A stretch of DNA of 64,000 nt from Acidobacteriaceae bacterium. Lineage in GTDB: Bacteria > Acidobacteriota > Terriglobia > Terriglobales > Acidobacteriaceae. The stretch covers positions 84,576 to 148,575 of the forward strand of contig PKXU01000136.1 of assembly GCA_003132445.1 (NCBI GenBank), in the 5' to 3' direction. Made by a program: the position numbers and the translations under genes. Positions 1-64,000 of the stretch are shown here, one piece after another (within the stretch, counting starts at the first letter, position 1; each line of letters begins with the position of its first letter). The notes under the pieces were generated by a model that saw only the letters and a program-made list of their open reading frames with translations, had not been told where the DNA came from and searched no databases.

Positions 1-1649
1 TTGGCCATCTGCTCAAATAACGCGTCGGGAATCGCTTCACGAAACGATCCGTGCTCAATCGAATCAGCCTGAGCCTGCACCGCGTCTGCAACGTCGCGGG
101 CGTCTCCTGTATGCACCGCCAACGGCAGATCGTCCGCATGAGACTGGCGCGCAATAGCATCGAACAGTCCTGTATCGAGACGGTTGAAAACCCGGCCGCC
201 GGCCCCCGCGTCGAGAATGGCTTTGATACAGTCGACGCCGCGCTTCTTCAGATCGTCTACTTGCTGCCGCGCTTCGTCGACGGAAGCTGGAAGGCGCAAG
301 GATTGCTTTTCAGCGTTGGCGCGAATATTGGGCGGCAGATCTTTGAAATACTCTGTTCCGTGCCCGCCCGGCGTAGTGAACATCGGCCCGCACGAGAATA
401 ACTCCGCACCCAGAGCTTCTCCGCCGTCGACGGTCGCTCGCACCTTGAGCACGCCGTCCAACCCATCACCGACACTGCGCACCGTGGTTACTCCGCTGTA
501 GAGATAGGCAGCCAGTTCGCGCAGCATATTCTTTCGCGGATCGTACATGCTCGTGTTGGTATAGAAGCCGCCGGGCGCTCCCAGATGAACGTGCACATCA
601 ATCAGGCCGGGAAGAATTGTTTTGCCCACAGCCTCTACGACTTCAGCATTTACCGATTTCGGCTCCGGCCCGGCCCCTTCGTAAACTTCGGCAATTTTTC
701 CGGCGCGCACCAGAACGGCTCCATTCTCAATGACTTTGCCGCTGCCCACAAAGATGCGCGCCCCGCGTATCAGATAGGTATCGCCGCGGGCGAGTTGACG
801 ATTCAACACCTTCGTTTTCGCGATACCGCTGCGCGTGTGTATCTGCCATGCGCCCAGCAATAAAAACGGAGCAAGCACCGCCAGCAGCCAGAGTTTTGCC
901 GAGGCGCGAATCTTTTCTTCTTTTTCCCAGCGAAATAACTTGTACGCGATAAAAAGGCCAACGGCGGTGGTCAGAATGAGCGCTAACATCGACTCGCGAT
1001 TCGCCCAAAGTCCTTCGTGCCGTAAGAGCATTCCCTGAATGCCGGTCACCATGTAACTTGCGGGAACGAACTGTGTAATCACCAGCAGCCACGGCGGAAA
1101 CATGGATAGTGGAAACGTCGCGCCGCTCAGAAATAGCATCGGCAGATAAATCAGCTGTACGATCAGCTGGCTTTCCTGCATCGAGTTGACAACCGAAGCC
1201 AGTATCAAGCCGATGGCGCGAAAGCCGGCAATCGCTACGGAAATGAAAATCAGAATCGATCCCATTGACTGGGGCCATGGCATTCCATACAAAAAATGTG
1301 CCAGCGTGAGAATGAGAATCACGTTCGGCATGTAAAGAATCCAGCCGGTGACCACGGAAGCGATCAGCAAAGGAGCTGGAGTGATGGGCGTAACTTTATA
1401 GCGCCGCAGAATGTTGGCTTCCCGCTCCTGAACAGCGCGAATACCCGCGCCCATCAAGCCGTTGCCAAGGATGCCGATAATCAGAACCATGGCGATGACC
1501 ATGGTGATGGCCGCGCCGCGCTCGGCGTGCATCGCCTGTCCGAAAATGAAAAAGAAAATGAGCGGGAAAAGGTAGTTGAAGAAAATGACAGAACGGTTGC
1601 GCAGAGCCAGCTTCAGGTCGATCGCGATAAGAGCCTTGTAGCTTTTCAT
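1..1649 (-). CDS. ABC-2 type exporter permease fused to a C-terminal amidohydrolase (imidazolonepropionase-like); partial, runs off left edge
   Basis: Manual translation from ATG at 1649 (MKSYKALIAIDLKLALRNRSVIFFNYLFPLIFFFIFG...) stays open through ...WLLAVLAPFLLLGAWQIHTRSGIAKTKVLNRQLARGDTYLIRGARIFVGSGKVIENGAVLV...GLIDVHVHLG...DSIEHGSF... to base 3. The ORF is absent from the track, consistent with having no stop inside the window. Start overlaps the stop of the upstream ATPase gene (ATGA). Confidence 0.85.
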   Translation of the reverse strand, partial: MKSYKALIAIDLKLALRNRSVIFFNYLFPLIFFFIFGQAMHAERGAAITMVIAMVLIIGILGNGLMGAGIRAVQEREANILRRYKVTPITPAPLLIASVVTGWILYMPNVILILTLAHFLYGMPWPQSMGSILIFISVAIAGFRAIGLILASVVNSMQESQLIVQLIYLPMLFLSGATFPLSMFPPWLLVITQFVPASYMVTGIQGMLLRHEGLWANRESMLALILTTAVGLFIAYKLFRWEKEEKIRASAKLWLLAVLAPFLLLGAWQIHTRSGIAKTKVLNRQLARGDTYLIRGARIFVGSGKVIENGAVLVRAGKIAEVYEGAGPEPKSVNAEVVEAVGKTILPGLIDVHVHLGAPGGFYTNTSMYDPRKNMLRELAAYLYSGVTTVRSVGDGLDGVLKVRATVDGGEALGAELFSCGPMFTTPGGHGTEYFKDLPPNIRANAEKQSLRLPASVDEARQQVDDLKKRGVDCIKAILDAGAGGRVFNRLDTGLFDAIARQSHADDLPLAVHTGDARDVADAVQAQADSIEHGSFREAIPDALFEQMA

Positions 1650-2575
1650 TGGCGCAGGCTCTTTCCGGTCATCTCGATGAAGACATCTTCCAGGCTCGGC
1701 TGTTTCAGGCGAACGTCGGTGAGTTCGAGCCCTTGCTGGTCAATCCACTTGACCAGATCGACAAGCGTAGCTGCTGGGCGCCGCGAGTGTACGGTCAGTG
1801 TATGGCCAGTGGAATCCAGAATGCTCTCGGTAGCTTGCGCCCATGTCGGCCTGGATTCAGGAAACGGCGTGGCGCAAGTTACTACAATGCTCGACGCATT
1901 GCGGCTTTGCTGCTGCAGGCGGCTCGGCGTATCGAGCGCGATGATCCGGCCTTCGTCAACGATGGCAACTCGGTCGCACAAGCGCTCAGCCTCTTCTATG
2001 TAGTGCGTGGTCAGTAGAATCGTTCTCTGTTCCCGTTTTAACTCTTCGAGCAGTGTGTGAATTTCAGCCCGGACCTGCGGATCGAGCCCGGTGGTAGGCT
2101 CATCGAGAAAAATGAGTTGCGGATCGTTAATCAGCGCCAAAGCCAGCGCCAGCCGCTGCTTTTGACCTCCAGACAAGGTTTCATAAAAGGCATTCCTCTT
2201 TTCTTCGAGCTGCAACCGCTTGAGCAACTGTTCAGGATTGACGTTGCGGCTATAAAAGGACGCGAATACATCCATCGCTTCATGAACTCGAATTTTCGCC
2301 GGCAGATTCGTTGCCTGGAGGCACACGCCGATGCGATCTTTAAGCCGTTGGCGCTGTTTGTCGGGATCGAAACCGAGGACAGTGACCTGACCGCCTGTGC
2401 GCGCGCGCAGTCCTTCGAGAATTTCAACCGTCGTCGTTTTGCCAGCGCCGTTAGGTCCCAGCAGCCCGAAGACTTCGCCCTGCTGAATTTCGAAGTCGAT
2501 TCCTTTCACGGCCTCGACCGGTCCATAGGACTTCTTGAGGCCCTGCACCGAAATTGCTGGCGAAGCCGAACTCAT
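1646..2575 (-). CDS. ABC transporter ATP-binding protein (ABC-2/DrrA type)
   Basis: Walker A GPNGAGKTTT, signature LSGGQKQR, Walker B LIFLDEPTTGLD. Confidence 0.95.
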   Translation of the reverse strand: MSSASPAISVQGLKKSYGPVEAVKGIDFEIQQGEVFGLLGPNGAGKTTTVEILEGLRARTGGQVTVLGFDPDKQRQRLKDRIGVCLQATNLPAKIRVHEAMDVFASFYSRNVNPEQLLKRLQLEEKRNAFYETLSGGQKQRLALALALINDPQLIFLDEPTTGLDPQVRAEIHTLLEELKREQRTILLTTHYIEEAERLCDRVAIVDEGRIIALDTPSRLQQQSRNASSIVVTCATPFPESRPTWAQATESILDSTGHTLTVHSRRPAATLVDLVKWIDQQGLELTDVRLKQPSLEDVFIEMTGKSLRQ

Positions 2576-2635
2576 AAGGTGACCGACAGGCTGGGGAAAG
2601 CGACAGGCTACCGGAGAATGAAGTGGGAGTCAAAA

Positions 2636-3433
2636 TTACATCCCCAGCAGGTTATTTTGCAGTTTGGCGTAACCGTGTTCTCGCGCCCATAGATCCAGGG
2701 GTGCCGAGGCGAGTTCGTCGACGAGCGGTTCGGCGCGTCCGTTCTTCGTGAGATCCACGCTCTTGATATAGGTCTTGCACGCGTCACAACATTCCACGCG
2801 GATGTAATCGAATTCGCTGGCGGTGAATACCGAAAGCTTCTTATCGTCTTCACCGCCGCACCCCGGGCAAACAATTCGGCGAAATTCCCATTCGGCGAGG
2901 CAAAAAGAACAGATCATGGAACGCGCGCCGCCATCTCCCATCTGCCGCAAAACTCCCAGGCCAGGCTTGCGATTGCAAAACGGACACAGCGCGAGCGCGC
3001 TGCGAGCCGGGTGAGCAGGCGCTCGAGAACGCAAAAGTTCAGCGTAGGGCTGAAGAAATGCTAAGGCCAGCAGGCCTTGTGCGTCGGAGAATGAGGGGGC
3101 GATCCAGACATGTTGCAGCAACTCGGAACAGAAGCTCTTGCCGCGCGTGCGCAATTCGCGGCTCAATTCGCCCAACGACTTCGGACCATGCGCTTCCGCT
3201 ACAGAAAGAAATGACTCAAATCTGGAACTGAGAGTCTCCACTTCATTCGCACTGAGTTCGGCGTGAAAGGTAGATCGGGATTCTCCAGGGAGCCCGTTGG
3301 CCAGCCGCCGATTTAAGTCTTGCTGATAGCTGGCAACGTGAGCGTAGTAGCCGAGCATTTCCCTGGCGAATGGATGCTCGCGGGCAAGCTCCTCCGCGCG
3401 CTGGATACGACGCTGCCAGGAAGAGACAGTCAT
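2636..3433 (-). CDS. fdhE: Formate dehydrogenase accessory protein FdhE
   Basis: Four CxxC pairs (CPFC, CSFC, CPGC, CDAC) in FdhE-like context, divergent from the fdo operon; ATG at 3433 preferred over the longer track start at 3688. Confidence 0.85.
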   Translation of the reverse strand: MTVSSWQRRIQRAEELAREHPFAREMLGYYAHVASYQQDLNRRLANGLPGESRSTFHAELSANEVETLSSRFESFLSVAEAHGPKSLGELSRELRTRGKSFCSELLQHVWIAPSFSDAQGLLALAFLQPYAELLRSRAPAHPARSALALCPFCNRKPGLGVLRQMGDGGARSMICSFCLAEWEFRRIVCPGCGGEDDKKLSVFTASEFDYIRVECCDACKTYIKSVDLTKNGRAEPLVDELASAPLDLWAREHGYAKLQNNLLGM

Positions 3434-3784
3434 TGTCAGATTGAATGGTGTCTCGAGTGAAATGGCAAGCGCGGCCACAAACGCGCTACGACGTTGGCTG
3501 TAAGTGAATTTCGCATTATAGCATTCGCGTTTCACAGATTGTTTGCTTTGGAAGCCGCAGCGATTATGTTTCGTGCACGGCCGGCTTCCATTCCAAGGCA
3601 AGCTGGAGGAGTGCCAAGCCTGCGCCTGCGATCTTACGCCGGAGCCGTGTCGATTTGTGAATAGAATGTGAATACGGATTCTTTCCATTGACCGCTTTGC
3701 GGTCTGGGCTTATAGTTCTCGACGTCAGAAGGCGCGAATCGGCTGTCTAAGGCTGGATGCGCAGACTGATCGCCGGAGGTTTTA

Positions 3785-6700
3785 ATGGAATTCTCCCGCA
3801 GAACATTTCTGAAGGGCAGCATCCTTGGCGGAGTGGGTATTTCGACGCTGGGATTCGACCTGACTCCCGTCTACGCCCAAACTCAGAATCTGAAAATTTC
3901 GCGCGCCAGCGAGACGCGCAGTACTTGCCCGTATTGCTCGGTAAGTTGCGGCGTGATCATTTACACGCTGGGCGATAAGGCGAAGAATGCGATTCCCCAG
4001 GTGGTGCACGTGGAGGGTGATCCCGATCATCCGATTAACCGCGGAACGCTTTGTCCTAAGGGATCGTCGCTGGAACAAGACATTATGAATGACCGGCGGC
4101 TGCTGAAGCCGCAGGTGCGGCGGCCGGGAGCGACCGAGTGGGAAGACATTTCGTGGGATCAGGCGTACGCCGAAATCGCTCAAAAGGTAAAGAAGACGCG
4201 CGACGATTCCTTCATTGAGAAAGATGCGAACGGACATACCGTGAATCGCTGCGAGGGAATTGCGTTCACGGGCGGCTGCACCGACACCAACGAGTTCAAT
4301 TATCTGGCGGTCAAAAGCATGCGCAGCCTGGGGGTCTGCTACCTGGAAAACCAGGCCCGGGTTTGACACGGCCCTACGGTCTCCAGTTTGGGGCCAACAT
4401 TCGGACGCGGCGCAATGACCAATGGCTGGATCGACATCAAGAACACTGACATGATGTTGATCATGGGTGGGAATCCAGCCGAAAACCATCCCTGCGGCTT
4501 CAAATGGGCCATTGAAGCCAAGCTGCATCGCAACGCGAAGACGATTGTGGTCGATCCGCGACTGACGCGCACGGCCGCGACCGCGGATATGTATCTCCAG
4601 ATCCGCGCTGGGGCCGACATTGCTTTTCTGGGCGGGCTCATTCATTACGCCATTCAGAACAATCGCATTGCCCACGACTATCTGGTCAATTACACGAATG
4701 CGGCGTTCATCATCAAGGATGGATTCAAGCTTCCCGACGACGGGCTGTACTCCGGCTTTGATGCGGAGAAGCAGGTCTACGACAAGGCTACGTGGAATTA
4801 CGAAGAAGGCGGAGATCTGGCGGGGAAGCCGGTCATGCCGACGCCTGCGGCTCAACAAGAGCAAGCCGCGCACGCTAAGGGCAGCGATACCGGCCAGGGG
4901 CAGGGCCTGCAAGGAGCGGGTCCGGCGGGGGCGAAAGGCGGAGCCGCGGCAGTACCGCTATTGCCACCGAAGACGGCTTACGATCTGACCTTGCAGCATC
5001 CACGCTGCGTGTTTCAACTTTTGAAGAAGCAGTATGAACGCTATACGCCGGAGATGGTGGAGCGCATCACGGGCATTCCGCGGGACCAATTTCTGAAGGC
5101 GGTGGATCTGTTTACGTCCGTCCGCAAAGACGGCGACATGACGAAGGTCGCCACGATTATTTATGCGGTGGGCTGGACGCAGCACAGCTTTGGCACGCAG
5201 ATCATCCGTGCGGCCGCGATGATACAGCTCCTGATGGGAAACATTGGGCGGGCGGGCGGAGGCGTCAACGCGCTGCGCGGGCACTCGAACATTCAGGGCG
5301 CGACCGATATGGCCGGCATCTTCGACAATCTGCCGGGCTACCTGAAGATGCCGAGTCCCACTGATACCGATCTGGCGACCTACCTGAAGCGCATCACTCC
5401 CACGGTTGCGAAACCGGATCCCTGGGATTCCTTTAACTACTGGTCGAACACGCCGAAGTTTGCGGTGTCGTTTCTGAAGGCGATGTACGGTCCGGCCGCG
5501 ACCAAGGAAAACGACTACGCCTTTCACTATGTGCCCAAGATCGACCGCAACTATTCGTGGGTGAACATCTGGAACGACATGTACGAAGGCACGGTGAAGG
5601 GCATCTTCGCCTTCGGCATGAACGGCGTCATGATTGGGCCGGATTCCGAGAAGAATATCAACGCCCTGAAAAAGGCGGACTGGCTGGTGGTTTGCGAAAT
5701 TTATCCGGACGAGACCAGCGAATTCTGGCAGGCTCCGGGCATCTCGACCGACGAGATGAAGCAGATCAATACGACCGTGTACCGGCTTCCGGGCGCGGGG
5801 TTTGCTGAGAAGGATGGAACGTTTGTAAATTCGGCGCGCTGGCTGCAATGGAAGAACGTCGCGCTACCCCCTCCGGGACAGTGCAAGCTGGACCAGGAAA
5901 TTCTGGCGACGATCTTTTTGAAGGTACGCGAGCTTTATCAGAAGGACGGCGGAAAATTTCCTGATCCGATCCTGAATGCATCGTTCGCGTACACAAATCC
6001 ATACAGTCCGTCATTGTCGGAAGTCGCCAAGGAGATCAACGGAAAAGCGACTGCGGACATCACCGATCCGAAAACGAATACGACCATCAAAGCGGGACAA
6101 CAGTTGCCGAGCTTCGCCTGGCTCAAAGACGACGGCACAACTTCCTCCGGCAATTGGCTGTACTGCGGATCGTGGACTGAAGCCGGTGCAATGACGCAGC
6201 GCCGCGGTACCGAAGATCCATCCGGCCTGGGAGTCTATCCGAACTGGGCGTGGTCTTGGCCGTTGAACCGGCGGGTGCTCTACAACCGGGCCTCGTGCGA
6301 TGTTGAGGGCAAACCGTGGGACGCGACTCGACGGCAGGTCTGGTGGGATGAATCGAAAAACTCCTGGGCGGGAGTGGACGTTCCCGATTTCAAGGCCGAT
6401 TCTCCGCCGAAAGACCACATGGGACCGTTCATTATGAATCCGGAGGGGATTGGCCGCTTGTTCGTACCGTTGGGAGCGATGGCGGACGGACCATTTCCCG
6501 AGTTCTATGAACCGATCGAGAGCCCGATTCTAAATCCTCTTCATCCGAATCAATCCACGAATCCGGTGGTGAAGAAATACAAAACCGATGCCGACAAGTA
6601 CGCGATGCCCGGTCAGGAATTCAACGTAATTTGCACCACCTACCGATTGACCGAGCACTATCATTACTGGACCAAGAACAATCCCATGAACGTGCAACTA

Positions 6701-7021
6701 GTTCCCGAGCCGTTCGTGGAAGTTCCAGCCGAACTTGCCGATCGCATGGGAATTTCCGGGGGAGAAAAAGTCAGAGTCACAAGCGCGCGCGGCCACTATA
6801 TCGCCAAAGCCATGGTCACGCGCCGCATTCGGCCGATGAAGATCGACGGCAAAGAAATGTTTCAGATCGGCATTCCCATTCATTGGGGATTCCGTGGCAT
6901 TGCGGAAGACGAAGGGAAAACAGCAAGGACTCTGACAAATCAGTTGACTCCGACGGTCATCGATCCGAATGCATTCACGCCCGAGTTCAAAGGATTTCTG
7001 GTGAAGATCGAAAAGGTGTAG
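3785..7021 (+). CDS. fdoG: Formate dehydrogenase major (alpha) subunit, selenocysteine-containing, Tat-exported
   Basis: Tat motif SRRTFLKG, Fe-S motif CPYCSVSCG, ...YLENQARV-[TGA 4364-4366]-HGPTVSSLGPTFGRGAMTNGWIDIKN. Track ORFs 3785..4366 and 4388..7021 are in the same frame on either side of the UGA, as in FdnG/FdoG. Confidence 0.95.
4364..4393 (+). promoter_or_regulatory. Sec UGA codon with bacterial SECIS-like hairpin
   Basis: TGA + 14 nt (CACGGCCCTACGGT) + CTCC-AGTTT-GGGG stem-loop with GU in the apical loop; spacing resembles the E. coli fdhF SECIS. Confidence 0.8.
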
Positions 7022-7053
7022 AGGCGCGTGGCCCGAAACAACGAGCACACAGA

Positions 7054-7962
7054 ATGAGCGACCGGAAGACACTTCAGATCAAGCAAATCTCGGGACACTC
7101 CGGGCCGTCGCCCGGCTTCGACATGCAGCGCGATGCCGAAGTCTGCAAGCTCATCGACACCACGATTTGCATTGGTTGCAAGGCATGCGAGGTCGCCTGT
7201 GTCGAATGGAACGACATGCCGTTCAGTCCCACCACCTTCGACAATACCTATCAGACAATGCCAGCCACGCGCTGGAATTTCTGGAACCTGATTAAGTTCA
7301 ACGAGCACCAGCGTGAAGACGGTACCATCCAGTGGCTCATGCGCAAGGACCAGTGCATGCACTGCGCCGATCCCGGCTGCCTGCGCGCTTGTCCCGCGGA
7401 TGGCGCGATTGTTCAGTACACCAACGGCATCGTCGATTTCCAGCAGGAAAACTGCATTGGCTGTGAGTACTGCGTCTCGGGATGTCCCTATGACATTCCG
7501 AAATTTAATCCCGCAACGAAAAAGGTGTATAAGTGCACGCTTTGCTCCGATCGCGTCGGCGGAGGCTTGGAGCCTGCCTGCATCAAAGCGTGTCCTACGG
7601 GCTGCCTGAAGTTCGGCACCAAAGACGACATGAAATACATCGCGGAAGAGCGCGCCAAACAACTGCGCGAGAATTTTGGATTCGAAAAAGCCGGCGTGTA
7701 CGATCCGCAATCAATCGGCGGCACGCACGTAGTTTACGTTTTGCATGACGCGGAGAATCCGGAGCGCTATGGGGGCTTGCCGAGAAATCCGGTCATCCCA
7801 TGGAGCTATACGGTCTGGAAGTGGTTGTTCAAACCCGTGCTCGGGACCTTCGCGCTGTTCGGATTAGTAGGCGTGCTGTTCCATTACGTGACGGTGGGGC
7901 CGCGACTGCCGCAACCGCAGCCGCCGCTAAAAGACTCTACGCCGCGAGAGAAGGAGATCTGA
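7054..7962 (+). CDS. fdoH: Formate dehydrogenase iron-sulfur (beta) subunit
   Basis: CIGCKACEVACVEW, CMHCADPGCLRACP, CIGCEYCVSGCPYDIP, C-terminal TM helix; internal ATG 7054 fits better than the track start at 6631. Confidence 0.93.
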   Translation: MSDRKTLQIKQISGHSGPSPGFDMQRDAEVCKLIDTTICIGCKACEVACVEWNDMPFSPTTFDNTYQTMPATRWNFWNLIKFNEHQREDGTIQWLMRKDQCMHCADPGCLRACPADGAIVQYTNGIVDFQQENCIGCEYCVSGCPYDIPKFNPATKKVYKCTLCSDRVGGGLEPACIKACPTGCLKFGTKDDMKYIAEERAKQLRENFGFEKAGVYDPQSIGGTHVVYVLHDAENPERYGGLPRNPVIPWSYTVWKWLFKPVLGTFALFGLVGVLFHYVTVGPRLPQPQPPLKDSTPREKEI

Positions 7963-8708
7963 TGTCGACTGCCATTGAACGCTTCGACGATAAAGCTCGC
8001 GACGCCTTCGACCGGATGGGGCAGAACGAAGTCTACGAGGGCGAATTGCTGCGGCATCGGGTTTATACGCGCTTCTTGCATTGGATGGTCGCTCTATTCT
8101 TTTTCCTCGCGTTGTTCACCGGTTTCGGAATTTACATGCCGTGGCTCTTCCGCTGGTTCACTCCCATTTTCGGAGGCGGCCCACTTGCACGCGCCATGCA
8201 TCCCTGGTTTGGCCTGGGATTCGTGGTTTTCTTCGCGTTACAAATGCTGAACTGGATTCAGCCGATGACATGGACTGCAGCGGACACGAAATGGATTCGC
8301 AATTTGCGAAGCACCGTCAGCGGCAAAGAAAAACAGGATCCTCCCGACACCGGCTTCTTCAACGGGGGGCAGAAAGCGCAATTCTGGGAGATCGTCGGCG
8401 GCTCAGTGGTTTTTCTGATCACCGGAATTATTTTGTGGAAGGGCGCGCGCACCTTCGGATGCTGGCCTGTGGCAATTAGCTATATTCTCCACGACATCTC
8501 CGCCGTGATCATGCTGGGCGGAATCTTCATCCACATTTACCTCAGCACTATCGGAGAACCCGGCACGTTTCAGGCGATGATTCGTGGCGCGGTGAGCGAA
8601 GCGTGGGCCTGGACGTTCCATCCTGCCTGGTACAAAGAAGTCACCGGGCGCGATCCGGTCCAGGCGTGTGAAGAAGCGCGCAAGCGCGGCCAGATCGCGA
8701 AGCAGTAA
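7962..8708 (+). CDS. fdoI: Formate dehydrogenase cytochrome b556 (gamma) subunit
   Basis: Four-TM cytochrome b-type protein (RHRVYTRFLHWMVALFFFLALFTGFG), TGATG overlap with fdoH. Confidence 0.92.
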   Translation: MSTAIERFDDKARDAFDRMGQNEVYEGELLRHRVYTRFLHWMVALFFFLALFTGFGIYMPWLFRWFTPIFGGGPLARAMHPWFGLGFVVFFALQMLNWIQPMTWTAADTKWIRNLRSTVSGKEKQDPPDTGFFNGGQKAQFWEIVGGSVVFLITGIILWKGARTFGCWPVAISYILHDISAVIMLGGIFIHIYLSTIGEPGTFQAMIRGAVSEAWAWTFHPAWYKEVTGRDPVQACEEARKRGQIAKQ

Positions 8709-8828
8709 CCAGCACCTTGGTAAAGAAACTTAAGCTGATCTGCAGGCAATCCCGGCAGCGGCCGCGCGCTCACTGCCATTTTGGTTTACTCTAGGTAGTT
8801 TTCCATTTGATTTCAGAGGGGGCGCCAA

Positions 8829-11800
8829 GTGAACCGATTCCACGTGGTTCTACGTCTACTGGTGTGTTTCGTTCTTTTTCTCGCCGGAACCGCAAGCTGG
8901 CCGCAGGTTCCCGAAAATACTTATCAGGATTTGCACTGGCGCATGATTGGCCCGTTTCGTGGCGGCCGCACTCGAGCCGCGGCTGGTGTGCCCAGCCAGC
9001 CCAACGTGTTTTACATCGGTCAGGTGAATGGGGGAGTTTGGAAATCAGACGATTATGGCCGTACCTGGAATCCGATCTTCGATCACGAATCCACGCAATC
9101 CATCGGCGCCATCGCCGTCGCTCCTTCCGATCCCAACATCATTTATGTGAGCAGCGGCGAAGGATTGCATCGTCCCGATCTTTCCGTTGGCAACGGCATT
9201 TACAAATCCGCCGACGCCGGCAAGACATGGACTCATCTTGGACTGCGGGACGGGCAACAAATTCCCTCACTTGCCGTCGATCCGCGCGACCCGAATCGAG
9301 TTTTCGCGGCAGTGCTCGGCCATCCTTACGGGTCCAGCGAAGAGCGAGGAATCTATCGTTCGACCGACGGCGGTCAAAACTGGAAACGAGTTATTTCGAA
9401 GGACGAAAACACGGGCGGCTCCGATGTTGAGATCGATTCCTCCAATCCCGACGTGGTTTATGCCTCGATGTGGGAGGTGCGCGAGGGTCCGTGGGAAGAT
9501 GGCAATGAATTCAATGGTTCCGGAGGCGGCCTTTTTAAATCGACCGACGGCGGCAGCACCTGGCATCCGTTGGCGAACGGACTGCCCAAAGATCTGTCGC
9601 AAATTTACGTTGCCATTGCACCCAACGATTCACGCCGTCTTTACGCGACGCTTTCCACCGCCTCGGGAAAGCTGGGCGTGTACCGCTCGGACGACGCCGG
9701 AGACTCGTGGGCGCAGATCACAAATGATCCTCGCCCATCGGGACGCATCGGCGGCGGCGATCTCCCCATTCCTAAAGTTGATCCGAAAAACCCTGACTTG
9801 CTCTACGTGGTCAGCACGGTCACCATGCGCTCGGCCGACGGTGGCAAGACCTGGTCGGGATTCCGCGGCGCGCCCGGCGGCGACGACTATCAAAATCTTT
9901 GGATCAATCCCAATAACGGCAACATTATTCTGATCGTCAGTGACCAGGGCGCAATCATTACCGTGAATCAGGGCGCGAGTTGGAGTTCCTGGTACAACCA
10001 GCCCACAGCACAGTTTTATCACGCCATTACTACGAATACGTTTCCGTATCAGGTATGCGGCGGACAACAAGAAAGTGGTTCGGCCTGCACGCTGAGTCGC
10101 GGCAACGATGGCGCCATTACCTTCCGAGACTGGCATCCCGTGGGCGTGATCGAGTACGGCTACGTCGCGCCTGATCCGCTCGATCCTGACGTGATCTACG
10201 GGGGCGGCAGAACCGAAGTTTCCAAGTTCCACTTTTCTACGGGGCAAGTGCAAAACGTCACACCGATTCCACTGCGCAATCCGAAATACCGCACCGACCG
10301 CACTGAGCCGCTGATGTTCTCGCCGGTGGACCCGCACGTTTTATATTTCGCCACCAATGTGCTCTTCAAAACTACCGATGGCGGCAATTCCTGGCAACCG
10401 ATCAGCCCAGACTTAACGCGCGAGAATCCGGGCGTGCCCGAAAGCGTCGGAACGCTGGTTCCCAAGGGCGCCGATAAACTACGCGGCGTAATTTACGCGC
10501 TCGCACCGTCTTTCAAAACTCTCGACACGCTTTGGGCCGGTACCGACGACGGCCAATTGTGGATTACGCGCAGCGGCGGAAAGGATTGGTCGAACATCAC
10601 GCCCAAAGAACTCACTGCCTGGAGCAAGGTCACGCAAATCTCGGCGTCGCACTTCGACGAACAGACCGCCTACGCTTCCGTCAGCCGATTCCGTATCAAC
10701 GACATGCATCCTTACATTTACCGCACGCACGATGGTGGAAAGAATTGGATGCTGATCACTGCCGGCCTGCCTGAATTTGGCCCGGTCGATACGGTACGCG
10801 AAGATCCGGTGCGCAAGGGATTGTTGTTCGCAGGTACGGAAAATGCTGTCTGGGTTTCGTTCGACGACGGCGACCACTGGCAGTCGCTGCAACTGAATCT
10901 GCCGCATACTTCCATGCGCGATTTGTGGATTCATGAAAACGATTTGATCGTGGCCACGCATGGCCGTTCATTCTGGATTCTCGACGACATCGTGCTGTTG
11001 CGCGAAACTGCGGCGACGATCGCAAACGGGGTACATTTATTTGCCCCCGCACCTGCTTACCGTGTGCAGCGCGATACCTACACTGACACACCGCTTCCGC
11101 CCGACGAGCCCGCGGCCGCCAATCCGCCCGATGGAGCCATCGTTGACTATTATTTGCCCGCATCAGCTTCTACCGTGACGCTAGAAATTCTGGATGGGCA
11201 CGGACATTTGATACGCCGTTTTTCCAACACCGACAAACCCGACATTACCCAGGAAGAACTGCAGAAGCAGCTGATCCCGCTGTATTGGGTTCGCGAGCCA
11301 CGCCATCTTTCGACCGAGGCTGGAATGCACCGTTGGATCTGGGATTTGCATTATCCGGCGCCAGTCTCTCCGCGCCACGACTATCCCATCTCCGCAATTC
11401 CGCACGATACGCCTCGTTACCCTCTAGGACCGACGGTATTACCTGGAACCTATTCAGTCCGCCTTTCGGTCGACGGAAAAACTTCTACCGCCGCGCTGAT
11501 CATCAAGATGGACCCGCGAGTCAAAACTTCAGCGGCAGGTCTCGATAAGAAATTTCAGGCGGAAACGCGCATGGCTGCCATCATGAATGCAACTGGAGAA
11601 GCCTTGCGTCAAGGCGGATCGATTCGCGCTCAACTCGAAAAGCTCAGCGCGCAAGCGAATACCTCAACTAAAGAGCCGATGGAAGCCTTCGAGAAAAAAT
11701 TAAATGCTCTGTTAGGCGCTGCTGGCGGATTTTTCGCGCCGGTGTCTCAAGATGTCACGCTCGGCCGCGTCAACGGGCAAGCCGGCACGCTCTACTCGGA

Positions 11801-12011
11801 AGTGTGGCAGGCAGATGCCGAACCAACCTCTACCCAAGTGGAAGCGATGTCGGCGACGCAGCGGGAAAGCGCCGATGTTATGAAGCGTTGGAATGACTTC
11901 AAGAACACGGATTTGCCCGCATTCAACGGTGCGATGCGGGAAGCGAACATCCCTGAGCTCCATTTGGAAACGGACATATATCAGGAAGAACCGCAGGCAG
12001 ACGAAGAATAA
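8829..12011 (+). CDS. Secreted BNR/VPS10-like beta-propeller protein (glycosyl hydrolase-like)
   Basis: N-terminal signal peptide and repeated S-x-D-x-G-x-T-W motifs (KSDDYGRTW, KSADAGKTW, RSTDGGQNW, KSTDGGSTW, RSADGGKTW). Confidence 0.85.
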   Translation: MNRFHVVLRLLVCFVLFLAGTASWPQVPENTYQDLHWRMIGPFRGGRTRAAAGVPSQPNVFYIGQVNGGVWKSDDYGRTWNPIFDHESTQSIGAIAVAPSDPNIIYVSSGEGLHRPDLSVGNGIYKSADAGKTWTHLGLRDGQQIPSLAVDPRDPNRVFAAVLGHPYGSSEERGIYRSTDGGQNWKRVISKDENTGGSDVEIDSSNPDVVYASMWEVREGPWEDGNEFNGSGGGLFKSTDGGSTWHPLANGLPKDLSQIYVAIAPNDSRRLYATLSTASGKLGVYRSDDAGDSWAQITNDPRPSGRIGGGDLPIPKVDPKNPDLLYVVSTVTMRSADGGKTWSGFRGAPGGDDYQNLWINPNNGNIILIVSDQGAIITVNQGASWSSWYNQPTAQFYHAITTNTFPYQVCGGQQESGSACTLSRGNDGAITFRDWHPVGVIEYGYVAPDPLDPDVIYGGGRTEVSKFHFSTGQVQNVTPIPLRNPKYRTDRTEPLMFSPVDPHVLYFATNVLFKTTDGGNSWQPISPDLTRENPGVPESVGTLVPKGADKLRGVIYALAPSFKTLDTLWAGTDDGQLWITRSGGKDWSNITPKELTAWSKVTQISASHFDEQTAYASVSRFRINDMHPYIYRTHDGGKNWMLITAGLPEFGPVDTVREDPVRKGLLFAGTENAVWVSFDDGDHWQSLQLNLPHTSMRDLWIHENDLIVATHGRSFWILDDIVLLRETAATIANGVHLFAPAPAYRVQRDTYTDTPLPPDEPAAANPPDGAIVDYYLPASASTVTLEILDGHGHLIRRFSNTDKPDITQEELQKQLIPLYWVREPRHLSTEAGMHRWIWDLHYPAPVSPRHDYPISAIPHDTPRYPLGPTVLPGTYSVRLSVDGKTSTAALIIKMDPRVKTSAAGLDKKFQAETRMAAIMNATGEALRQGGSIRAQLEKLSAQANTSTKEPMEAFEKKLNALLGAAGGFFAPVSQDVTLGRVNGQAGTLYSEVWQADAEPTSTQVEAMSATQRESADVMKRWNDFKNTDLPAFNGAMREANIPELHLETDIYQEEPQADEE

Positions 12012-12048
12012 GGTCGATGCGGCTAATTGATCGCTTTAGCGAAACAAA

Positions 12049-14670
12049 TCACAGGGCCTCGACTGCTTTCTGTACCTCCGCCGCAATCTGCTGAGGGTCG
12101 GTGCCCTGCGAAAACTTCATCGCCTCGCCAATCCGGACAGTGATCGTCCAGGGCTTCGCGAATTTCCTGCCGGCTTTCTTCACTTCAAATAATCCGTCAA
12201 TTCGCATGGGCAGAACCGGAATGCCTAGATTTTCTGCCAGCAGCCCAATCCCGGCGCGGAATGGATTCATTTTTCCGTCGGTGGTGTATCGACCCTCTGG
12301 AAACACGAGTACGTTGTAGCCGCGATCGACCGCCTCGCCGGCATAGGCGAAACTGCGCCGGAAGCCTGCTTCGCGTGGCAGGGGAAATAAATTCAACAAT
12401 GACACTCCCAAAATCCACTTCACGCGATCGTAAATCCGTCCTAGAAATCCGCGCTCCGGTGCAGGCGTACGCAGCGCTTCCAGCGCCTCTCCGCGAGTCG
12501 CGATGGCGAGCCGATGCCGAAAACGAGCCGGCAGCGCCGTCAAAATAAATCCCGGATCAACATCTCCAATATGATTCGAAACCACCAGAAGTGGCCCCTT
12601 CATCTCACGCAAATGTTCGCGCCCTTCGATTCGCGGCCGCCCCAGGAGCAGAATCGCAGGACGCATCAGCAAATAGTGCGCCAGCAGCCGAGCCCAGGTC
12701 ACCGGCCAGCGCAAGGTCCAGTTGGGATAGTGATATCCCGGGCCCGACGCTTCGTTTCCACGCAGCATTCGTTCCAGATCTCCCACCGTGCGCACAGCGC
12801 CAAAGCGGCTCTCGCTCAGGTCTACCTGATAGCGGTCTTCCAGCGTGCTTAACAATTCCACGCGATCGAGCGAATTCAGTCCCAGGTCAGAGTCGAGAGA
12901 CGCGTCTTCACTGAATCCCGTCGTCGATCGACCAGTAACCCGCGCAATCAACTCAGCGAGCGGCGTCTTCGCGCCAGTTTCGCCGGGCTGCCCCAGCAAC
13001 TGCTTCTGCGCGACTTCTGCGATCACGTTTCGCCGCGGCTTCTGCGTGTTTGTCCGGGGAAAATCCTCCTGCGGCCACAGAATCCAGATACGCATTCGTT
13101 GATATTCGGCCAACGATTGATTCGCCCGCTTGACCACCTCTTCCAGCTTTACATTTTCCCGGCGGCCATCGCCCCACAGAATCAACACCGCGCACGGCTC
13201 CGCATTCCCGTCGCGCTCAATTCCAACCACCACACAATCCTTCACCTTCGGTTGCTTACGCAACGCCGCCTCAAGATCGTCGGGGTAAATATTCATACCC
13301 CCCGGCGTGACGATCACTTCTTTCTTGCGTCCCTTGAAATAAAGATTGCCGCCTTCATCGAGCGCACCAATATCGCCCGTTCGATACCATCCCTGCGCGT
13401 CCGAGACCTGGTGCGAACCCTGTTCATCCCAGTATCCAGACGCCACCCCTCCGCCGCGAACCAGAATCTCGCCGTCTTCCGCGAGTTTTACTTCGCGCCC
13501 CGGCAATACTTTCCCAATCGATCCCTTGCCCAAGCGAAACGGATGGTTCACGCTGACCAGCGACGTCGTCTCTGTAAGTCCGTATCCCTGGATCACCGCG
13601 TATCCCAGCCGGTCCCAGAATTCCTCCGTTACGTTATCCAGAGCGGCACCGCCTGAAATGAAGGCCCAGAACTTCCAGCCAAACTGTCGGCGAATCGCGC
13701 GAAACCTCCACCAGCGCCGCAGAAAGTGTTGCCCTCGAGCCACCCGAAACCGCTGCTGAAATTTTTCGCTTTCGCCGCGGTCTTCTAAATCGCGTTCGAT
13801 TTTGTGCTTTAACGATTGCAGCATCCGCGGCACACTCACCAACACCGAGACGCGCTCGCGGCGGATCGTGTTCACCACTTCGGAGGGTTTCAGCTCGTCT
13901 TGAAAAATTACCGTACCGCCGAGCAGTGGCGGAAGAAACATTCCCAGGAACTGGCCAAACACGTGGCTAAGCGGCAGCAAGTTAAAAAAGCGCATCGGAT
14001 GCACCCAGCGCTCATACTTCAGATAAGCGCGCATTTCGTGCTGCAGAGGATCGATGTTCGACAGAACGTTCCCGTGAGTGATGATCACGCCTTTCGGCTC
14101 GGCCGTCGTGCCCGACGTGAAAACAATCTGGAGTGCGTCGCCCCGCCCTACTACCACCTTCGGCGGCGCATCGGATGTCGGCTCGCCCGTCTGGCCGAGA
14201 TTTTCCAGACTGACAGTCACCGCTTCGAATTTCTGCGCGACGCACTCTGTCGCATGACGCCGGGAAGCAACCAGCAACCTGGCGGAAACTTGCTGTGAGA
14301 CTCGCATGGCAAAATCGAGCGAGGCACCGTCGTCCATGGGCACAACAATCACACCGCACAGAGCGCATCCGAAAAAAGCCGCGACCCATTGGGCCGAGTT
14401 CTCGCCCCACAGCGTTACCCGTTCGCCCTTGGAGATACCCCGCGTTTCCAGATTGTGGGCAAAGGCGAAGGCCATCTTCAGTATCTGTTGATAAGTAAAC
14501 GATTCGGTACGGTATCCGCGACGCTGCCGGTAGGCGCACTCGTCGTCATGCGCTTGAAAAGTTTCCAGAAAGAATTCTGCGATTGATTCAGCCATGAAGT
14601 GAAGGCGTGAAGAAACAACCGGCTCTGTGCCTCTAGGCAAGTTTAGTAGCAGAAGGGAAGAAGCGCACAT
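12049..14670 (-). CDS. AMP-dependent acyl synthetase / acyl carrier domain / PlsC-type acyltransferase fusion
   Basis: Adenylation motif IVFTSGTTAEPKGVI, YRTGDIG; carrier motif DLGLNSLDRVELL; acyltransferase SNHIGDVDPG and FPEGRYTTDG. An internal start (MAESIAEFF) is possible. Confidence 0.88.
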   Translation of the reverse strand: MCASSLLLLNLPRGTEPVVSSRLHFMAESIAEFFLETFQAHDDECAYRQRRGYRTESFTYQQILKMAFAFAHNLETRGISKGERVTLWGENSAQWVAAFFGCALCGVIVVPMDDGASLDFAMRVSQQVSARLLVASRRHATECVAQKFEAVTVSLENLGQTGEPTSDAPPKVVVGRGDALQIVFTSGTTAEPKGVIITHGNVLSNIDPLQHEMRAYLKYERWVHPMRFFNLLPLSHVFGQFLGMFLPPLLGGTVIFQDELKPSEVVNTIRRERVSVLVSVPRMLQSLKHKIERDLEDRGESEKFQQRFRVARGQHFLRRWWRFRAIRRQFGWKFWAFISGGAALDNVTEEFWDRLGYAVIQGYGLTETTSLVSVNHPFRLGKGSIGKVLPGREVKLAEDGEILVRGGGVASGYWDEQGSHQVSDAQGWYRTGDIGALDEGGNLYFKGRKKEVIVTPGGMNIYPDDLEAALRKQPKVKDCVVVGIERDGNAEPCAVLILWGDGRRENVKLEEVVKRANQSLAEYQRMRIWILWPQEDFPRTNTQKPRRNVIAEVAQKQLLGQPGETGAKTPLAELIARVTGRSTTGFSEDASLDSDLGLNSLDRVELLSTLEDRYQVDLSESRFGAVRTVGDLERMLRGNEASGPGYHYPNWTLRWPVTWARLLAHYLLMRPAILLLGRPRIEGREHLREMKGPLLVVSNHIGDVDPGFILTALPARFRHRLAIATRGEALEALRTPAPERGFLGRIYDRVKWILGVSLLNLFPLPREAGFRRSFAYAGEAVDRGYNVLVFPEGRYTTDGKMNPFRAGIGLLAENLGIPVLPMRIDGLFEVKKAGRKFAKPWTITVRIGEAMKFSQGTDPQQIAAEVQKAVEAL

Positions 14671-14741
14671 CCGCCGTGCGGATCTTTAGAAGTTGTCAGG
14701 AGAAGTTATCAAGATTTTCGCAGAAACGGTATCACGGTGCG

Positions 14742-14858
14742 CTAGAACGGCGCATGGCGGTCACCATATTCTTTCGGATAAAGAAGCTTCTTGCCCTCAG
14801 TCGCACGGCGCAGCTTTTCGTCCGCCTCGGGCAGCGAAACGGTTCGAATCCAAGCCAT
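14742..14858 (-). pseudogene. 38-codon fragment resembling the N-terminus of a peroxidase-related/carboxymuconolactone decarboxylase-family protein
   Basis: MAWIRTVSLPEADEKLRRATEGKKLLYPKEYGDRHAPF then stop; MAWIRTV start recalled from that family. Confidence 0.4.
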
Positions 14859-15221
14859 AACAATATTGCTTCTCGTTCGCGGTTTTTCTAGAATCGGCCG
14901 AAATTACACCGCCCTTCCGGCACTTCCTATAGCGCATTGATACTATCGAGCACTCAACGGGAAATCGCCGACTCTAGGGTCTATCATTTCTCCTGCTGAT
15001 TCCCTTGGTAACCCATTCGTACACTCCCTTCTGGTAACCCTTGGTAACCATGCAGTTCATGACTTCCAGACGTACAATTGGCCTTGTCCGGTAGGTCCAT
15101 CTGCCAATTTGTGGGATGGCCTTCGGAGCATGCCGGTGGTACCTGTCGTAGCCTACCGGGGAAAGTTCCCGAACTTTCGGCGCTTGTGGCGCCAAGACTA
15201 GGGTCTGGAGTTCGCACTCTT

Positions 15222-18200
15222 ATGGCGTTGTTTGGGTTCAACAAGCAAAAGGCTCTTAACAATGCGGAGAAGTACGTCCAGCAGGGCAAAATCCAGAACG
15301 CCATTGCTGAGTACGAAAAGGTCCTCAAGAACGACGCCAAGGATCTGACGGTTACCAACACAGTGGGCGACCTTTATTCCCGCCTCGGCGAAACCGATAA
15401 AGCGACCGTGTGCTTCAAAACTGTGGGCGATGCCTATGCCAGCCAGGGTTTCACGGTTAAGGCCATCGCCATGTACAAGAAGATCTGCAAGCTGCAGAGC
15501 TCTTTGGAGAGCCTGCTGAAACTTGCCGAGCTTTACTCCCAGCAAGGTCTTTTCAATGACGCCCGCGCCCAGTATCTGCAAGTCGCGGAAGAATTCCTGA
15601 AGGCTGGCGAACTCGAGAATGCGGTTCGCATCTTCCAGAAGATTCTGGAAATGGATCCGGAAAACAGCAACATGCGGGTCCGCCTGGCGGAAGTGTATCT
15701 GCGACTTAGTAAAAAAACAGAGGCCTGGCAGATATTCTCCGCCGCAGCCGAAAGCCTGCGCTCCAAAGGATCGCTGAGCGGCGCCGAAGAAATTCTGCAG
15801 CGCATGCTGACTCTCGATCCCGGCAATACCTATGCCTTGCTCATGCAGGGCAAGAACATGATCGAGTCGGGCGACGCTGCCGGAGCGGTTGCGGTCCTGC
15901 AAAAAGTTACTGACATCGATTCCAATCCCGACGGATTGCGCGATCTGCTCAAAGCTTACTTGCAGACCGGCCAGCTCTCTGAAGCCGGAGCCGTGGCCAG
16001 CAAGCTGCTCTCCGTGCACAACGATCTGGGAGCGATTTCGAGCTTTGTCGACGCGCTCATGCATGCCGGCCAGTACGAAAACGCTCTGCAGGTTTTCGAC
16101 CAGCACGCGGAACGGCTGTTGGCGGAAAATTCCGACAAAGTTGTCGACAGCCTGCACGCCATCATTGGCCACGTTCGCGACAATCCGGACTCGTTGCAGA
16201 AATTACTCGACCTGTTTCACAAAGCCGGAGACACCACCCACGTCAGCGAAGTCATGGAACTGCTGGCTCATGCCAGTGTGCAGGCGGGTGACCTGGCGCG
16301 GGCTCGCGATCTTTACCAGAAGTTGGCCACCGTCGAACCGGCGAATCCGCTGCACATGCAGAATTACCAGCAGGTCGTGAGTCAACTGAGCGGCGACGCC
16401 TCCGGGAATAAATTAATAACGCCGGAAGAAGCCGTAGTGCTGGTTGAGGATCTGGAAGCCCAGGCGCCCTCCGTCCATCAGCACTATTCGGACGAGATTT
16501 CGCTTGCGGTTCGCTCTGCTCTCACCGATGCGGAGCTATTCATTTCGTATAACATGCCCGCCAAGGCATTGGGCCCGCTGGTTGGCGCTTTGCCCATGGC
16601 GCCCGACGATCTCCGCATTAATCAGCGACTGGCCGCGTTGCATACCCGCGCGGGCCGTTTCGCCGAGGCTGCAGTCTGCTGCCGAACGCTGCAGCGTGTC
16701 TACTCCGAGGCTGAATACCCGGAAGAAGCGACTCGATACGGCGAACTTGCAGAGCGATATGAGCAACGTTCCTCGATCGCGCCCCCTGCAGCGGATGCGA
16801 CTGGCGCACAAGTTCTGTCCGAGGTTGCTTCGTCCATATCCTCTACCGTTCAAAGTTCTGAGGATCACGATACCGACATTGGCCTGCCTGAGTTTTCCAT
16901 CGGAGAGCCTTCTGTCGACGAAGTTACGCTTGAGGAAGAAGCCCCAGAAGATGCTGCGGCTGCGGTTCCTGCAGCTTCGCCGTGGCCCACCGCGCCCAAA
17001 CAGGCCTCCGAAGTTACGGCCAAAGCTACGGCTGAATCAGAGTTTTCTGTCGTGGACGCGTCCTCTGCGCCCGCGGACGAGACAGATGCGTCATCCACTG
17101 AGATTGATCTCTCTTCGGAATGGGATGACGCCATCACCATTGAAACGGACACTCCGGGGACGGAACCGGCGGAAGTGGGAGATGCAGAGGCTCCCGCCGA
17201 TGAAGTTCCCGAATCCAGCAAAGTCGCCGAGACTGTCGACGAAATTCGTTTCTATGTGGCTCAGGGCATGCCCGCGCAAGCCATGGCGGCCCTCGCCAAG
17301 CTTCAAACTCTGACCAGCGATCAAGCCAAGCTCGATCAACTCCGCGCTGAAGTGGAAGCTGCCGCCGAACCGGCGGAGGAAGACTCTTCTACGCCAGCGG
17401 AACCCGTATTCGAAGAACTTACGGCCGGCGATATCCCGAGCATCGAGGTTTCTCTTGAGGAACCTCCTGTCGCCGAAGCTACAACTGAAACACCAGCCGC
17501 CGATGAACCCGCAATTGTTGCTGCCGTGCCGGCAGTCGAAGAGATTCCGGGCGTCGCCGAAGCTGTAGTTGAACCCGAGTCTGCGCCCGTGGTTCCTGAG
17601 ACCATACCGGGACCTGAACCGACCGTTCTAAAGGAATTTGTTTCCGATTTGGAAACGTCATTGGGCGATGGCTTCTTGCCTGAGACGGCAAAGTTAGTTC
17701 CCGCCGCGGCAACGCCGATACCCGCAGCCTTTGCTGTCTCCGCTTCAACTGCACACGCCGAGCCCGCAGCCGCAGCTGAAACCGCTGCACCGGTTCTTGG
17801 AGAGTTTGTCGCCGACATTGAAGCGTCTCTCGGAGAAGATTTCTTAAAAGCTGCGCCGGTTGCTCAAGCGGAGCCTTTAGCGCCCGCAAAAGCTGCGCCT
17901 AAGCCAGCCGCTCCGATTTCTGAGCCGGTATTCGCCAAGCCAGCTGCCGTTCACCCGGTCGCCGCCCAGCCAGCCGTCGCCGCAAGGGTCATTCCGCCTT
18001 TGGCAGCCAGTGCTGCCGCATCGGCCTCGCCGGTGCATCACGTCGCACCGCCCCCGGCAACGGCGCCAGTGCAGGAGCCGACTCCAGCCGCCGCTTGGCA
18101 AGCTCCAGCCGTTCATGCTCCTACGCCGCAGCCGCCGGTTTCCCATGCTCCGGCTGTTCATTCTTCGGCCATTCCTGCTGCGACAGTCCACACGGCGCCT

Positions 18201-18731
18201 GTTTCTGCCGCTTCAGCTCATATTTCCGCCGCTCATGTTTCGCCAGCGGCCCCCAAAGCGTCGCCGTTCGGCGACGACGCTGGGGTTGATCTCGCCGAAA
18301 TGTTTGGCGAACTTAAACACGATCTCGAAGCCGACGTCGCTTCTAGCGACGAGGATCCTGAAACTCATTACAACCTGGGCATCGCCTTCCGCGAAATGGG
18401 CTTGCTGGATGAAGCGATCGGAGAGCTGCAGAAGGCATGCCAGTCTTTCGATCACGGAAAGCCGTTTCCGCAGATCATGCAGACCTATACCTGGCTGGCG
18501 CAGTGCTTCCTGGAAAAAGGCGTACCCGAAGCCGCCGTTCGCTGGTATGACAAAGCTCTTAAGGTTTCCGGCATCGATAGCGAAACCCGCGTTGCGCTCC
18601 ACTACGAACTGGCTGCGGCCTACGAGGCCGCCGGCGACAAGCCTTCCGCCGTGCATCACTTCATGGATGTCTACGGCAGCAATATCGATTACCGCGACGT
18701 CGCCGAGCGCATCAAGGCCCTGAAGTCGTAG
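15222..18731 (+). CDS. Large TPR-repeat protein with Ala/Pro/Glu-rich low-complexity segment
   Basis: MALFGFNKQKALNNAEKYVQQGKIQNAIAEYEKVLKND...; many TPR units, low-complexity region ~16800-18250, TPR at C-terminus. Confidence 0.85.
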   Translation: MALFGFNKQKALNNAEKYVQQGKIQNAIAEYEKVLKNDAKDLTVTNTVGDLYSRLGETDKATVCFKTVGDAYASQGFTVKAIAMYKKICKLQSSLESLLKLAELYSQQGLFNDARAQYLQVAEEFLKAGELENAVRIFQKILEMDPENSNMRVRLAEVYLRLSKKTEAWQIFSAAAESLRSKGSLSGAEEILQRMLTLDPGNTYALLMQGKNMIESGDAAGAVAVLQKVTDIDSNPDGLRDLLKAYLQTGQLSEAGAVASKLLSVHNDLGAISSFVDALMHAGQYENALQVFDQHAERLLAENSDKVVDSLHAIIGHVRDNPDSLQKLLDLFHKAGDTTHVSEVMELLAHASVQAGDLARARDLYQKLATVEPANPLHMQNYQQVVSQLSGDASGNKLITPEEAVVLVEDLEAQAPSVHQHYSDEISLAVRSALTDAELFISYNMPAKALGPLVGALPMAPDDLRINQRLAALHTRAGRFAEAAVCCRTLQRVYSEAEYPEEATRYGELAERYEQRSSIAPPAADATGAQVLSEVASSISSTVQSSEDHDTDIGLPEFSIGEPSVDEVTLEEEAPEDAAAAVPAASPWPTAPKQASEVTAKATAESEFSVVDASSAPADETDASSTEIDLSSEWDDAITIETDTPGTEPAEVGDAEAPADEVPESSKVAETVDEIRFYVAQGMPAQAMAALAKLQTLTSDQAKLDQLRAEVEAAAEPAEEDSSTPAEPVFEELTAGDIPSIEVSLEEPPVAEATTETPAADEPAIVAAVPAVEEIPGVAEAVVEPESAPVVPETIPGPEPTVLKEFVSDLETSLGDGFLPETAKLVPAAATPIPAAFAVSASTAHAEPAAAAETAAPVLGEFVADIEASLGEDFLKAAPVAQAEPLAPAKAAPKPAAPISEPVFAKPAAVHPVAAQPAVAARVIPPLAASAAASASPVHHVAPPPATAPVQEPTPAAAWQAPAVHAPTPQPPVSHAPAVHSSAIPAATVHTAPVSAASAHISAAHVSPAAPKASPFGDDAGVDLAEMFGELKHDLEADVASSDEDPETHYNLGIAFREMGLLDEAIGELQKACQSFDHGKPFPQIMQTYTWLAQCFLEKGVPEAAVRWYDKALKVSGIDSETRVALHYELAAAYEAAGDKPSAVHHFMDVYGSNIDYRDVAERIKALKS

Positions 18732-18811
18732 AATAGCGCGATGGCTTTCCTCCCGAGTTTTCTCCCCTCGCGGTCCGGTGCGCGCTTTGGGGATATCTTT
18801 GCCGTCTCTCC

Positions 18812-19189
18812 ATGGAGCCGCCGATGACGGAGCGGACGCCGTTTTCAAGAGTACCCGGGAATCCACCGCGGCCAGCTCCCGCGCAGGAAACGCGCACGGC
18901 CCTTCTGGCTTCTTCCCTTGATTCCGAAGCCCAGAACCATGGTCCAGTCAAGGTGTGGATGCATCGCGCCTCGGTCTTTCTCTTTGTATTGGTAAGTGCC
19001 GTGGCAGGAGTTCTTCTCATCATTCTGCCCTGGACTCCGGAGTGGACGGACAATTATTTATTGCTTTCGTTTCCCGGTTTGCGCTCGATAGTTTCTAACG
19101 GTTTTTTCCGCGGCCTGTGCAGCGGCCTAGGCCTGCTCGATATCTGGATTGGGTTCTGGGAGGCGCTTCACTATCACGAGCAGCAATAA
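18812..19189 (+). CDS. Hypothetical small membrane protein
   Basis: Complete ORF with two hydrophobic segments (VFLFVLVSAVAGVLLIILPW). Confidence 0.6.
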   Translation: MEPPMTERTPFSRVPGNPPRPAPAQETRTALLASSLDSEAQNHGPVKVWMHRASVFLFVLVSAVAGVLLIILPWTPEWTDNYLLLSFPGLRSIVSNGFFRGLCSGLGLLDIWIGFWEALHYHEQQ

Positions 19190-19371
19190 TGAAAAGGTTC
19201 AGCGCATGCCAAGCCGGTTAACGGCGAAAGGGCGCCAGCGCAAGCCGAGGGGCAAGTTCCGGAGCGACGCTAACAGACGAGTAAAGCCGGAAAGGGCGCA
19301 CGAGGATTGGAAAGCACCCGTGCAATTACGGATGATCCAGAACGCGACTTCTTCCATGACTAATCACTTCT

Positions 19372-20250
19372 ATGACTGACCACCTCAAATCCGCGCCCGT
19401 AGCTTACGAAAACCCTTCGTTCCTGAACAGTCCAGACGGACGCATTCTTCGCATCATGGCCGAATATCAAGAACCGCTGGCGCGCTTCCGTCGCGAGCAA
19501 ATTCAAGACACCGTCGTCTTCTTCGGCTCAGCTCGCTTCACAGGACGGACCCACGCCACGAAGAATCTTGACGTCCTTAGGCGGAACGAAACCGCGCGGC
19601 CTGCGGCTGAACTCGAAAAAGACCTGAAACGCGCACAGGCCGGGGTCGACATGGCCCATTATTACGACGACGCGCGCCGCCTCGCTCACATGCTCACCAA
19701 ATGGTCGATTCAGATTCCTGCCCGCCGCCGCCGTTTTGTCGTTACTACGGGCGGAGGTCCCGGCATCATGGAAGCTGCCAACCTTGGCGCCCACGAGGCC
19801 GGAGGAAAAACCATTGGCCTCAACATCCAACTCCCCTTCGAACAGAGCCCCAATCAGTACATCACTCCCGCGCTGAACTTTCAGTTCCACTATTTTTTCA
19901 TGCGCAAATTCTGGTTCGCATATCTTGCCAAAGCCCTGGTCATCTTTCCCGGCGGCTTTGGCACCATGGACGAACTTTTCGAAATCCTAACGCTCGCGCA
20001 AACCGACAAACTGGCCAAGAAAATTCTGGTCGTCATCTATGGCAGCGAGTACTGGCATCGCATTATCAACTTTCAAGCCTTCGTCGACGCCGGCACCATC
20101 TCCCCGGCTGATCTCAATCAATTCAAGATCGTCGATTCCCCTGATGACGCGTTCGAGTTTCTGCGCGACGGCCTCACCAAACACCATCTCGGCGGCGTGC
20201 CCAAGAAAGAAGGCGAAACGCTCCCGGAAATTGCCAAAACCAGACCGTAG
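19372..20250 (+). CDS. LOG-family / TIGR00730-type nucleotide phosphoribohydrolase-like protein
   Basis: TGGGPGIMEAANLGA and FPGGFGTMDELFE motifs. Confidence 0.9.
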   Translation: MTDHLKSAPVAYENPSFLNSPDGRILRIMAEYQEPLARFRREQIQDTVVFFGSARFTGRTHATKNLDVLRRNETARPAAELEKDLKRAQAGVDMAHYYDDARRLAHMLTKWSIQIPARRRRFVVTTGGGPGIMEAANLGAHEAGGKTIGLNIQLPFEQSPNQYITPALNFQFHYFFMRKFWFAYLAKALVIFPGGFGTMDELFEILTLAQTDKLAKKILVVIYGSEYWHRIINFQAFVDAGTISPADLNQFKIVDSPDDAFEFLRDGLTKHHLGGVPKKEGETLPEIAKTRP

Positions 20251-20378
20251 GACAAAGATAACTTTACAGACGCGAATCGGCGAATGCACGAGTGCGAGAG
20301 TGAAATCAATCGGCCTCAGAGAAGCGAATGAAATACCCAGAACTCTCCGGGCAAGTTTAGTGCATTAAACTTCATGGA

Positions 20379-21056
20379 ATGCACGGCAACTTCCTTCTCT
20401 ACTACATCACCGACCGCACGGCCTTCCCGGGCGACGAAACCTCGCGCCGAAGCCGCCTGTTGGCAAAAATTGCGGAAGCCGCCCACGCTGGCGTCGACTA
20501 CATTCAACTCCGCGAAAAAGATCTTTCGACCCGTGACTTGGAATCGTTAGCTCATGAAGCGGTGAGAGTAATCCGCGAGAGTTGTCCACTGAAAGCTGAG
20601 GGTCGAGAACGAAAGTCTGCGCTGCTGATCAACTCCCGAACCGATGTCGCTCTCACCGCTCGCGCCGACGGCGTGCATCTCCGCTCCGAGGACGTCTCTC
20701 CGGAAGATGTACGGACAGTATGGCAATGTGTCGCGGGCCCTCGCGATCCTGAAAACTCACGCCAAAAACCGCTGATCGCAGTTTCCTGTCACTCAGCGAC
20801 AAAAGTAACCCAAGCCGCCGCCAGCGCAGCGACCTTTGCCGTTTTCGCCCCCATCTTCGAAAAAAAGGACGCGTCACCTGCAGGCTTGAAACTTCTTCGG
20901 GAGGCATGTGTCGCAAATATTCCAGTCCTCGCCTTGGGCGGAATTACTTTAGCCAACGCCCAGTCCTGCCTGGCAGCCGGAGCAGCCGGCATCGCCGCCA
21001 TCCGCCTTTTCCAGGAAAAGGACATTGCCGAAGTTGTGGAACAATTGCGCGGCTAG
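20379..21056 (+). CDS. thiE: Thiamine phosphate synthase
   Basis: YYITDR, VDYIQLREKDL, LALGGITLANA motifs. Confidence 0.88.
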   Translation: MHGNFLLYYITDRTAFPGDETSRRSRLLAKIAEAAHAGVDYIQLREKDLSTRDLESLAHEAVRVIRESCPLKAEGRERKSALLINSRTDVALTARADGVHLRSEDVSPEDVRTVWQCVAGPRDPENSRQKPLIAVSCHSATKVTQAAASAATFAVFAPIFEKKDASPAGLKLLREACVANIPVLALGGITLANAQSCLAAGAAGIAAIRLFQEKDIAEVVEQLRG

Positions 21057-21083
21057 CCCATCCACTTCGCCCCGGTCTTCAGA
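21051..21083. repeat. Left copy of 33-bp direct repeat (32/33 identical) flanking a 1.6 kb insert
   Basis: ggctagcccAtccacttcgccccggtcttcaga, repeated at 22628-22660 with one mismatch. Confidence 0.9.
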
Positions 21084-21300
21084 CCGCAGGAGCAGCAGTG
21101 TTTTACGTGTTTTCAGCGAGTTATAGTTTCCAGAAAAGCGTATAGTTTGCGGCTAAGTGGCAGTCAGGTGCCAGTAAGTTTTTCAACATGAACACGAATC
21201 GAGTTTGTTGTCAATCCACAAACTCTCTAGTCAACTAGGGGTCAGCCCGGATAGAAGTGCTGATTGATCCAACTCATAATCGGTTTGAACCCGGAGAAGA

Positions 21301-21912
21301 GTGATGACCTGTATTGCCGCTTTGGCTCTTCAACTTCTCAGCAAGACCACTGATGCACACGCAGCGATTTTTTCGCGCGAGTGGTGGATCACCGTTTTTT
21401 TGGTGGGCCTTGCCATACATCTCCTTGCGTCATATTTGAAGCCGCATCTGGATCAAATCGGAGGTTGGTTTTCACGAGCTTGGACCAACAGGAATGAGGC
21501 GCGTGCCAAAGCACGGCAGGAACGAGTTGACACCCTCAAGCGAAGTCGGAGGGCAAAAGCGAATGCGACAACGGAAGAGCTCCGCGCACGTCTTTCAGGG
21601 CTTCAATGGATGGCTTTCTCCACTGTATTCCTTGTCGTATTCGTAACTTCTCCATCCCCCCATCACCGGTGGGACAATATCGCTATCCTGATTATCACGA
21701 TATTCGTTCTAGTCTCAGGAGCTAATGCGTTTTCTAAAGGAAACGACATCCACATTGACATGCTTGAGGCAGAGGAACAACAGCGTGAGGCACAGAAAAA
21801 TCGTATCGAAGCGGAGATGGAAGAAACTTTGTCGCAACTAGGACTACCGGATGACAACGGTGACCCAAAAGGCCCTTCAGACAGCACTTCCTTGCGCGGC
21901 AGGGTTGGTTAG
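21301..21912 (+). CDS. Hypothetical membrane/coiled-coil protein
   Basis: Complete ORF, hydrophobic segments separated by charged helical stretches; no family recognised. Confidence 0.6.
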   Translation: MMTCIAALALQLLSKTTDAHAAIFSREWWITVFLVGLAIHLLASYLKPHLDQIGGWFSRAWTNRNEARAKARQERVDTLKRSRRAKANATTEELRARLSGLQWMAFSTVFLVVFVTSPSPHHRWDNIAILIITIFVLVSGANAFSKGNDIHIDMLEAEEQQREAQKNRIEAEMEETLSQLGLPDDNGDPKGPSDSTSLRGRVG

Positions 21913-21924
21913 AGTTTTCAAGCT

Positions 21925-22469
21925 ATGACAATCGAAGCGTGGAACATACTGCTCAGTTCAGTGATCTTGGTTTTGACGACGGCTGGAGGTCTGTGGCTCA
22001 AGTACGTTGTTGACCAACAATCGAAGTCAAAAGACACGGCTATTCAAGCACTCGAAGGAGTTGTCAAATTCAAAGATGCTCACATCGCCTTGAGGGTAAC
22101 ACTGCCCCTGCAATAGCAAAAGCCTACACTGACATGAGGGGGCACGCCAATCTGATGACCGAGGAATACCAAAAACTGTCGGCGCAGTTTGAGGAAGTTA
22201 CGCAAGAACAACACGCGGCTCGACACACGCTTCTAGTAAAGATTCTCGCGGGTGAAATTGTAGGCTGGAGAACAGCAGCCGAAATCATACAAGAGAGCGT
22301 TGGGAAGTTGGTTGATGATGAGACTATCGACCCTAAGTTTGCGGCTGAACTTCAGAATAAGTTCATCGACGGTCTTAAGACCACCGCCGAGCAAATGCGT
22401 CGGGCGATAAACACTGAGCTTGGCATCATCGTGGAAGGACGACTTGATGGAGAGACTCCAGAAACTTGA
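21925..22469 (+). pseudogene. Hypothetical single-TM coiled-coil protein interrupted by an apparent -1 frameshift near 22086-22100
   Basis: ORF 21925..22116 (…KFKDAHIA|LRVTLPLQ*) continues in another frame as EGNTAPAIAKAYTDMRGHANLMTEEYQ… into ORF 22134..22469. Confidence 0.6.
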
Positions 22470-22627
22470 GTGAGGCAGGCCGTGCGGTCATCACCTGAAG
22501 GCAACCGAACCAAACACGGCCCTTACCCATCACAGGCAGAGCGTTACAACGTTTTTCGAGTGCCGATGGTGATGTGTCACTACTTCGACTACGTCTCCCG
22601 GTGGGCTTTAGCCCCTGAGGTCAGAAT

Positions 22628-22660
22628 GGCTAGCCCGTCCACTTCGCCCCGGTCTTCAGA
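22628..22660. repeat. Right copy of 33-bp direct repeat, forms the 3' end of the YdeI-family gene
   Basis: ggctagcccGtccacttcgccccggtcttcaga; encodes LKTGAKWTG* on the minus strand. Confidence 0.9.
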
Positions 22661-23103
22661 ACCTGCATCACCTTCGCCAGCCGCCGCTTCTTCGTTTCGT
22701 CCTGCTTCGCCCCCGCAATCCAAACAGCAATTTCTTTTTTGTGAGTGAAGGGCAACTTGTCCCATCGTTCCCGCGCTGCCTTGCTCTTCGCCAACTCTTT
22801 TTTCAGTTCCGCCGGAGCCTCCACGGTGCGCGGCTCGATATCTCGTTCCATCACTACTTCGACCACATCACCCGTCCTGGCCTTCGCCCCTTCCCGCATC
22901 GTCTTGTTCACGGCCATTCCGTGGCACCCTCCCATCGGCATTAACGACGATCTGAACGGAAAGCCGTTGATCATCCCCCCTACTGGCACGCGCGCCCGCG
23001 TGCCAAACGTTTTTGGCACATCAAATGGGGCGTTGAGCCAAGCCGCCGAATTTCCTGCTTCGCCCTCCAATTTCACCTTGAATCGTAGCTTCTTCTCTGT
23101 CAT
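22630..23103 (-). CDS. YdeI/OmpD-associated family protein with DUF1905 domain
   Basis: MTEKKLRFKVKLEGEAGNSAAWLNAPFDVPKTFGTRARVPVGGMINGFPFRSSL...; C-terminal FTHKKEIAVWIAGAKQDETKKRRLAKVMQVL. Confidence 0.82.
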   Translation of the reverse strand: MTEKKLRFKVKLEGEAGNSAAWLNAPFDVPKTFGTRARVPVGGMINGFPFRSSLMPMGGCHGMAVNKTMREGAKARTGDVVEVVMERDIEPRTVEAPAELKKELAKSKAARERWDKLPFTHKKEIAVWIAGAKQDETKKRRLAKVMQVLKTGAKWTG

Positions 23104-23169
23104 TGCACCTCCTCCCGCCATCGGCCGCTGGTAAACTTTATATCTGTTGAAGAAAACCCGGCAACTTCA

Positions 23170-23955
23170 ATGACGCTCACTCGCGCCATTTCAAACACCT
23201 CGGCTCTCGCGCTCGAACCATTGTTAGTCGAAATTCCCGCTGCGTGGTTTCTGATGGGCTCGACCGCGGGCCAGGATTGCGAACGTCCGGTCCATCGCGT
23301 TTGGGTCGACGCTTTCTTGCTAGCCGCCACGCAAGTTACCAACGCCGAGTACACGCGTTTTCTCAGCGCAACCAACATAGCGCCGCCACCGTTCTGGCAA
23401 GATCCAAACTTCAATCATCCCCAGCAACCCGTTACGGCAGTCTCCTGGTTCGAAGCCACGCGATACTGCGAATGGCTCCGCAACGAAACCGCTCGCGCCT
23501 ACCGCCTGCCGACAGAAGGCGAATGGGAACTTGCCGCTCGCGGCGGTCTCGAACAGAAGAACTTTCCCTGGGGTGACGCTCCTCCGCAATCGCTGTCCGA
23601 TTACGCCACGCGCTGGCAAACCGGCCCCGAGCCCGTCGCGCGCTACGCTCCCAATGCTTTCGGCTTGTTCGACATTTGCGACAATGTCCACGAATGGTGC
23701 AGCGACTGGTACGACCCGAACTACTATGCCATTTCCCCTGAGCGAAACCCGCGCGGCCCTGACGAGACCAAACGCAAATCTTCCCGCGGAGGATCCTGGC
23801 GGCACCACATCAAAGTTGCCCGCTGCTCCGCCCGTTCCAGCATCCCTCCTGAGTTCCAATACGCCGACTACGGCTTTCGGATCGCCTGTGATGTGCGGTA
23901 CCTGGGTGAGCGCCGGCCTAATTCGTCGACTGTCGCGAGGTATTTTTCAGTTTAA
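23170..23955 (+). CDS. SUMF1/EgtB/PvdO-family (formylglycine-generating-enzyme fold) protein
   Basis: IPAAWFLMGST, PVTAVSWFEATRYCEW, YRLPTEGEWELAARGG, GSWRHHIKVARCSARSSIPPEFQYADYGFRIA. Confidence 0.88.
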   Translation: MTLTRAISNTSALALEPLLVEIPAAWFLMGSTAGQDCERPVHRVWVDAFLLAATQVTNAEYTRFLSATNIAPPPFWQDPNFNHPQQPVTAVSWFEATRYCEWLRNETARAYRLPTEGEWELAARGGLEQKNFPWGDAPPQSLSDYATRWQTGPEPVARYAPNAFGLFDICDNVHEWCSDWYDPNYYAISPERNPRGPDETKRKSSRGGSWRHHIKVARCSARSSIPPEFQYADYGFRIACDVRYLGERRPNSSTVARYFSV

Positions 23956-24029
23956 TTTCTGCCGAACTAGACTTCCCGCAAGAAACTGAAGTGGTATCTT
24001 TGTTCCGCAGAAAACCCAGAGGAATCAAG

Positions 24030-24995
24030 ATGAACGGAGATGCACGCTACGGTACATTGTTCAAATGCCTACTCGCTCTGGCGACGTGCGTACATCCCGG
24101 GCTTGCCCGTGCCCAAGCCGTTGAACACGCACCTGAGAAAATCATCATCGATACCGACATCGGCGACGACATTGACGACGCGTTTGCGCTCGCTCTAGCT
24201 GTGAAAAGTCCAGAGCTGCAGATTCTGGGTGTAATGACTACATTCGGCGATACGGAGGCTCGTGCCAAGCTGACGGATCGCTTCTTAGCGGAAATTGGAC
24301 GTCCGAAGATTCCCGTGCTTGCGGGAAAAGCAACGGCGACGAAGAATCAAATGTCGCAGCGAAAGTATGGTGAGGTCACGCATTTTGCCAAGACCTCACA
24401 CGCAGACGCCGTGGAGTTCCTGCTCCAACAGATTCAAAAATATCCGGAGGAGATCACGCTGATCGCGATTGGCCCGCTGATGAATGTGGGAGCAGCCATA
24501 GACAAAGATGCGGCCACATTTCTAAAACTGAAGCGGGTGGTTCTGATGGGAGGATCGATCCGCCGCGGGTATGGTGATTTGGGATACACGGCTCCAGTTC
24601 CGCCCATGCCTGAGTGGAACATTTTGAATGACGTCTCTTCCGCGCGAAAATTGTTTGCCTCGGGCGTGCCGCTCTTCGTAATGCCGCTCGACTCCACGCA
24701 GTTGAAGATGGATGAGGTGAAGCGTGCATTTTTATTTAGCCAGGGAGCCGCGGTTACTGATCAACTGGCTGTGCTATATCACTTGTGGGGGCAAGAGACG
24801 CCAACGTTGTTTGATCCCATGACCATCGTCTTTGCATTGCGTCCCGATTTGTGTCCGGTGCAGAAGATGCACATTGCTATCGATGAAAAGGGCTTCACGC
24901 GCGAAGAACCCGGCCCGCCGAATGCGCAAGTCTGTCTCGATTCGAACGCCGAAGACTTTTTTAGGTTTTATTTGAAGCGCGTAGCGACACCGTAG
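24030..24995 (+). CDS. Secreted inosine-uridine preferring nucleoside hydrolase family protein
   Basis: IIIDTDIGDDIDDAFALALA signature; signal peptide. Confidence 0.9.
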   Translation: MNGDARYGTLFKCLLALATCVHPGLARAQAVEHAPEKIIIDTDIGDDIDDAFALALAVKSPELQILGVMTTFGDTEARAKLTDRFLAEIGRPKIPVLAGKATATKNQMSQRKYGEVTHFAKTSHADAVEFLLQQIQKYPEEITLIAIGPLMNVGAAIDKDAATFLKLKRVVLMGGSIRRGYGDLGYTAPVPPMPEWNILNDVSSARKLFASGVPLFVMPLDSTQLKMDEVKRAFLFSQGAAVTDQLAVLYHLWGQETPTLFDPMTIVFALRPDLCPVQKMHIAIDEKGFTREEPGPPNAQVCLDSNAEDFFRFYLKRVATP

Positions 24996-25027
24996 CAATA
25001 AAAATCATTGGCTTTCACAAGGGGCTT

Positions 25028-26629
25028 ATGCGTTCCGATGAAATCGCAAGACGCCGATTTCTTAAGGCGGCAGGCGCTGGAATCGTCGGTGGAACTCTGA
25101 TCGCGCCGCCTGAAAGCACCATCGCCCAGGATGCAGAACGCAAGGCCGTCCATGACGTGAGAGCCTTCGGAGCCAAAGGCGACGGGAAGACGCTCGACAC
25201 TCCCTCGATTAACCGCGCCATCGAGGCAACTGCCGCAGCGGGCGGCGGAACGGTTTGTTTCCCGGCGGGAAATTATCTCGCTTATTCCGTCCGTCTCAAG
25301 AGCCGCGTGGGTCTTTATCTCGCGCACGGCGCAACTCTTTTGGCGGCAGAGACGCCCGCGGATGGCGCGAACGGCGGCTATGACGCAGCGGAGTCAAATC
25401 AACCGTGGGAAAACTATCAGGATTTTGGCCACAATCACTGGCACAACAGTTTGATTTGGGGCGAACGACTGGAAGACATTTCAATTTGCGGTCCGGGTCT
25501 CATCTGGGGAAAAGGCCTGAGCCGCGGCTGGGCAACTGGACCCAAGGCAGAGCAGCCCGGGGCCGGCAATAAGGCCATCGCCCTTAAGAACTGCCGCAAC
25601 GTGTTGCTGCGGGATTTTTCCATTCTGCACGGTGGCCATTTCGGCATTCTCGCGACGGGCGTCGACAATCTGACCATCGACAATTTGAAGATCGATACCA
25701 ACCGCGACGGCATGGACATTGACTGTTGCCGCAACGTCCGCATCTCAAATTGCAGCGTCAACTCGCCCTGGGACGACGGCATTTGTTTAAAGAGTTCTTT
25801 CGCGCTGGGATATGCTCGGGCAACAGAGATGGTCACGATCAGTAATTGCCTCGTCAGCGGAAGCTACCAGGAGGGCGCACTACTTGACGCCACCTGGAAG
25901 CGGTTCGGCCCCAATGAGAAAGTACCTCGAACCGGCCGGATCAAGTTCGGAACGGAATCAAACGGTGGCTTCAAGAACATCACCATCTCAAATTGCGTTT
26001 TTGACGGTTGCAATGGGCTGGCCATCGAAACTGTGGATGGCGCGGTAATTGAAGATGTGAGCATCACCAACATTACGATGCGCGATCTGGTGGGCGCACC
26101 CATTTTTCTGCGGCTAGGCGCGCGCATGCGGGGGCCGGCAAATGCTGCCGTAGGCGCGTTGCGGCGGGTAATACTGAACAACATTACTTGCCAAAGCGCT
26201 GCCTCACCGCTTATCTGCTCGATTCTGGCGGGAATTCCAGAGCATCCCATTGAAGACCTCAAGCTCAGCAACGTCATCATCTTTCATCAAGGCGGAGGAA
26301 CCAAAGACGACGCGATGCGCGTGCTTGCCGAGAAAGAAAAAGATTATCCCGAGCCCAGCATGTTTGGAACAACTCCTGCGCACGGCTTTTTTATTCGCCA
26401 CGTTCAGGGGCTGGAGATGGAAGGAATCAAGATCGAACACTCCAACGAAGATGCGCGTCCGGCCTTCGTTCTTACGGATGTACAGGGCGTCGATTTTGAG
26501 CGTGTAAAAGCTCCCTCAGGCTTGGGCGTGCCAACGTTTACGCTGAATGATGTTCGGGATTTCAGTATCTCTCGAAGTAAGCCAGTGCCCGATACCGCTC
26601 TGGAAACGGCGGACCATAAGGAACTTTAA
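25028..26629 (+). CDS. Glycoside hydrolase family 28 (polygalacturonase-like), Tat-type signal
   Basis: RRRFLKAAGAG signal; DVRAFGAKGDGKTLDTPSINRAIEA; NRDGMDIDCCRNV, SPWDDGICLKS parallel beta-helix motifs. Confidence 0.9.
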   Translation: MRSDEIARRRFLKAAGAGIVGGTLIAPPESTIAQDAERKAVHDVRAFGAKGDGKTLDTPSINRAIEATAAAGGGTVCFPAGNYLAYSVRLKSRVGLYLAHGATLLAAETPADGANGGYDAAESNQPWENYQDFGHNHWHNSLIWGERLEDISICGPGLIWGKGLSRGWATGPKAEQPGAGNKAIALKNCRNVLLRDFSILHGGHFGILATGVDNLTIDNLKIDTNRDGMDIDCCRNVRISNCSVNSPWDDGICLKSSFALGYARATEMVTISNCLVSGSYQEGALLDATWKRFGPNEKVPRTGRIKFGTESNGGFKNITISNCVFDGCNGLAIETVDGAVIEDVSITNITMRDLVGAPIFLRLGARMRGPANAAVGALRRVILNNITCQSAASPLICSILAGIPEHPIEDLKLSNVIIFHQGGGTKDDAMRVLAEKEKDYPEPSMFGTTPAHGFFIRHVQGLEMEGIKIEHSNEDARPAFVLTDVQGVDFERVKAPSGLGVPTFTLNDVRDFSISRSKPVPDTALETADHKEL

Positions 26630-26675
26630 CCATCCAATCCCATCGCCAGTTCTTTGGATGAAGTACACTTTTCGG

Positions 26676-27632
26676 ATGAAAAATTCGCTTCATCTGTTCC
26701 ACTGCTTCGTCGCCCTGTTAGCCATCCTCTTCGCGCTGCTGCAACTTTGCGCAGCGCAGAAAGTTGCGATCACATTTGATGATCTGCCGCTGAATGGAGA
26801 GCTTCCACCGGGAATGACGCGTGTAGAAATCGCCGGGAATGCCTTAGCGATCTTGAAATTACGTCATGTCCCTCCTGTGTACGGCTTCGTCAATGCCAAA
26901 CGATTGGAGGGCAACGAGGATGCCGCGCAGGCACTGAAGTTGTGGGCAGACGCGGAGCCGGTGGGAAATCACACATACTCGCATATGGATTTGAACGCCA
27001 ATCCGCCCGAAGCATTCGAGCGCGAAATCGGGGAGAATGAGCCAGTGTTGGAGTTGGTCGCGGCCAAAGATGCGAACTGGCACTGGCTGCGCTATCCCTT
27101 CTTACGCGAGGGAGACACAATCGAGAAACGGCGTGCAGTGCGCGCTTTTCTTCAGGCGCATCAGTATCGCATAGCTCAGGTTACGCTGGACTGGGAAGAC
27201 TACATGTGGAACAGCGCTTACGCGCGCTGCGCGGCGAAAAATGACGCCGCGTCGATTGCATGGCTGCGGTCGAGCTATCTGAATACCGCCTCGGCCTATT
27301 TGGATGCGGGACGAGATTTAGCAAAGTTGGTATATGGGCACGACATCAATCATGTGCTGCTCCTGCATCTGGGGGCGTTCACGAGCACAATTCTTCCCGA
27401 TGCGCTCGATCTGTTGCAGAAAAAAGGATTCAAACTGGTAACTCTGGAGGAGGCTGAAAGTGACCCCGCGTATGCAACCGATCCGGACGCAGGATCGAAA
27501 GATGGAGGCACGTTGCTCGATCAGTGGTGGAAGCGAAGAAAATCAAATATCCTGCTGTGGCAGGAAGCCCTACAAAGAGGTGCGCGAAATATGCAAGTGA
27601 GCGTATGGCCAGTGAGAGCATATGGCGAGTGA
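26676..27632 (+). CDS. Secreted polysaccharide deacetylase family protein
   Basis: VAITFDDLPLNG, NHTYSHMDLN, RYPFLREG motifs; signal peptide from internal ATG 26676. Confidence 0.88.
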   Translation: MKNSLHLFHCFVALLAILFALLQLCAAQKVAITFDDLPLNGELPPGMTRVEIAGNALAILKLRHVPPVYGFVNAKRLEGNEDAAQALKLWADAEPVGNHTYSHMDLNANPPEAFEREIGENEPVLELVAAKDANWHWLRYPFLREGDTIEKRRAVRAFLQAHQYRIAQVTLDWEDYMWNSAYARCAAKNDAASIAWLRSSYLNTASAYLDAGRDLAKLVYGHDINHVLLLHLGAFTSTILPDALDLLQKKGFKLVTLEEAESDPAYATDPDAGSKDGGTLLDQWWKRRKSNILLWQEALQRGARNMQVSVWPVRAYGE

Positions 27633-27750
27633 GAGAGATCCCCTCGCAGAACATCTGACTTCACCGCGACCAACGCCGTAAAACTGGCGGTTCTACTAGC
27701 CGCGAAAAAACTCGTAACCTTCTCAGTCCCTTATAATCAAAAGATTCTTT

Positions 27751-28569
27751 ATGGCTGCCATTCTTGAGCGGATTATTGCAGCTACGCAGCGTCGCGTAGG
27801 CGAAGTCAAGCGCCAGGCGGATTACCGCGAACTGGAACGAAAGGCCGAACTTCATGTGCCGCGCGGCTTTCGGCGGGCACTGCAGTCGAAAAGTCGCGAA
27901 GGAGTGGCCATAATCGCGGAATTGAAGAAAGCATCGCCCTCGAAGGGACTGATTCGGGCGGATTTTCATCCCGCAAAATTGGCATGGGAACTCGAGAACG
28001 CAGGAGCTGCGGCGCTGTCCGTTCTTACCGATGAAGAATTTTTTCAGGGCTCGCTGGGAAATTTGCGAGAGGCCTCGGCGGCGGTGAAGATTCCTTGTCT
28101 GCGAAAAGATTTTATTGTGGACGAATTTCAGCTGCTGGAAGCACGGGCTAATGCGGCTGATGCAGTGTTGTTAATTGTGGCAGCGCTATCGGCTCAGGAG
28201 TTGAGTGCGCTCGCTTCAGGGGCACGTCAGCGCGGGCTGGATGTGTTGTGCGAAGTGCACGATAGTGAAGAATTGCAGCGGGCGCTGGATGCAGGATGCG
28301 ACTTGATAGGCGTGAACACTCGCGATCTGCGGACGTTTAAAGTGAATCTGGAAGCGGCGTTTAAACTGGCTGAGAGATTTCCGGCTGGCGTTGTGCGGGT
28401 CGCGGAGAGCGGGATTCATTCTGCCGAGGACGTGGCAAAGCTGCGAGCCGCGGGGTATGACGCGTTTCTGGTAGGAGAGTGGCTGATGCGGGCGGAGTCG
28501 CCTCGACAAGCGTTGCAACAGCTGATGCGGGTACCGAGTCGCGAGCACGGGGTACCGAGCGCACGGTAG
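27751..28569 (+). CDS. trpC: Indole-3-glycerol phosphate synthase
   Basis: AELKKASPSKGLIR, LRKDFIVDEFQ, GVNTRDLRTF, VAESGIHS. Confidence 0.95.
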   Translation: MAAILERIIAATQRRVGEVKRQADYRELERKAELHVPRGFRRALQSKSREGVAIIAELKKASPSKGLIRADFHPAKLAWELENAGAAALSVLTDEEFFQGSLGNLREASAAVKIPCLRKDFIVDEFQLLEARANAADAVLLIVAALSAQELSALASGARQRGLDVLCEVHDSEELQRALDAGCDLIGVNTRDLRTFKVNLEAAFKLAERFPAGVVRVAESGIHSAEDVAKLRAAGYDAFLVGEWLMRAESPRQALQQLMRVPSREHGVPSAR

Positions 28570-28639
28570 GAAAGTCCCCACATCTCGCGAAGGGCGCGCA
28601 ATTAGGTCCGAATTTTGCTAGCAGCTGACAACTGTTTTT

Positions 28640-29299
28640 ATGACTTGGGTGAAGATTTGCGGGATGACGAATTTGGAGGACGCGCTTGTGGCGGTGGAAG
28701 CGGGAGCGGACGCGGTGGGATTTGTGTTTTACGAAAAGAGTCCGCGGAGGATTAGTGCCGAGGCGGCGCGGGAAATTGTTAAGAAGTTGCCGGACAACGT
28801 GGAAAAGGTGGGAGTATTTGTCAATGAAGACGTCGAACGCGCCAATGACATTCTGCAGCAGGTCGGCCTTACAACTGCGCAGGTATATTCGAAATCGATT
28901 GGCAAGTGGTTATCCTGGCACGTTGGTAGCGAACGGAAGCTAATGATCGCGGTGCCTGGAAGCTCTCTGAATGACGATTTGCTCATCACGTTCGGCTCGG
29001 CCGAGAAGCCGCTGTCTGCAATCGTCGTCGATTCAGGTTACGGGGAACGGCCCGGCGGTACGGGAGAACGCTTCGACTGGGAGGGCGCGAAAATTGGGAT
29101 CTGGGGGTTAGAGAAGGAGGTCCCCGTCGTCGTGGCCGGTGGTCTGAGCCCGGAAAATGTTAACGAAGCGATCAAGATCTTGCGTCCCTGGGGAGTCGAC
29201 GTTGCTTCCGGAGTGGAATCGCAACCAGGGAAAAAGGATCCGAAGAAGGTACGGGCGTTTGTGAAGGCGGTGCGGGATACCGATAGAAAGACGTGTTAG
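28640..29299 (+). CDS. trpF: Phosphoribosylanthranilate isomerase
   Basis: [46 protein letters not shown]. Confidence 0.95.
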
Positions 29300-30591
29300 C
29301 AATGGCGACCAGTCCAAGAACAACGAAGTTCAAACTCCCCACCCTAGCCGCAAAGAGTGCGGCTAGGATGGGGCACCCGCATGCTTCTTCCTCTCGAGTT
29401 TCTGCGCCTGTGACTGAGCCCGGTCGCTTTGGCGTTTATGGTGGACGTTATGTTCCCGAAACTTTGATGGCGGCGCTCGAGGAATTGGAGCGCGAGTATA
29501 ACAAAGCCAAGCTCGACCGGAAATTTCAGGCACGGTTAGAGGAGCTACTGCGCACGTACGCCGGACGTCCGACGCCGTTGTTTTTTGCGCGAAGGCTCAC
29601 GCAGAAATTGGGTGGGGCAAAGATTTATTTGAAACGAGAAGATCTGCTCCATACCGGGGCGCACAAGATTAATAACTGTCTGGGGCAGGGCCTGCTGGTC
29701 GAGCGCATGGGCAAGCATCGCGTAATCGCCGAAACTGGCGCCGGACAGCATGGAGTCGCGACTGCGACGGTATGCGCTCTGTTGGGTTTTGAATGCGTCG
29801 TGTACATGGGAACCGAAGACATGCGACGACAGGAATTGAATGTCTTCCGCATGCGCCTGCTGGGAGCGGACGTGCGCGGAGTCGATTCGGGATCGCGCAC
29901 TCTCAAAGATGCGATCAACGAGGCGATGCGCGACTGGGTCACCAATGTTCGCGCCACGCATTATTTATTGGGAAGCGTATTGGGAGCGCATCCGTACCCG
30001 ACCATGGTGCGCGATTTTCATCGCGTGATTGGACGCGAGGCACGGGCGCAGATTTTGAAAGCTGAGGGAAAGTTGCCGGCTGCGATTATTGCGTGCGTGG
30101 GCGGAGGGTCGAACGCAATCGGAATTTTTTACGATTTTCTTAACGACAAAAAGGTTCGCCTGATCGGCGTAGAGGCCGGCGGACGTGGCGACGCCCTGGG
30201 CGATCATGCAGCGCGGTTTCGCGGAGGGTCGCCGGGAGTTTTGCAGGGGACATATTCTTATGTGCTGCAGGATTCGGGAGGACAGATTGCGCTAACGCAT
30301 TCGGTGTCGGCGGGACTGGATTATCCGTCGATCGGCCCCGAGCACGCAGCGTTGCGGGATTCGGGGCGGGCCGAATACGTGCCCGCTTCAGACGCGGAAG
30401 CGCTCGAGGCGACGACCTTGCTGGCGCGAACGGAAGGAATTATCCCGGCGCTGGAATCGGCGCATGCGGTTGCAGAGGTGCTGAAGCGTGCGCCGAAGAT
30501 GAAGAAATCGGAGATCGTGATCGTCAATATTTCCGGGCGCGGAGATAAAGATATCGGGATCATGCGGGAAAACCTTAAAATCGATCGCTGA
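29293..30591 (+). CDS. trpB: Tryptophan synthase beta chain (start uncertain: 29293, 29302, 29368 or downstream GTG)
   Basis: [55 protein letters not shown]. Confidence 0.95.
29337..29373. repeat. REP-like palindrome (CCCCAYCCTAGCCGC…GCGGCTAGGATGGGG), copy 1, inside the trpB 5' coding region
   Basis: 16-bp stem with one mismatch around loop AAGAG; second copy at 40727-40763. Confidence 0.85.
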
Positions 30592-30652
30592 TTGCGGTTT
30601 TTTAATTGTTAACTGAGAACTTCACAACCAGGTGCCGTCGAGGTTCATTCAA

Positions 30653-30673
30653 CAATCAGAAATCAACAATCAG
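30653..30673. repeat. Degenerate heptad repeat CAATCAG/AAATCAA/CAATCAG upstream of trpA
   Basis: Direct read of sequence; 7-bp period. Confidence 0.7.
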
Positions 30674-30682
30674 AAAGTTTTA

Positions 30683-31471
30683 ATGCCTCTCACCTTCTAC
30701 AAGAAACCGGCGCTGGTGGTCTATGTGACGTGCGGAGATCCCAATCTCGCCACCACGCGGGAAATTGTATTGGCCGCGATTGCGGCGGGCGCCGATGTGA
30801 TCGAACTGGGAGTACCATTCAGCGACCCAGTGGCGGACGGCCCAGTGATTCAGCGAGCGAGTGAGCGTGCCCTAAAACATTCGACTTCACTCGGCCAGGT
30901 GCTGACTCTCGCGGCCGAGATCAGGCAGCACGCGCAGTCAACGGGACTGATCGTCTTCTCCTATCTGAATCCGGTTTTGCGCATGGGCATGGACAGATTT
31001 TGCAAAGTCGCCCGGGCGGCTGGAGTGGACGGCGCACTGATCACAGACCTTCCCGTGGAAGAAGCGGCGGAATACTTGCGTGTAATGCGGGCGTATGATC
31101 TTTCTCCAATATTTCTGGCGGCGCCGACCAGCCCGGATGATCGCTTGCAGCGGATCGCGGATGCGTCGCGAGGATTTATATATGCAATATCGCGAACCGG
31201 CGTGACGGGCCAAAGGCAGCAACTGGCCGGCGATGCACGGAAACTTGTGCGGCGCTTGCGGCGCTTCACCAAACTGCCCATTGCGCTCGGCTTTGGCATT
31301 TCCACGGCCGAACAGTTCACTGAAATGGGCGCCTTCGCCGACGCCGTAGTGGTAGGCAGTGCAATTGTAGAAACGGTTGAGCGGAATTCCGGTCGCGAGG
31401 CAATCGCGGTGCGTGAGTTTGTAGAAGAGTTGTTGGCGGTTACTCCGCAGCTGGCGGCGACTTCCAATTGA
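30683..31471 (+). CDS. trpA: Tryptophan synthase alpha chain
   Basis: VVYVTCGDPN, ELGVPFSDPVADGPVIQRASERAL, GFGISTAEQ. Confidence 0.94.
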   Translation: MPLTFYKKPALVVYVTCGDPNLATTREIVLAAIAAGADVIELGVPFSDPVADGPVIQRASERALKHSTSLGQVLTLAAEIRQHAQSTGLIVFSYLNPVLRMGMDRFCKVARAAGVDGALITDLPVEEAAEYLRVMRAYDLSPIFLAAPTSPDDRLQRIADASRGFIYAISRTGVTGQRQQLAGDARKLVRRLRRFTKLPIALGFGISTAEQFTEMGAFADAVVVGSAIVETVERNSGREAIAVREFVEELLAVTPQLAATSN

Positions 31472-31534
31472 AAGCCGCTCTTGGGTAATGGTTGTTCAAA
31501 CTTGTGGTTGCTGAAAGCTGTGAAGCTACTCCTC

Positions 31535-31855
31535 ATGGACATTGAAGATTGGCGAAGGAAAATCGACGACTTGGATCGCAAACTGGTGGAACTGCTGAGC
31601 GAGCGGGCTCGGGCGGCAGTCGCAATTGGACGGCTCAAGCGCGACACGAACTTGCCCATCTATGAGCCGGATCGGGAGCGCACCGTCTTTGCGAATGTGC
31701 AGGAGGCAAATCCAGGGCCGCTGGCGGGGCGCGATCTGGTGCGGATCTACGAGCGCATAATTGATGTCATGCGGAATGTCCAGAAGGAAGAAATTGTGCC
31801 GAAGACGGAAACGCCCGATGCGGATACGGAGTTCGATTCGGAAGTGAATGATTGA
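31535..31855 (+). CDS. Chorismate mutase (AroQ type)
   Basis: WRRKIDDLDRKLVELLSERARAAVAIGRLKRDTNLPIYEPDRER. Confidence 0.9.
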   Translation: MDIEDWRRKIDDLDRKLVELLSERARAAVAIGRLKRDTNLPIYEPDRERTVFANVQEANPGPLAGRDLVRIYERIIDVMRNVQKEEIVPKTETPDADTEFDSEVND

Positions 31856-31894
31856 AGTAACCCGCGGCCATCGCCTCTCGACTGAGTGGAGAAA

Positions 31895-31929
31895 CTGATG
31901 GCTGATGGCTGACGGCTGAAAGCTAAAGG
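31895..31929. repeat. Five-unit degenerate heptad repeat (CTGATGG x2, CTGACGG, CTGAAAG, CTAAAGG) just upstream of DAHP synthase
   Basis: Direct read of sequence. Confidence 0.8.
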
Positions 31930-31938
31930 CTTTTTCCT

Positions 31939-32958
31939 ATGATAGTGGCAATGCAGGAAGGCGTGGACGAACAACTGATCCAGCAGGTGATTGAGCACCT
32001 CGTGAAGATCGGTTTTGAAGTACACCGCTCCACGGGCGCGCGCATGACCGTGCTGGGCGCAGTGGGTTCCGGAATTGATTTCGATATTCGCAACCTGGAG
32101 TTACTGCCGGGCGTGCAGGAAGTTCACCGCATCAGTTCGCCGTACAAGTTGGCGGGGCGAAGTTTTCGCCCCGAGGGAACGATCGTTAAGTTAGCCAATG
32201 GAATCGAAATTGGCGGTAACAAAATTGTGGTCATGGCCGGCCCTTGCTCGGTGGAATCGCGCGAGCAGATTTTTACCACTGCTGAGGCCGTGGCAAAATC
32301 CGGCGCAAAAGTGCTGCGGGGCGGGGCATTCAAGCCGCGCAGCTCTCCCTATTCGTTTCAGGGGCATGGAGAAGACGCGCTGAAGTTGATGCGCGAAGCT
32401 GCGGAGAAATTCGCTCTGCTGGTGATCAGCGAGGTGATGGAAATTTCGCAGATTCCCATGATGTTGCCGTATGTCCACATCCTGCAGGTAGGCGCCCGCA
32501 ACATGCAGAACTTTAATTTACTGCGCGAACTCGGCAAGGTGCGCAAGCCGGTGCTGCTGAAGCGCGGGATCGCGGCTACGCTGGAAGAGCTGCTACTGTC
32601 GGCCGAATACATAATGGCCGGCGGAAATTACGAGGTCATTCTGTGCGAGCGTGGCATTCGCACGTTTGAAACTTACACCCGCAACACAATGGACATTTCC
32701 GCGATTCCAATCATTCATAAGCTGTCGCATTTGCCCATGACCGCAGATCCGTCTCACGGAACTGGCCGCCGCGACAAAGTTTCACCCATGGCCCGGGCGT
32801 CGGTAGCGGCGGGAGCGGATGCGCTGCTCATTGAAGTGCATTCCAATCCGGACAAGGCCTTATCAGATGGGGCGCAGTCGCTGTTTCCAGAGCAGTTCGC
32901 GAAACTGATGGATGAGTTGCGGATGATTGCGCCGGCAGTAGGACGGAAGATCGCTTAG
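31939..32958 (+). CDS. aroF: 3-deoxy-7-phosphoheptulonate synthase with N-terminal regulatory domain
   Basis: VVMAGPCSVESREQ, LRGGAFKPRSSPYSFQG, LPMTADPSHGTGRRDKV. Confidence 0.93.
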   Translation: MIVAMQEGVDEQLIQQVIEHLVKIGFEVHRSTGARMTVLGAVGSGIDFDIRNLELLPGVQEVHRISSPYKLAGRSFRPEGTIVKLANGIEIGGNKIVVMAGPCSVESREQIFTTAEAVAKSGAKVLRGGAFKPRSSPYSFQGHGEDALKLMREAAEKFALLVISEVMEISQIPMMLPYVHILQVGARNMQNFNLLRELGKVRKPVLLKRGIAATLEELLLSAEYIMAGGNYEVILCERGIRTFETYTRNTMDISAIPIIHKLSHLPMTADPSHGTGRRDKVSPMARASVAAGADALLIEVHSNPDKALSDGAQSLFPEQFAKLMDELRMIAPAVGRKIA

Positions 32959-33104
32959 GGATGCTTTCACGACAGAGGCGCAGAGAGACGGTAAAAGGCA
33001 AACGCGAAATCCGGGCCTAACTCGATATTCCCTATTCCTCGATCGAAGCCGAAGTCGAACATCCAAAGATTGTTTCTCTGTGCCTCTGTGGTGAGATATT
33101 TTTC

Positions 33105-33980
33105 ATGCCAATTCGGCAAATCACGATCATCGGTACGGGGCTGATTGGCGGGTCGCTCGCGCTCGCGCTCAGGAAAAAGAAATTCGCCGGACGGATTGTA
33201 GGATGCGATCGCGAAGGGACGCTCGAGCGGGCGCGCATGCGTGGCGCAATCGACAACGGTACTGCGAATCCGGGAGACGCAGTGCGTGGGAGTCAGGTGG
33301 TGGTTCTGGCGACCCCAGTCTTAGCAATCGTCGATCTGATAGAGCGCCTCGGGCCGTCACTTGCCCCTAAAGCTCTGCTCACCGACGTTGGCAGCACCAA
33401 GAGCGCCGTGGTCGAGCGCGCGGTGAAAGTCTTTGGGAAGAATGCGGGCAGGCGATTTCTGGCGGGGCATCCGATGGCGGGCAAGGAAATGAGTGGCGTG
33501 GACTACGCGGATCCGGATTTGTTTCAGAAAGCGGTTTGGTTTATAACTCCGCTGCCCGAACAGAATTTAAACGAAGGATTATTCGCGGAGTTCGCCGGAT
33601 GGATCGATCGGATCGGATCGCGCATCGCCATGTTGCCCGCCGAGGAGCATGACCGGCTCTGCGCCTGGATCAGTCATCTCCCGCAAATGATTTCGACTGC
33701 GCTGGCGGCAGCGCTCGTTGAAGAGTTCGGGGACCGGGCTCCGCTATTGGCTGCCGGTGGACGCGCACTGCAAGAGATGACCCGAATTTCGGCAAGTCCT
33801 TATTCAATGTGGCGCGACATTGCAATCAGCAATAAAGCAAACCTGGGAAAAGCCCTATGGAAGGTGGAGCAGCGGCTGGCGCATATTCGCGAAAACCTCG
33901 CAACACGGCAATTGGCGGAAGAATTTGAACAAGCCCATGCGTTGCGAAAGCCTCCGAGAAAAAAGGCAATCGCCGATTGA
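33105..33980 (+). CDS. tyrA: Prephenate dehydrogenase
   Basis: ITIIGTGLIGGSLALALR, LTDVGSTKSAVV, FLAGHPMAGKEMSGVDYA. Confidence 0.92.
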   Translation: MPIRQITIIGTGLIGGSLALALRKKKFAGRIVGCDREGTLERARMRGAIDNGTANPGDAVRGSQVVVLATPVLAIVDLIERLGPSLAPKALLTDVGSTKSAVVERAVKVFGKNAGRRFLAGHPMAGKEMSGVDYADPDLFQKAVWFITPLPEQNLNEGLFAEFAGWIDRIGSRIAMLPAEEHDRLCAWISHLPQMISTALAAALVEEFGDRAPLLAAGGRALQEMTRISASPYSMWRDIAISNKANLGKALWKVEQRLAHIRENLATRQLAEEFEQAHALRKPPRKKAIAD

Positions 33981-34075
33981 TGACTTCCGGTTACTGACTA
34001 CTGATTTTAAAATGGCAGGTCATTCAACAATCCGTAATCAAAAATCGGCACTTCGTTTTATACAATGCGGATGCT

Positions 34076-34771
34076 ATGAATAAAGTTGTGGCCAACGCAG
34101 ATGAAGCCATTCGCGACGTCTTTGACGGTGCGACCATCATGATCGGGGGCTTCGGACTGTGTGGGATGCCGGAGAACCTGATTCGCGCACTGGTACGCAA
34201 GGGTACGAAGAATCTGCACACGATCAGCAACAACGTGGGCGTCGATGGCGTGGGCAATGGATTGCTTCTGGCCGCCGGCCAGATCGTGCATCATATTGGG
34301 TCGTATGTGGGAGAAAATCGCTTGCTCGAGGAAATGGTGCTGAAAGGAACGATCCGGCTAGATCTGGTGCCGCAGGGAACTTTTTCAGAGCGGATTCGTG
34401 CAGGTGGAGCGGGAATTCCGGCCTTTTATACGCCGACCGGTGTGGGAACGATTGTCGCCGAAGGCAAAGAAACACGTGAATTTGACGGACGCACCTACGT
34501 GATGGAGCGCGGCCTCAAGGCGGACTTTGCATTTGTGAAAGCGTGGAAAGGCGATCGCGAAGGAAATTTGACTTATCGCAAGACCGCGCGCAATTTTAAT
34601 CCCATGATGGCGACCGCGGCCAAGATTGCGATTGCCGAAGTGGAGCATTTAGTGGATGCGGGAGAGTTGGACGGAGATCAGATTCACACGCCTTCGATTT
34701 ATGTGAAGCGCATTTTCCAAGGCGAACTGTATGAGCGGCGTATTGAGCGGAAAACGGTTCGAAAGGCCTAG
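34076..34771 (+). CDS. scoA: Succinyl-CoA:3-ketoacid CoA-transferase subunit A
   Basis: IMIGGFGLCGMPENLIRAL, GIPAFYTPTGVGT. Confidence 0.92.
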   Translation: MNKVVANADEAIRDVFDGATIMIGGFGLCGMPENLIRALVRKGTKNLHTISNNVGVDGVGNGLLLAAGQIVHHIGSYVGENRLLEEMVLKGTIRLDLVPQGTFSERIRAGGAGIPAFYTPTGVGTIVAEGKETREFDGRTYVMERGLKADFAFVKAWKGDREGNLTYRKTARNFNPMMATAAKIAIAEVEHLVDAGELDGDQIHTPSIYVKRIFQGELYERRIERKTVRKA

Positions 34772-34816
34772 TCGGTGTGGAAAAACTCTCGGCGATGTTT
34801 CGCGTTATCGAATATA

Positions 34817-34878
34817 GGGATCCTTCGACTGCGTTTTGCTTCGCTATTTGCGAAGCATAATCCTCGCTCAGGATGACA
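34817..34878. repeat. Dispersed GGATCCTTCGACT…GCTCAGGATGACA-type repeat between scoA and scoB
   Basis: gggatccttcgactgcgttttgcttcgctatttgcgaagcataatcctcgctcaggatgaca, with internal GCTTCGC/GCGAAGC hairpin. Confidence 0.7.
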
Positions 34879-34897
34879 GGTCGGTGGTTGGCCGACA

Positions 34898-35575
34898 ATG
34901 ATGAACAAAACTAGTAAAGATGTCGACAAGCGCGAGCGGATTGTGAAGCGGGTTGCGCGCGAGTTGCGCGATGGATTTTATGTGAACCTCGGCATCGGAA
35001 TGCCGACGTTGATTGCCAACCACGTGCCTCGCGGCATCGAGGTCACTCTGCAGTCGGAAAACGGCATGCTGGGAATTGGGCCCTATCCGATCGAGGGCGA
35101 AGAAGATCCTGACTTGATCAACGCAGGCAAGGAAACTGTCAGCGAAATGCCGGGGACGTCCTATTTTTCGAGCGCCGATTCGTTTGCCATGATTCGCGGC
35201 GGGCACATTGATTTGAGCGTGCTGGGCGCAATGGAAGTCGACGAATCGGGAAGCTTGGCGAACTGGATGATCCCAGGGAAGATGGTGAAAGGCATGGGCG
35301 GCGCGATGGATCTGGTCGCCTCAGCGCGACGCGTGGTCGTAGCGATGGAGCACACAACACGCGACGGCGCGCCGAAGATTTTGAAAAAGTGCACGCTGCC
35401 ACTGACCGGAGTGAACGTGGTCGACACGATTGCGACCGAGATGGCCTACATCCGCGTAACGCAAAAGGGTTTGGTGCTGGAGGAAATAGCGCCGGGGCTG
35501 TCGGCCGACGATGTGCAACGCGCGACCGAGGCGCGGCTGATTGTGAGTCGTGCGCTGAAGGTGATGCAGAGCTAA
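34898..35575 (+). CDS. scoB: Succinyl-CoA:3-ketoacid CoA-transferase subunit B
   Basis: [44 protein letters not shown]. Confidence 0.93.
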
Positions 35576-35576
35576 T

Positions 35577-35975
35577 TTAGACAAAATTATCCGCGACAGA
35601 GCGCCCGTTGATCACAGCACAATAAAGTCCTCGCCAGTTGCGTTGCCATCTCGATCCCTTGCAAGTACCGGGTGACTGGGCTTCGATGTAACCGGCAGCG
35701 TTGTCTGCTGAAAGACTTTCTTTGCACTTTGGGCAGCGCGGCGAATTGCCTCTGCTAAATTTGCCGCCGCATTCACACGGCAGCAGGTGCTCCTCCATCT
35801 CTGAGGGTATTTCGGCGTATGTCCATTTGACACCCTTCGGCCAGCCCGCGCTGTAGGCGGAAAGGATGGCTGTCATGCCGCAACTATCACAGTAAGCATA
35901 GGAGCTATCGCCAAAGCCACTGTGGTAGATCTTGATTTCGAAAGATTCCCCGCAATGTTCGCACAATCCGGTCAC
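35577..35975 (-). CDS. Hypothetical zinc-ribbon-type protein
   Basis: Multiple Cys pairs: CEHCGE, CDSCGM, CECGGK, CPKCKE. Confidence 0.65.
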   Translation of the reverse strand: MTGLCEHCGESFEIKIYHSGFGDSSYAYCDSCGMTAILSAYSAGWPKGVKWTYAEIPSEMEEHLLPCECGGKFSRGNSPRCPKCKESLSADNAAGYIEAQSPGTCKGSRWQRNWRGLYCAVINGRSVADNFV

Positions 35976-36002
35976 AGTCGCTAATTGTAGCTCGGCATTT
36001 TT

Positions 36003-36869
36003 CTATGCGGTCGCGATCCTGCGAATCAAATCTTCCTGCTCCTGTTTGCTCTCCGCGCCGATCGTGAACGCGTCGAGCACCCCGAGCGACAACGCATATT
36101 TGATCGCTTCATCCTGACGATTGCGCAGCGTGCCCTGTCCTAGAATCTTCATGCCCACCACCGCTTTTCCCGCACTCTTCATCTCTTTCAAGACGCTGAG
36201 TACGGTCGCGGGATCGGCATCCATGTAGGCGCCCACAGGATTCATGCGTGCCAGATCAACTTCCACCCACGGAGATTTTGCCGCGGCGCGCAGAGCTTCG
36301 ATGCTGTGGCAGGAACAACCGTGAGCACGAATGATTCCCTTCTGTTTGGCCTCGGAGAGCACATCCATCGCGCCTCTGTAACGGTCCGTCCAATCGACCT
36401 CAGTCACGCAGTGCATCAGGCAAACATCCAGGTAGTCCGTTCCGAGTTCGCGGCGGAAGCGGTCGAGATCGGCGCGCATAGTGGCCGCATCGCGTGCCCA
36501 GCTTTTCGTGAGCACTGTAACTTTATCTCGCGGAACGTGCTTCAGCGCCTCGGCGACGTGAGGATGGCTGCCATAGGAGTCGGCGGAATCGAAAAAGCGA
36601 AGTCCGTGATCGTATCCATTGAGCAGCAGATCGGACAGCCCTTGAATGCCCAGCGCCGTTTGATGCGAATGATGTCCCGACCCGACTGTGCCCGTTCCCA
36701 TGGCGAGGCGACTGGTTCTAATGCCGGTGGTGCCCAAAGTGACGGTGTCGGAGGCGGAGAATTTCGCGCTGAGCTGCTGCTCTGCAATGGCATTCAGAAT
36801 TGATTTGGAACTGAGCCAGGCCGCTCCCAGGCCTGACGCGGAGCGAACAAGAAATTCGCGGCGACGCAT
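36003..36869 (-). CDS. Aldo/keto reductase family protein with Tat-type leader
   Basis: MRRREFLVRSASGLGAAWLSS; GLRFFDSADSYGSHPHVAEAL; CLMHCV. Confidence 0.88.
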   Translation of the reverse strand: MRRREFLVRSASGLGAAWLSSKSILNAIAEQQLSAKFSASDTVTLGTTGIRTSRLAMGTGTVGSGHHSHQTALGIQGLSDLLLNGYDHGLRFFDSADSYGSHPHVAEALKHVPRDKVTVLTKSWARDAATMRADLDRFRRELGTDYLDVCLMHCVTEVDWTDRYRGAMDVLSEAKQKGIIRAHGCSCHSIEALRAAAKSPWVEVDLARMNPVGAYMDADPATVLSVLKEMKSAGKAVVGMKILGQGTLRNRQDEAIKYALSLGVLDAFTIGAESKQEQEDLIRRIATA

Positions 36870-37026
36870 GGGTCCTCCTAACAACGTTAGCGCTTCTGTA
36901 AGGCTACACCAGCCAGACGTGGGATGAAAAGACGCGAAGCGATGAGGATGAAGTCAGTTTAATTTCCACGAACCGGCAAAAATGCCACGATCGTTCCGGG
37001 GACTGTACAGGACGGCATTACTTCGG

Positions 37027-37227
37027 CTAGATACGAAACGGAGCAGCCAATAGCCGGAATGGCAAAGTAATCGCCAGGAAGATAATCTCCAGCACCCCGT
37101 GAACCGCGACTCCAACGATGCGGAACGGTAGCAGCAACACCCAGATGAAAGGATAGGCAACAAGAGCCAGCAAAGCCAGGGGCCAGCAGAGTACGAAAAG
37201 GATGCACCATAGTAAGAACGCGAACAC
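37027..37227 (-). CDS. Small hydrophobic membrane protein
   Basis: 66-aa hydrophobic ORF preceded by GGGAGG and a 14-bp palindrome. Confidence 0.55.
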   Translation of the reverse strand: MFAFLLWCILFVLCWPLALLALVAYPFIWVLLLPFRIVGVAVHGVLEIIFLAITLPFRLLAAPFRI

Positions 37228-37324
37228 GGCTGAGACCTCCCGATCGATATCGATCTCCGAAATCGATGTCTAGATAATTGTACGTTCCAATCGAGGAAAA
37301 AGTTCCATGCGCGACCCAGCCCGA

Positions 37325-37981
37325 TTATTCGAATTGCTTTCGGAAGGCAGCCAGTTGTTGTTGAACTTCCGAAAGTTCCTGCCGCAATCGAGCAACCTCT
37401 TTCTCTAACGATTCCAGACGGTTGCCGACGGGGCCGCTGGTCTGTGAGGGCGAATGTGCCTGCGCCATATCTGCCAATTCCGGCGCAGCTGGCTCACCAG
37501 AGAAGAGATGCATGTAACGCGATTCCTTTGTGCCGGGCTGGCGCGGAAGAACTCGCGCCAGTGGCGGTTCTCGCTGGACGAGGCGATCTAGTGTGGAAAC
37601 GACGTCTTCCAGAGCTTCGAAATGATACATTCTGTCGGCGCGGCCGCGCAGTTCGCCGGGAGTCTGCGCTCCGCGCAGGAGAAGTACACAGACGATTGCC
37701 ATCTCGCGACGATCAAAATTAAAGACTTCCTGCAGACGGTGTTCGAACTTCGTGACCCTGCTGTCGGCTCCGCTCGCAGGGCCAGCCACACGTTTTTCCT
37801 GCAGCGTGCTTAGAGCTTGGCGCACCGTTTCTTCGTCCAATGTCATCACTGGATCGCGATTTTGTTTTTGATTGCAAGCGTTGACCAGCGCGTTCAATGA
37901 AAGCGGATAGTAATCAGGCGTAGTGATGTCTTTTTCGATCAGCGAGCCAAGAACGCGGGTCTCAATTTCGCTAAGGTTCAC
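37325..37981 (-). CDS. YceH/DUF480 family protein
   Basis: LSEIETRVLGSLIEKDITTPDYYPLSLNALVNACNQKQNRDPVM; LLLRGAQTPGELRGR. Confidence 0.92.
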   Translation of the reverse strand: MNLSEIETRVLGSLIEKDITTPDYYPLSLNALVNACNQKQNRDPVMTLDEETVRQALSTLQEKRVAGPASGADSRVTKFEHRLQEVFNFDRREMAIVCVLLLRGAQTPGELRGRADRMYHFEALEDVVSTLDRLVQREPPLARVLPRQPGTKESRYMHLFSGEPAAPELADMAQAHSPSQTSGPVGNRLESLEKEVARLRQELSEVQQQLAAFRKQFE

Positions 37982-38218
37982 GATGCCTTCCAGGAATTTG
38001 TGCGTTGTGATTCTAATTCATGGCGAATCGCAATTGGCCGAATCGCGAATTACATCGGAACGAAATCACAATCGGGGGACACCGGTTTCTTCCTTGCCTT
38101 GGACTTGTTTTCACGTTGGCCAGCGTTCAATTTCGCCGATCCTGATATAGTCTCTCTCAGCGGACCTTCTGGATCTGCGCTCGGGCAACGAGCAGGCAGC
38201 AATGCGCAAGGAGCAACG

Positions 38219-38575
38219 ATGCTGCGACTATTGATTCATTGGGTGTTGAGTGCACTTGCAGTATGGATTATGGCTCAGGTCGTTCCCGGAATTTATGTCA
38301 GCGGGCCGCGGAATGCGCTGATCGCGGCACTGGTCATCGGTTTCATCAACGCGACCATCGGGCTGGTACTCAAAATAATTACGTTACCTCTCACCCTGCT
38401 GACCCTGGGTTTGTTCTGGTTCGTCATCAACGCGCTGATGTTGGAATTTGCTTCGGCGCTTCTCGCGCCAGGATTTCAGGTGCGCAGTTTTCTTGCGGCA
38501 TTTATCGGTGCTATCGTGTTGAGCATCGTTAACATGCTGTTAAAAGCCATTGTGATGCCGAGCCGTTCGCGCTAG
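38219..38575 (+). CDS. Phage holin family 4 / YvlD-like membrane protein
   Basis: NALIAALVIGFINATIGLVLKIITLPLTLLTLGLFWFVINALML. Confidence 0.88.
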   Translation: MLRLLIHWVLSALAVWIMAQVVPGIYVSGPRNALIAALVIGFINATIGLVLKIITLPLTLLTLGLFWFVINALMLEFASALLAPGFQVRSFLAAFIGAIVLSIVNMLLKAIVMPSRSR

Positions 38576-38626
38576 AAATAGCTCTGGACCGATTCACAGC
38601 ACGGCAGAAAAACTTCCATGATTTTT

Positions 38627-39487
38627 CTAATGCTTTGCTGCCGGGCCTGATTTTTTCGGTCGAATCGCCTGCCAATCTTCTTCCCTGAGCACACGCCCTA
38701 AATTGCTGAACTCTCCGGCACCTTGCAGGAATTCTCCTCCATCCATGCGTATGACTTCGCCATTAATGTAGCCCGATTCATCGCTCACCAAAAAGGCCGC
38801 GAGGTTGGCGAGTTCTTCCACCGTGCCGAAGCGGTGCAAGGGATTGCGATCCAGAGCGACTGCTTCCAGGTCTGCACGCGGCAACACGCGCGAAAATGCC
38901 CCCTGCGTGGGAATTGGCCCGGGAGCAATGGCGTTCATGCGAATTCCGCGATTCCCCCACTCAACCGCAAGGCTGCGCATTAGAGCTTCCACGCCGGCCT
39001 TGGAAACAGCCGAAGGAACAACATACGCCGAACCCACCGGGGCGTAGGTCGCCGAGATACTGAGGACAGTACCGGCATGGGCGGCCTTGAGCCAGCGGCG
39101 TCCACAGGCCATGGTCGCATGGAGCGTGCCCATGAGCACAATGCCGATCACCGATTCGAATGCGCGCGCGGAAAGCTCTTCGGTGCGGGCGATAAAATTT
39201 CCCGCAGCGTTGTTCACGAGTATGTCCAACGCAGCGGCGCTCCAGATGGAATCGATCATTGCTTCAACAGCTTCGAGATTGCGAACGTCGCACGCTAGCG
39301 GATGGATTGCGCTCTTCGTTGCCTCTGAGAGCTCGGCGGCCGTCTGCTTCAGAACTTCTTCACGCCGCCCGCAGATGTAAACCGTAGCGCCGAGCTCAAG
39401 AAAGCGCTGTGCCATGCCTTTGCCCAGCCCGGTGCCGCCCCCGGTGATCAAAATGCGCTTGTGACGTAAAAGGTCAGCACGAAACAT
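38627..39487 (-). CDS. SDR-family oxidoreductase (2,4-dienoyl-CoA reductase-like)
   Basis: ILITGGGTGLGKGMAQRF, NNAAGNF, YVVPSAVSKAGVEALMRSLAVEW. Confidence 0.9.
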   Translation of the reverse strand: MFRADLLRHKRILITGGGTGLGKGMAQRFLELGATVYICGRREEVLKQTAAELSEATKSAIHPLACDVRNLEAVEAMIDSIWSAAALDILVNNAAGNFIARTEELSARAFESVIGIVLMGTLHATMACGRRWLKAAHAGTVLSISATYAPVGSAYVVPSAVSKAGVEALMRSLAVEWGNRGIRMNAIAPGPIPTQGAFSRVLPRADLEAVALDRNPLHRFGTVEELANLAAFLVSDESGYINGEVIRMDGGEFLQGAGEFSNLGRVLREEDWQAIRPKKSGPAAKH

Positions 39488-39747
39488 AAAGGCCTCCAAC
39501 AAGAGGGAAAAAAAATGGATGAATAAATGAACGAGAGATTATAAGGGTTGGATCCGCGTGCTGCCGTGATGTGATTCGCTCGCTTCGCGCCAATGATTCG
39601 CGCAGGCGTGGTTCGCCGCCCACACCGTGTCCCGCGCCCCACAAGGGATTTGGAGCATTCTTCGTTAACTCGCCCCGAATCAACGGTCATTCCCGTGGCG
39701 CCGGGCGTGCAATCACCATGTTGCCGCTCGCCGGCAGGAGGCAACCC

Positions 39748-40710
39748 ATGACCCGCATCAACGCACTTCGAACCATCGCAGAATCTCGCAGTTCCGTAGC
39801 CTGGGGCAAGCAAACCAGCGCGCTAATCTTCGCTGCGCTGCTGATCGTTTGCTCCGTAACCGTCGGCTGCTCCAAAGACCAGCCGAAACCCGTAAGCTCC
39901 AATAACCAGATTCCCATCCCGCAGCCCACAAGCCAAATCGCGCCGCAGCCTGCCCCTATGGTGCAAGCGGAGAACAAGCCCGCGGCAAAGAAAGTGGTTC
40001 ACAAGAAGCCGGCAATCGCGAATTACAGCGACAAAATGTCTGGCGTAACTTTCGAGTATCCGCGCCGCTATGCGATTGAAACCGGCAACGCGGCCACCGA
40101 ACTTCTCGCGTCGAATCCGATCGCGATGAATTTTGTGCAGCCGGGCGGAGTCGCCCTCGCCGCTGTTGAGTTGCCCGAAACCAGCTTTGCGAATACCGAT
40201 TTTTCCTCGGCTTTTTTGAACGTGAGTATCCACAAAACTCTCACCGCCGATCAATGCTCCGAATTCGCCGTGCCGCAGCCGAAGGTGAGCCCACCCCCGC
40301 CATCAGCTGAGTCGACCGTCGCCCCAGCGACAGCCGAGGCCGCAACACCAACGGCGACACAACCAGCAGCTCAGCCGACCGCTGCTTCGGAGGTTGTATC
40401 TGCGTCCAGTTCGAAGCTCATGCTCGGAGACCTCGAGCTTCGCGGCACCGAAGCCGTGGCGGGGGAAGGCACTCGTCAGAGTGACTCCAAGTACTTCCAT
40501 GTTTTTCAAAATGGAGCCTGCTACGAGTTCGCACTCAACGTTACGACCGTGGCCTCCGAAGACGGCGTCATGAAGCACGTCGATCGCGATAAAGTCTTCG
40601 ACCGCCTGGAGAAAATCCTGGCCACGGTTAAGATCAATCCGATCGTCACCGCTCCCGAAGCAACCGCCGAAGCACCGGCAAAAACGCCCGCTCCAACTCC
40701 GGCGCAGTAA
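39748..40710 (+). CDS. Putative lipoprotein with Pro/Gln- and Ala/Thr-rich segments
   Basis: Lipobox-like LLIVCSVTVGC-S; RBS-like CAGGAGG upstream of ATG 39748. Confidence 0.65.
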   Translation: MTRINALRTIAESRSSVAWGKQTSALIFAALLIVCSVTVGCSKDQPKPVSSNNQIPIPQPTSQIAPQPAPMVQAENKPAAKKVVHKKPAIANYSDKMSGVTFEYPRRYAIETGNAATELLASNPIAMNFVQPGGVALAAVELPETSFANTDFSSAFLNVSIHKTLTADQCSEFAVPQPKVSPPPPSAESTVAPATAEAATPTATQPAAQPTAASEVVSASSSKLMLGDLELRGTEAVAGEGTRQSDSKYFHVFQNGACYEFALNVTTVASEDGVMKHVDRDKVFDRLEKILATVKINPIVTAPEATAEAPAKTPAPTPAQ

Positions 40711-40726
40711 GCAACTAAACCGAGTG

Positions 40727-40763
40727 CCCCATCCTAGCCGCCTTCTTTGCGGCCAGGATGGGG
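40727..40763. repeat. REP-like palindrome copy 2 (CCCCATCCTAGCCGC…GCGGCCAGGATGGGG) in a convergent intergenic region
   Basis: Same core sequence as 29337-29373. Confidence 0.85.
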
Positions 40764-40844
40764 GTATTTGATTTTGAGATGGATAGTCAGACGGATGGTC
40801 AGTGCGATTGAAAAGCGCAACGAACGACGGATTCTCCAGCTCAG

Positions 40845-41333
40845 TCAGTGCTCAGTTTTTCCACTCAGTAATTCAATCGCATGCGGGATCAACTCAACCA
40901 CGGCTGCCAGCGAATCCGCCGCTCCCGCCGGACTGCCAGGTAGATTCAGAATCAGAGCGCTTCCCCGTGCACCGCAGACGCCCCGGCTCAGCGCGGCGAA
41001 CGGAGTCTTCTTGCTTCCTTCACTTCGCATTCGTTCTGCCACGCCGTCCAAAAGGCGGTCGCAAACTGCCACAGTTGCTTCGGGAGTGACATCGCGCGCG
41101 GCAATTCCAGTTCCGCCCGTCGTAACTACCAAGCGTACATCGCGCGCCAGCCGAATTAGCAGATCTTGAATTTTGCTTGAATCGTCAGGAACAACTTCGC
41201 GCGCGGTTACCGAGAAGTGAAGCTGTTGCAGAAGTTGCGCCACCGCAGGCCCAGAAACATCCTCGCGTTCGCCGCAAGCGCAAGAATCGCTGACCGTCAC
41301 CACCGCGGCCGTCACTCCCTCCAGCCTACCCAT
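40845..41333 (-). CDS. mog: Molybdopterin adenylyltransferase (MogA/MoaB family)
   Basis: VVTVSDSCACGEREDVSGPAV, LVVTTGGTGIAARDVTPEA, LPGSPAGAADSLAAVVELIPHAIELLSG. Confidence 0.9.
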   Translation of the reverse strand: MGRLEGVTAAVVTVSDSCACGEREDVSGPAVAQLLQQLHFSVTAREVVPDDSSKIQDLLIRLARDVRLVVTTGGTGIAARDVTPEATVAVCDRLLDGVAERMRSEGSKKTPFAALSRGVCGARGSALILNLPGSPAGAADSLAAVVELIPHAIELLSGKTEH

Positions 41334-42174
41334 CGAGGAGGACATCTTCCTCTTCTTCCTTGTCGCGCCGCGCGTTGCTCGGAGGCATCGCTGATGTGCT
41401 CGCAGCCGAAGGCGCAGATGCGGCGACTGCCGCAGGCTCCGCCTCCGCGCCGCCTTCGCGAGCCGACTCATCCAGCAACCGCAAGCCCTCCATCAGCAGT
41501 CCCTGGGTGTTGAGTTGCGTAGTCTCCTTGTCCGTCTTGCCTTCAAAATCGAGCTGGAAATTTCCTCCGGTCCAGCGCAGCACTTTAAAGACCGCCTCGT
41601 CGCCCACCAGCGCGCCATAGGTTGCGTGCTTGACCTGCCCTTCCACAAAAAACACTTCGCACTTGTCGCCTTCATTGCTCAAAGACAGCTGGCAGCTCTT
41701 GCGTCCCATTTCCAGCGACTGCATCAGGTCGATCACATTCATCTGCGAAAGACTGCCGCGCACCACTCCATCCTTGGGCGCGGTCTTCGCCAATTTCTCC
41801 AGCGAAATCCGGTCAATCGTCCGCTTGATGCGGCGCGTGGCGTCTTTCAGAAAAAACGGCTTCTCCAAATAATCATCGGCCGCATCCTGCGGCGAAAGCC
41901 GCTCCGCAATATCCACCTTGCTTGCCATCAACACAGTCGAAAAATTTGCCGTCGCTGGCCGGCTCCTCAGCTTCTCTACCAGTTGACGTCCATCCATGCC
42001 TGGCATTCGGTAGTCGCACACCAGCAAATCCGGAACGTCGTCCACCGCCTTCAACAGCGCGTCCGCCGCATCCGTCGCAGTCGTCACCAGCGCCAGCGGC
42101 GTCAATGCCTGTTGCAGCATCGCCAGCACCATCGGATTGTCGTCCACCACCAACAGCTTGACGTTATTCGCCAT
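41326..42174 (-). CDS. Response regulator with C-terminal DUF4388/PatA-like domain
   Basis: LLVVDDNPMVLAMLQQAL, LLVCDYRMPGMDG receiver; VRGSLSQMNVIDLMQSLEMGRKSCQLSLSNEGDKCEVFFVEGQVKHATYG. Confidence 0.88.
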   Translation of the reverse strand: MANNVKLLVVDDNPMVLAMLQQALTPLALVTTATDAADALLKAVDDVPDLLVCDYRMPGMDGRQLVEKLRSRPATANFSTVLMASKVDIAERLSPQDAADDYLEKPFFLKDATRRIKRTIDRISLEKLAKTAPKDGVVRGSLSQMNVIDLMQSLEMGRKSCQLSLSNEGDKCEVFFVEGQVKHATYGALVGDEAVFKVLRWTGGNFQLDFEGKTDKETTQLNTQGLLMEGLRLLDESAREGGAEAEPAAVAASAPSAASTSAMPPSNARRDKEEEEDVLLDG

Positions 42175-42203
42175 GTTTGAAGTTGTTATGAAGTGCGAGA
42201 TTG

Positions 42204-42674
42204 TTACTTTGCCCTTCGATACTCTCCACTCTTCCCGCCACTCTTTCGCTCCAGCACAATTTCTCGAATCTCAATGCTCTTGTCCGCGGCCTTGCACATG
42301 TCGTAAACCGTCAGCGCGGCTATGCTGGCGGCAACCAACGCCTCCATTTCTACTCCGGTCTCCGCAGTGGTTGCGGCTTTGGAGGTGATTGCGACGCCAT
42401 TTTCGCACAGGCGCAACTCCACATCAACGACGGCTAGCGGCAAGGGATGACACAGGGGAATCAGTTCCGCGGTGCGCTTCGCGGCCATGATACCGGCGAT
42501 ACGAGCGGTTTCCAGCGGATCGCCTTTCGGATTCTTCGGGAAGGCTGCGAGCACTTCTGGTTTGATCGCTACGAAGGCGCTGGCTTCAGCCTCACGCCGG
42601 GTTGCGGCTTTGCCGGAGACGTCGACCATCCGCGCCCGTCCCGCGCGGTCGTAGTGGGAGAGTTTCGTCGGCAT
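42204..42674 (-). CDS. moaC: Cyclic pyranopterin monophosphate synthase
   Basis: [66 protein letters not shown]. Confidence 0.95.
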
Positions 42675-42742
42675 GAATGCCTCTATCTTACATGCACCGG
42701 CAGCCGTCCAGACGCGACTGGCCAGAGCCGGGGTCATGGGAA

Positions 42743-42834
42743 GATTTCTGATTGTCGATTTCTGATTGTTGATTGAAGTGCCAAATGCGACCGGCCATTT
42801 TTTTACAATCAACCATCATCAATCAGAAATCACC
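42743..42834. repeat. Pair of inverted heptad-repeat arrays between moaC and moeA
   Basis: GATTTCT/GATTGTC/GATTTCT/GATTGTT/GATTGAA (42743-42777) and AATCAAC/CATCATC/AATCAGA/AATCACC (42807-42834). Confidence 0.8.
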
Positions 42835-44146
42835 AGTCGCTTCTCATTACCGCTACCCACTCTCCCGCCGCAATGCGCTCTCGATCTTCGGGAATCACGA
42901 TGTAGCAATTCGCACGCGCCGTCGCCGCGATGTCGCCGGAACCCTGCCAGGCAACCAACTCGACCTGCGAATCCTCGAATTCGCCGGAAAGAATGGCCGG
43001 CAGAAAACGTTTGAGTCCAGTCTTGACGCTGATCTCTCGTTTCAGCCGTGCATGAAGGAATTGAAGCTTGCGCGCCGACTGGCCGGTCAATGCCTCCAGC
43101 ACGGGTCGCGCGAAAATTTCGAACGTCACCATGGTCGATACCGGATTTCCCGGTAAGCCGAAGAAATAAGTGGCTCGTCCGGCGCGGCTCTGGGAACCCG
43201 CGCCACACTTGCCAAATACGATTGGTCGTCCTGGCTGAATTTTCGCCCCGGTAAAAAAGAATTCGGCGCTCATTTCCGTCAGCACTTGCTCCACAAGATC
43301 ATAACGGCCCATGGAGACTCCACCGGTCATCAGCAACAAGTCGGCCTTCAGGCCGTCGTCGATCAGCCGGCGCAGTCCTTGCGACTCGTCCGGCGCCACA
43401 CCTAACAGCACTGGTTCACCGCCCGCCGAAAGAATCTGCGCAGCCAGAGAATAACTGTTGGAGTTACGGATCTGAGTTGGACCCGGAGTGGTCTCGACGT
43501 CGACGAGCTCGTCGCCGGTGCTCAACACGGCGACTCGCGGCCTCTTGTATACCTGCAACTGTGCTTTGCCCGCAGACGCGGCCAGCGCCACGGCTGCTGC
43601 ATTCATACGAGCGCGGCGTTCAATCAAGCACGCCCCGGCGCGGGCCTCGGCGCCGCGAGGAACAATATTCTCGCCGGCATCCACGCCCCGCCTGATCTCG
43701 ACCCGCGCCCCACTTTTCGCATCAAGCTGTGAACTGTATTCCACCATCACCACCGCGTCGGCGCCGGTGGGAACCGGCGCTCCGGTCATGATCGATGCGG
43801 CTTGGCCGCTGCCAAGATTGTTCGGGATTTTGTCGAACTGCTCCCCCGCTCTGATTTCGCCGATTACTGCGAGCGTCGCGGGAAGTCGCGACAAGTCCGC
43901 AGAGCGCACGGCATATCCGTCGCGAGTGGAGCGAGCAAATGGAGGAATATCCCGGTCCGCCAGCACCGGCTCAAACAAAATCCGCCCTGCAGCGGCTAGC
44001 AATTCTACGGATTCGGTTCGGCCCTCCCCAACTTGGCTGGCCCGAATCAGTTCAGCCTGGCCCTCCACCACTCGGCGGGCGTCTTCAAAACTCAACACAA
44101 CATTCACGGCTGCGACCGACATGAATGCAATGATACGACACAGCAT
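42830..44146 (-). CDS. moeA: Molybdopterin molybdenumtransferase
   Basis: RDIPPFARSTRDGYAVRSAD, IMTGAPVPTGADAVVMVEY, VLSTGDELVD, FFGLPGNPVSTMVTF. Confidence 0.95.
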   Translation of the reverse strand: MLCRIIAFMSVAAVNVVLSFEDARRVVEGQAELIRASQVGEGRTESVELLAAAGRILFEPVLADRDIPPFARSTRDGYAVRSADLSRLPATLAVIGEIRAGEQFDKIPNNLGSGQAASIMTGAPVPTGADAVVMVEYSSQLDAKSGARVEIRRGVDAGENIVPRGAEARAGACLIERRARMNAAAVALAASAGKAQLQVYKRPRVAVLSTGDELVDVETTPGPTQIRNSNSYSLAAQILSAGGEPVLLGVAPDESQGLRRLIDDGLKADLLLMTGGVSMGRYDLVEQVLTEMSAEFFFTGAKIQPGRPIVFGKCGAGSQSRAGRATYFFGLPGNPVSTMVTFEIFARPVLEALTGQSARKLQFLHARLKREISVKTGLKRFLPAILSGEFEDSQVELVAWQGSGDIAATARANCYIVIPEDRERIAAGEWVAVMRSDW

Positions 44147-44194
44147 GTACTGAGATTGAGAGCGGAATCCGCGGCGAGGAATTGTAGAGTTTTT

Positions 44195-45340
44195 CTATCG
44201 CGCCAATTCCTGTCCAAGGGTGGCAGGATTGCTGGCATAGGACAGTCCGATTTCAAGATCGATCAGACGATCCTGAACCAGTTGCGCGATTTCACCGTCG
44301 AAGTGCTGCATTCCTTCGGATGCGCTCGCCTTCATGGCGTCGAGCAGGCTGTTATTTTCGCGCTCGCCTTTTTCGATGCACTCGCGAGTGCGGGCATTCG
44401 CTTTGAGAATTTCGAAAGCCGCAATTCGGCCAGTGCGATCTGACTTTGCCATAAGCCGCTGGCAGATGATGTAACGAAAGGATTTCGCAAAACGCTCGCG
44501 CACCGATTGCTGGTCCGCCGGCAAGAACGAACTGACTACGCGTTCCACCGTCTTGGCAGCGTCCATCGTATTCAAGCTCGACAGCACCAAGTGGCCGGTT
44601 TCGGCCGCCTCCAGCACGATCTCAATGGTCTCGCGGTCGCGCATCTCGCCCACCAAAATTACTTTTGGAGCTTGCCGCATGGCCGAACGCAGCGCATGCG
44701 CAAAATTCGGCGTGTCGCTGTGCAACTCCCGCTGATGAATGGTGGAGCATTTGTGGTTATGCAGAAATTCAATAGGATCTTCAATGGTGATGATGTGGTA
44801 ATACTTTTCACGGTTAATCGCGTCCAGCAGCGCGGCCAGTGTCGACGACTTGCCCGACCCAGCCGGCCCCGTCACCAGCACAATGCCATCTCTCAGGTTG
44901 GTCACATCCGAAAGATGTTGCGGCATGCGCAGCGCGGCAAACTCCGGAATGGACGTGGGAATGACCCGCATCACCACCGCGCAACTGCCGCGCTGAATAA
45001 AGATGTTGACGCGAAAACGCGCCAGGCCAGCCAGTCCGAAAGAAATGTCGCAAGCCCCATGCTCGCGCAACGTGGTGATCGCCTGCTTGTTATCGCCAAT
45101 GAGGTCGGCGGCAATGCGGCGCGTGTCGTCAGCAGTCAGAAATGTGAGTCCGGGCACCTGAACTGGGATCATCTGGCCATAGACCTGCACTTGCGGCGGA
45201 CGTCCTGGCGAAAAAATCAGGTCGCTGATTTTTTCTGACGCGCGGAGCATGGCCCCAAGCAACGCGGGCGTCGCTACTCTGCCGCTTCCAGTGAAGCCTT
45301 CCAGGACAACGGAAATCGGAGCAATCGTAGGTGCTGCCAT
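44195..45340 (-). CDS. PilT/PilU-like type IV pilus retraction ATPase
   Basis: VLVTGPAGSGKSSTLAALLDAINRE, ITIEDPIEFLH, LVGEMRDRETIEIVLEAAETGHLVLSSLNT. Confidence 0.92.
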   Translation of the reverse strand: MAAPTIAPISVVLEGFTGSGRVATPALLGAMLRASEKISDLIFSPGRPPQVQVYGQMIPVQVPGLTFLTADDTRRIAADLIGDNKQAITTLREHGACDISFGLAGLARFRVNIFIQRGSCAVVMRVIPTSIPEFAALRMPQHLSDVTNLRDGIVLVTGPAGSGKSSTLAALLDAINREKYYHIITIEDPIEFLHNHKCSTIHQRELHSDTPNFAHALRSAMRQAPKVILVGEMRDRETIEIVLEAAETGHLVLSSLNTMDAAKTVERVVSSFLPADQQSVRERFAKSFRYIICQRLMAKSDRTGRIAAFEILKANARTRECIEKGERENNSLLDAMKASASEGMQHFDGEIAQLVQDRLIDLEIGLSYASNPATLGQELAR

Positions 45341-45475
45341 TCATCTCACACTAGGGAATCGCACGCACCACAGAATTGGAAGAAACTCAGGTACTTCACT
45401 GTATCGCGCTTCCGGCCCTCTGCGAAATGCAGCAAGTACATAGTCCTTCGTAACCACGCACGCTCTAAACGCAAC

Positions 45476-45501
45476 AAGGGCGGCTCGTCGGAGCCGCCCT
45501 T
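45476..45501 (-). terminator. Hairpin AAGGGCGGCTC-CGAC-GAGCCGCCCTT downstream of the TPR/carboxypeptidase-like gene
   Basis: Perfect 11-bp stem, 4-nt loop, T-rich but short tail on the minus strand. Confidence 0.7.
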
Positions 45502-45529
45502 CCTTCAACTACGTATATCGAAAGCTAAT

Positions 45530-46675
45530 CTACTTTGACTTCTTCTTTCCGTAGGTCGTCTCTACCGAAGCGCCGATGCTGGTGAGCATCTGCTTTGCCG
45601 GATCCGCATAAGTGCCTGTGGGCTGCAGTTCCAAATACTTCTGGAACGCTTCGGCGGTTCCCTGCGGCGCCACCATCTTGCTTCCCTGCAGCGTAGCCTT
45701 GCCGATCATATTTACACCCTTCCAATAATAGGCGTCTGCGCGGTTGGGATCGGCGGCGATCACCTTATCGAACGCTGCCAGCGCTTCATCCACCTTGCCC
45801 GCATTGGTGAGCACGGCGCCAGTATTGAAGTAGTACTGTGCCGCATTCGTCGGGTCGGCCTGAGCAGCCAGATCGTAGGTTTTTACCGCGTCATCCACCT
45901 TGTTCGACTTGGCATAGGCCTCGGCCAGGTTGTTGTAGTAAGCGGCCAGATTCTTGGCCGCGTTCGGATCTTTATCGTTGGTCACGGACTTCTTGATGTC
46001 GATGGCTTTTTGATAATCGTCGATCGCCGAAGCCAGACGTTTCTGTTTTTCCGCCGGATCCGTCTGTTTGGTCGCCGACAGCCGGTAATAATCTCCCAGC
46101 TTGAACCAGAGCAGATCGCGCGTCGCATCCACCTGCGTGGCTTGCGTCAGGTCCGCGATGGCCGTATCAAAGTCGCCACTGTCGGCGGCAGCCTTGGCCT
46201 GATTCAGCTTCTCGTTGAGAGTCTTGACGGTCATGGTTTCTTTGGCCTGCTTGGCTTGCTGCTCCTGCATCTGCTTCATCTGCTCGGGAGAAAGCCCTAC
46301 ACCCTTGGCCGCTGCTTCCTGGTCTTTCTTCAAATCAAAATTCACAGGAGTGTTATCGCCCATTCCAACCGGAACACCCTTGAGGTGATCCAATTCTTTG
46401 TTCGCCTTCATATCGTCGGCGTTCTTGTAAACCGTCACCAGGTATTTCCCAGGCGATAGCCCCAGCGAAAAGTATTCGCCTTTCTTGTTGGTCTTAAGCG
46501 CGTACTTTTGCCCGTTGTCCATGTTGGTCCATACCACTTGAGCATCGGCAATCACATTTCCCTGGGCGTCTTTGCACACTCCTGAAACTGTTCCCGAAGC
46601 CTGGGCGAAGACTGGAGGCACGCACAGTCCCAGCGCCAAAATTGCGAATAAAAAAATTGCGAAATGCTTTTTCAT
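45530..46675 (-). CDS. Secreted TPR protein with N-terminal carboxypeptidase-regulatory-like domain
   Basis: MKKHFAIFLFAILALGLCVPPVFAQASGTVSGVCKDAQGNVIADAQVVWTN; TPR units in C-terminal half. Confidence 0.85.
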   Translation of the reverse strand: MKKHFAIFLFAILALGLCVPPVFAQASGTVSGVCKDAQGNVIADAQVVWTNMDNGQKYALKTNKKGEYFSLGLSPGKYLVTVYKNADDMKANKELDHLKGVPVGMGDNTPVNFDLKKDQEAAAKGVGLSPEQMKQMQEQQAKQAKETMTVKTLNEKLNQAKAAADSGDFDTAIADLTQATQVDATRDLLWFKLGDYYRLSATKQTDPAEKQKRLASAIDDYQKAIDIKKSVTNDKDPNAAKNLAAYYNNLAEAYAKSNKVDDAVKTYDLAAQADPTNAAQYYFNTGAVLTNAGKVDEALAAFDKVIAADPNRADAYYWKGVNMIGKATLQGSKMVAPQGTAEAFQKYLELQPTGTYADPAKQMLTSIGASVETTYGKKKSK

Positions 46676-46764
46676 GTTTGCCTCCCGGCAAATTCGAGTT
46701 TTGCTCCCCGACCCTAAATAGCCGACTAACCAACACTGACACCGAAACTTCCAAAAAACCATCT

Positions 46765-47445
46765 CTATCGAGCCACGTAGGGAATCGGATCCTGCACTCC
46801 TACTGCCGCGAATGCGCGCAACCGCAACGCGCAACTATCACAAATTCCGCAGGCCTGATCCTGGCGGCTGTAACATGACCAAGTTAAATCGAAGGGCGCA
46901 CCCAGTTCAAGGCCAAGGCGCACAATCTCATTTTTTCTCATGGCTATGAGAGGGGTTACGATTTCAATGTCGCCTTCTTTCGTGCCCGCCTTGACCACTT
47001 CATTGAACGCCTTGTAATAGGCGGGCCGACAATCGGGGTAGCCCGAGCTGTCGGGCTCCACAGCCCCGATGAATACCTTTTTCGCCCCCAAAACTTCGGC
47101 CCAACTCACGGCCACCGCTAGGAAATGCGCGTTGCGGAAGGGTACATACGTGACGGGAACATCGTGCCCTATTTCCTGAGCTTCGGGAACCGCGATGGCA
47201 TCGTCGGTGAGCGCCGATCCTCCAATAGCGCGAAGGGCCTCGTTTCGGACCATCAGCTTGTCGAGGATACCTAAGCGCTGAGAAATCGCAAGAAATGATT
47301 GCCGTTCGCGTTCCTCCGTGCGCTGGCCATAACTCACGTGAACGGCTGCCGCTTCATAGTCGCGCACCGCCAGCGCCGCGCAAACGCACGAATCCATGCC
47401 GCCACTCAACAGCACAACCGCACGCGATGGCTTCGAGCCTGGCAT
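46765..47445 (-). CDS. queC: 7-cyano-7-deazaguanine synthase
   Basis: VVLLSGGMDSCVCAALA, CYSRQDQACGICDSCALRLRAF. Confidence 0.94.
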   Translation of the reverse strand: MPGSKPSRAVVLLSGGMDSCVCAALAVRDYEAAAVHVSYGQRTEERERQSFLAISQRLGILDKLMVRNEALRAIGGSALTDDAIAVPEAQEIGHDVPVTYVPFRNAHFLAVAVSWAEVLGAKKVFIGAVEPDSSGYPDCRPAYYKAFNEVVKAGTKEGDIEIVTPLIAMRKNEIVRLGLELGAPFDLTWSCYSRQDQACGICDSCALRLRAFAAVGVQDPIPYVAR

Positions 47446-47452
47446 AGATAAA

Positions 47453-47552
47453 GATGGTTGATTGCTGATTTATGATTGCTGGTTGAACCCCAAACCCAAA
47501 ACGTTCTTAGGGTTTTCAATCAAAAATCAGGAATCAAAAATCAGCAATTTCT
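47453..47552. repeat. Inverted heptad-repeat arrays filling the queE-queC spacer
   Basis: GATGGTT/GATTGCT/GATTTAT/GATTGCT/GGTTGAA and AATCAAA/AATCAGG/AATCAAA/AATCAGC, with inner AAACCC/GGGTTT. Confidence 0.8.
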
Positions 47553-48236
47553 TTAAACTCCCTTCAGCGCCGGGTCCCAAATGAACTTATGCAGTTGCAG
47601 TCCCAGACGGGCAGGAACGTTGTCGGCAATCATCCACTCCGCCAGTTCCTGCGGATCGAGTAAACAGTGCGAACTGTCGCGAGCGCCAGTTGCATCCTTG
47701 CGAAACGCTGGAGAAAAGAGAACTGCGTTCACCCGGCCTGCCAGATTGTGCCGCTTAGTGAACTCCCGCGCAAATTCGTAGTCCGATCGGCTGCTCAGTA
47801 CAAACTTAATTTCGTCGTGCGCCACCAGCGCTTCCAGGTTCTCCATGCAAAATGTATCGTCTTCCCCGGAGTCCGGACACTTCACGTCGACGATCTTGAC
47901 TACTCTGGCCGGAACGCGCTCCAGTCGACGTTCTCCACTGGTCTCGAGCAGGACGGTGAAATTCGCATCCACGAGTTGCTGCATCAGCGGCACCACCTCG
48001 CGTTCTTGCAGCATGGGCTCACCGCCTGTGATTTCCACCAGTCCCCCCTCGGGACTCAGGCGCAAGATTTTGTCCAAAACTTGTTCCAGAGCCATTTTGC
48101 GGCCGCCCTGAAACGTGTATTCGCTGTCGCACCACGAACAGCGCAGATTGCATCCCGTCAGACGGACGAACACACAAGGCAAACCCGCATAGGTCGATTC
48201 GCCCTGCAACGATTTGTATATTTCCGTTATTTGCAT
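47553..48236 (-). CDS. queE: 7-carboxy-7-deazaguanine synthase (radical SAM)
   Basis: MQITEIYKSLQGESTYAGLPCVFVRLTGCNLRCSWCDSEYTF. Confidence 0.94.
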   Translation of the reverse strand: MQITEIYKSLQGESTYAGLPCVFVRLTGCNLRCSWCDSEYTFQGGRKMALEQVLDKILRLSPEGGLVEITGGEPMLQEREVVPLMQQLVDANFTVLLETSGERRLERVPARVVKIVDVKCPDSGEDDTFCMENLEALVAHDEIKFVLSSRSDYEFAREFTKRHNLAGRVNAVLFSPAFRKDATGARDSSHCLLDPQELAEWMIADNVPARLGLQLHKFIWDPALKGV

Positions 48237-48298
48237 CGTACCGGCGCTTGGGCGGCGGCTGGTGGTCAGGGTATTCGTCCGCACTCGGGCTGAAAGAG

Positions 48299-48676
48299 TC
48301 ACTCCGAGTATTTCGCAGTTGTGGTGTCCGTCTCGAAAATCGTTACATCCTTCACGCGCACCCGGCCATTGCTCACGCTCTTCAGCTTTGTATTCGATTG
48401 CTCGTAAAAATACTTCGCTAGATTTTCCGCCGAGGGATTAATTACGGTAAAAGGCTCGATTTCGTTGATCATCTGATGATCCAGACGCTCGATGACGTGC
48501 CTCATCACTTCCCGCAAGTCTTTGAAATCGAGCAGTAAACCGGCCTTGTCCAACTCCGTACCGGCCAGGGTCACGCGGATTTTGTAATTGTGCCCGTGCG
48601 GATTCTCGCACTTGCCCTTGTAATTGCGCAGGTAGTGACCTGCGGCAAACGTGTCTTCAACTGTAACTTCGAACAT
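48299..48676 (-). CDS. queD: 6-carboxytetrahydropterin synthase
   Basis: FAAGHYLRNYKGKCENPHGHNYKIRVTL, LDFKDLR, LDHQMIN, PSAENLAKY. Confidence 0.94.
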   Translation of the reverse strand: MFEVTVEDTFAAGHYLRNYKGKCENPHGHNYKIRVTLAGTELDKAGLLLDFKDLREVMRHVIERLDHQMINEIEPFTVINPSAENLAKYFYEQSNTKLKSVSNGRVRVKDVTIFETDTTTAKYSE

Positions 48677-48834
48677 GTCCCTCCCAGCTCCCGTGGCGCC
48701 AAATACAGAATCCGCTGCGCGATGACCAAACATTTATTGTACCGCCGGAGAGGTGACTTCGGAGCGGGGCGCTTGACGCGGTTCGCCTGCGGAATGTAGC
48801 TTGCCTATTCACTATTAGATCCAAAGGAGCACGC

Positions 48835-50787
48835 ATGCTGCCCCGGAAACCTTCGATTCTATTGTTCTTTGCCCTTACCGTGGCCGCGGGTCTTTTTGCC
48901 CAGACCCGCCCCGATCCACCGGACTTCGATGTGAGAGAGCATTACACGAAGTACGAGTACAGGATCCCGATGCGCGACGGCGTTCACCTGTTCACCGCCG
49001 TCTACGTACCCAAAGACAGCTCGCACTCTTACCCATTCCTGATCGACCGCACGCCCTATAGCGTCGGCCCTTATGGCGTCGACCTTTACCGCACCCAGCT
49101 CGGTCCTTCGCCGGAGTTCGACAAGTCTGGATACATCTTCGTATTTCAGGACGTGCGCGGGCGCTACATGTCCGAGGGGCAGTTCGTCGAGATGCGTCCC
49201 CACATCGACAACAAGAAGTCGAAGCAGGACGTGGACGACAGCAGCGATCTTTACGACACCATCGACTGGCTGCTCAAGAACGTTCCCAACAACAATGGAA
49301 ACGCCGGAATCTGGGGAATTTCATACCCGGGATTTTTTACTTCGGCGAGCATCATCGACTCGCATCCCGCTCTGAAGGCCGCGTCGCCGCAGGCTCCGAT
49401 GACCGATCTTTTCATGGGCGACGACGCCTACCACGGCGGCGCCTTCATGCTGGCCGCGAACTTCGGTTTTTACAGCTCATTCAAGCCGCAGGACAATCCG
49501 CAGCTTCCGCCGAGGAATTCCGTGCCATTCGACTGGGGAACCAAAGACGCTTACGATTTTTATCTTCAAGTCGGTCCGCTCTCGAACTTGAAGAAATATC
49601 TGGAAGGCAAGAGCGCCCTATGGGATGACCAGGTCAATCATGACACATATGACGATTACTGGAAGTTGCGTAATCTCGCGCCGCACATGAAGAACATCCA
49701 TTGCGCCGTGCTGACCGTCGGCGGATGGTTTGACGCCGAAGACCTGCAAGGCCCTTTCACCACATTTCACTCGATCGATAAAAATAATTCCGGGATTTTC
49801 AACGCCCTCGTGGTTGGACCGTGGGTGCATGGCGGTTGGTCCCGTTATGACGGCGAACATTTGGGACGCGTGGACTTTGCTTCGAACACCGGCGAGTATT
49901 ATCGCAAGAATATCCTCTTCCCTTTCTTCGAGCAATATCTCAAAGGCAGCGGTGACGCCAAGCTTCCGAAAGCCTATGTTTTCGAGACGGGGACTAATGT
50001 GTGGCGGCAATATTCCGCTTGGCCACCGAAAAACGTCGAAGCGAAGACTCTCTACTTCCATGCCAACGGCAGCCTCTCATTCGATGCGCCGGGCGCGGAA
50101 TCTCCGTCCTTCGACGAATATGTCAGCGACCCGGCCAAGCCTGTTCCCTTCGTCAATTACGCTGCGCTGAACGTTCCCCAGGAATATATGCTCTCAGACC
50201 AGCGCTTCGCCGACAGCCGTACCGACGTGGTGGTCTATGAGACGCCAGTTCTCCAAGAGGACGTGACTATCGCCGGACCCATCTCGCCTCGCCTTTTCGT
50301 CTCAACCAGTGGGACCGATTCCGATTGGGACGTGAAGTTAATCGACATGTATCCGACCGATTATCCCGACAGCAAGCAGGACGCGCCTAAATCAGAAGAC
50401 CGCGAGCGGCCCAGAAAAGACGTGCCCGCGCCCGCGTTCGTCATGGGGGGATATCAACAACTCGTGCGCGGCGAACCCTTCCGCGGAAAATTCCGTCACA
50501 GCTTCGAAAAGCCGGAGCCGTTCTCTCCTGGTAAGGTGGAGGAGATCAACTTCACCATGCAGGACATCAACCACACTTTCCGCCGCGGACACCGCATCAT
50601 GGTCCAAATCCAGAGTTCCTGGTTCCCGCTCACCGATCGCAATCCGCAAACTTTCGTCAACATTCCGAACGCCAAGCCCACCGACTTCGTCAAAGCCAGC
50701 GAACGGGTCTATCACACGACAGGGGGGCCATCGGGAATTGTGGTGCAGGTAGTGCCAAGAGCGGGAGGCGAAGAAGAACAGAATTGA
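48835..50787 (+). CDS. Secreted CocE/NonD family (X-Pro dipeptidyl-peptidase-like) hydrolase
   Basis: YEYRIPMRDGVHLFTAVYVP, FVFQDVRGRYMSEG, GNAGIWGISYPGFFTS, TVGGWFDAEDLQGP. Confidence 0.92.
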   Translation: MLPRKPSILLFFALTVAAGLFAQTRPDPPDFDVREHYTKYEYRIPMRDGVHLFTAVYVPKDSSHSYPFLIDRTPYSVGPYGVDLYRTQLGPSPEFDKSGYIFVFQDVRGRYMSEGQFVEMRPHIDNKKSKQDVDDSSDLYDTIDWLLKNVPNNNGNAGIWGISYPGFFTSASIIDSHPALKAASPQAPMTDLFMGDDAYHGGAFMLAANFGFYSSFKPQDNPQLPPRNSVPFDWGTKDAYDFYLQVGPLSNLKKYLEGKSALWDDQVNHDTYDDYWKLRNLAPHMKNIHCAVLTVGGWFDAEDLQGPFTTFHSIDKNNSGIFNALVVGPWVHGGWSRYDGEHLGRVDFASNTGEYYRKNILFPFFEQYLKGSGDAKLPKAYVFETGTNVWRQYSAWPPKNVEAKTLYFHANGSLSFDAPGAESPSFDEYVSDPAKPVPFVNYAALNVPQEYMLSDQRFADSRTDVVVYETPVLQEDVTIAGPISPRLFVSTSGTDSDWDVKLIDMYPTDYPDSKQDAPKSEDRERPRKDVPAPAFVMGGYQQLVRGEPFRGKFRHSFEKPEPFSPGKVEEINFTMQDINHTFRRGHRIMVQIQSSWFPLTDRNPQTFVNIPNAKPTDFVKASERVYHTTGGPSGIVVQVVPRAGGEEEQN

Positions 50788-50797
50788 CAGGAGATCG

Positions 50798-52864
50798 TCA
50801 GGAGCCGAGTCCGAAGAATTCCTCCACTACCCGCATCTCAGTCGTCTTCTTGTAATTCGGCAGGCTCTCAATAAACACCCGGCCATACTGCTTCTTCAGA
50901 ATCCGATTATCGAGCAGCACCAGCAGTCCGCGATCGTGCAGCGACCGGATTAATCGCCCGAAGCCTTGTTTCAGCGTGATCACTGCAGCCGGCACCTGAT
51001 ATTGAAAGAATGCATTCCCGCCGTCGGCGTCAATCGCCTTCACCCGCGCCGCCACTACCGGATCGCTCGGCACCGCAAACGGCAAGCGGTCAATGATTAC
51101 GCAACTTAACTGCTCGCCCTGTACGTCCACGCCCTGCCAGAAGGATGATGTCGCGAACAGCACTGCGTTTGGCGTCAATCGAAACTCCTCCAGCAGTGCG
51201 CTCTTCGGCGCGTCTCCCTGCCGCAAGATCGGAAACTCCACTTCTCCCAGCAGCCGCTGATAAATGTCGTTCATCTGCGCGTAGCTGGTAAAGAGCACAA
51301 ACGCCCGCCCTCGCGTAATTTCGAGCAGCCTGCGAATGCGATCAGCCGCCTTGACCGTAAACTGCTGCGTGCGCGCATCCGGTAAGTCCGGCGGCACATA
51401 CAGCAGCGCCTGGCTTTGATAATCGAAGTGTGAAGGCAGTACCGATTCGCGTGCATGCTCCAGCCCCAGGCGCTGCCGGATGTATTCGAACCCGCCGCCT
51501 ACCGCGAGCGTAGCGGAGGTTAGCACCGCGCTCTCCAGCTTCGACCACAAGCATTCCCGCAAGATCGGACCGACATCGATCGGCGTCGCCTGCAGAAAGA
51601 CATTTTGTCGTCCATGCCCGAAACTCTCGCCAGCTTTGTTTGCGCCGCGCGAACTGAATCGCCCGCCGCGCCGCTCAATCCAAAAAACCGTGTTGCGATC
51701 TTCCGACTCCATCGCAAATTGCAGCTGCACTTGAATTTCCTGTGCTCGCCGCACAAAATTAAACATTTCCTCCGGCTTCTGCGCCAAGCCCTCCAGCTCG
51801 CCTGCCAACCGAGTCAATGCCTGGTTCAGTGCTCCAAACTCGTCGCCATTTTCTTCCAGAAATTCCCGCCGCGTCTCGAAAGCAAACCGCCCATCCCCCG
51901 GCGGCAGCAGCGAAAAAAAGAATTGAGAGCGCTCCCGCAAACTTCCAATCGCTCCGGAAAGTGATGCTGACATCATCTTGTTATGCTGTAGCGAACTCTC
52001 TACATCCCGCGCCAGTTCTTCCATGCGCAGATTGCTCACGGAGATCCCAAAATAATTCCCCGCCACATCTTCCAATTCATGCCCCTCGTCGAAAATCACA
52101 GCTCCGACGTCCGGCAGAATTCCCGCATCCGGCGCCCCATCCGCCTGCAACTTAATCGCAAGATCGGCAAAAAATAAATGATGGTTGACGATAACAATGT
52201 CGCTCTCCATCGCCTTGCGCCTCATCTCGGTGATGAAGCACCGTTCCCACTCGCTGCACTTCTGCCCGATACACGCATCCGCTCGCGCATCCAGCTTGTG
52301 CCACAGCACGCTCGCCTCGGGCAGTTCCGCCAACTCAGCGCGGTCGCCTGTTCCCGTCGTCTTTTCCCATGCCGCAATAGCGCCATATTGCTCGATCTCT
52401 TGCAAACCATTCAGTACCGGCTGATCCGTCAACTCATACAATTTCTTGCGGCACAAATAATTGTTGCGCCCCTTCATGTAACAAACCGAAAGCCGCGACC
52501 CGGAAGCCGGAAGCCCATATAGCGCCTTCTCCAGAAAAGGCACATCCTTATAAAAAAGCTGCTCCTGCAAATTTTTCGTGCCGGTCGAAATAATCACGCG
52601 CTTCCCTGACCGAATCACGGGCATCAGATATGCGAGCGTTTTGCCCGTGCCCGTGCCGGCTTCCACAATCAAATGCCGCTTTTCTTGCAGCGCCTGCTCT
52701 ACCGCCTCCGCCATCTGCAATTGTCCTCGGCGGAATTCATACGCCGGATGCGTCCGCGACAATACTCCCCCGGGCGCGAAAAATTGGTAAAGCGAAGCGT
52801 CCCCTCCACTGGGCGCGGAGCGGTTCGGCGAGGTCGACGGCACGGGCTGAGAACTTAAAGTCAC
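50798..52864 (-). CDS. dinG: DinG-family ATP-dependent DNA helicase (GTG start at 52864 proposed)
   Basis: IVEAGTGTGKTLAYLMPV, VIFDEGHELEDVAGN, SFWQGVDVQGEQLSCVIIDRLPF; Cys-rich C-x-C Fe-S region. The 53584 start overlaps der and is unlikely. Confidence 0.88.
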   Translation of the reverse strand: MTLSSQPVPSTSPNRSAPSGGDASLYQFFAPGGVLSRTHPAYEFRRGQLQMAEAVEQALQEKRHLIVEAGTGTGKTLAYLMPVIRSGKRVIISTGTKNLQEQLFYKDVPFLEKALYGLPASGSRLSVCYMKGRNNYLCRKKLYELTDQPVLNGLQEIEQYGAIAAWEKTTGTGDRAELAELPEASVLWHKLDARADACIGQKCSEWERCFITEMRRKAMESDIVIVNHHLFFADLAIKLQADGAPDAGILPDVGAVIFDEGHELEDVAGNYFGISVSNLRMEELARDVESSLQHNKMMSASLSGAIGSLRERSQFFFSLLPPGDGRFAFETRREFLEENGDEFGALNQALTRLAGELEGLAQKPEEMFNFVRRAQEIQVQLQFAMESEDRNTVFWIERRGGRFSSRGANKAGESFGHGRQNVFLQATPIDVGPILRECLWSKLESAVLTSATLAVGGGFEYIRQRLGLEHARESVLPSHFDYQSQALLYVPPDLPDARTQQFTVKAADRIRRLLEITRGRAFVLFTSYAQMNDIYQRLLGEVEFPILRQGDAPKSALLEEFRLTPNAVLFATSSFWQGVDVQGEQLSCVIIDRLPFAVPSDPVVAARVKAIDADGGNAFFQYQVPAAVITLKQGFGRLIRSLHDRGLLVLLDNRILKKQYGRVFIESLPNYKKTTEMRVVEEFFGLGS

Positions 52865-52955
52865 AGGAGTCTCTATAATAGCTATTCGCGGCCGCCTGCA
52901 TTTGCACAACTGATTATTGGAAGGTTCATGTAGGACCGGTTCCCGGGAAAGTTCA

Positions 52956-53073
52956 TGTGGGGACAGCGGCGCTCGGCTGTCCAGCCGACTCGAAGAGTCG
53001 GTAGCACCACTACAAATGCAGGACTCTTGGGCCTTGTGGCCCGGGGACAGCCGCGCGGCTGTCCCTACACAAA
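52956..53073. repeat. Dispersed GTGGGGACAGCCGC…GGCTGTCC repeat, two oppositely oriented copies upstream of der
   Basis: tgtggggacagcggcgctcggctgtcc (from 52956) and ggggacagccgcgcggctgtccctacacaaa (53043-53073); related copy at 54571-54605. Confidence 0.75.
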
Positions 53074-53092
53074 GCCTCGTTAAGATCCGACT

Positions 53093-54559
53093 TTGACCCA
53101 GCCCACCTACAATTCGACCAGCACTCTCTCTACAGGCGCCGTCATCCCGACGATCGCCATTGTCGGACGCCCCAACGTGGGCAAGTCCACGCTCTTCAAC
53201 CGCATCGTGGGCTCGCGCCGCGCCATCGTCGGCGACGAACCCGGCATCACCCGCGACCGCCTCTACGGCGACGCCGAATGGGAAGGCCGCCGCCTGCGCA
53301 TCGTCGACACCGGTGGGATCATTGCGGATGACAAAGATTTTATTCCTGCGGAAATCTTCCGGCAGGCGCGCGTTGCCTTCGATGAAGCCGCCGCCATCGT
53401 TATGGTTGTGGACGGGCGCACCGAGCTCGCTGCGCCCGACTTTGAGCTTGTGAGCCTGCTGCGCAAAACCGGCCGTCCGCTCTTCCTCGCTGTGAACAAG
53501 GTTGACACCGTCAAGCAGCAATCTCTGCCCGACGAATTTCACCGCCTGGGAATTCGAAACATTTTTCCCATCTCCGCTGAGCACGGCCGCGGCGTCGACG
53601 ACCTGCTCGATGCGATACTGGAAATCCTTCCAGCCGAAAGTTCAACCACAGAGAGTACAGAGAAAACAGAGGAATCTGCAAACCAGGGAACGACTGTAGA
53701 AAACGAAGCCCTCCACGAGGTAAAAGTCGCTATCATCGGCCACCCCAACGTGGGCAAATCCACGCTGCTGAACTGCCTGACGTCTTCCGACCGCGCCATC
53801 GTCTCGCCCATCCCCGGCACCACGCGTGACGCCGTCGACGAGATCGTCGAGCACAACGGCCGCACTTTTCGTTTCATCGACACCGCCGGCATCCGCCGCA
53901 AAGGCAAGACGCACCTGATGGCTGAAAAGCTTTCCGTCGTCATGGCGCGCAAGCACCTCGAGGGCGCCGACATTGCGTTGCTCGTCATCGACGCCACCGA
54001 AGGCGTGAGCCAGCTGGACGCCTCTATTGCCGGCTACGCGCACGAAAGCGGACGCTCCATCATTATCGTCGTCAACAAATGGGATCTGGTGATCGGCGGC
54101 AAAGACAAAGACACGCGCCCCACAAAAGCCGAGCGCATGCGCGAGAGCAAACGCCCGGGCGACCGCGATGCGTATGAGCAGCGCCTACGCTACGAACTCA
54201 AATTTCTGAATTACGCTCCCATCGTTTTCGTTTCGGCGCAAAGCGGCAAAGGCACGGAAAAAATCTTTCCGTTACTCGAAGAAGTCGCCACCGAACGCCG
54301 CAAACGCGTCAGCACCTCGCAAATGAATCGCTTCATCGAGCGCGTGGATTTCGAACGCGCCTCCGTCCCCGTGCGCCAGCGCGTGAAGATTCTCTACATG
54401 ACGCAAGCTTCAGTCGCCCCGCCCACATTCATCCTCTTCACCAACCGCGCTGTAAAGCTCCACTTTTCCTACCAGCGTTTTCTGGAAAATCAAATCCGCG
54501 AAGCCTTCGGCTTTCTGGGTACTCCGATCTGGATCAAGAACCGCGCCAGAAATTCCTAG
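53093..54559 (+). CDS. der: Ribosome biogenesis GTPase Der (TTG start)
   Basis: IAIVGRPNVGKSTLFNRI and VAIIGHPNVGKSTLLNCL tandem G domains, KH-like C-terminus. Confidence 0.95.
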   Translation: MTQPTYNSTSTLSTGAVIPTIAIVGRPNVGKSTLFNRIVGSRRAIVGDEPGITRDRLYGDAEWEGRRLRIVDTGGIIADDKDFIPAEIFRQARVAFDEAAAIVMVVDGRTELAAPDFELVSLLRKTGRPLFLAVNKVDTVKQQSLPDEFHRLGIRNIFPISAEHGRGVDDLLDAILEILPAESSTTESTEKTEESANQGTTVENEALHEVKVAIIGHPNVGKSTLLNCLTSSDRAIVSPIPGTTRDAVDEIVEHNGRTFRFIDTAGIRRKGKTHLMAEKLSVVMARKHLEGADIALLVIDATEGVSQLDASIAGYAHESGRSIIIVVNKWDLVIGGKDKDTRPTKAERMRESKRPGDRDAYEQRLRYELKFLNYAPIVFVSAQSGKGTEKIFPLLEEVATERRKRVSTSQMNRFIERVDFERASVPVRQRVKILYMTQASVAPPTFILFTNRAVKLHFSYQRFLENQIREAFGFLGTPIWIKNRARNS

Positions 54560-54570
54560 CCAGAAAAGAT

Positions 54571-54605
54571 TTGTGTGGGGACAGCCGCCGTCGGCTGACC
54601 AGCCA
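54571..54605. repeat. Copy of GTGTGGGGACAGCCGCC…GGCTG repeat downstream of der
   Basis: ttgtgtggggacagccgccgtcggctgaccagcc. Confidence 0.7.
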
Positions 54606-54626
54606 GGGCGCAGCCGGCGTTAGGAA

Positions 54627-55073
54627 TTAGTTTGTGACGATGGGACTCCGGCCTTGATCCGCCAGAAACGCAACTCTGATAATTCCCGCGGAACGAATGG
54701 CATCGAGGACTTGTTTGACGGCGCCCCACCGCGCGCGCATGTCCGCAACGACATAGACTCTCCGCTCCACTTCGCGATCTTTGAGCCGGTCTTGAATCTT
54801 CACCGGGAGATTTGTGATGTTGACCTGATCGCTGCCAAAATAGACTTTTCCGTCGCGGGTGATTGTTACCTTCATCGCGTCTTCCCTCAGCGCGCCGGGC
54901 ATTGAGATTGGATGCGATACCTTGGGTAAGTCAGCACTGACTCCGTAATGGTCCGTGGGTATCGTCATGAACACAAGCAGCATCGCGAACACGACCATCG
55001 CCATGACACTTGCGAACTGCAGCGTGTTGAAGTCGCTGAAGAGTTTTGGCGATGTTCGAGATTTCACGAGCAT
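54627..55073 (-). CDS. ExbD/TolR-family biopolymer transport protein
   Basis: Single N-terminal TM then periplasmic domain, VTITRDGKVYFGSDQVNITNLPVKIQDRLKDREVERRVYVVADMRARWGAVKQVLDAIRSAGI. Confidence 0.85.
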   Translation of the reverse strand: MLVKSRTSPKLFSDFNTLQFASVMAMVVFAMLLVFMTIPTDHYGVSADLPKVSHPISMPGALREDAMKVTITRDGKVYFGSDQVNITNLPVKIQDRLKDREVERRVYVVADMRARWGAVKQVLDAIRSAGIIRVAFLADQGRSPIVTN

Positions 55074-55168
55074 GGCGTACTCGCCTCTCTCTCCATTTCA
55101 GCACGCCGTATAGACAACGGAAGGTCACCGCAGTAACTTACGCAAAAGCACTCGGATGGGTCTGGAAT

Positions 55169-55613
55169 TTATTCACCCTCCGCCATCCCATCCTGTGTCA
55201 GTAGCCCAATCCGCTGCACGCCCGCCTGATGCGCCAAATCAATCGCCTCGGCGACGTACAGAAAATCCACATCCGCGTCTCCGCGCACAAATGCAACCTT
55301 CTCTGCCCGCTTCAAATAGATCTGCGCCAGGCGCAACTCGAGATCCTCCCAGCGAACTTCTTCCTGATTGATCCTCACATTTGGGGGCGCATCCTTCGTC
55401 GTCCAGATAATCTGGATCACCACCGTGCGCTCAACCGCCGGCTCAGACGCTCGATCCGTTGGAGGCTGAGGAATCTGCACCTTCTCCCCATATTCCGGAT
55501 CCATCGCCGACCACTAACATGAACATGACAATGAGCGTCAGCAGAACATCAATCAACGGCGTGACATTGATCTGTGGATGAGACGCACCTCCGCCTGACA
55601 TTGAGAAAGCCAT
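55169..55613 (-). pseudogene. Second ExbD/TolR-family gene split by an apparent frameshift
   Basis: MAFSMSGGGASHPQINVTPLIDVLLTLIVMFMLVVG (ATG 55613) ends prematurely; MDPEYGEKVQIPQPPTD…RIGLLTQDGMAEGE continues in another frame. Confidence 0.7.
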
Positions 55614-55848
55614 GAAGAATTGCTCCCTCTCGGCACGCGCGTGTCTGGAACATCAGACACCTATCGCCGCCGAGGAGTTCCCTCGTCTTCGCGGGAGAGA
55701 ACTGCGATCGGGCATGCAGCCCAAATGTGGGGACAACAACTCGAAGAACGATCGCTTCGACAATTACGAATTCGCGTGGCATGCGCGAGCTGAGTAGAAT
55801 GGAATCGAACAGCCCGGCAAATCGCGGCACAACTGTTAGGAGGACTTC

Positions 55849-56376
55849 ATGAAACTCACGCTCTGTCTATTTCTTCTATTTGCAGTCACCGCAGTTTTCG
55901 CCCAGGACAAGAACCCGGTCACATCCGTGGTGAAAGAAATCCTGCCGCGCCAGCAGAAGAATCTGGTGGCCGCAGTCGACGAAATGCCCGCCGACAAGTT
56001 CGGTTACAAGCCTACGGAACAGCAGACCACGTTTGGTCACCTTGTTCTGCACATGATCGGCGCAAACAACCACCTCTGTTCGACCATCGGCGATATTCCC
56101 GAAGTCAAGCCCGCCGTAGCTCTGACGGAATCCGACAGTAAAGACAAGCTGGTAGCGGCCCTGAATGCGAGCTTCGATTTCTGCAGCACTGCACTTTCGA
56201 AAATAGATGATTCGAAACTCGGCGATGAAGTCGACTTATTCGGCGGACGGAAAGGCCCGCGCGCCTTCGCCCTGATCGCCCTAACCAACGACTGGGCGGA
56301 CCACTACAGCTCTGCCGCAATGTACCTTCGTTTGAACGGCCTGCTGCCCCCAACGGCGCAACCAAAAAAGCAGTGA
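55849..56376 (+). CDS. DinB-like protein with signal peptide
   Basis: MKLTLCLFLLFAVTAVFAQ leader; FGHLVLHMIGANNHLCS, NDWADHYSSAAMYLRLNGLLPP. Confidence 0.75.
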   Translation: MKLTLCLFLLFAVTAVFAQDKNPVTSVVKEILPRQQKNLVAAVDEMPADKFGYKPTEQQTTFGHLVLHMIGANNHLCSTIGDIPEVKPAVALTESDSKDKLVAALNASFDFCSTALSKIDDSKLGDEVDLFGGRKGPRAFALIALTNDWADHYSSAAMYLRLNGLLPPTAQPKKQ

Positions 56377-56511
56377 AAGTCTTAGCTCCGGGCTCTTGCT
56401 CTGCCGTTAGCTGTACCTGTGGCTGTCGCTGTGGGTTACGCTTGAAAGGGTGCGTGGCTCCGCTCGTGCATCTGAAGTAGCCGCGAAGCGGCGAAAGAAT
56501 GCAGCCCACAG

Positions 56512-56534
56512 CCTGCCCTGAGCCTGTCGAAGGG
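56512..56534. repeat. Dispersed CCTGCCCTGAGCCTGTCGAAGGG repeat
   Basis: Recognised as a frequently dispersed intergenic sequence type, within a composite repeat-rich spacer. Confidence 0.65.
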
Positions 56535-56614
56535 GCGCAAGCCGTGGCTGGAAAAAGTGTACGCAGAGCAAGCCCCAATGGGGCGAAAGAAAAATACTCG
56601 CCTGCGCGAGCGAT

Positions 56615-57640
56615 TTACTTAATCTGCACAAGTTGATCGGGCACAGAAGCCGGACTTTCCGGCGCTGGATGCTGCGGCGCTCGCCACGAATCAAAAATCG
56701 AAACCTGATGCACGCACGAGACTGTGCAATGCGGCGCACACGATTTTTCACTCAAATATTCGCGCTGCAAATCATCCCGCGTATAACCCGCTAGAGGCAC
56801 TCCCGGGTAGCCGCGCTGCTGCGAACAATAATGCACCAGCCCGTTTTCGCAGATATACAAATAGCGCCCGCCTGCCCGGCACCGCCAGTCGTTCGGTTTC
56901 CCTTTGGCGATATTGTCCTGAAACGAGTGAATGCGCGTGAAGCTGCTTTTTTCCAGCGCCTGCATGGCATGATAAATCCGTCGCTCTTCTTCATTCAGCG
57001 GCTGCAACTGACCGCTGCCATCATGAATAATTCCGATCGTGGACGTGAACCCCAGTTCAATCGCGCGCTTGCCAATTACCAGCGCATCCTCTGGATGATG
57101 AATCCCTCCCCCAACCACCGAATTAATATTCACGTGGAAGTCCGCATGCTCGGCCAGCGATTGCAATTTCTTGTCCAGCACCTTCAGACTCTTCTTCGAC
57201 ACTTCGTCCGGATTCACATTGTCGATCGAAATCTGCAGCCACTCGAGACCCGCGCGGTTCAGAAGCCGAATACGATCCGCCACCAGCAAATAACCATTGG
57301 TGATCAGTCCCGCGATCATCCCATTGGCCCGAATCCGGCGAATCACGTCGTCAAGTTCCGGATGCATCAACGGCTCGCCCCCAGAAATCGTGACGACCGC
57401 CGTTCCCAGCGAACCGAGTTTGTCGATGCGCCGATACATTTCTTCGATCGGCACCGGCTTCGAGAAATCGTCGAACTCGTTGCAATACGTGCACGCCAGA
57501 TTGCACCGTCGCATGGGAATGATGTGCGCCAGCAGCGGATGATCAGTCGAGACCAGCGCCCGTATCGCCATGTTCGCGCCGCGCAGGTTGCGGTGCAGAG
57601 CTTTGGCGCGGCGTCGCAAAGTTGTAATCAAAGAAGGCAT
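56615..57640 (-). CDS. Radical SAM protein (MoaA/SPASM-like)
   Basis: [35 protein letters not shown]-terminal Cys cluster [19 protein letters not shown]…CAPHCTVSC. Confidence 0.9.
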
Positions 57641-57698
57641 GAGAATTCGCTTACTTACTATTACACCACAGCTCTCGGCACCGGGCACGCATCCCAGC

Positions 57699-57729
57699 AC
57701 CGTTCGGTAATTTCCACCAACCGAACGGT
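57699..57729. promoter_or_regulatory. Two palindromic ACCGNNCGGT elements (candidate operator)
   Basis: ACCGTTCGGT (57699-57708) and ACCGAACGGT (57720-57729), starts 21 bp apart, in the divergent spacer. Confidence 0.5.
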
Positions 57730-57877
57730 TCTGTAGTCACACCCACCGAAGGCGAAAGAAGCGAGCTACTTCTCTCCGCTTCGCATTACGCATTCCCCAT
57801 CGAAACCCATTACACTAGTAAGTTAATCTGCGCGGTGAAATCCGCCTGTGTGCCAACTCATTCCCAGAGAGGCCATT

Positions 57878-60670
57878 ATGTCTGTGAATAGCTTCAACTC
57901 CCGCTCCACTCTCAAAGTCGGCAGCAAAGAATACGAAATCTGCCGTCTCGACGCGCTCGATAAACAGGGCATTTCCACCCGCCATCTGCCCTTTTCTCTT
58001 CGCATCCTTCTCGAAAATCTGCTGCGCACCGAAGACGGCCGCAACGTGACCAAGGAAGAAATCCGTGCCCTCGCCAATTGGAGCAGTAAATCGAAGCCCG
58101 AAAAAGAAATAGCCTTCACCCCAAGCCGTGTGCTTTTGCAGGATTTCACCGGCGTGCCCTGCGTTGTCGATCTCGCTGCCATGCGCGACGCCATGCAGAC
58201 CCTCGGTGGCGATCCTTCCTTGATCAATCCGCTGCAGCCGGTCGAACTCGTCATCGATCACTCCGTGCAGGTCGACGAGTTCGGCACACCCAACGCTTTC
58301 GAAGTCAATGCACTGCTGGAATTTCAGCGCAACAAAGAGCGCTACTCGTTTCTGCGCTGGGGACAAACCGGCTTCCGCAATCTGGCCATCGTTCCGCCCG
58401 ACACCGGCATTGTCCATCAGGTAAACTTGGAATACCTCGCGCGTGTCGTCTTCGTGCACCAAGCGAACGGCAAACGTACCGCCTATCCCGACACTCTCGT
58501 AGGCACCGACAGCCACACGACAATGATTAATGGTTTAGGAGTGTTAGGTTGGGGCGTCGGCGGGATTGAGGCCGAGGCGGCAATGCTGGGACAGCCGGTT
58601 TCCATGCTCATTCCGCTGGTGGTTGGTGTGAAGCTTACGGGACGATTGCGCGAAGGCGCGACCGCCACGGATTTTGTGCTTACCGTCACTGAAATGTTGC
58701 GCAAGCATGGGGTAGTCGGGAAATTCGTCGAGTACTTTGGCTCGGGACTGCGGGATCTGCCGCTGGCCGATCGTGCGACCATCGCAAATATGTCTCCCGA
58801 GTACGGAGCGACCTGTGGAATCTTTCCGATCGACAAAGAAACGCTGAAATATTTGCGGCTCACCGGGCGCAGCGAAGAACAGATTGCTTTGGTCGAGGCT
58901 TACAGCCGGGAGCAGGGGCTGTTTCACGACGAGAAAACTCCGGAGGCGGAATACTCGGAACTGCTCACGCTCGATCTCGCTACGGTTGAACCCAGTCTCG
59001 CCGGACCCAAGCGGCCGCAGGATCGTGTGGTGTTGTCGCAAGCGGGTGAGTCGTTTCAGAAGGCGCTGCCTTCGCTGATCAAGCCGAGAACCGCAGGAAA
59101 AACCGCAGTTCCAGCTGTCACCCCCATCACGAAGGACCGTTGGGAGCAGGAAGGCGGAAGTCCGGCTGCAATTGGCGTCGAAGATCCAAAAGTTGAGGAG
59201 CATGTGCCAGCCTCGGTGAAGAATTCGCTCAAGCACGGAAGCGTCGTGATTGCCGCGATTACTTCGTGCACGAACACGTCGAATCCTTCAGTGCTGATTG
59301 CAGCCGGACTGCTCGCCAAGAAAGCGGTCGAGAAAGGACTGCAAGTTCCGGCGTGGGTGAAAACTTCGCTGGCCCCGGGATCGAAGGTGGTTACAGACTA
59401 TTTGGCAAAGGCCGGATTGACGCCGTATCTTGAGAAATTGAAATTTCATCTGGTGGGTTACGGATGCACCACATGTATCGGAAACTCTGGGCCGCTGCCC
59501 ACGGAAGTCTCGCAAGCAATCGACGATAAAGAACTGGTAGTCGCCAGCGTCCTCTCCGGCAATCGCAACTTCGAGGGCCGCATTAACTCCGAAGTACGCG
59601 CCAACTATTTAATGTCGCCGCCGCTCGTCGTCGCATTCGCGCTTGCCGGGCGCATCGACATCGATCTGCGAAAGGACGCCATCGGCACAGGCAGAGACGG
59701 CAAGCCCGTTTTTCTCGCCGACATTTGGCCGACGCAGCGCGAGGTCGAAGAAGCCGTCGAGCAGTCCGTCACCGCCGAAATGTTTTCTAAAAGCTATGCC
59801 AAAGTTTTCGAAGGAGACGAACGCTGGCGCGGCCTGGCTGTGCCGAAAGACGAGACGTACGCGTGGGAGAAAGATTCAACCTATATCCGGCGCGCGCCGT
59901 ATTTCGATGAGATGTCGGTAAAGCCGGCGCCGATCCATGACATCAAGAAAGCTCGAGTGCTCGCCGTTCTCGGCGACAGCGTCACCACCGATCACATTTC
60001 ACCGGCGGGTTCGATCAAGAAACACAGTCCTGCGGGAAAATATTTGCAGGAACATGGCGTGAAGCCCGGAGATTTCAACTCCTATGGTTCGCGGCGCGGC
60101 AATCATGAAGTGATGGTGCGTGGCACATTCGCCAACGTGCGCCTGCGCAACAAACTCGTCGCGACCGAAGGCGGATATACGCGGCATTTGCCAAGCAACA
60201 CAGAAATGTCGATCTTCGACGCGTCGGAAAAATATCGCGCCGCCGGCACGCCGCTCATCGTCTTAGCGGGCAAGGAATACGGGTCGGGTTCGTCGCGCGA
60301 CTGGGCCGCAAAAGGACCGGCACTTCTAGGCGTGCGCGCGGTGATCGCCGAGAGCTACGAACGTATTCACCGCTCGAACCTGGTAGGCATGGGCGTGCTC
60401 CCGCTGCAATTCCCCGACGGACAAAACGCCGAATCGCTCGGCCTTACGGGAGAAGAGGTGTTTGAGATCACCGGCATCCGCGAGGTGGTCGAACACTTCG
60501 CCGCCGGCCGCGAAGTAAAAGTGCGCGTGAAGGGAAAGAGTGATGTTGAATTCAATGCGCTGGTGCGAATCGATACGCCGCAGGAAGCGCTGTACTACGC
60601 CAACGGCGGGATTCTGCAGTATGTGTTGAGGCAATTGTTGGCGACGAAGGCGCAGCCGGTAGGGGTGTGA
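57878..60670 (+). CDS. acnA: Aconitate hydratase
   Basis: [78 protein letters not shown]. Confidence 0.97.
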
Positions 60671-61125
60671 GCAACGATTCGTGGTTTGCCGGTCTCGTCC
60701 CCATGCAGCCGCCCACCGTTGTGACTGCCATTTCGGTCGTCTTCTTTCTAGCTGCGATTTACCTGTGGGCGATCGGCGCCATCATGCTCCTCGCCCCCGG
60801 TACAGTTTCGCTGATGAGCGGAGCCCCGCTAATGTATGGGCTGGAATTGGCGGGGCCGTACATGGCTCTGCTCGTGGGAAGCGGTTGGGCGCTCATCGCT
60901 TGGGGACTATTTCGTCTGCACAACTGGGCACGCCTGGCCGCAGTGATTGTAATGATCATTGGTGTCGGCTGGCTGGTGCCGAAGATCTCCAGCGCCGAAT
61001 TAGGTGCGGGTTTGTTTTGGGACGGGCTACAGATCGCGCTGCGAGCGGCGGCAGCGTGGTACTTGGCGCAGTCGAGTGCCGTGATTGACAGCTTCAAGAA
61101 AACCGCGACGGAACGAAAAGGCTAG
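60667..61125 (+). CDS. Hypothetical integral membrane protein (GTG start overlapping acnA stop)
   Basis: Several TM segments; 4-nt overlap with acnA. Confidence 0.6.
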
Positions 61126-61228
61126 GCACGGGCTCTTCCCACGGTCTTCACGGATGATTCCTCTCTGATCCGATCCTCTGAGAGAATCAGGGGATAGTTG
61201 ATCCGTGAAGAGTCGTGCGACTCGTGAT

Positions 61229-63871
61229 TTATTTTCTTGTCTTCTCCGCTACTTTCTCGCCGACTCGTTTGCTGACCTCGAAGCGCATCTTGCCGCTCTT
61301 CTTGTCCGCGTCGACGATCACGTGATCGCCGTGCAGAATCTCGCCATCGAGAATCTTTAGCGCGAGAGGATCCTGGATCATCTTCTGGATCGCGCGCTTC
61401 AGCGGACGCGCGCCAAAGTTCGGGTCGTATCCTTGCGTGAAGAGCAGGTCCTTGGCCGCGTCGGTCAGCTCCAGAGAAATCTTGCGGTCGGCTAACAGGC
61501 GGCGAACGTCTTCCAGGCGCAGTTCGATGATGCGCACCAGCTGTTCTTTCCCGAGCGGACGGAAGACGATGATGTCGTCAACGCGATTGAGGAACTCGGG
61601 TTTGAAGTGTGTGTGCAGCAGGTTCTGCACCTGCTCGCTGGCTTTTTCAAAATCTTCAGGCGTACGAATATTCTCCGCCTGCAAATAGCTGGACCCGATG
61701 TTTGAGGTCATGATGATGATCGTGTTCTTGAAATCGACGACGCGGCCTTTGCCGTCAGTCAAGCGGCCGTCGTCCATGATCTGCAGGAGAATGTTGAAGA
61801 CATCGGGGTGTGCCTTTTCGATTTCATCGAAAAGAACCACCGCATACGGTCGACGGCGCACTTGCTCGGTGAGCTGCCCGCCTTCTTCATATCCAACATA
61901 GCCCGGAGGCGCGCCGATCAGGCGTGCGACGGAATGCTTCTCCATGTATTCGGACATGTCGATGCGCAGTAAAGCACGCTCGTCATCGAAAAGAAATTCC
62001 GCAAGGGCACGAGCAAGTTCAGTTTTGCCGACTCCGGTCGGGCCGAGAAAAATGAAAGAGCCGATGGGACGCTTGGGATCGCTCAGGCCGGCTCGGGAGC
62101 GGCGAATGGCATTGGCCACGCGCTCCAGCGCGGGATCCTGCCCGACGACGCGCAGGCGCAGGCGCTCTTCCATCGTGACTAGTTTCTTCACTTCGCCTTC
62201 GAGCATCTTCGAGACAGGGATTCCCGTCCACTTGGAGACGATGCGGGCAACGTCTTCCTCGTCGACTTCTTCTTTCAGCATGCGCTTGCCGCCCTGGCTT
62301 TCCATTTGTTTGCTGAGTTTGGCCAGTTCCTCTTCGGCCTGGCGAATCAGGCTATAGCGAATTTCGGCGACGCGCTGCAGATTTCCCTTGCGTTCTTCAG
62401 CCTGCTCTTCGACTTTCAATTTTTCGATTTGACCTTTGAGGGCGCGAACGCGGGCGATCAAATCTTTTTCTTTTTTCCATTTCGCTTTGAGCGTGTTGGA
62501 TTTCTCGCGAATCTCGGCGAGTTCCTTTTCGATAATGGACAGGCGCTCCTTGGAGTTGGCATCGTCTTCTTTCTTGAGAGCCTGCTTTTCGATTTCCAGC
62601 TGCATGGCTTTGCGTTCCAGTTGATCGATGTCAGTTGGCAGCGAATCGATTTGGATGCGCAGCGAAGCGGCGGCTTCGTCGATCAGGTCGATGGCTTTGT
62701 CGGGCAGAAAGCGGTCGCTGATATAGCGATGCGAGAGCGTGGCTGCGGCGACGATGGCCGAGTCTTTGATGCGCACGCCGTGATGCACTTCGTATTTTTC
62801 CTTCAGGCCACGCAGGATGGAGATGGTGTCTTCGACGTTGGGTTCGCCGACAAAGACGATCTGGAAGCGGCGTTCCAGCGCGGCATCTTTTTCGATGTAT
62901 TTGCGGTATTCGTTCAGCGTGGTTGCTCCGATGGCCCGCAGTTCACCGCGAGCCAGTGCGGGCTTTAGCATGTTGGAGGCATCGATAGCACCTTCGGCGG
63001 CGCCGGCACCGACCAGGGTGTGCAATTCGTCGATGAAAAGAATGACTTGCCCCTGCGAGTCTTCGATTTCCTTGAGCACGGCTTTGAGCCGGTCTTCGAA
63101 TTCGCCGCGATATTTTGCACCGGCGAGCATCGCCCCAAGGTCGAGCGCAACCACGCGCTTATTTTTCAGAACCTCAGGCACATCACCGGAGATGATTCTC
63201 TGCGCCAGCCCTTCGACAATGGCGGTCTTGCCAACGCCTGGCTCGCCAATGAGCACCGGATTATTTTTCGTGCGACGGGAAAGAACCTGGACCACTCGGC
63301 GAATTTCCTCATCCCGTCCAATGACAGGATCGAGCTTACCGCGCCGTGCCTGCTCGTTGAGGTCACGCGCATAACGTTCCAGCGCTTGATACTTGGCTTC
63401 CGGATTCTGGTCGGTAACTTTCTGCGACCCGCGAACAACGGTCAGCGCTTTCAAAATAGCGTCGTCGGTCGCCCCGTGCCGGGCGAGAATTTGCTGTGCG
63501 ACATCGCGCTTCAGGTGAGTGATCGCCAGCAGCAAATGCTCAGTCGAAACGTATTCATCTTTGAAATTGGATGCTTCCTGGAAAGCTCGCTCGAGCAGCT
63601 TGTTGACCTCGTTCGAAAGCGTAGCCTGGGCCGCACTGCCGGAAACCTTAGGAAGTTTTTCAATCTCGCGATAGACCTCGCTGAGAACCGCTTGTGGCCC
63701 AATGCCGATTTTTTCCAGCACAGGTGGAACAATGCCTTCTTTGTCTTCCAGCAAGGCGGCGAGCAGGTGAAGCGGCTGCAATTCGGGATTGCCGTGCTCG
63801 GAGGCGAGTTCATTCGCGCGCTGGACGGCTTCCTGCGCTTTGACGGTAAATTTGTCCCAGCGGATTGGCAT
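61229..63871 (-). CDS. clpB: ATP-dependent chaperone ClpB
   Basis: Clp N domain; [18 protein letters not shown] and [19 protein letters not shown] Walker A; middle coiled coil. Confidence 0.97.
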
Positions 63872-64000
63872 GGCTTACTCCATTGTGTGATTGGAAATTG
63901 AGTAATTTAGAAATTGAATAATTTGAGGGCAGGAAATGTTGTCCCGATTCAAATTCTTCAATTCCGAACTTTCTGATCAAAAAAGTTGCGGGAGGCGGTG

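What the first reader, a model, noticed from the sequence alone, without database searches (positions are those of the whole stretch)
21051..22660. 1.6 kb insert bounded by a 33-bp direct repeat that duplicates the 3' end of a YdeI-family gene
ggctagccc[A/G]tccacttcgccccggtcttcaga occurs at 21051-21083 and 22628-22660 (32/33). The right copy encodes the C-terminus (LKTGAKWTG*) of the minus-strand YdeI gene; the left copy encodes LKTGAKWMG* and overlaps the thiE stop. The ancestral state was probably convergent thiE and ydeI with stops overlapping in CTAG, later separated by an insertion that regenerated the gene end, as att-site duplications do at tRNA 3' ends. The insert holds two hypothetical coiled-coil/membrane genes and appears less GC-rich than its flanks, but carries no integrase, so it may be a mobilised passenger or satellite element.
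Basis: partly seen in the sequence, partly recalled or inferred. Interest (0 to 1): 0.75.

Follow-up and report, generated by a model that had tools for sequence, protein, structure and literature searches.

The report
Small foreign insert between two genes
In one bacterial genome, about 1.5 kb of foreign DNA has landed exactly where two neighbouring genes overlap; a 33-base copy of the landing site, made in the process, leaves both genes whole. It looks like a small, probably immobile genomic-island remnant rather than a new kind of element.

Summary
The 33-bp direct repeat (32/33) is at 21051-21083 and 22628-22660 and far exceeds chance. The order lysine-decarboxylase-like gene, thiE, ydeI (minus), FGE gene is conserved in the genus, and three genomes carry an empty site with the thiE and ydeI stops overlapping in CTAG/TTAG. 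The window's two flanks joined through one repeat copy reproduce that site. The 1,544 bp between the copies is foreign: GC is 49.9% against 56.5 +/- 1.9%, and its tetranucleotide distance exceeds all 521 sampled genome windows. Its two membrane/coiled-coil genes have no credible relatives in phage, plasmid or genome collections; the second has a frameshift. So this is a foreign insertion with a 33-bp target duplication. The mechanism is not settled. No integrase lies on the 195-kb contig, the site recurs nowhere else, and no integrase-bearing element occupies it in relatives. The genome encodes about 30 tyrosine recombinases and also Ku, so both a decayed site-specific element (CIME-like) and end-joining capture remain possible. 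I favour the decayed element slightly. Current mobility, or mobilisation in trans as a satellite, has no positive evidence. Ordinary; low to moderate interest.

The parts
20379..21056 (+). thiE (thiamine-phosphate synthase); its stop overlaps the left repeat copy
   Evidence: PF02581 E=2.3e-32; synteny in the genus
21051..21083 (+). left copy of the 33-bp direct repeat; non-coding after the thiE stop; probably the displaced original ydeI 3' end (would read LKTGAKWMG*)
21084..22627 (.). 1,544-bp foreign insert, GC 49.9%
   Evidence: absent from empty sites; most atypical of 521 sampled genome windows
21301..21912 (+). insert ORF1, 203 aa, membrane segments plus charged stretch, no credible relatives
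21925..22469 (+). insert ORF2, ~180 aa, N-terminal membrane segment and helical region; frameshifted near 22092 (reads as 21925-22116 and 22134-22469)
   Evidence: and reading of the frames; no relatives
22600..22621 (.). GGGCTTTAGCCCC hairpin, a dispersed palindrome/terminator-like sequence of this genome, next to the right copy
   Evidence: similar hairpins before the ydeI stop in several relatives
22628..22660 (+). right copy of the 33-bp repeat; encodes the ydeI C-terminus LKTGAKWTG* on the minus strand
22630..23121 (-). ydeI-family gene (DUF1905 + OmdA)
   Evidence: PF08922 1.2e-16, PF13376 1.3e-15; 82% identical to G170

Best explanation
A fragment of about 1.5 kb of foreign DNA, carrying two membrane/coiled-coil genes of unknown origin, was inserted in this lineage at the point where the convergent genes thiE and ydeI overlapped by their stop codons. 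The event duplicated 33 bp of the target. The left copy keeps the end of thiE and the right copy keeps the end of ydeI, so neither gene was damaged. Shown: the repeat, the empty site in relatives, the foreign composition, the intactness of both genes, and the absence of an integrase. Inferred: the enzyme. The likeliest single route is site-specific integration at the 3' end of a protein-coding gene by a tyrosine recombinase, followed by loss of the integrase, which gives a CIME-like remnant. End-joining capture is a close rival.
For: Empty sites in G124 (CGCGGCTAGCCAGTCCACTTCGCGCCCGTCTTCAGAATCTGC), G176 and G037 match the window's flanks joined through one repeat copy. The gene order is conserved in most genus members that keep ydeI, usually with 0-170 bp between thiE and ydeI. 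Both copies include GG+CTAG, the thiE Gly-stop, so both descend from an overlapping-stop site. The single mismatch lies in the unconstrained left copy, and most relatives have the right-copy base G. The insert is the most atypical of 521 windows. Relatives lack the insert genes. For the att route: the duplication contains a gene 3' end, the length falls within the 8-60 bp described for tyrosine-recombinase elements, protein-gene 3' ends are described targets, and CIMEs lose the integrase but keep attL/attR (PMC5704250). The genome encodes about 30 tyrosine recombinases.
Against: No integrase or relict on the contig or in the insert. No other occurrence of the site or the insert in the genome. 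No integrase-bearing element at this site in relatives. Only one instance is known. Ku is present, so end joining is possible. The hairpin beside the right copy resembles ydeI downstream flanks of other genus members, as expected if the right side came from another strain's ydeI.
Confidence: 0.45

Rival explanations
1. End-joining capture: a staggered break (two nicks 33 bp apart) at the thiE/ydeI junction was filled in and joined by Ku/LigD around a foreign fragment. This is a one-off scar, never a mobile element.
For: Ku is encoded. There is one unique event, no mobility genes and no second site. The insert has no terminal inverted repeats.
Against: 33-nt overhangs are long for a random break. 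The coincidence with a gene 3' end is unexplained, except that only insertions sparing both genes would survive.
Confidence: 0.25
2. Homology-based entry: an incoming molecule carrying a ydeI 3' end next to the insert genes recombined with the resident ydeI, by single crossover or homology-facilitated illegitimate recombination, leaving the old ydeI end beside thiE.
For: The hairpin directly beside the right copy resembles ydeI downstream flanks of G156, G163 and G159. The process is known in bacteria (PMC3240628).
Against: The right copy shares the thiE-type GG and the Gly codon GGC with overlapping-stop sites, not with the hairpin-type flanks I inspected. No genome among 45 of the genus has the insert genes beside ydeI. 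ydeI and its neighbours all have genus members as nearest relatives.
Confidence: 0.17
3. Local partial tandem duplication of ydeI, followed by replacement of most of the extra copy with foreign DNA.
For: A 21/24-nt ydeI-like patch at 22577-22600 lies in the order expected of an eroded copy. Only 3 of 960 genome windows match ydeI as well.
Against: Against the whole 10 kb of flanks a match this good is not unusual (4 of 60 controls). No other ydeI remnant is in the insert. It needs several events.
Confidence: 0.06
4. Assembly chimera in a draft, probably metagenome-derived genome.
For: The genome is a 203-contig draft, no relative with the insert is known, and reads were not available.
Against: Both flanks belong to one syntenic block. 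The copies differ by one base, so the longest shared word is 23 bp. The insert would have to be joined twice.
Confidence: 0.05

Closest known systems
Cis-mobilizable elements (CIMEs), decayed ICE/IME remnants (PMC5704250)
   Same: Foreign DNA without integrase or transfer genes, flanked by direct repeats, one of which restores the 3' end of a target gene
   Different: Only 1.5 kb, no partner element at the same site, and no proof that the repeats are att sites
Microcin H47 genomic island of E. coli (PMC3191183, PMC5426353)
   Same: Small island flanked by direct repeats and lacking its own recombinase
   Different: 13 kb with 144-148 bp imperfect repeats and experimentally shown excision; here nothing is known about excision
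Products of end-joining capture or homology-facilitated illegitimate recombination (PMC3240628)
   Same: One-off acquisition of a foreign fragment
   Different: These predict no specific site; a clean 33-bp duplication at a gene end is not their usual signature

Membership tests
Integrase-type genomic element / CIME | Flanking direct repeats of about 8-60 bp, one restoring a gene 3' end | tested here: met
   33 bp, 32/33; the right copy completes ydeI
Integrase-type genomic element / CIME | Empty site in relatives equal to flanks joined through one repeat | tested here: met
   G124, G176, G037
Integrase-type genomic element / CIME | An integrase in the element, or an element with integrase using the same site | tested here: not met
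   none in the insert, on the contig or at the site in relatives; absence is expected inside a CIME itself, but no partner element was found
Integrase-type genomic element / CIME | Recombination between the repeats (excision, circle) | not testable with these tools
   needs reads or PCR
Phage satellite | Phage-like genes or relatives in phages | tested here: not met
   no hit in the phage collection; PHROGs hits only marginal
DDE transposon / IS | Terminal inverted repeats and a transposase | tested here: not met
   no terminal inverted pair at the insert ends; no Pfam transposase in its ORFs

The most novel reading that the evidence does not exclude
A minimal 1.5-kb cargo element that is moved in trans by one of the host's tyrosine recombinases, using the thiE/ydeI stop overlap as its attachment site.
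Probability: 0.06. Interest if true: 0.6.

Novelty: new member of a known kind. Interest (0 to 1): 0.22.

Why it matters
It is a clean example, verified by synteny, of foreign DNA entering at overlapping convergent stop codons with both genes spared. If the repeats recombine, it would be one of the smallest integrase-less islands. As it stands it is a small ORFan insertion of the kind that makes up much of bacterial accessory DNA.

Tried and rejected
Pfam, PHROGs, PADLOC and NCBIfam on the insert ORFs gave nothing credible. ORF1 hits in other families of the class are short, E about 0.001-0.009, and were judged chance. Seven attempts on viral contigs failed on the server side, so a viral relative in IMG/VR is not excluded. 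The second 24-nt ydeI-like patch was tested against real genome windows and judged probably chance. A 1.28-kb stretch between thiE and ydeI in G159 (L053) was checked as a parallel insertion; it has unrelated genes, no repeat and runs of N. Core-type inverted repeats were sought in the joined junctions; the script carried one extra G at the join, so I draw nothing from it. No Rfam family over threshold. No tRNA in the window.

Full report
OBSERVATION. The repeat GGCTAGCCC[A/G]TCCACTTCGCCCCGGTCTTCAGA lies at 21051-21083 and 22628-22660, 32 of 33 identical. Its 23-bp exact core, allowing three mismatches, occurs only twice in the window and never in 100 shuffles. In 864 kb of the same genome, other direct repeats of similar strength 300-8000 bp apart look like dispersed palindromic intergenic repeats or repetitive coding stretches (this sorting was by eye).

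ANCESTRAL STATE. The gene order lysine-decarboxylase-like, thiE, ydeI (minus strand), FGE-sulfatase-like gene is conserved in most genomes of the genus that keep ydeI. Usually 0-170 bp separate thiE and ydeI. Joining the window's flanks through one repeat copy reproduces this site. The nearest relative by ydeI, G170 (82%), has a 129-bp gap, so the overlap is not universal.

DIRECTION. Both copies contain the thiE Gly-stop bases GG and CTAG with the Gly codon GGC, a combination tied to the overlapping arrangement; the non-overlapping relatives I inspected have other Gly codons there. The single mismatch is in the left copy, which is non-coding beyond the thiE stop; most relatives carry the right-copy base. 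The left copy is therefore best read as the displaced original end, drifting without constraint (inference).

INSERT. The 1,544 bp between the copies have 49.9% GC against 56.5 +/- 1.9% in 521 genome windows of equal size, none lower, and the largest tetranucleotide distance of all. ORF1 (203 aa) has hydrophobic segments; ORF2 (~180 aa) has an N-terminal hydrophobic segment and is broken by a frameshift near 22092, either decay or a sequence error. Neither has a relative in Pfam, PHROGs, PADLOC or NCBIfam worth naming, in plasmids or phages, or in two genome-collection scans. ORF2 is absent from 398 other family genomes; sampled searches of the phylum (ORF2) and class (ORF1) gave only weak, short matches. 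IMG/VR could not be searched because the server gave no answer.

MECHANISM. No integrase match lies on contig C201, and none in the insert. The genome has 34 integrase matches, many on short contigs, so recombinases in trans exist, but none sits by a similar site, and no relative carries an integrase gene at the ydeI end. Ku is present. Tyrosine-recombinase elements use repeats of 8-60 bp, may target 3' ends of protein genes, and decay to CIMEs (PMC5704250). An integrase-less island that excises is known (PMC3191183, PMC5426353). The anatomy fits a CIME-like remnant, but the same scar could come from end-joining with fill-in or from homology-based entry. I give these about 0.45, 0.25 and 0.17.

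COMPLICATIONS. The hairpin GGGCTTTAGCCCC next to the right copy is dispersed in the genome and stands in the same place before the ydeI stop in several relatives. This could mean the right side came from another strain's ydeI. The GG/GGC evidence speaks against that, and dispersed hairpins at gene ends make coincidence plausible. A 24-nt patch at 22577-22600 resembles inner ydeI; it is unusual against ydeI alone (3 of 960) but not against the whole flanks (4 of 60).

VERDICT. Real, correctly described, ancestral state verified; ordinary in kind. The claim of a mobilised passenger or satellite is without positive evidence.

Noticed in passing
window 22600-22621 and about a dozen places in G000 (L002, L004-L009, L012, L015): GGGCTTTAGCCCC(TGAGGT) palindrome is dispersed in this genome and recurs at the ydeI end in relatives; other palindromic families (GTCATCCCGAGC..., GGGGACAGCCG...CGGCTGTCC, GCGGACGCATTCGTCCGCC) are also frequent.
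   Followed up: partly
L053:216-1497 (G159): A different 1.28-kb stretch (FtsX-like permease fragment and a membrane ORF, with runs of N) separates thiE and ydeI in one relative, without a flanking repeat.
   Followed up: partly
G000 contigs C180, C197, C14 and many short contigs: 34 tyrosine-recombinase matches; C180 carries three integrase genes in a row on a 4.4-kb contig, and many others lie near contig ends, suggesting repeated mobile elements that broke the assembly.
   Followed up: no
window 30645-30671, 34020-34046, 42798-42838, 47516-47542: Short AT-rich repeats of the type TCATTCAACAATCAGAAATCAACAATC recur at several places in the window.
   Followed up: no
window 22092: Frameshift splitting insert ORF2; decay or sequencing error cannot be told apart without reads.
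   Followed up: no
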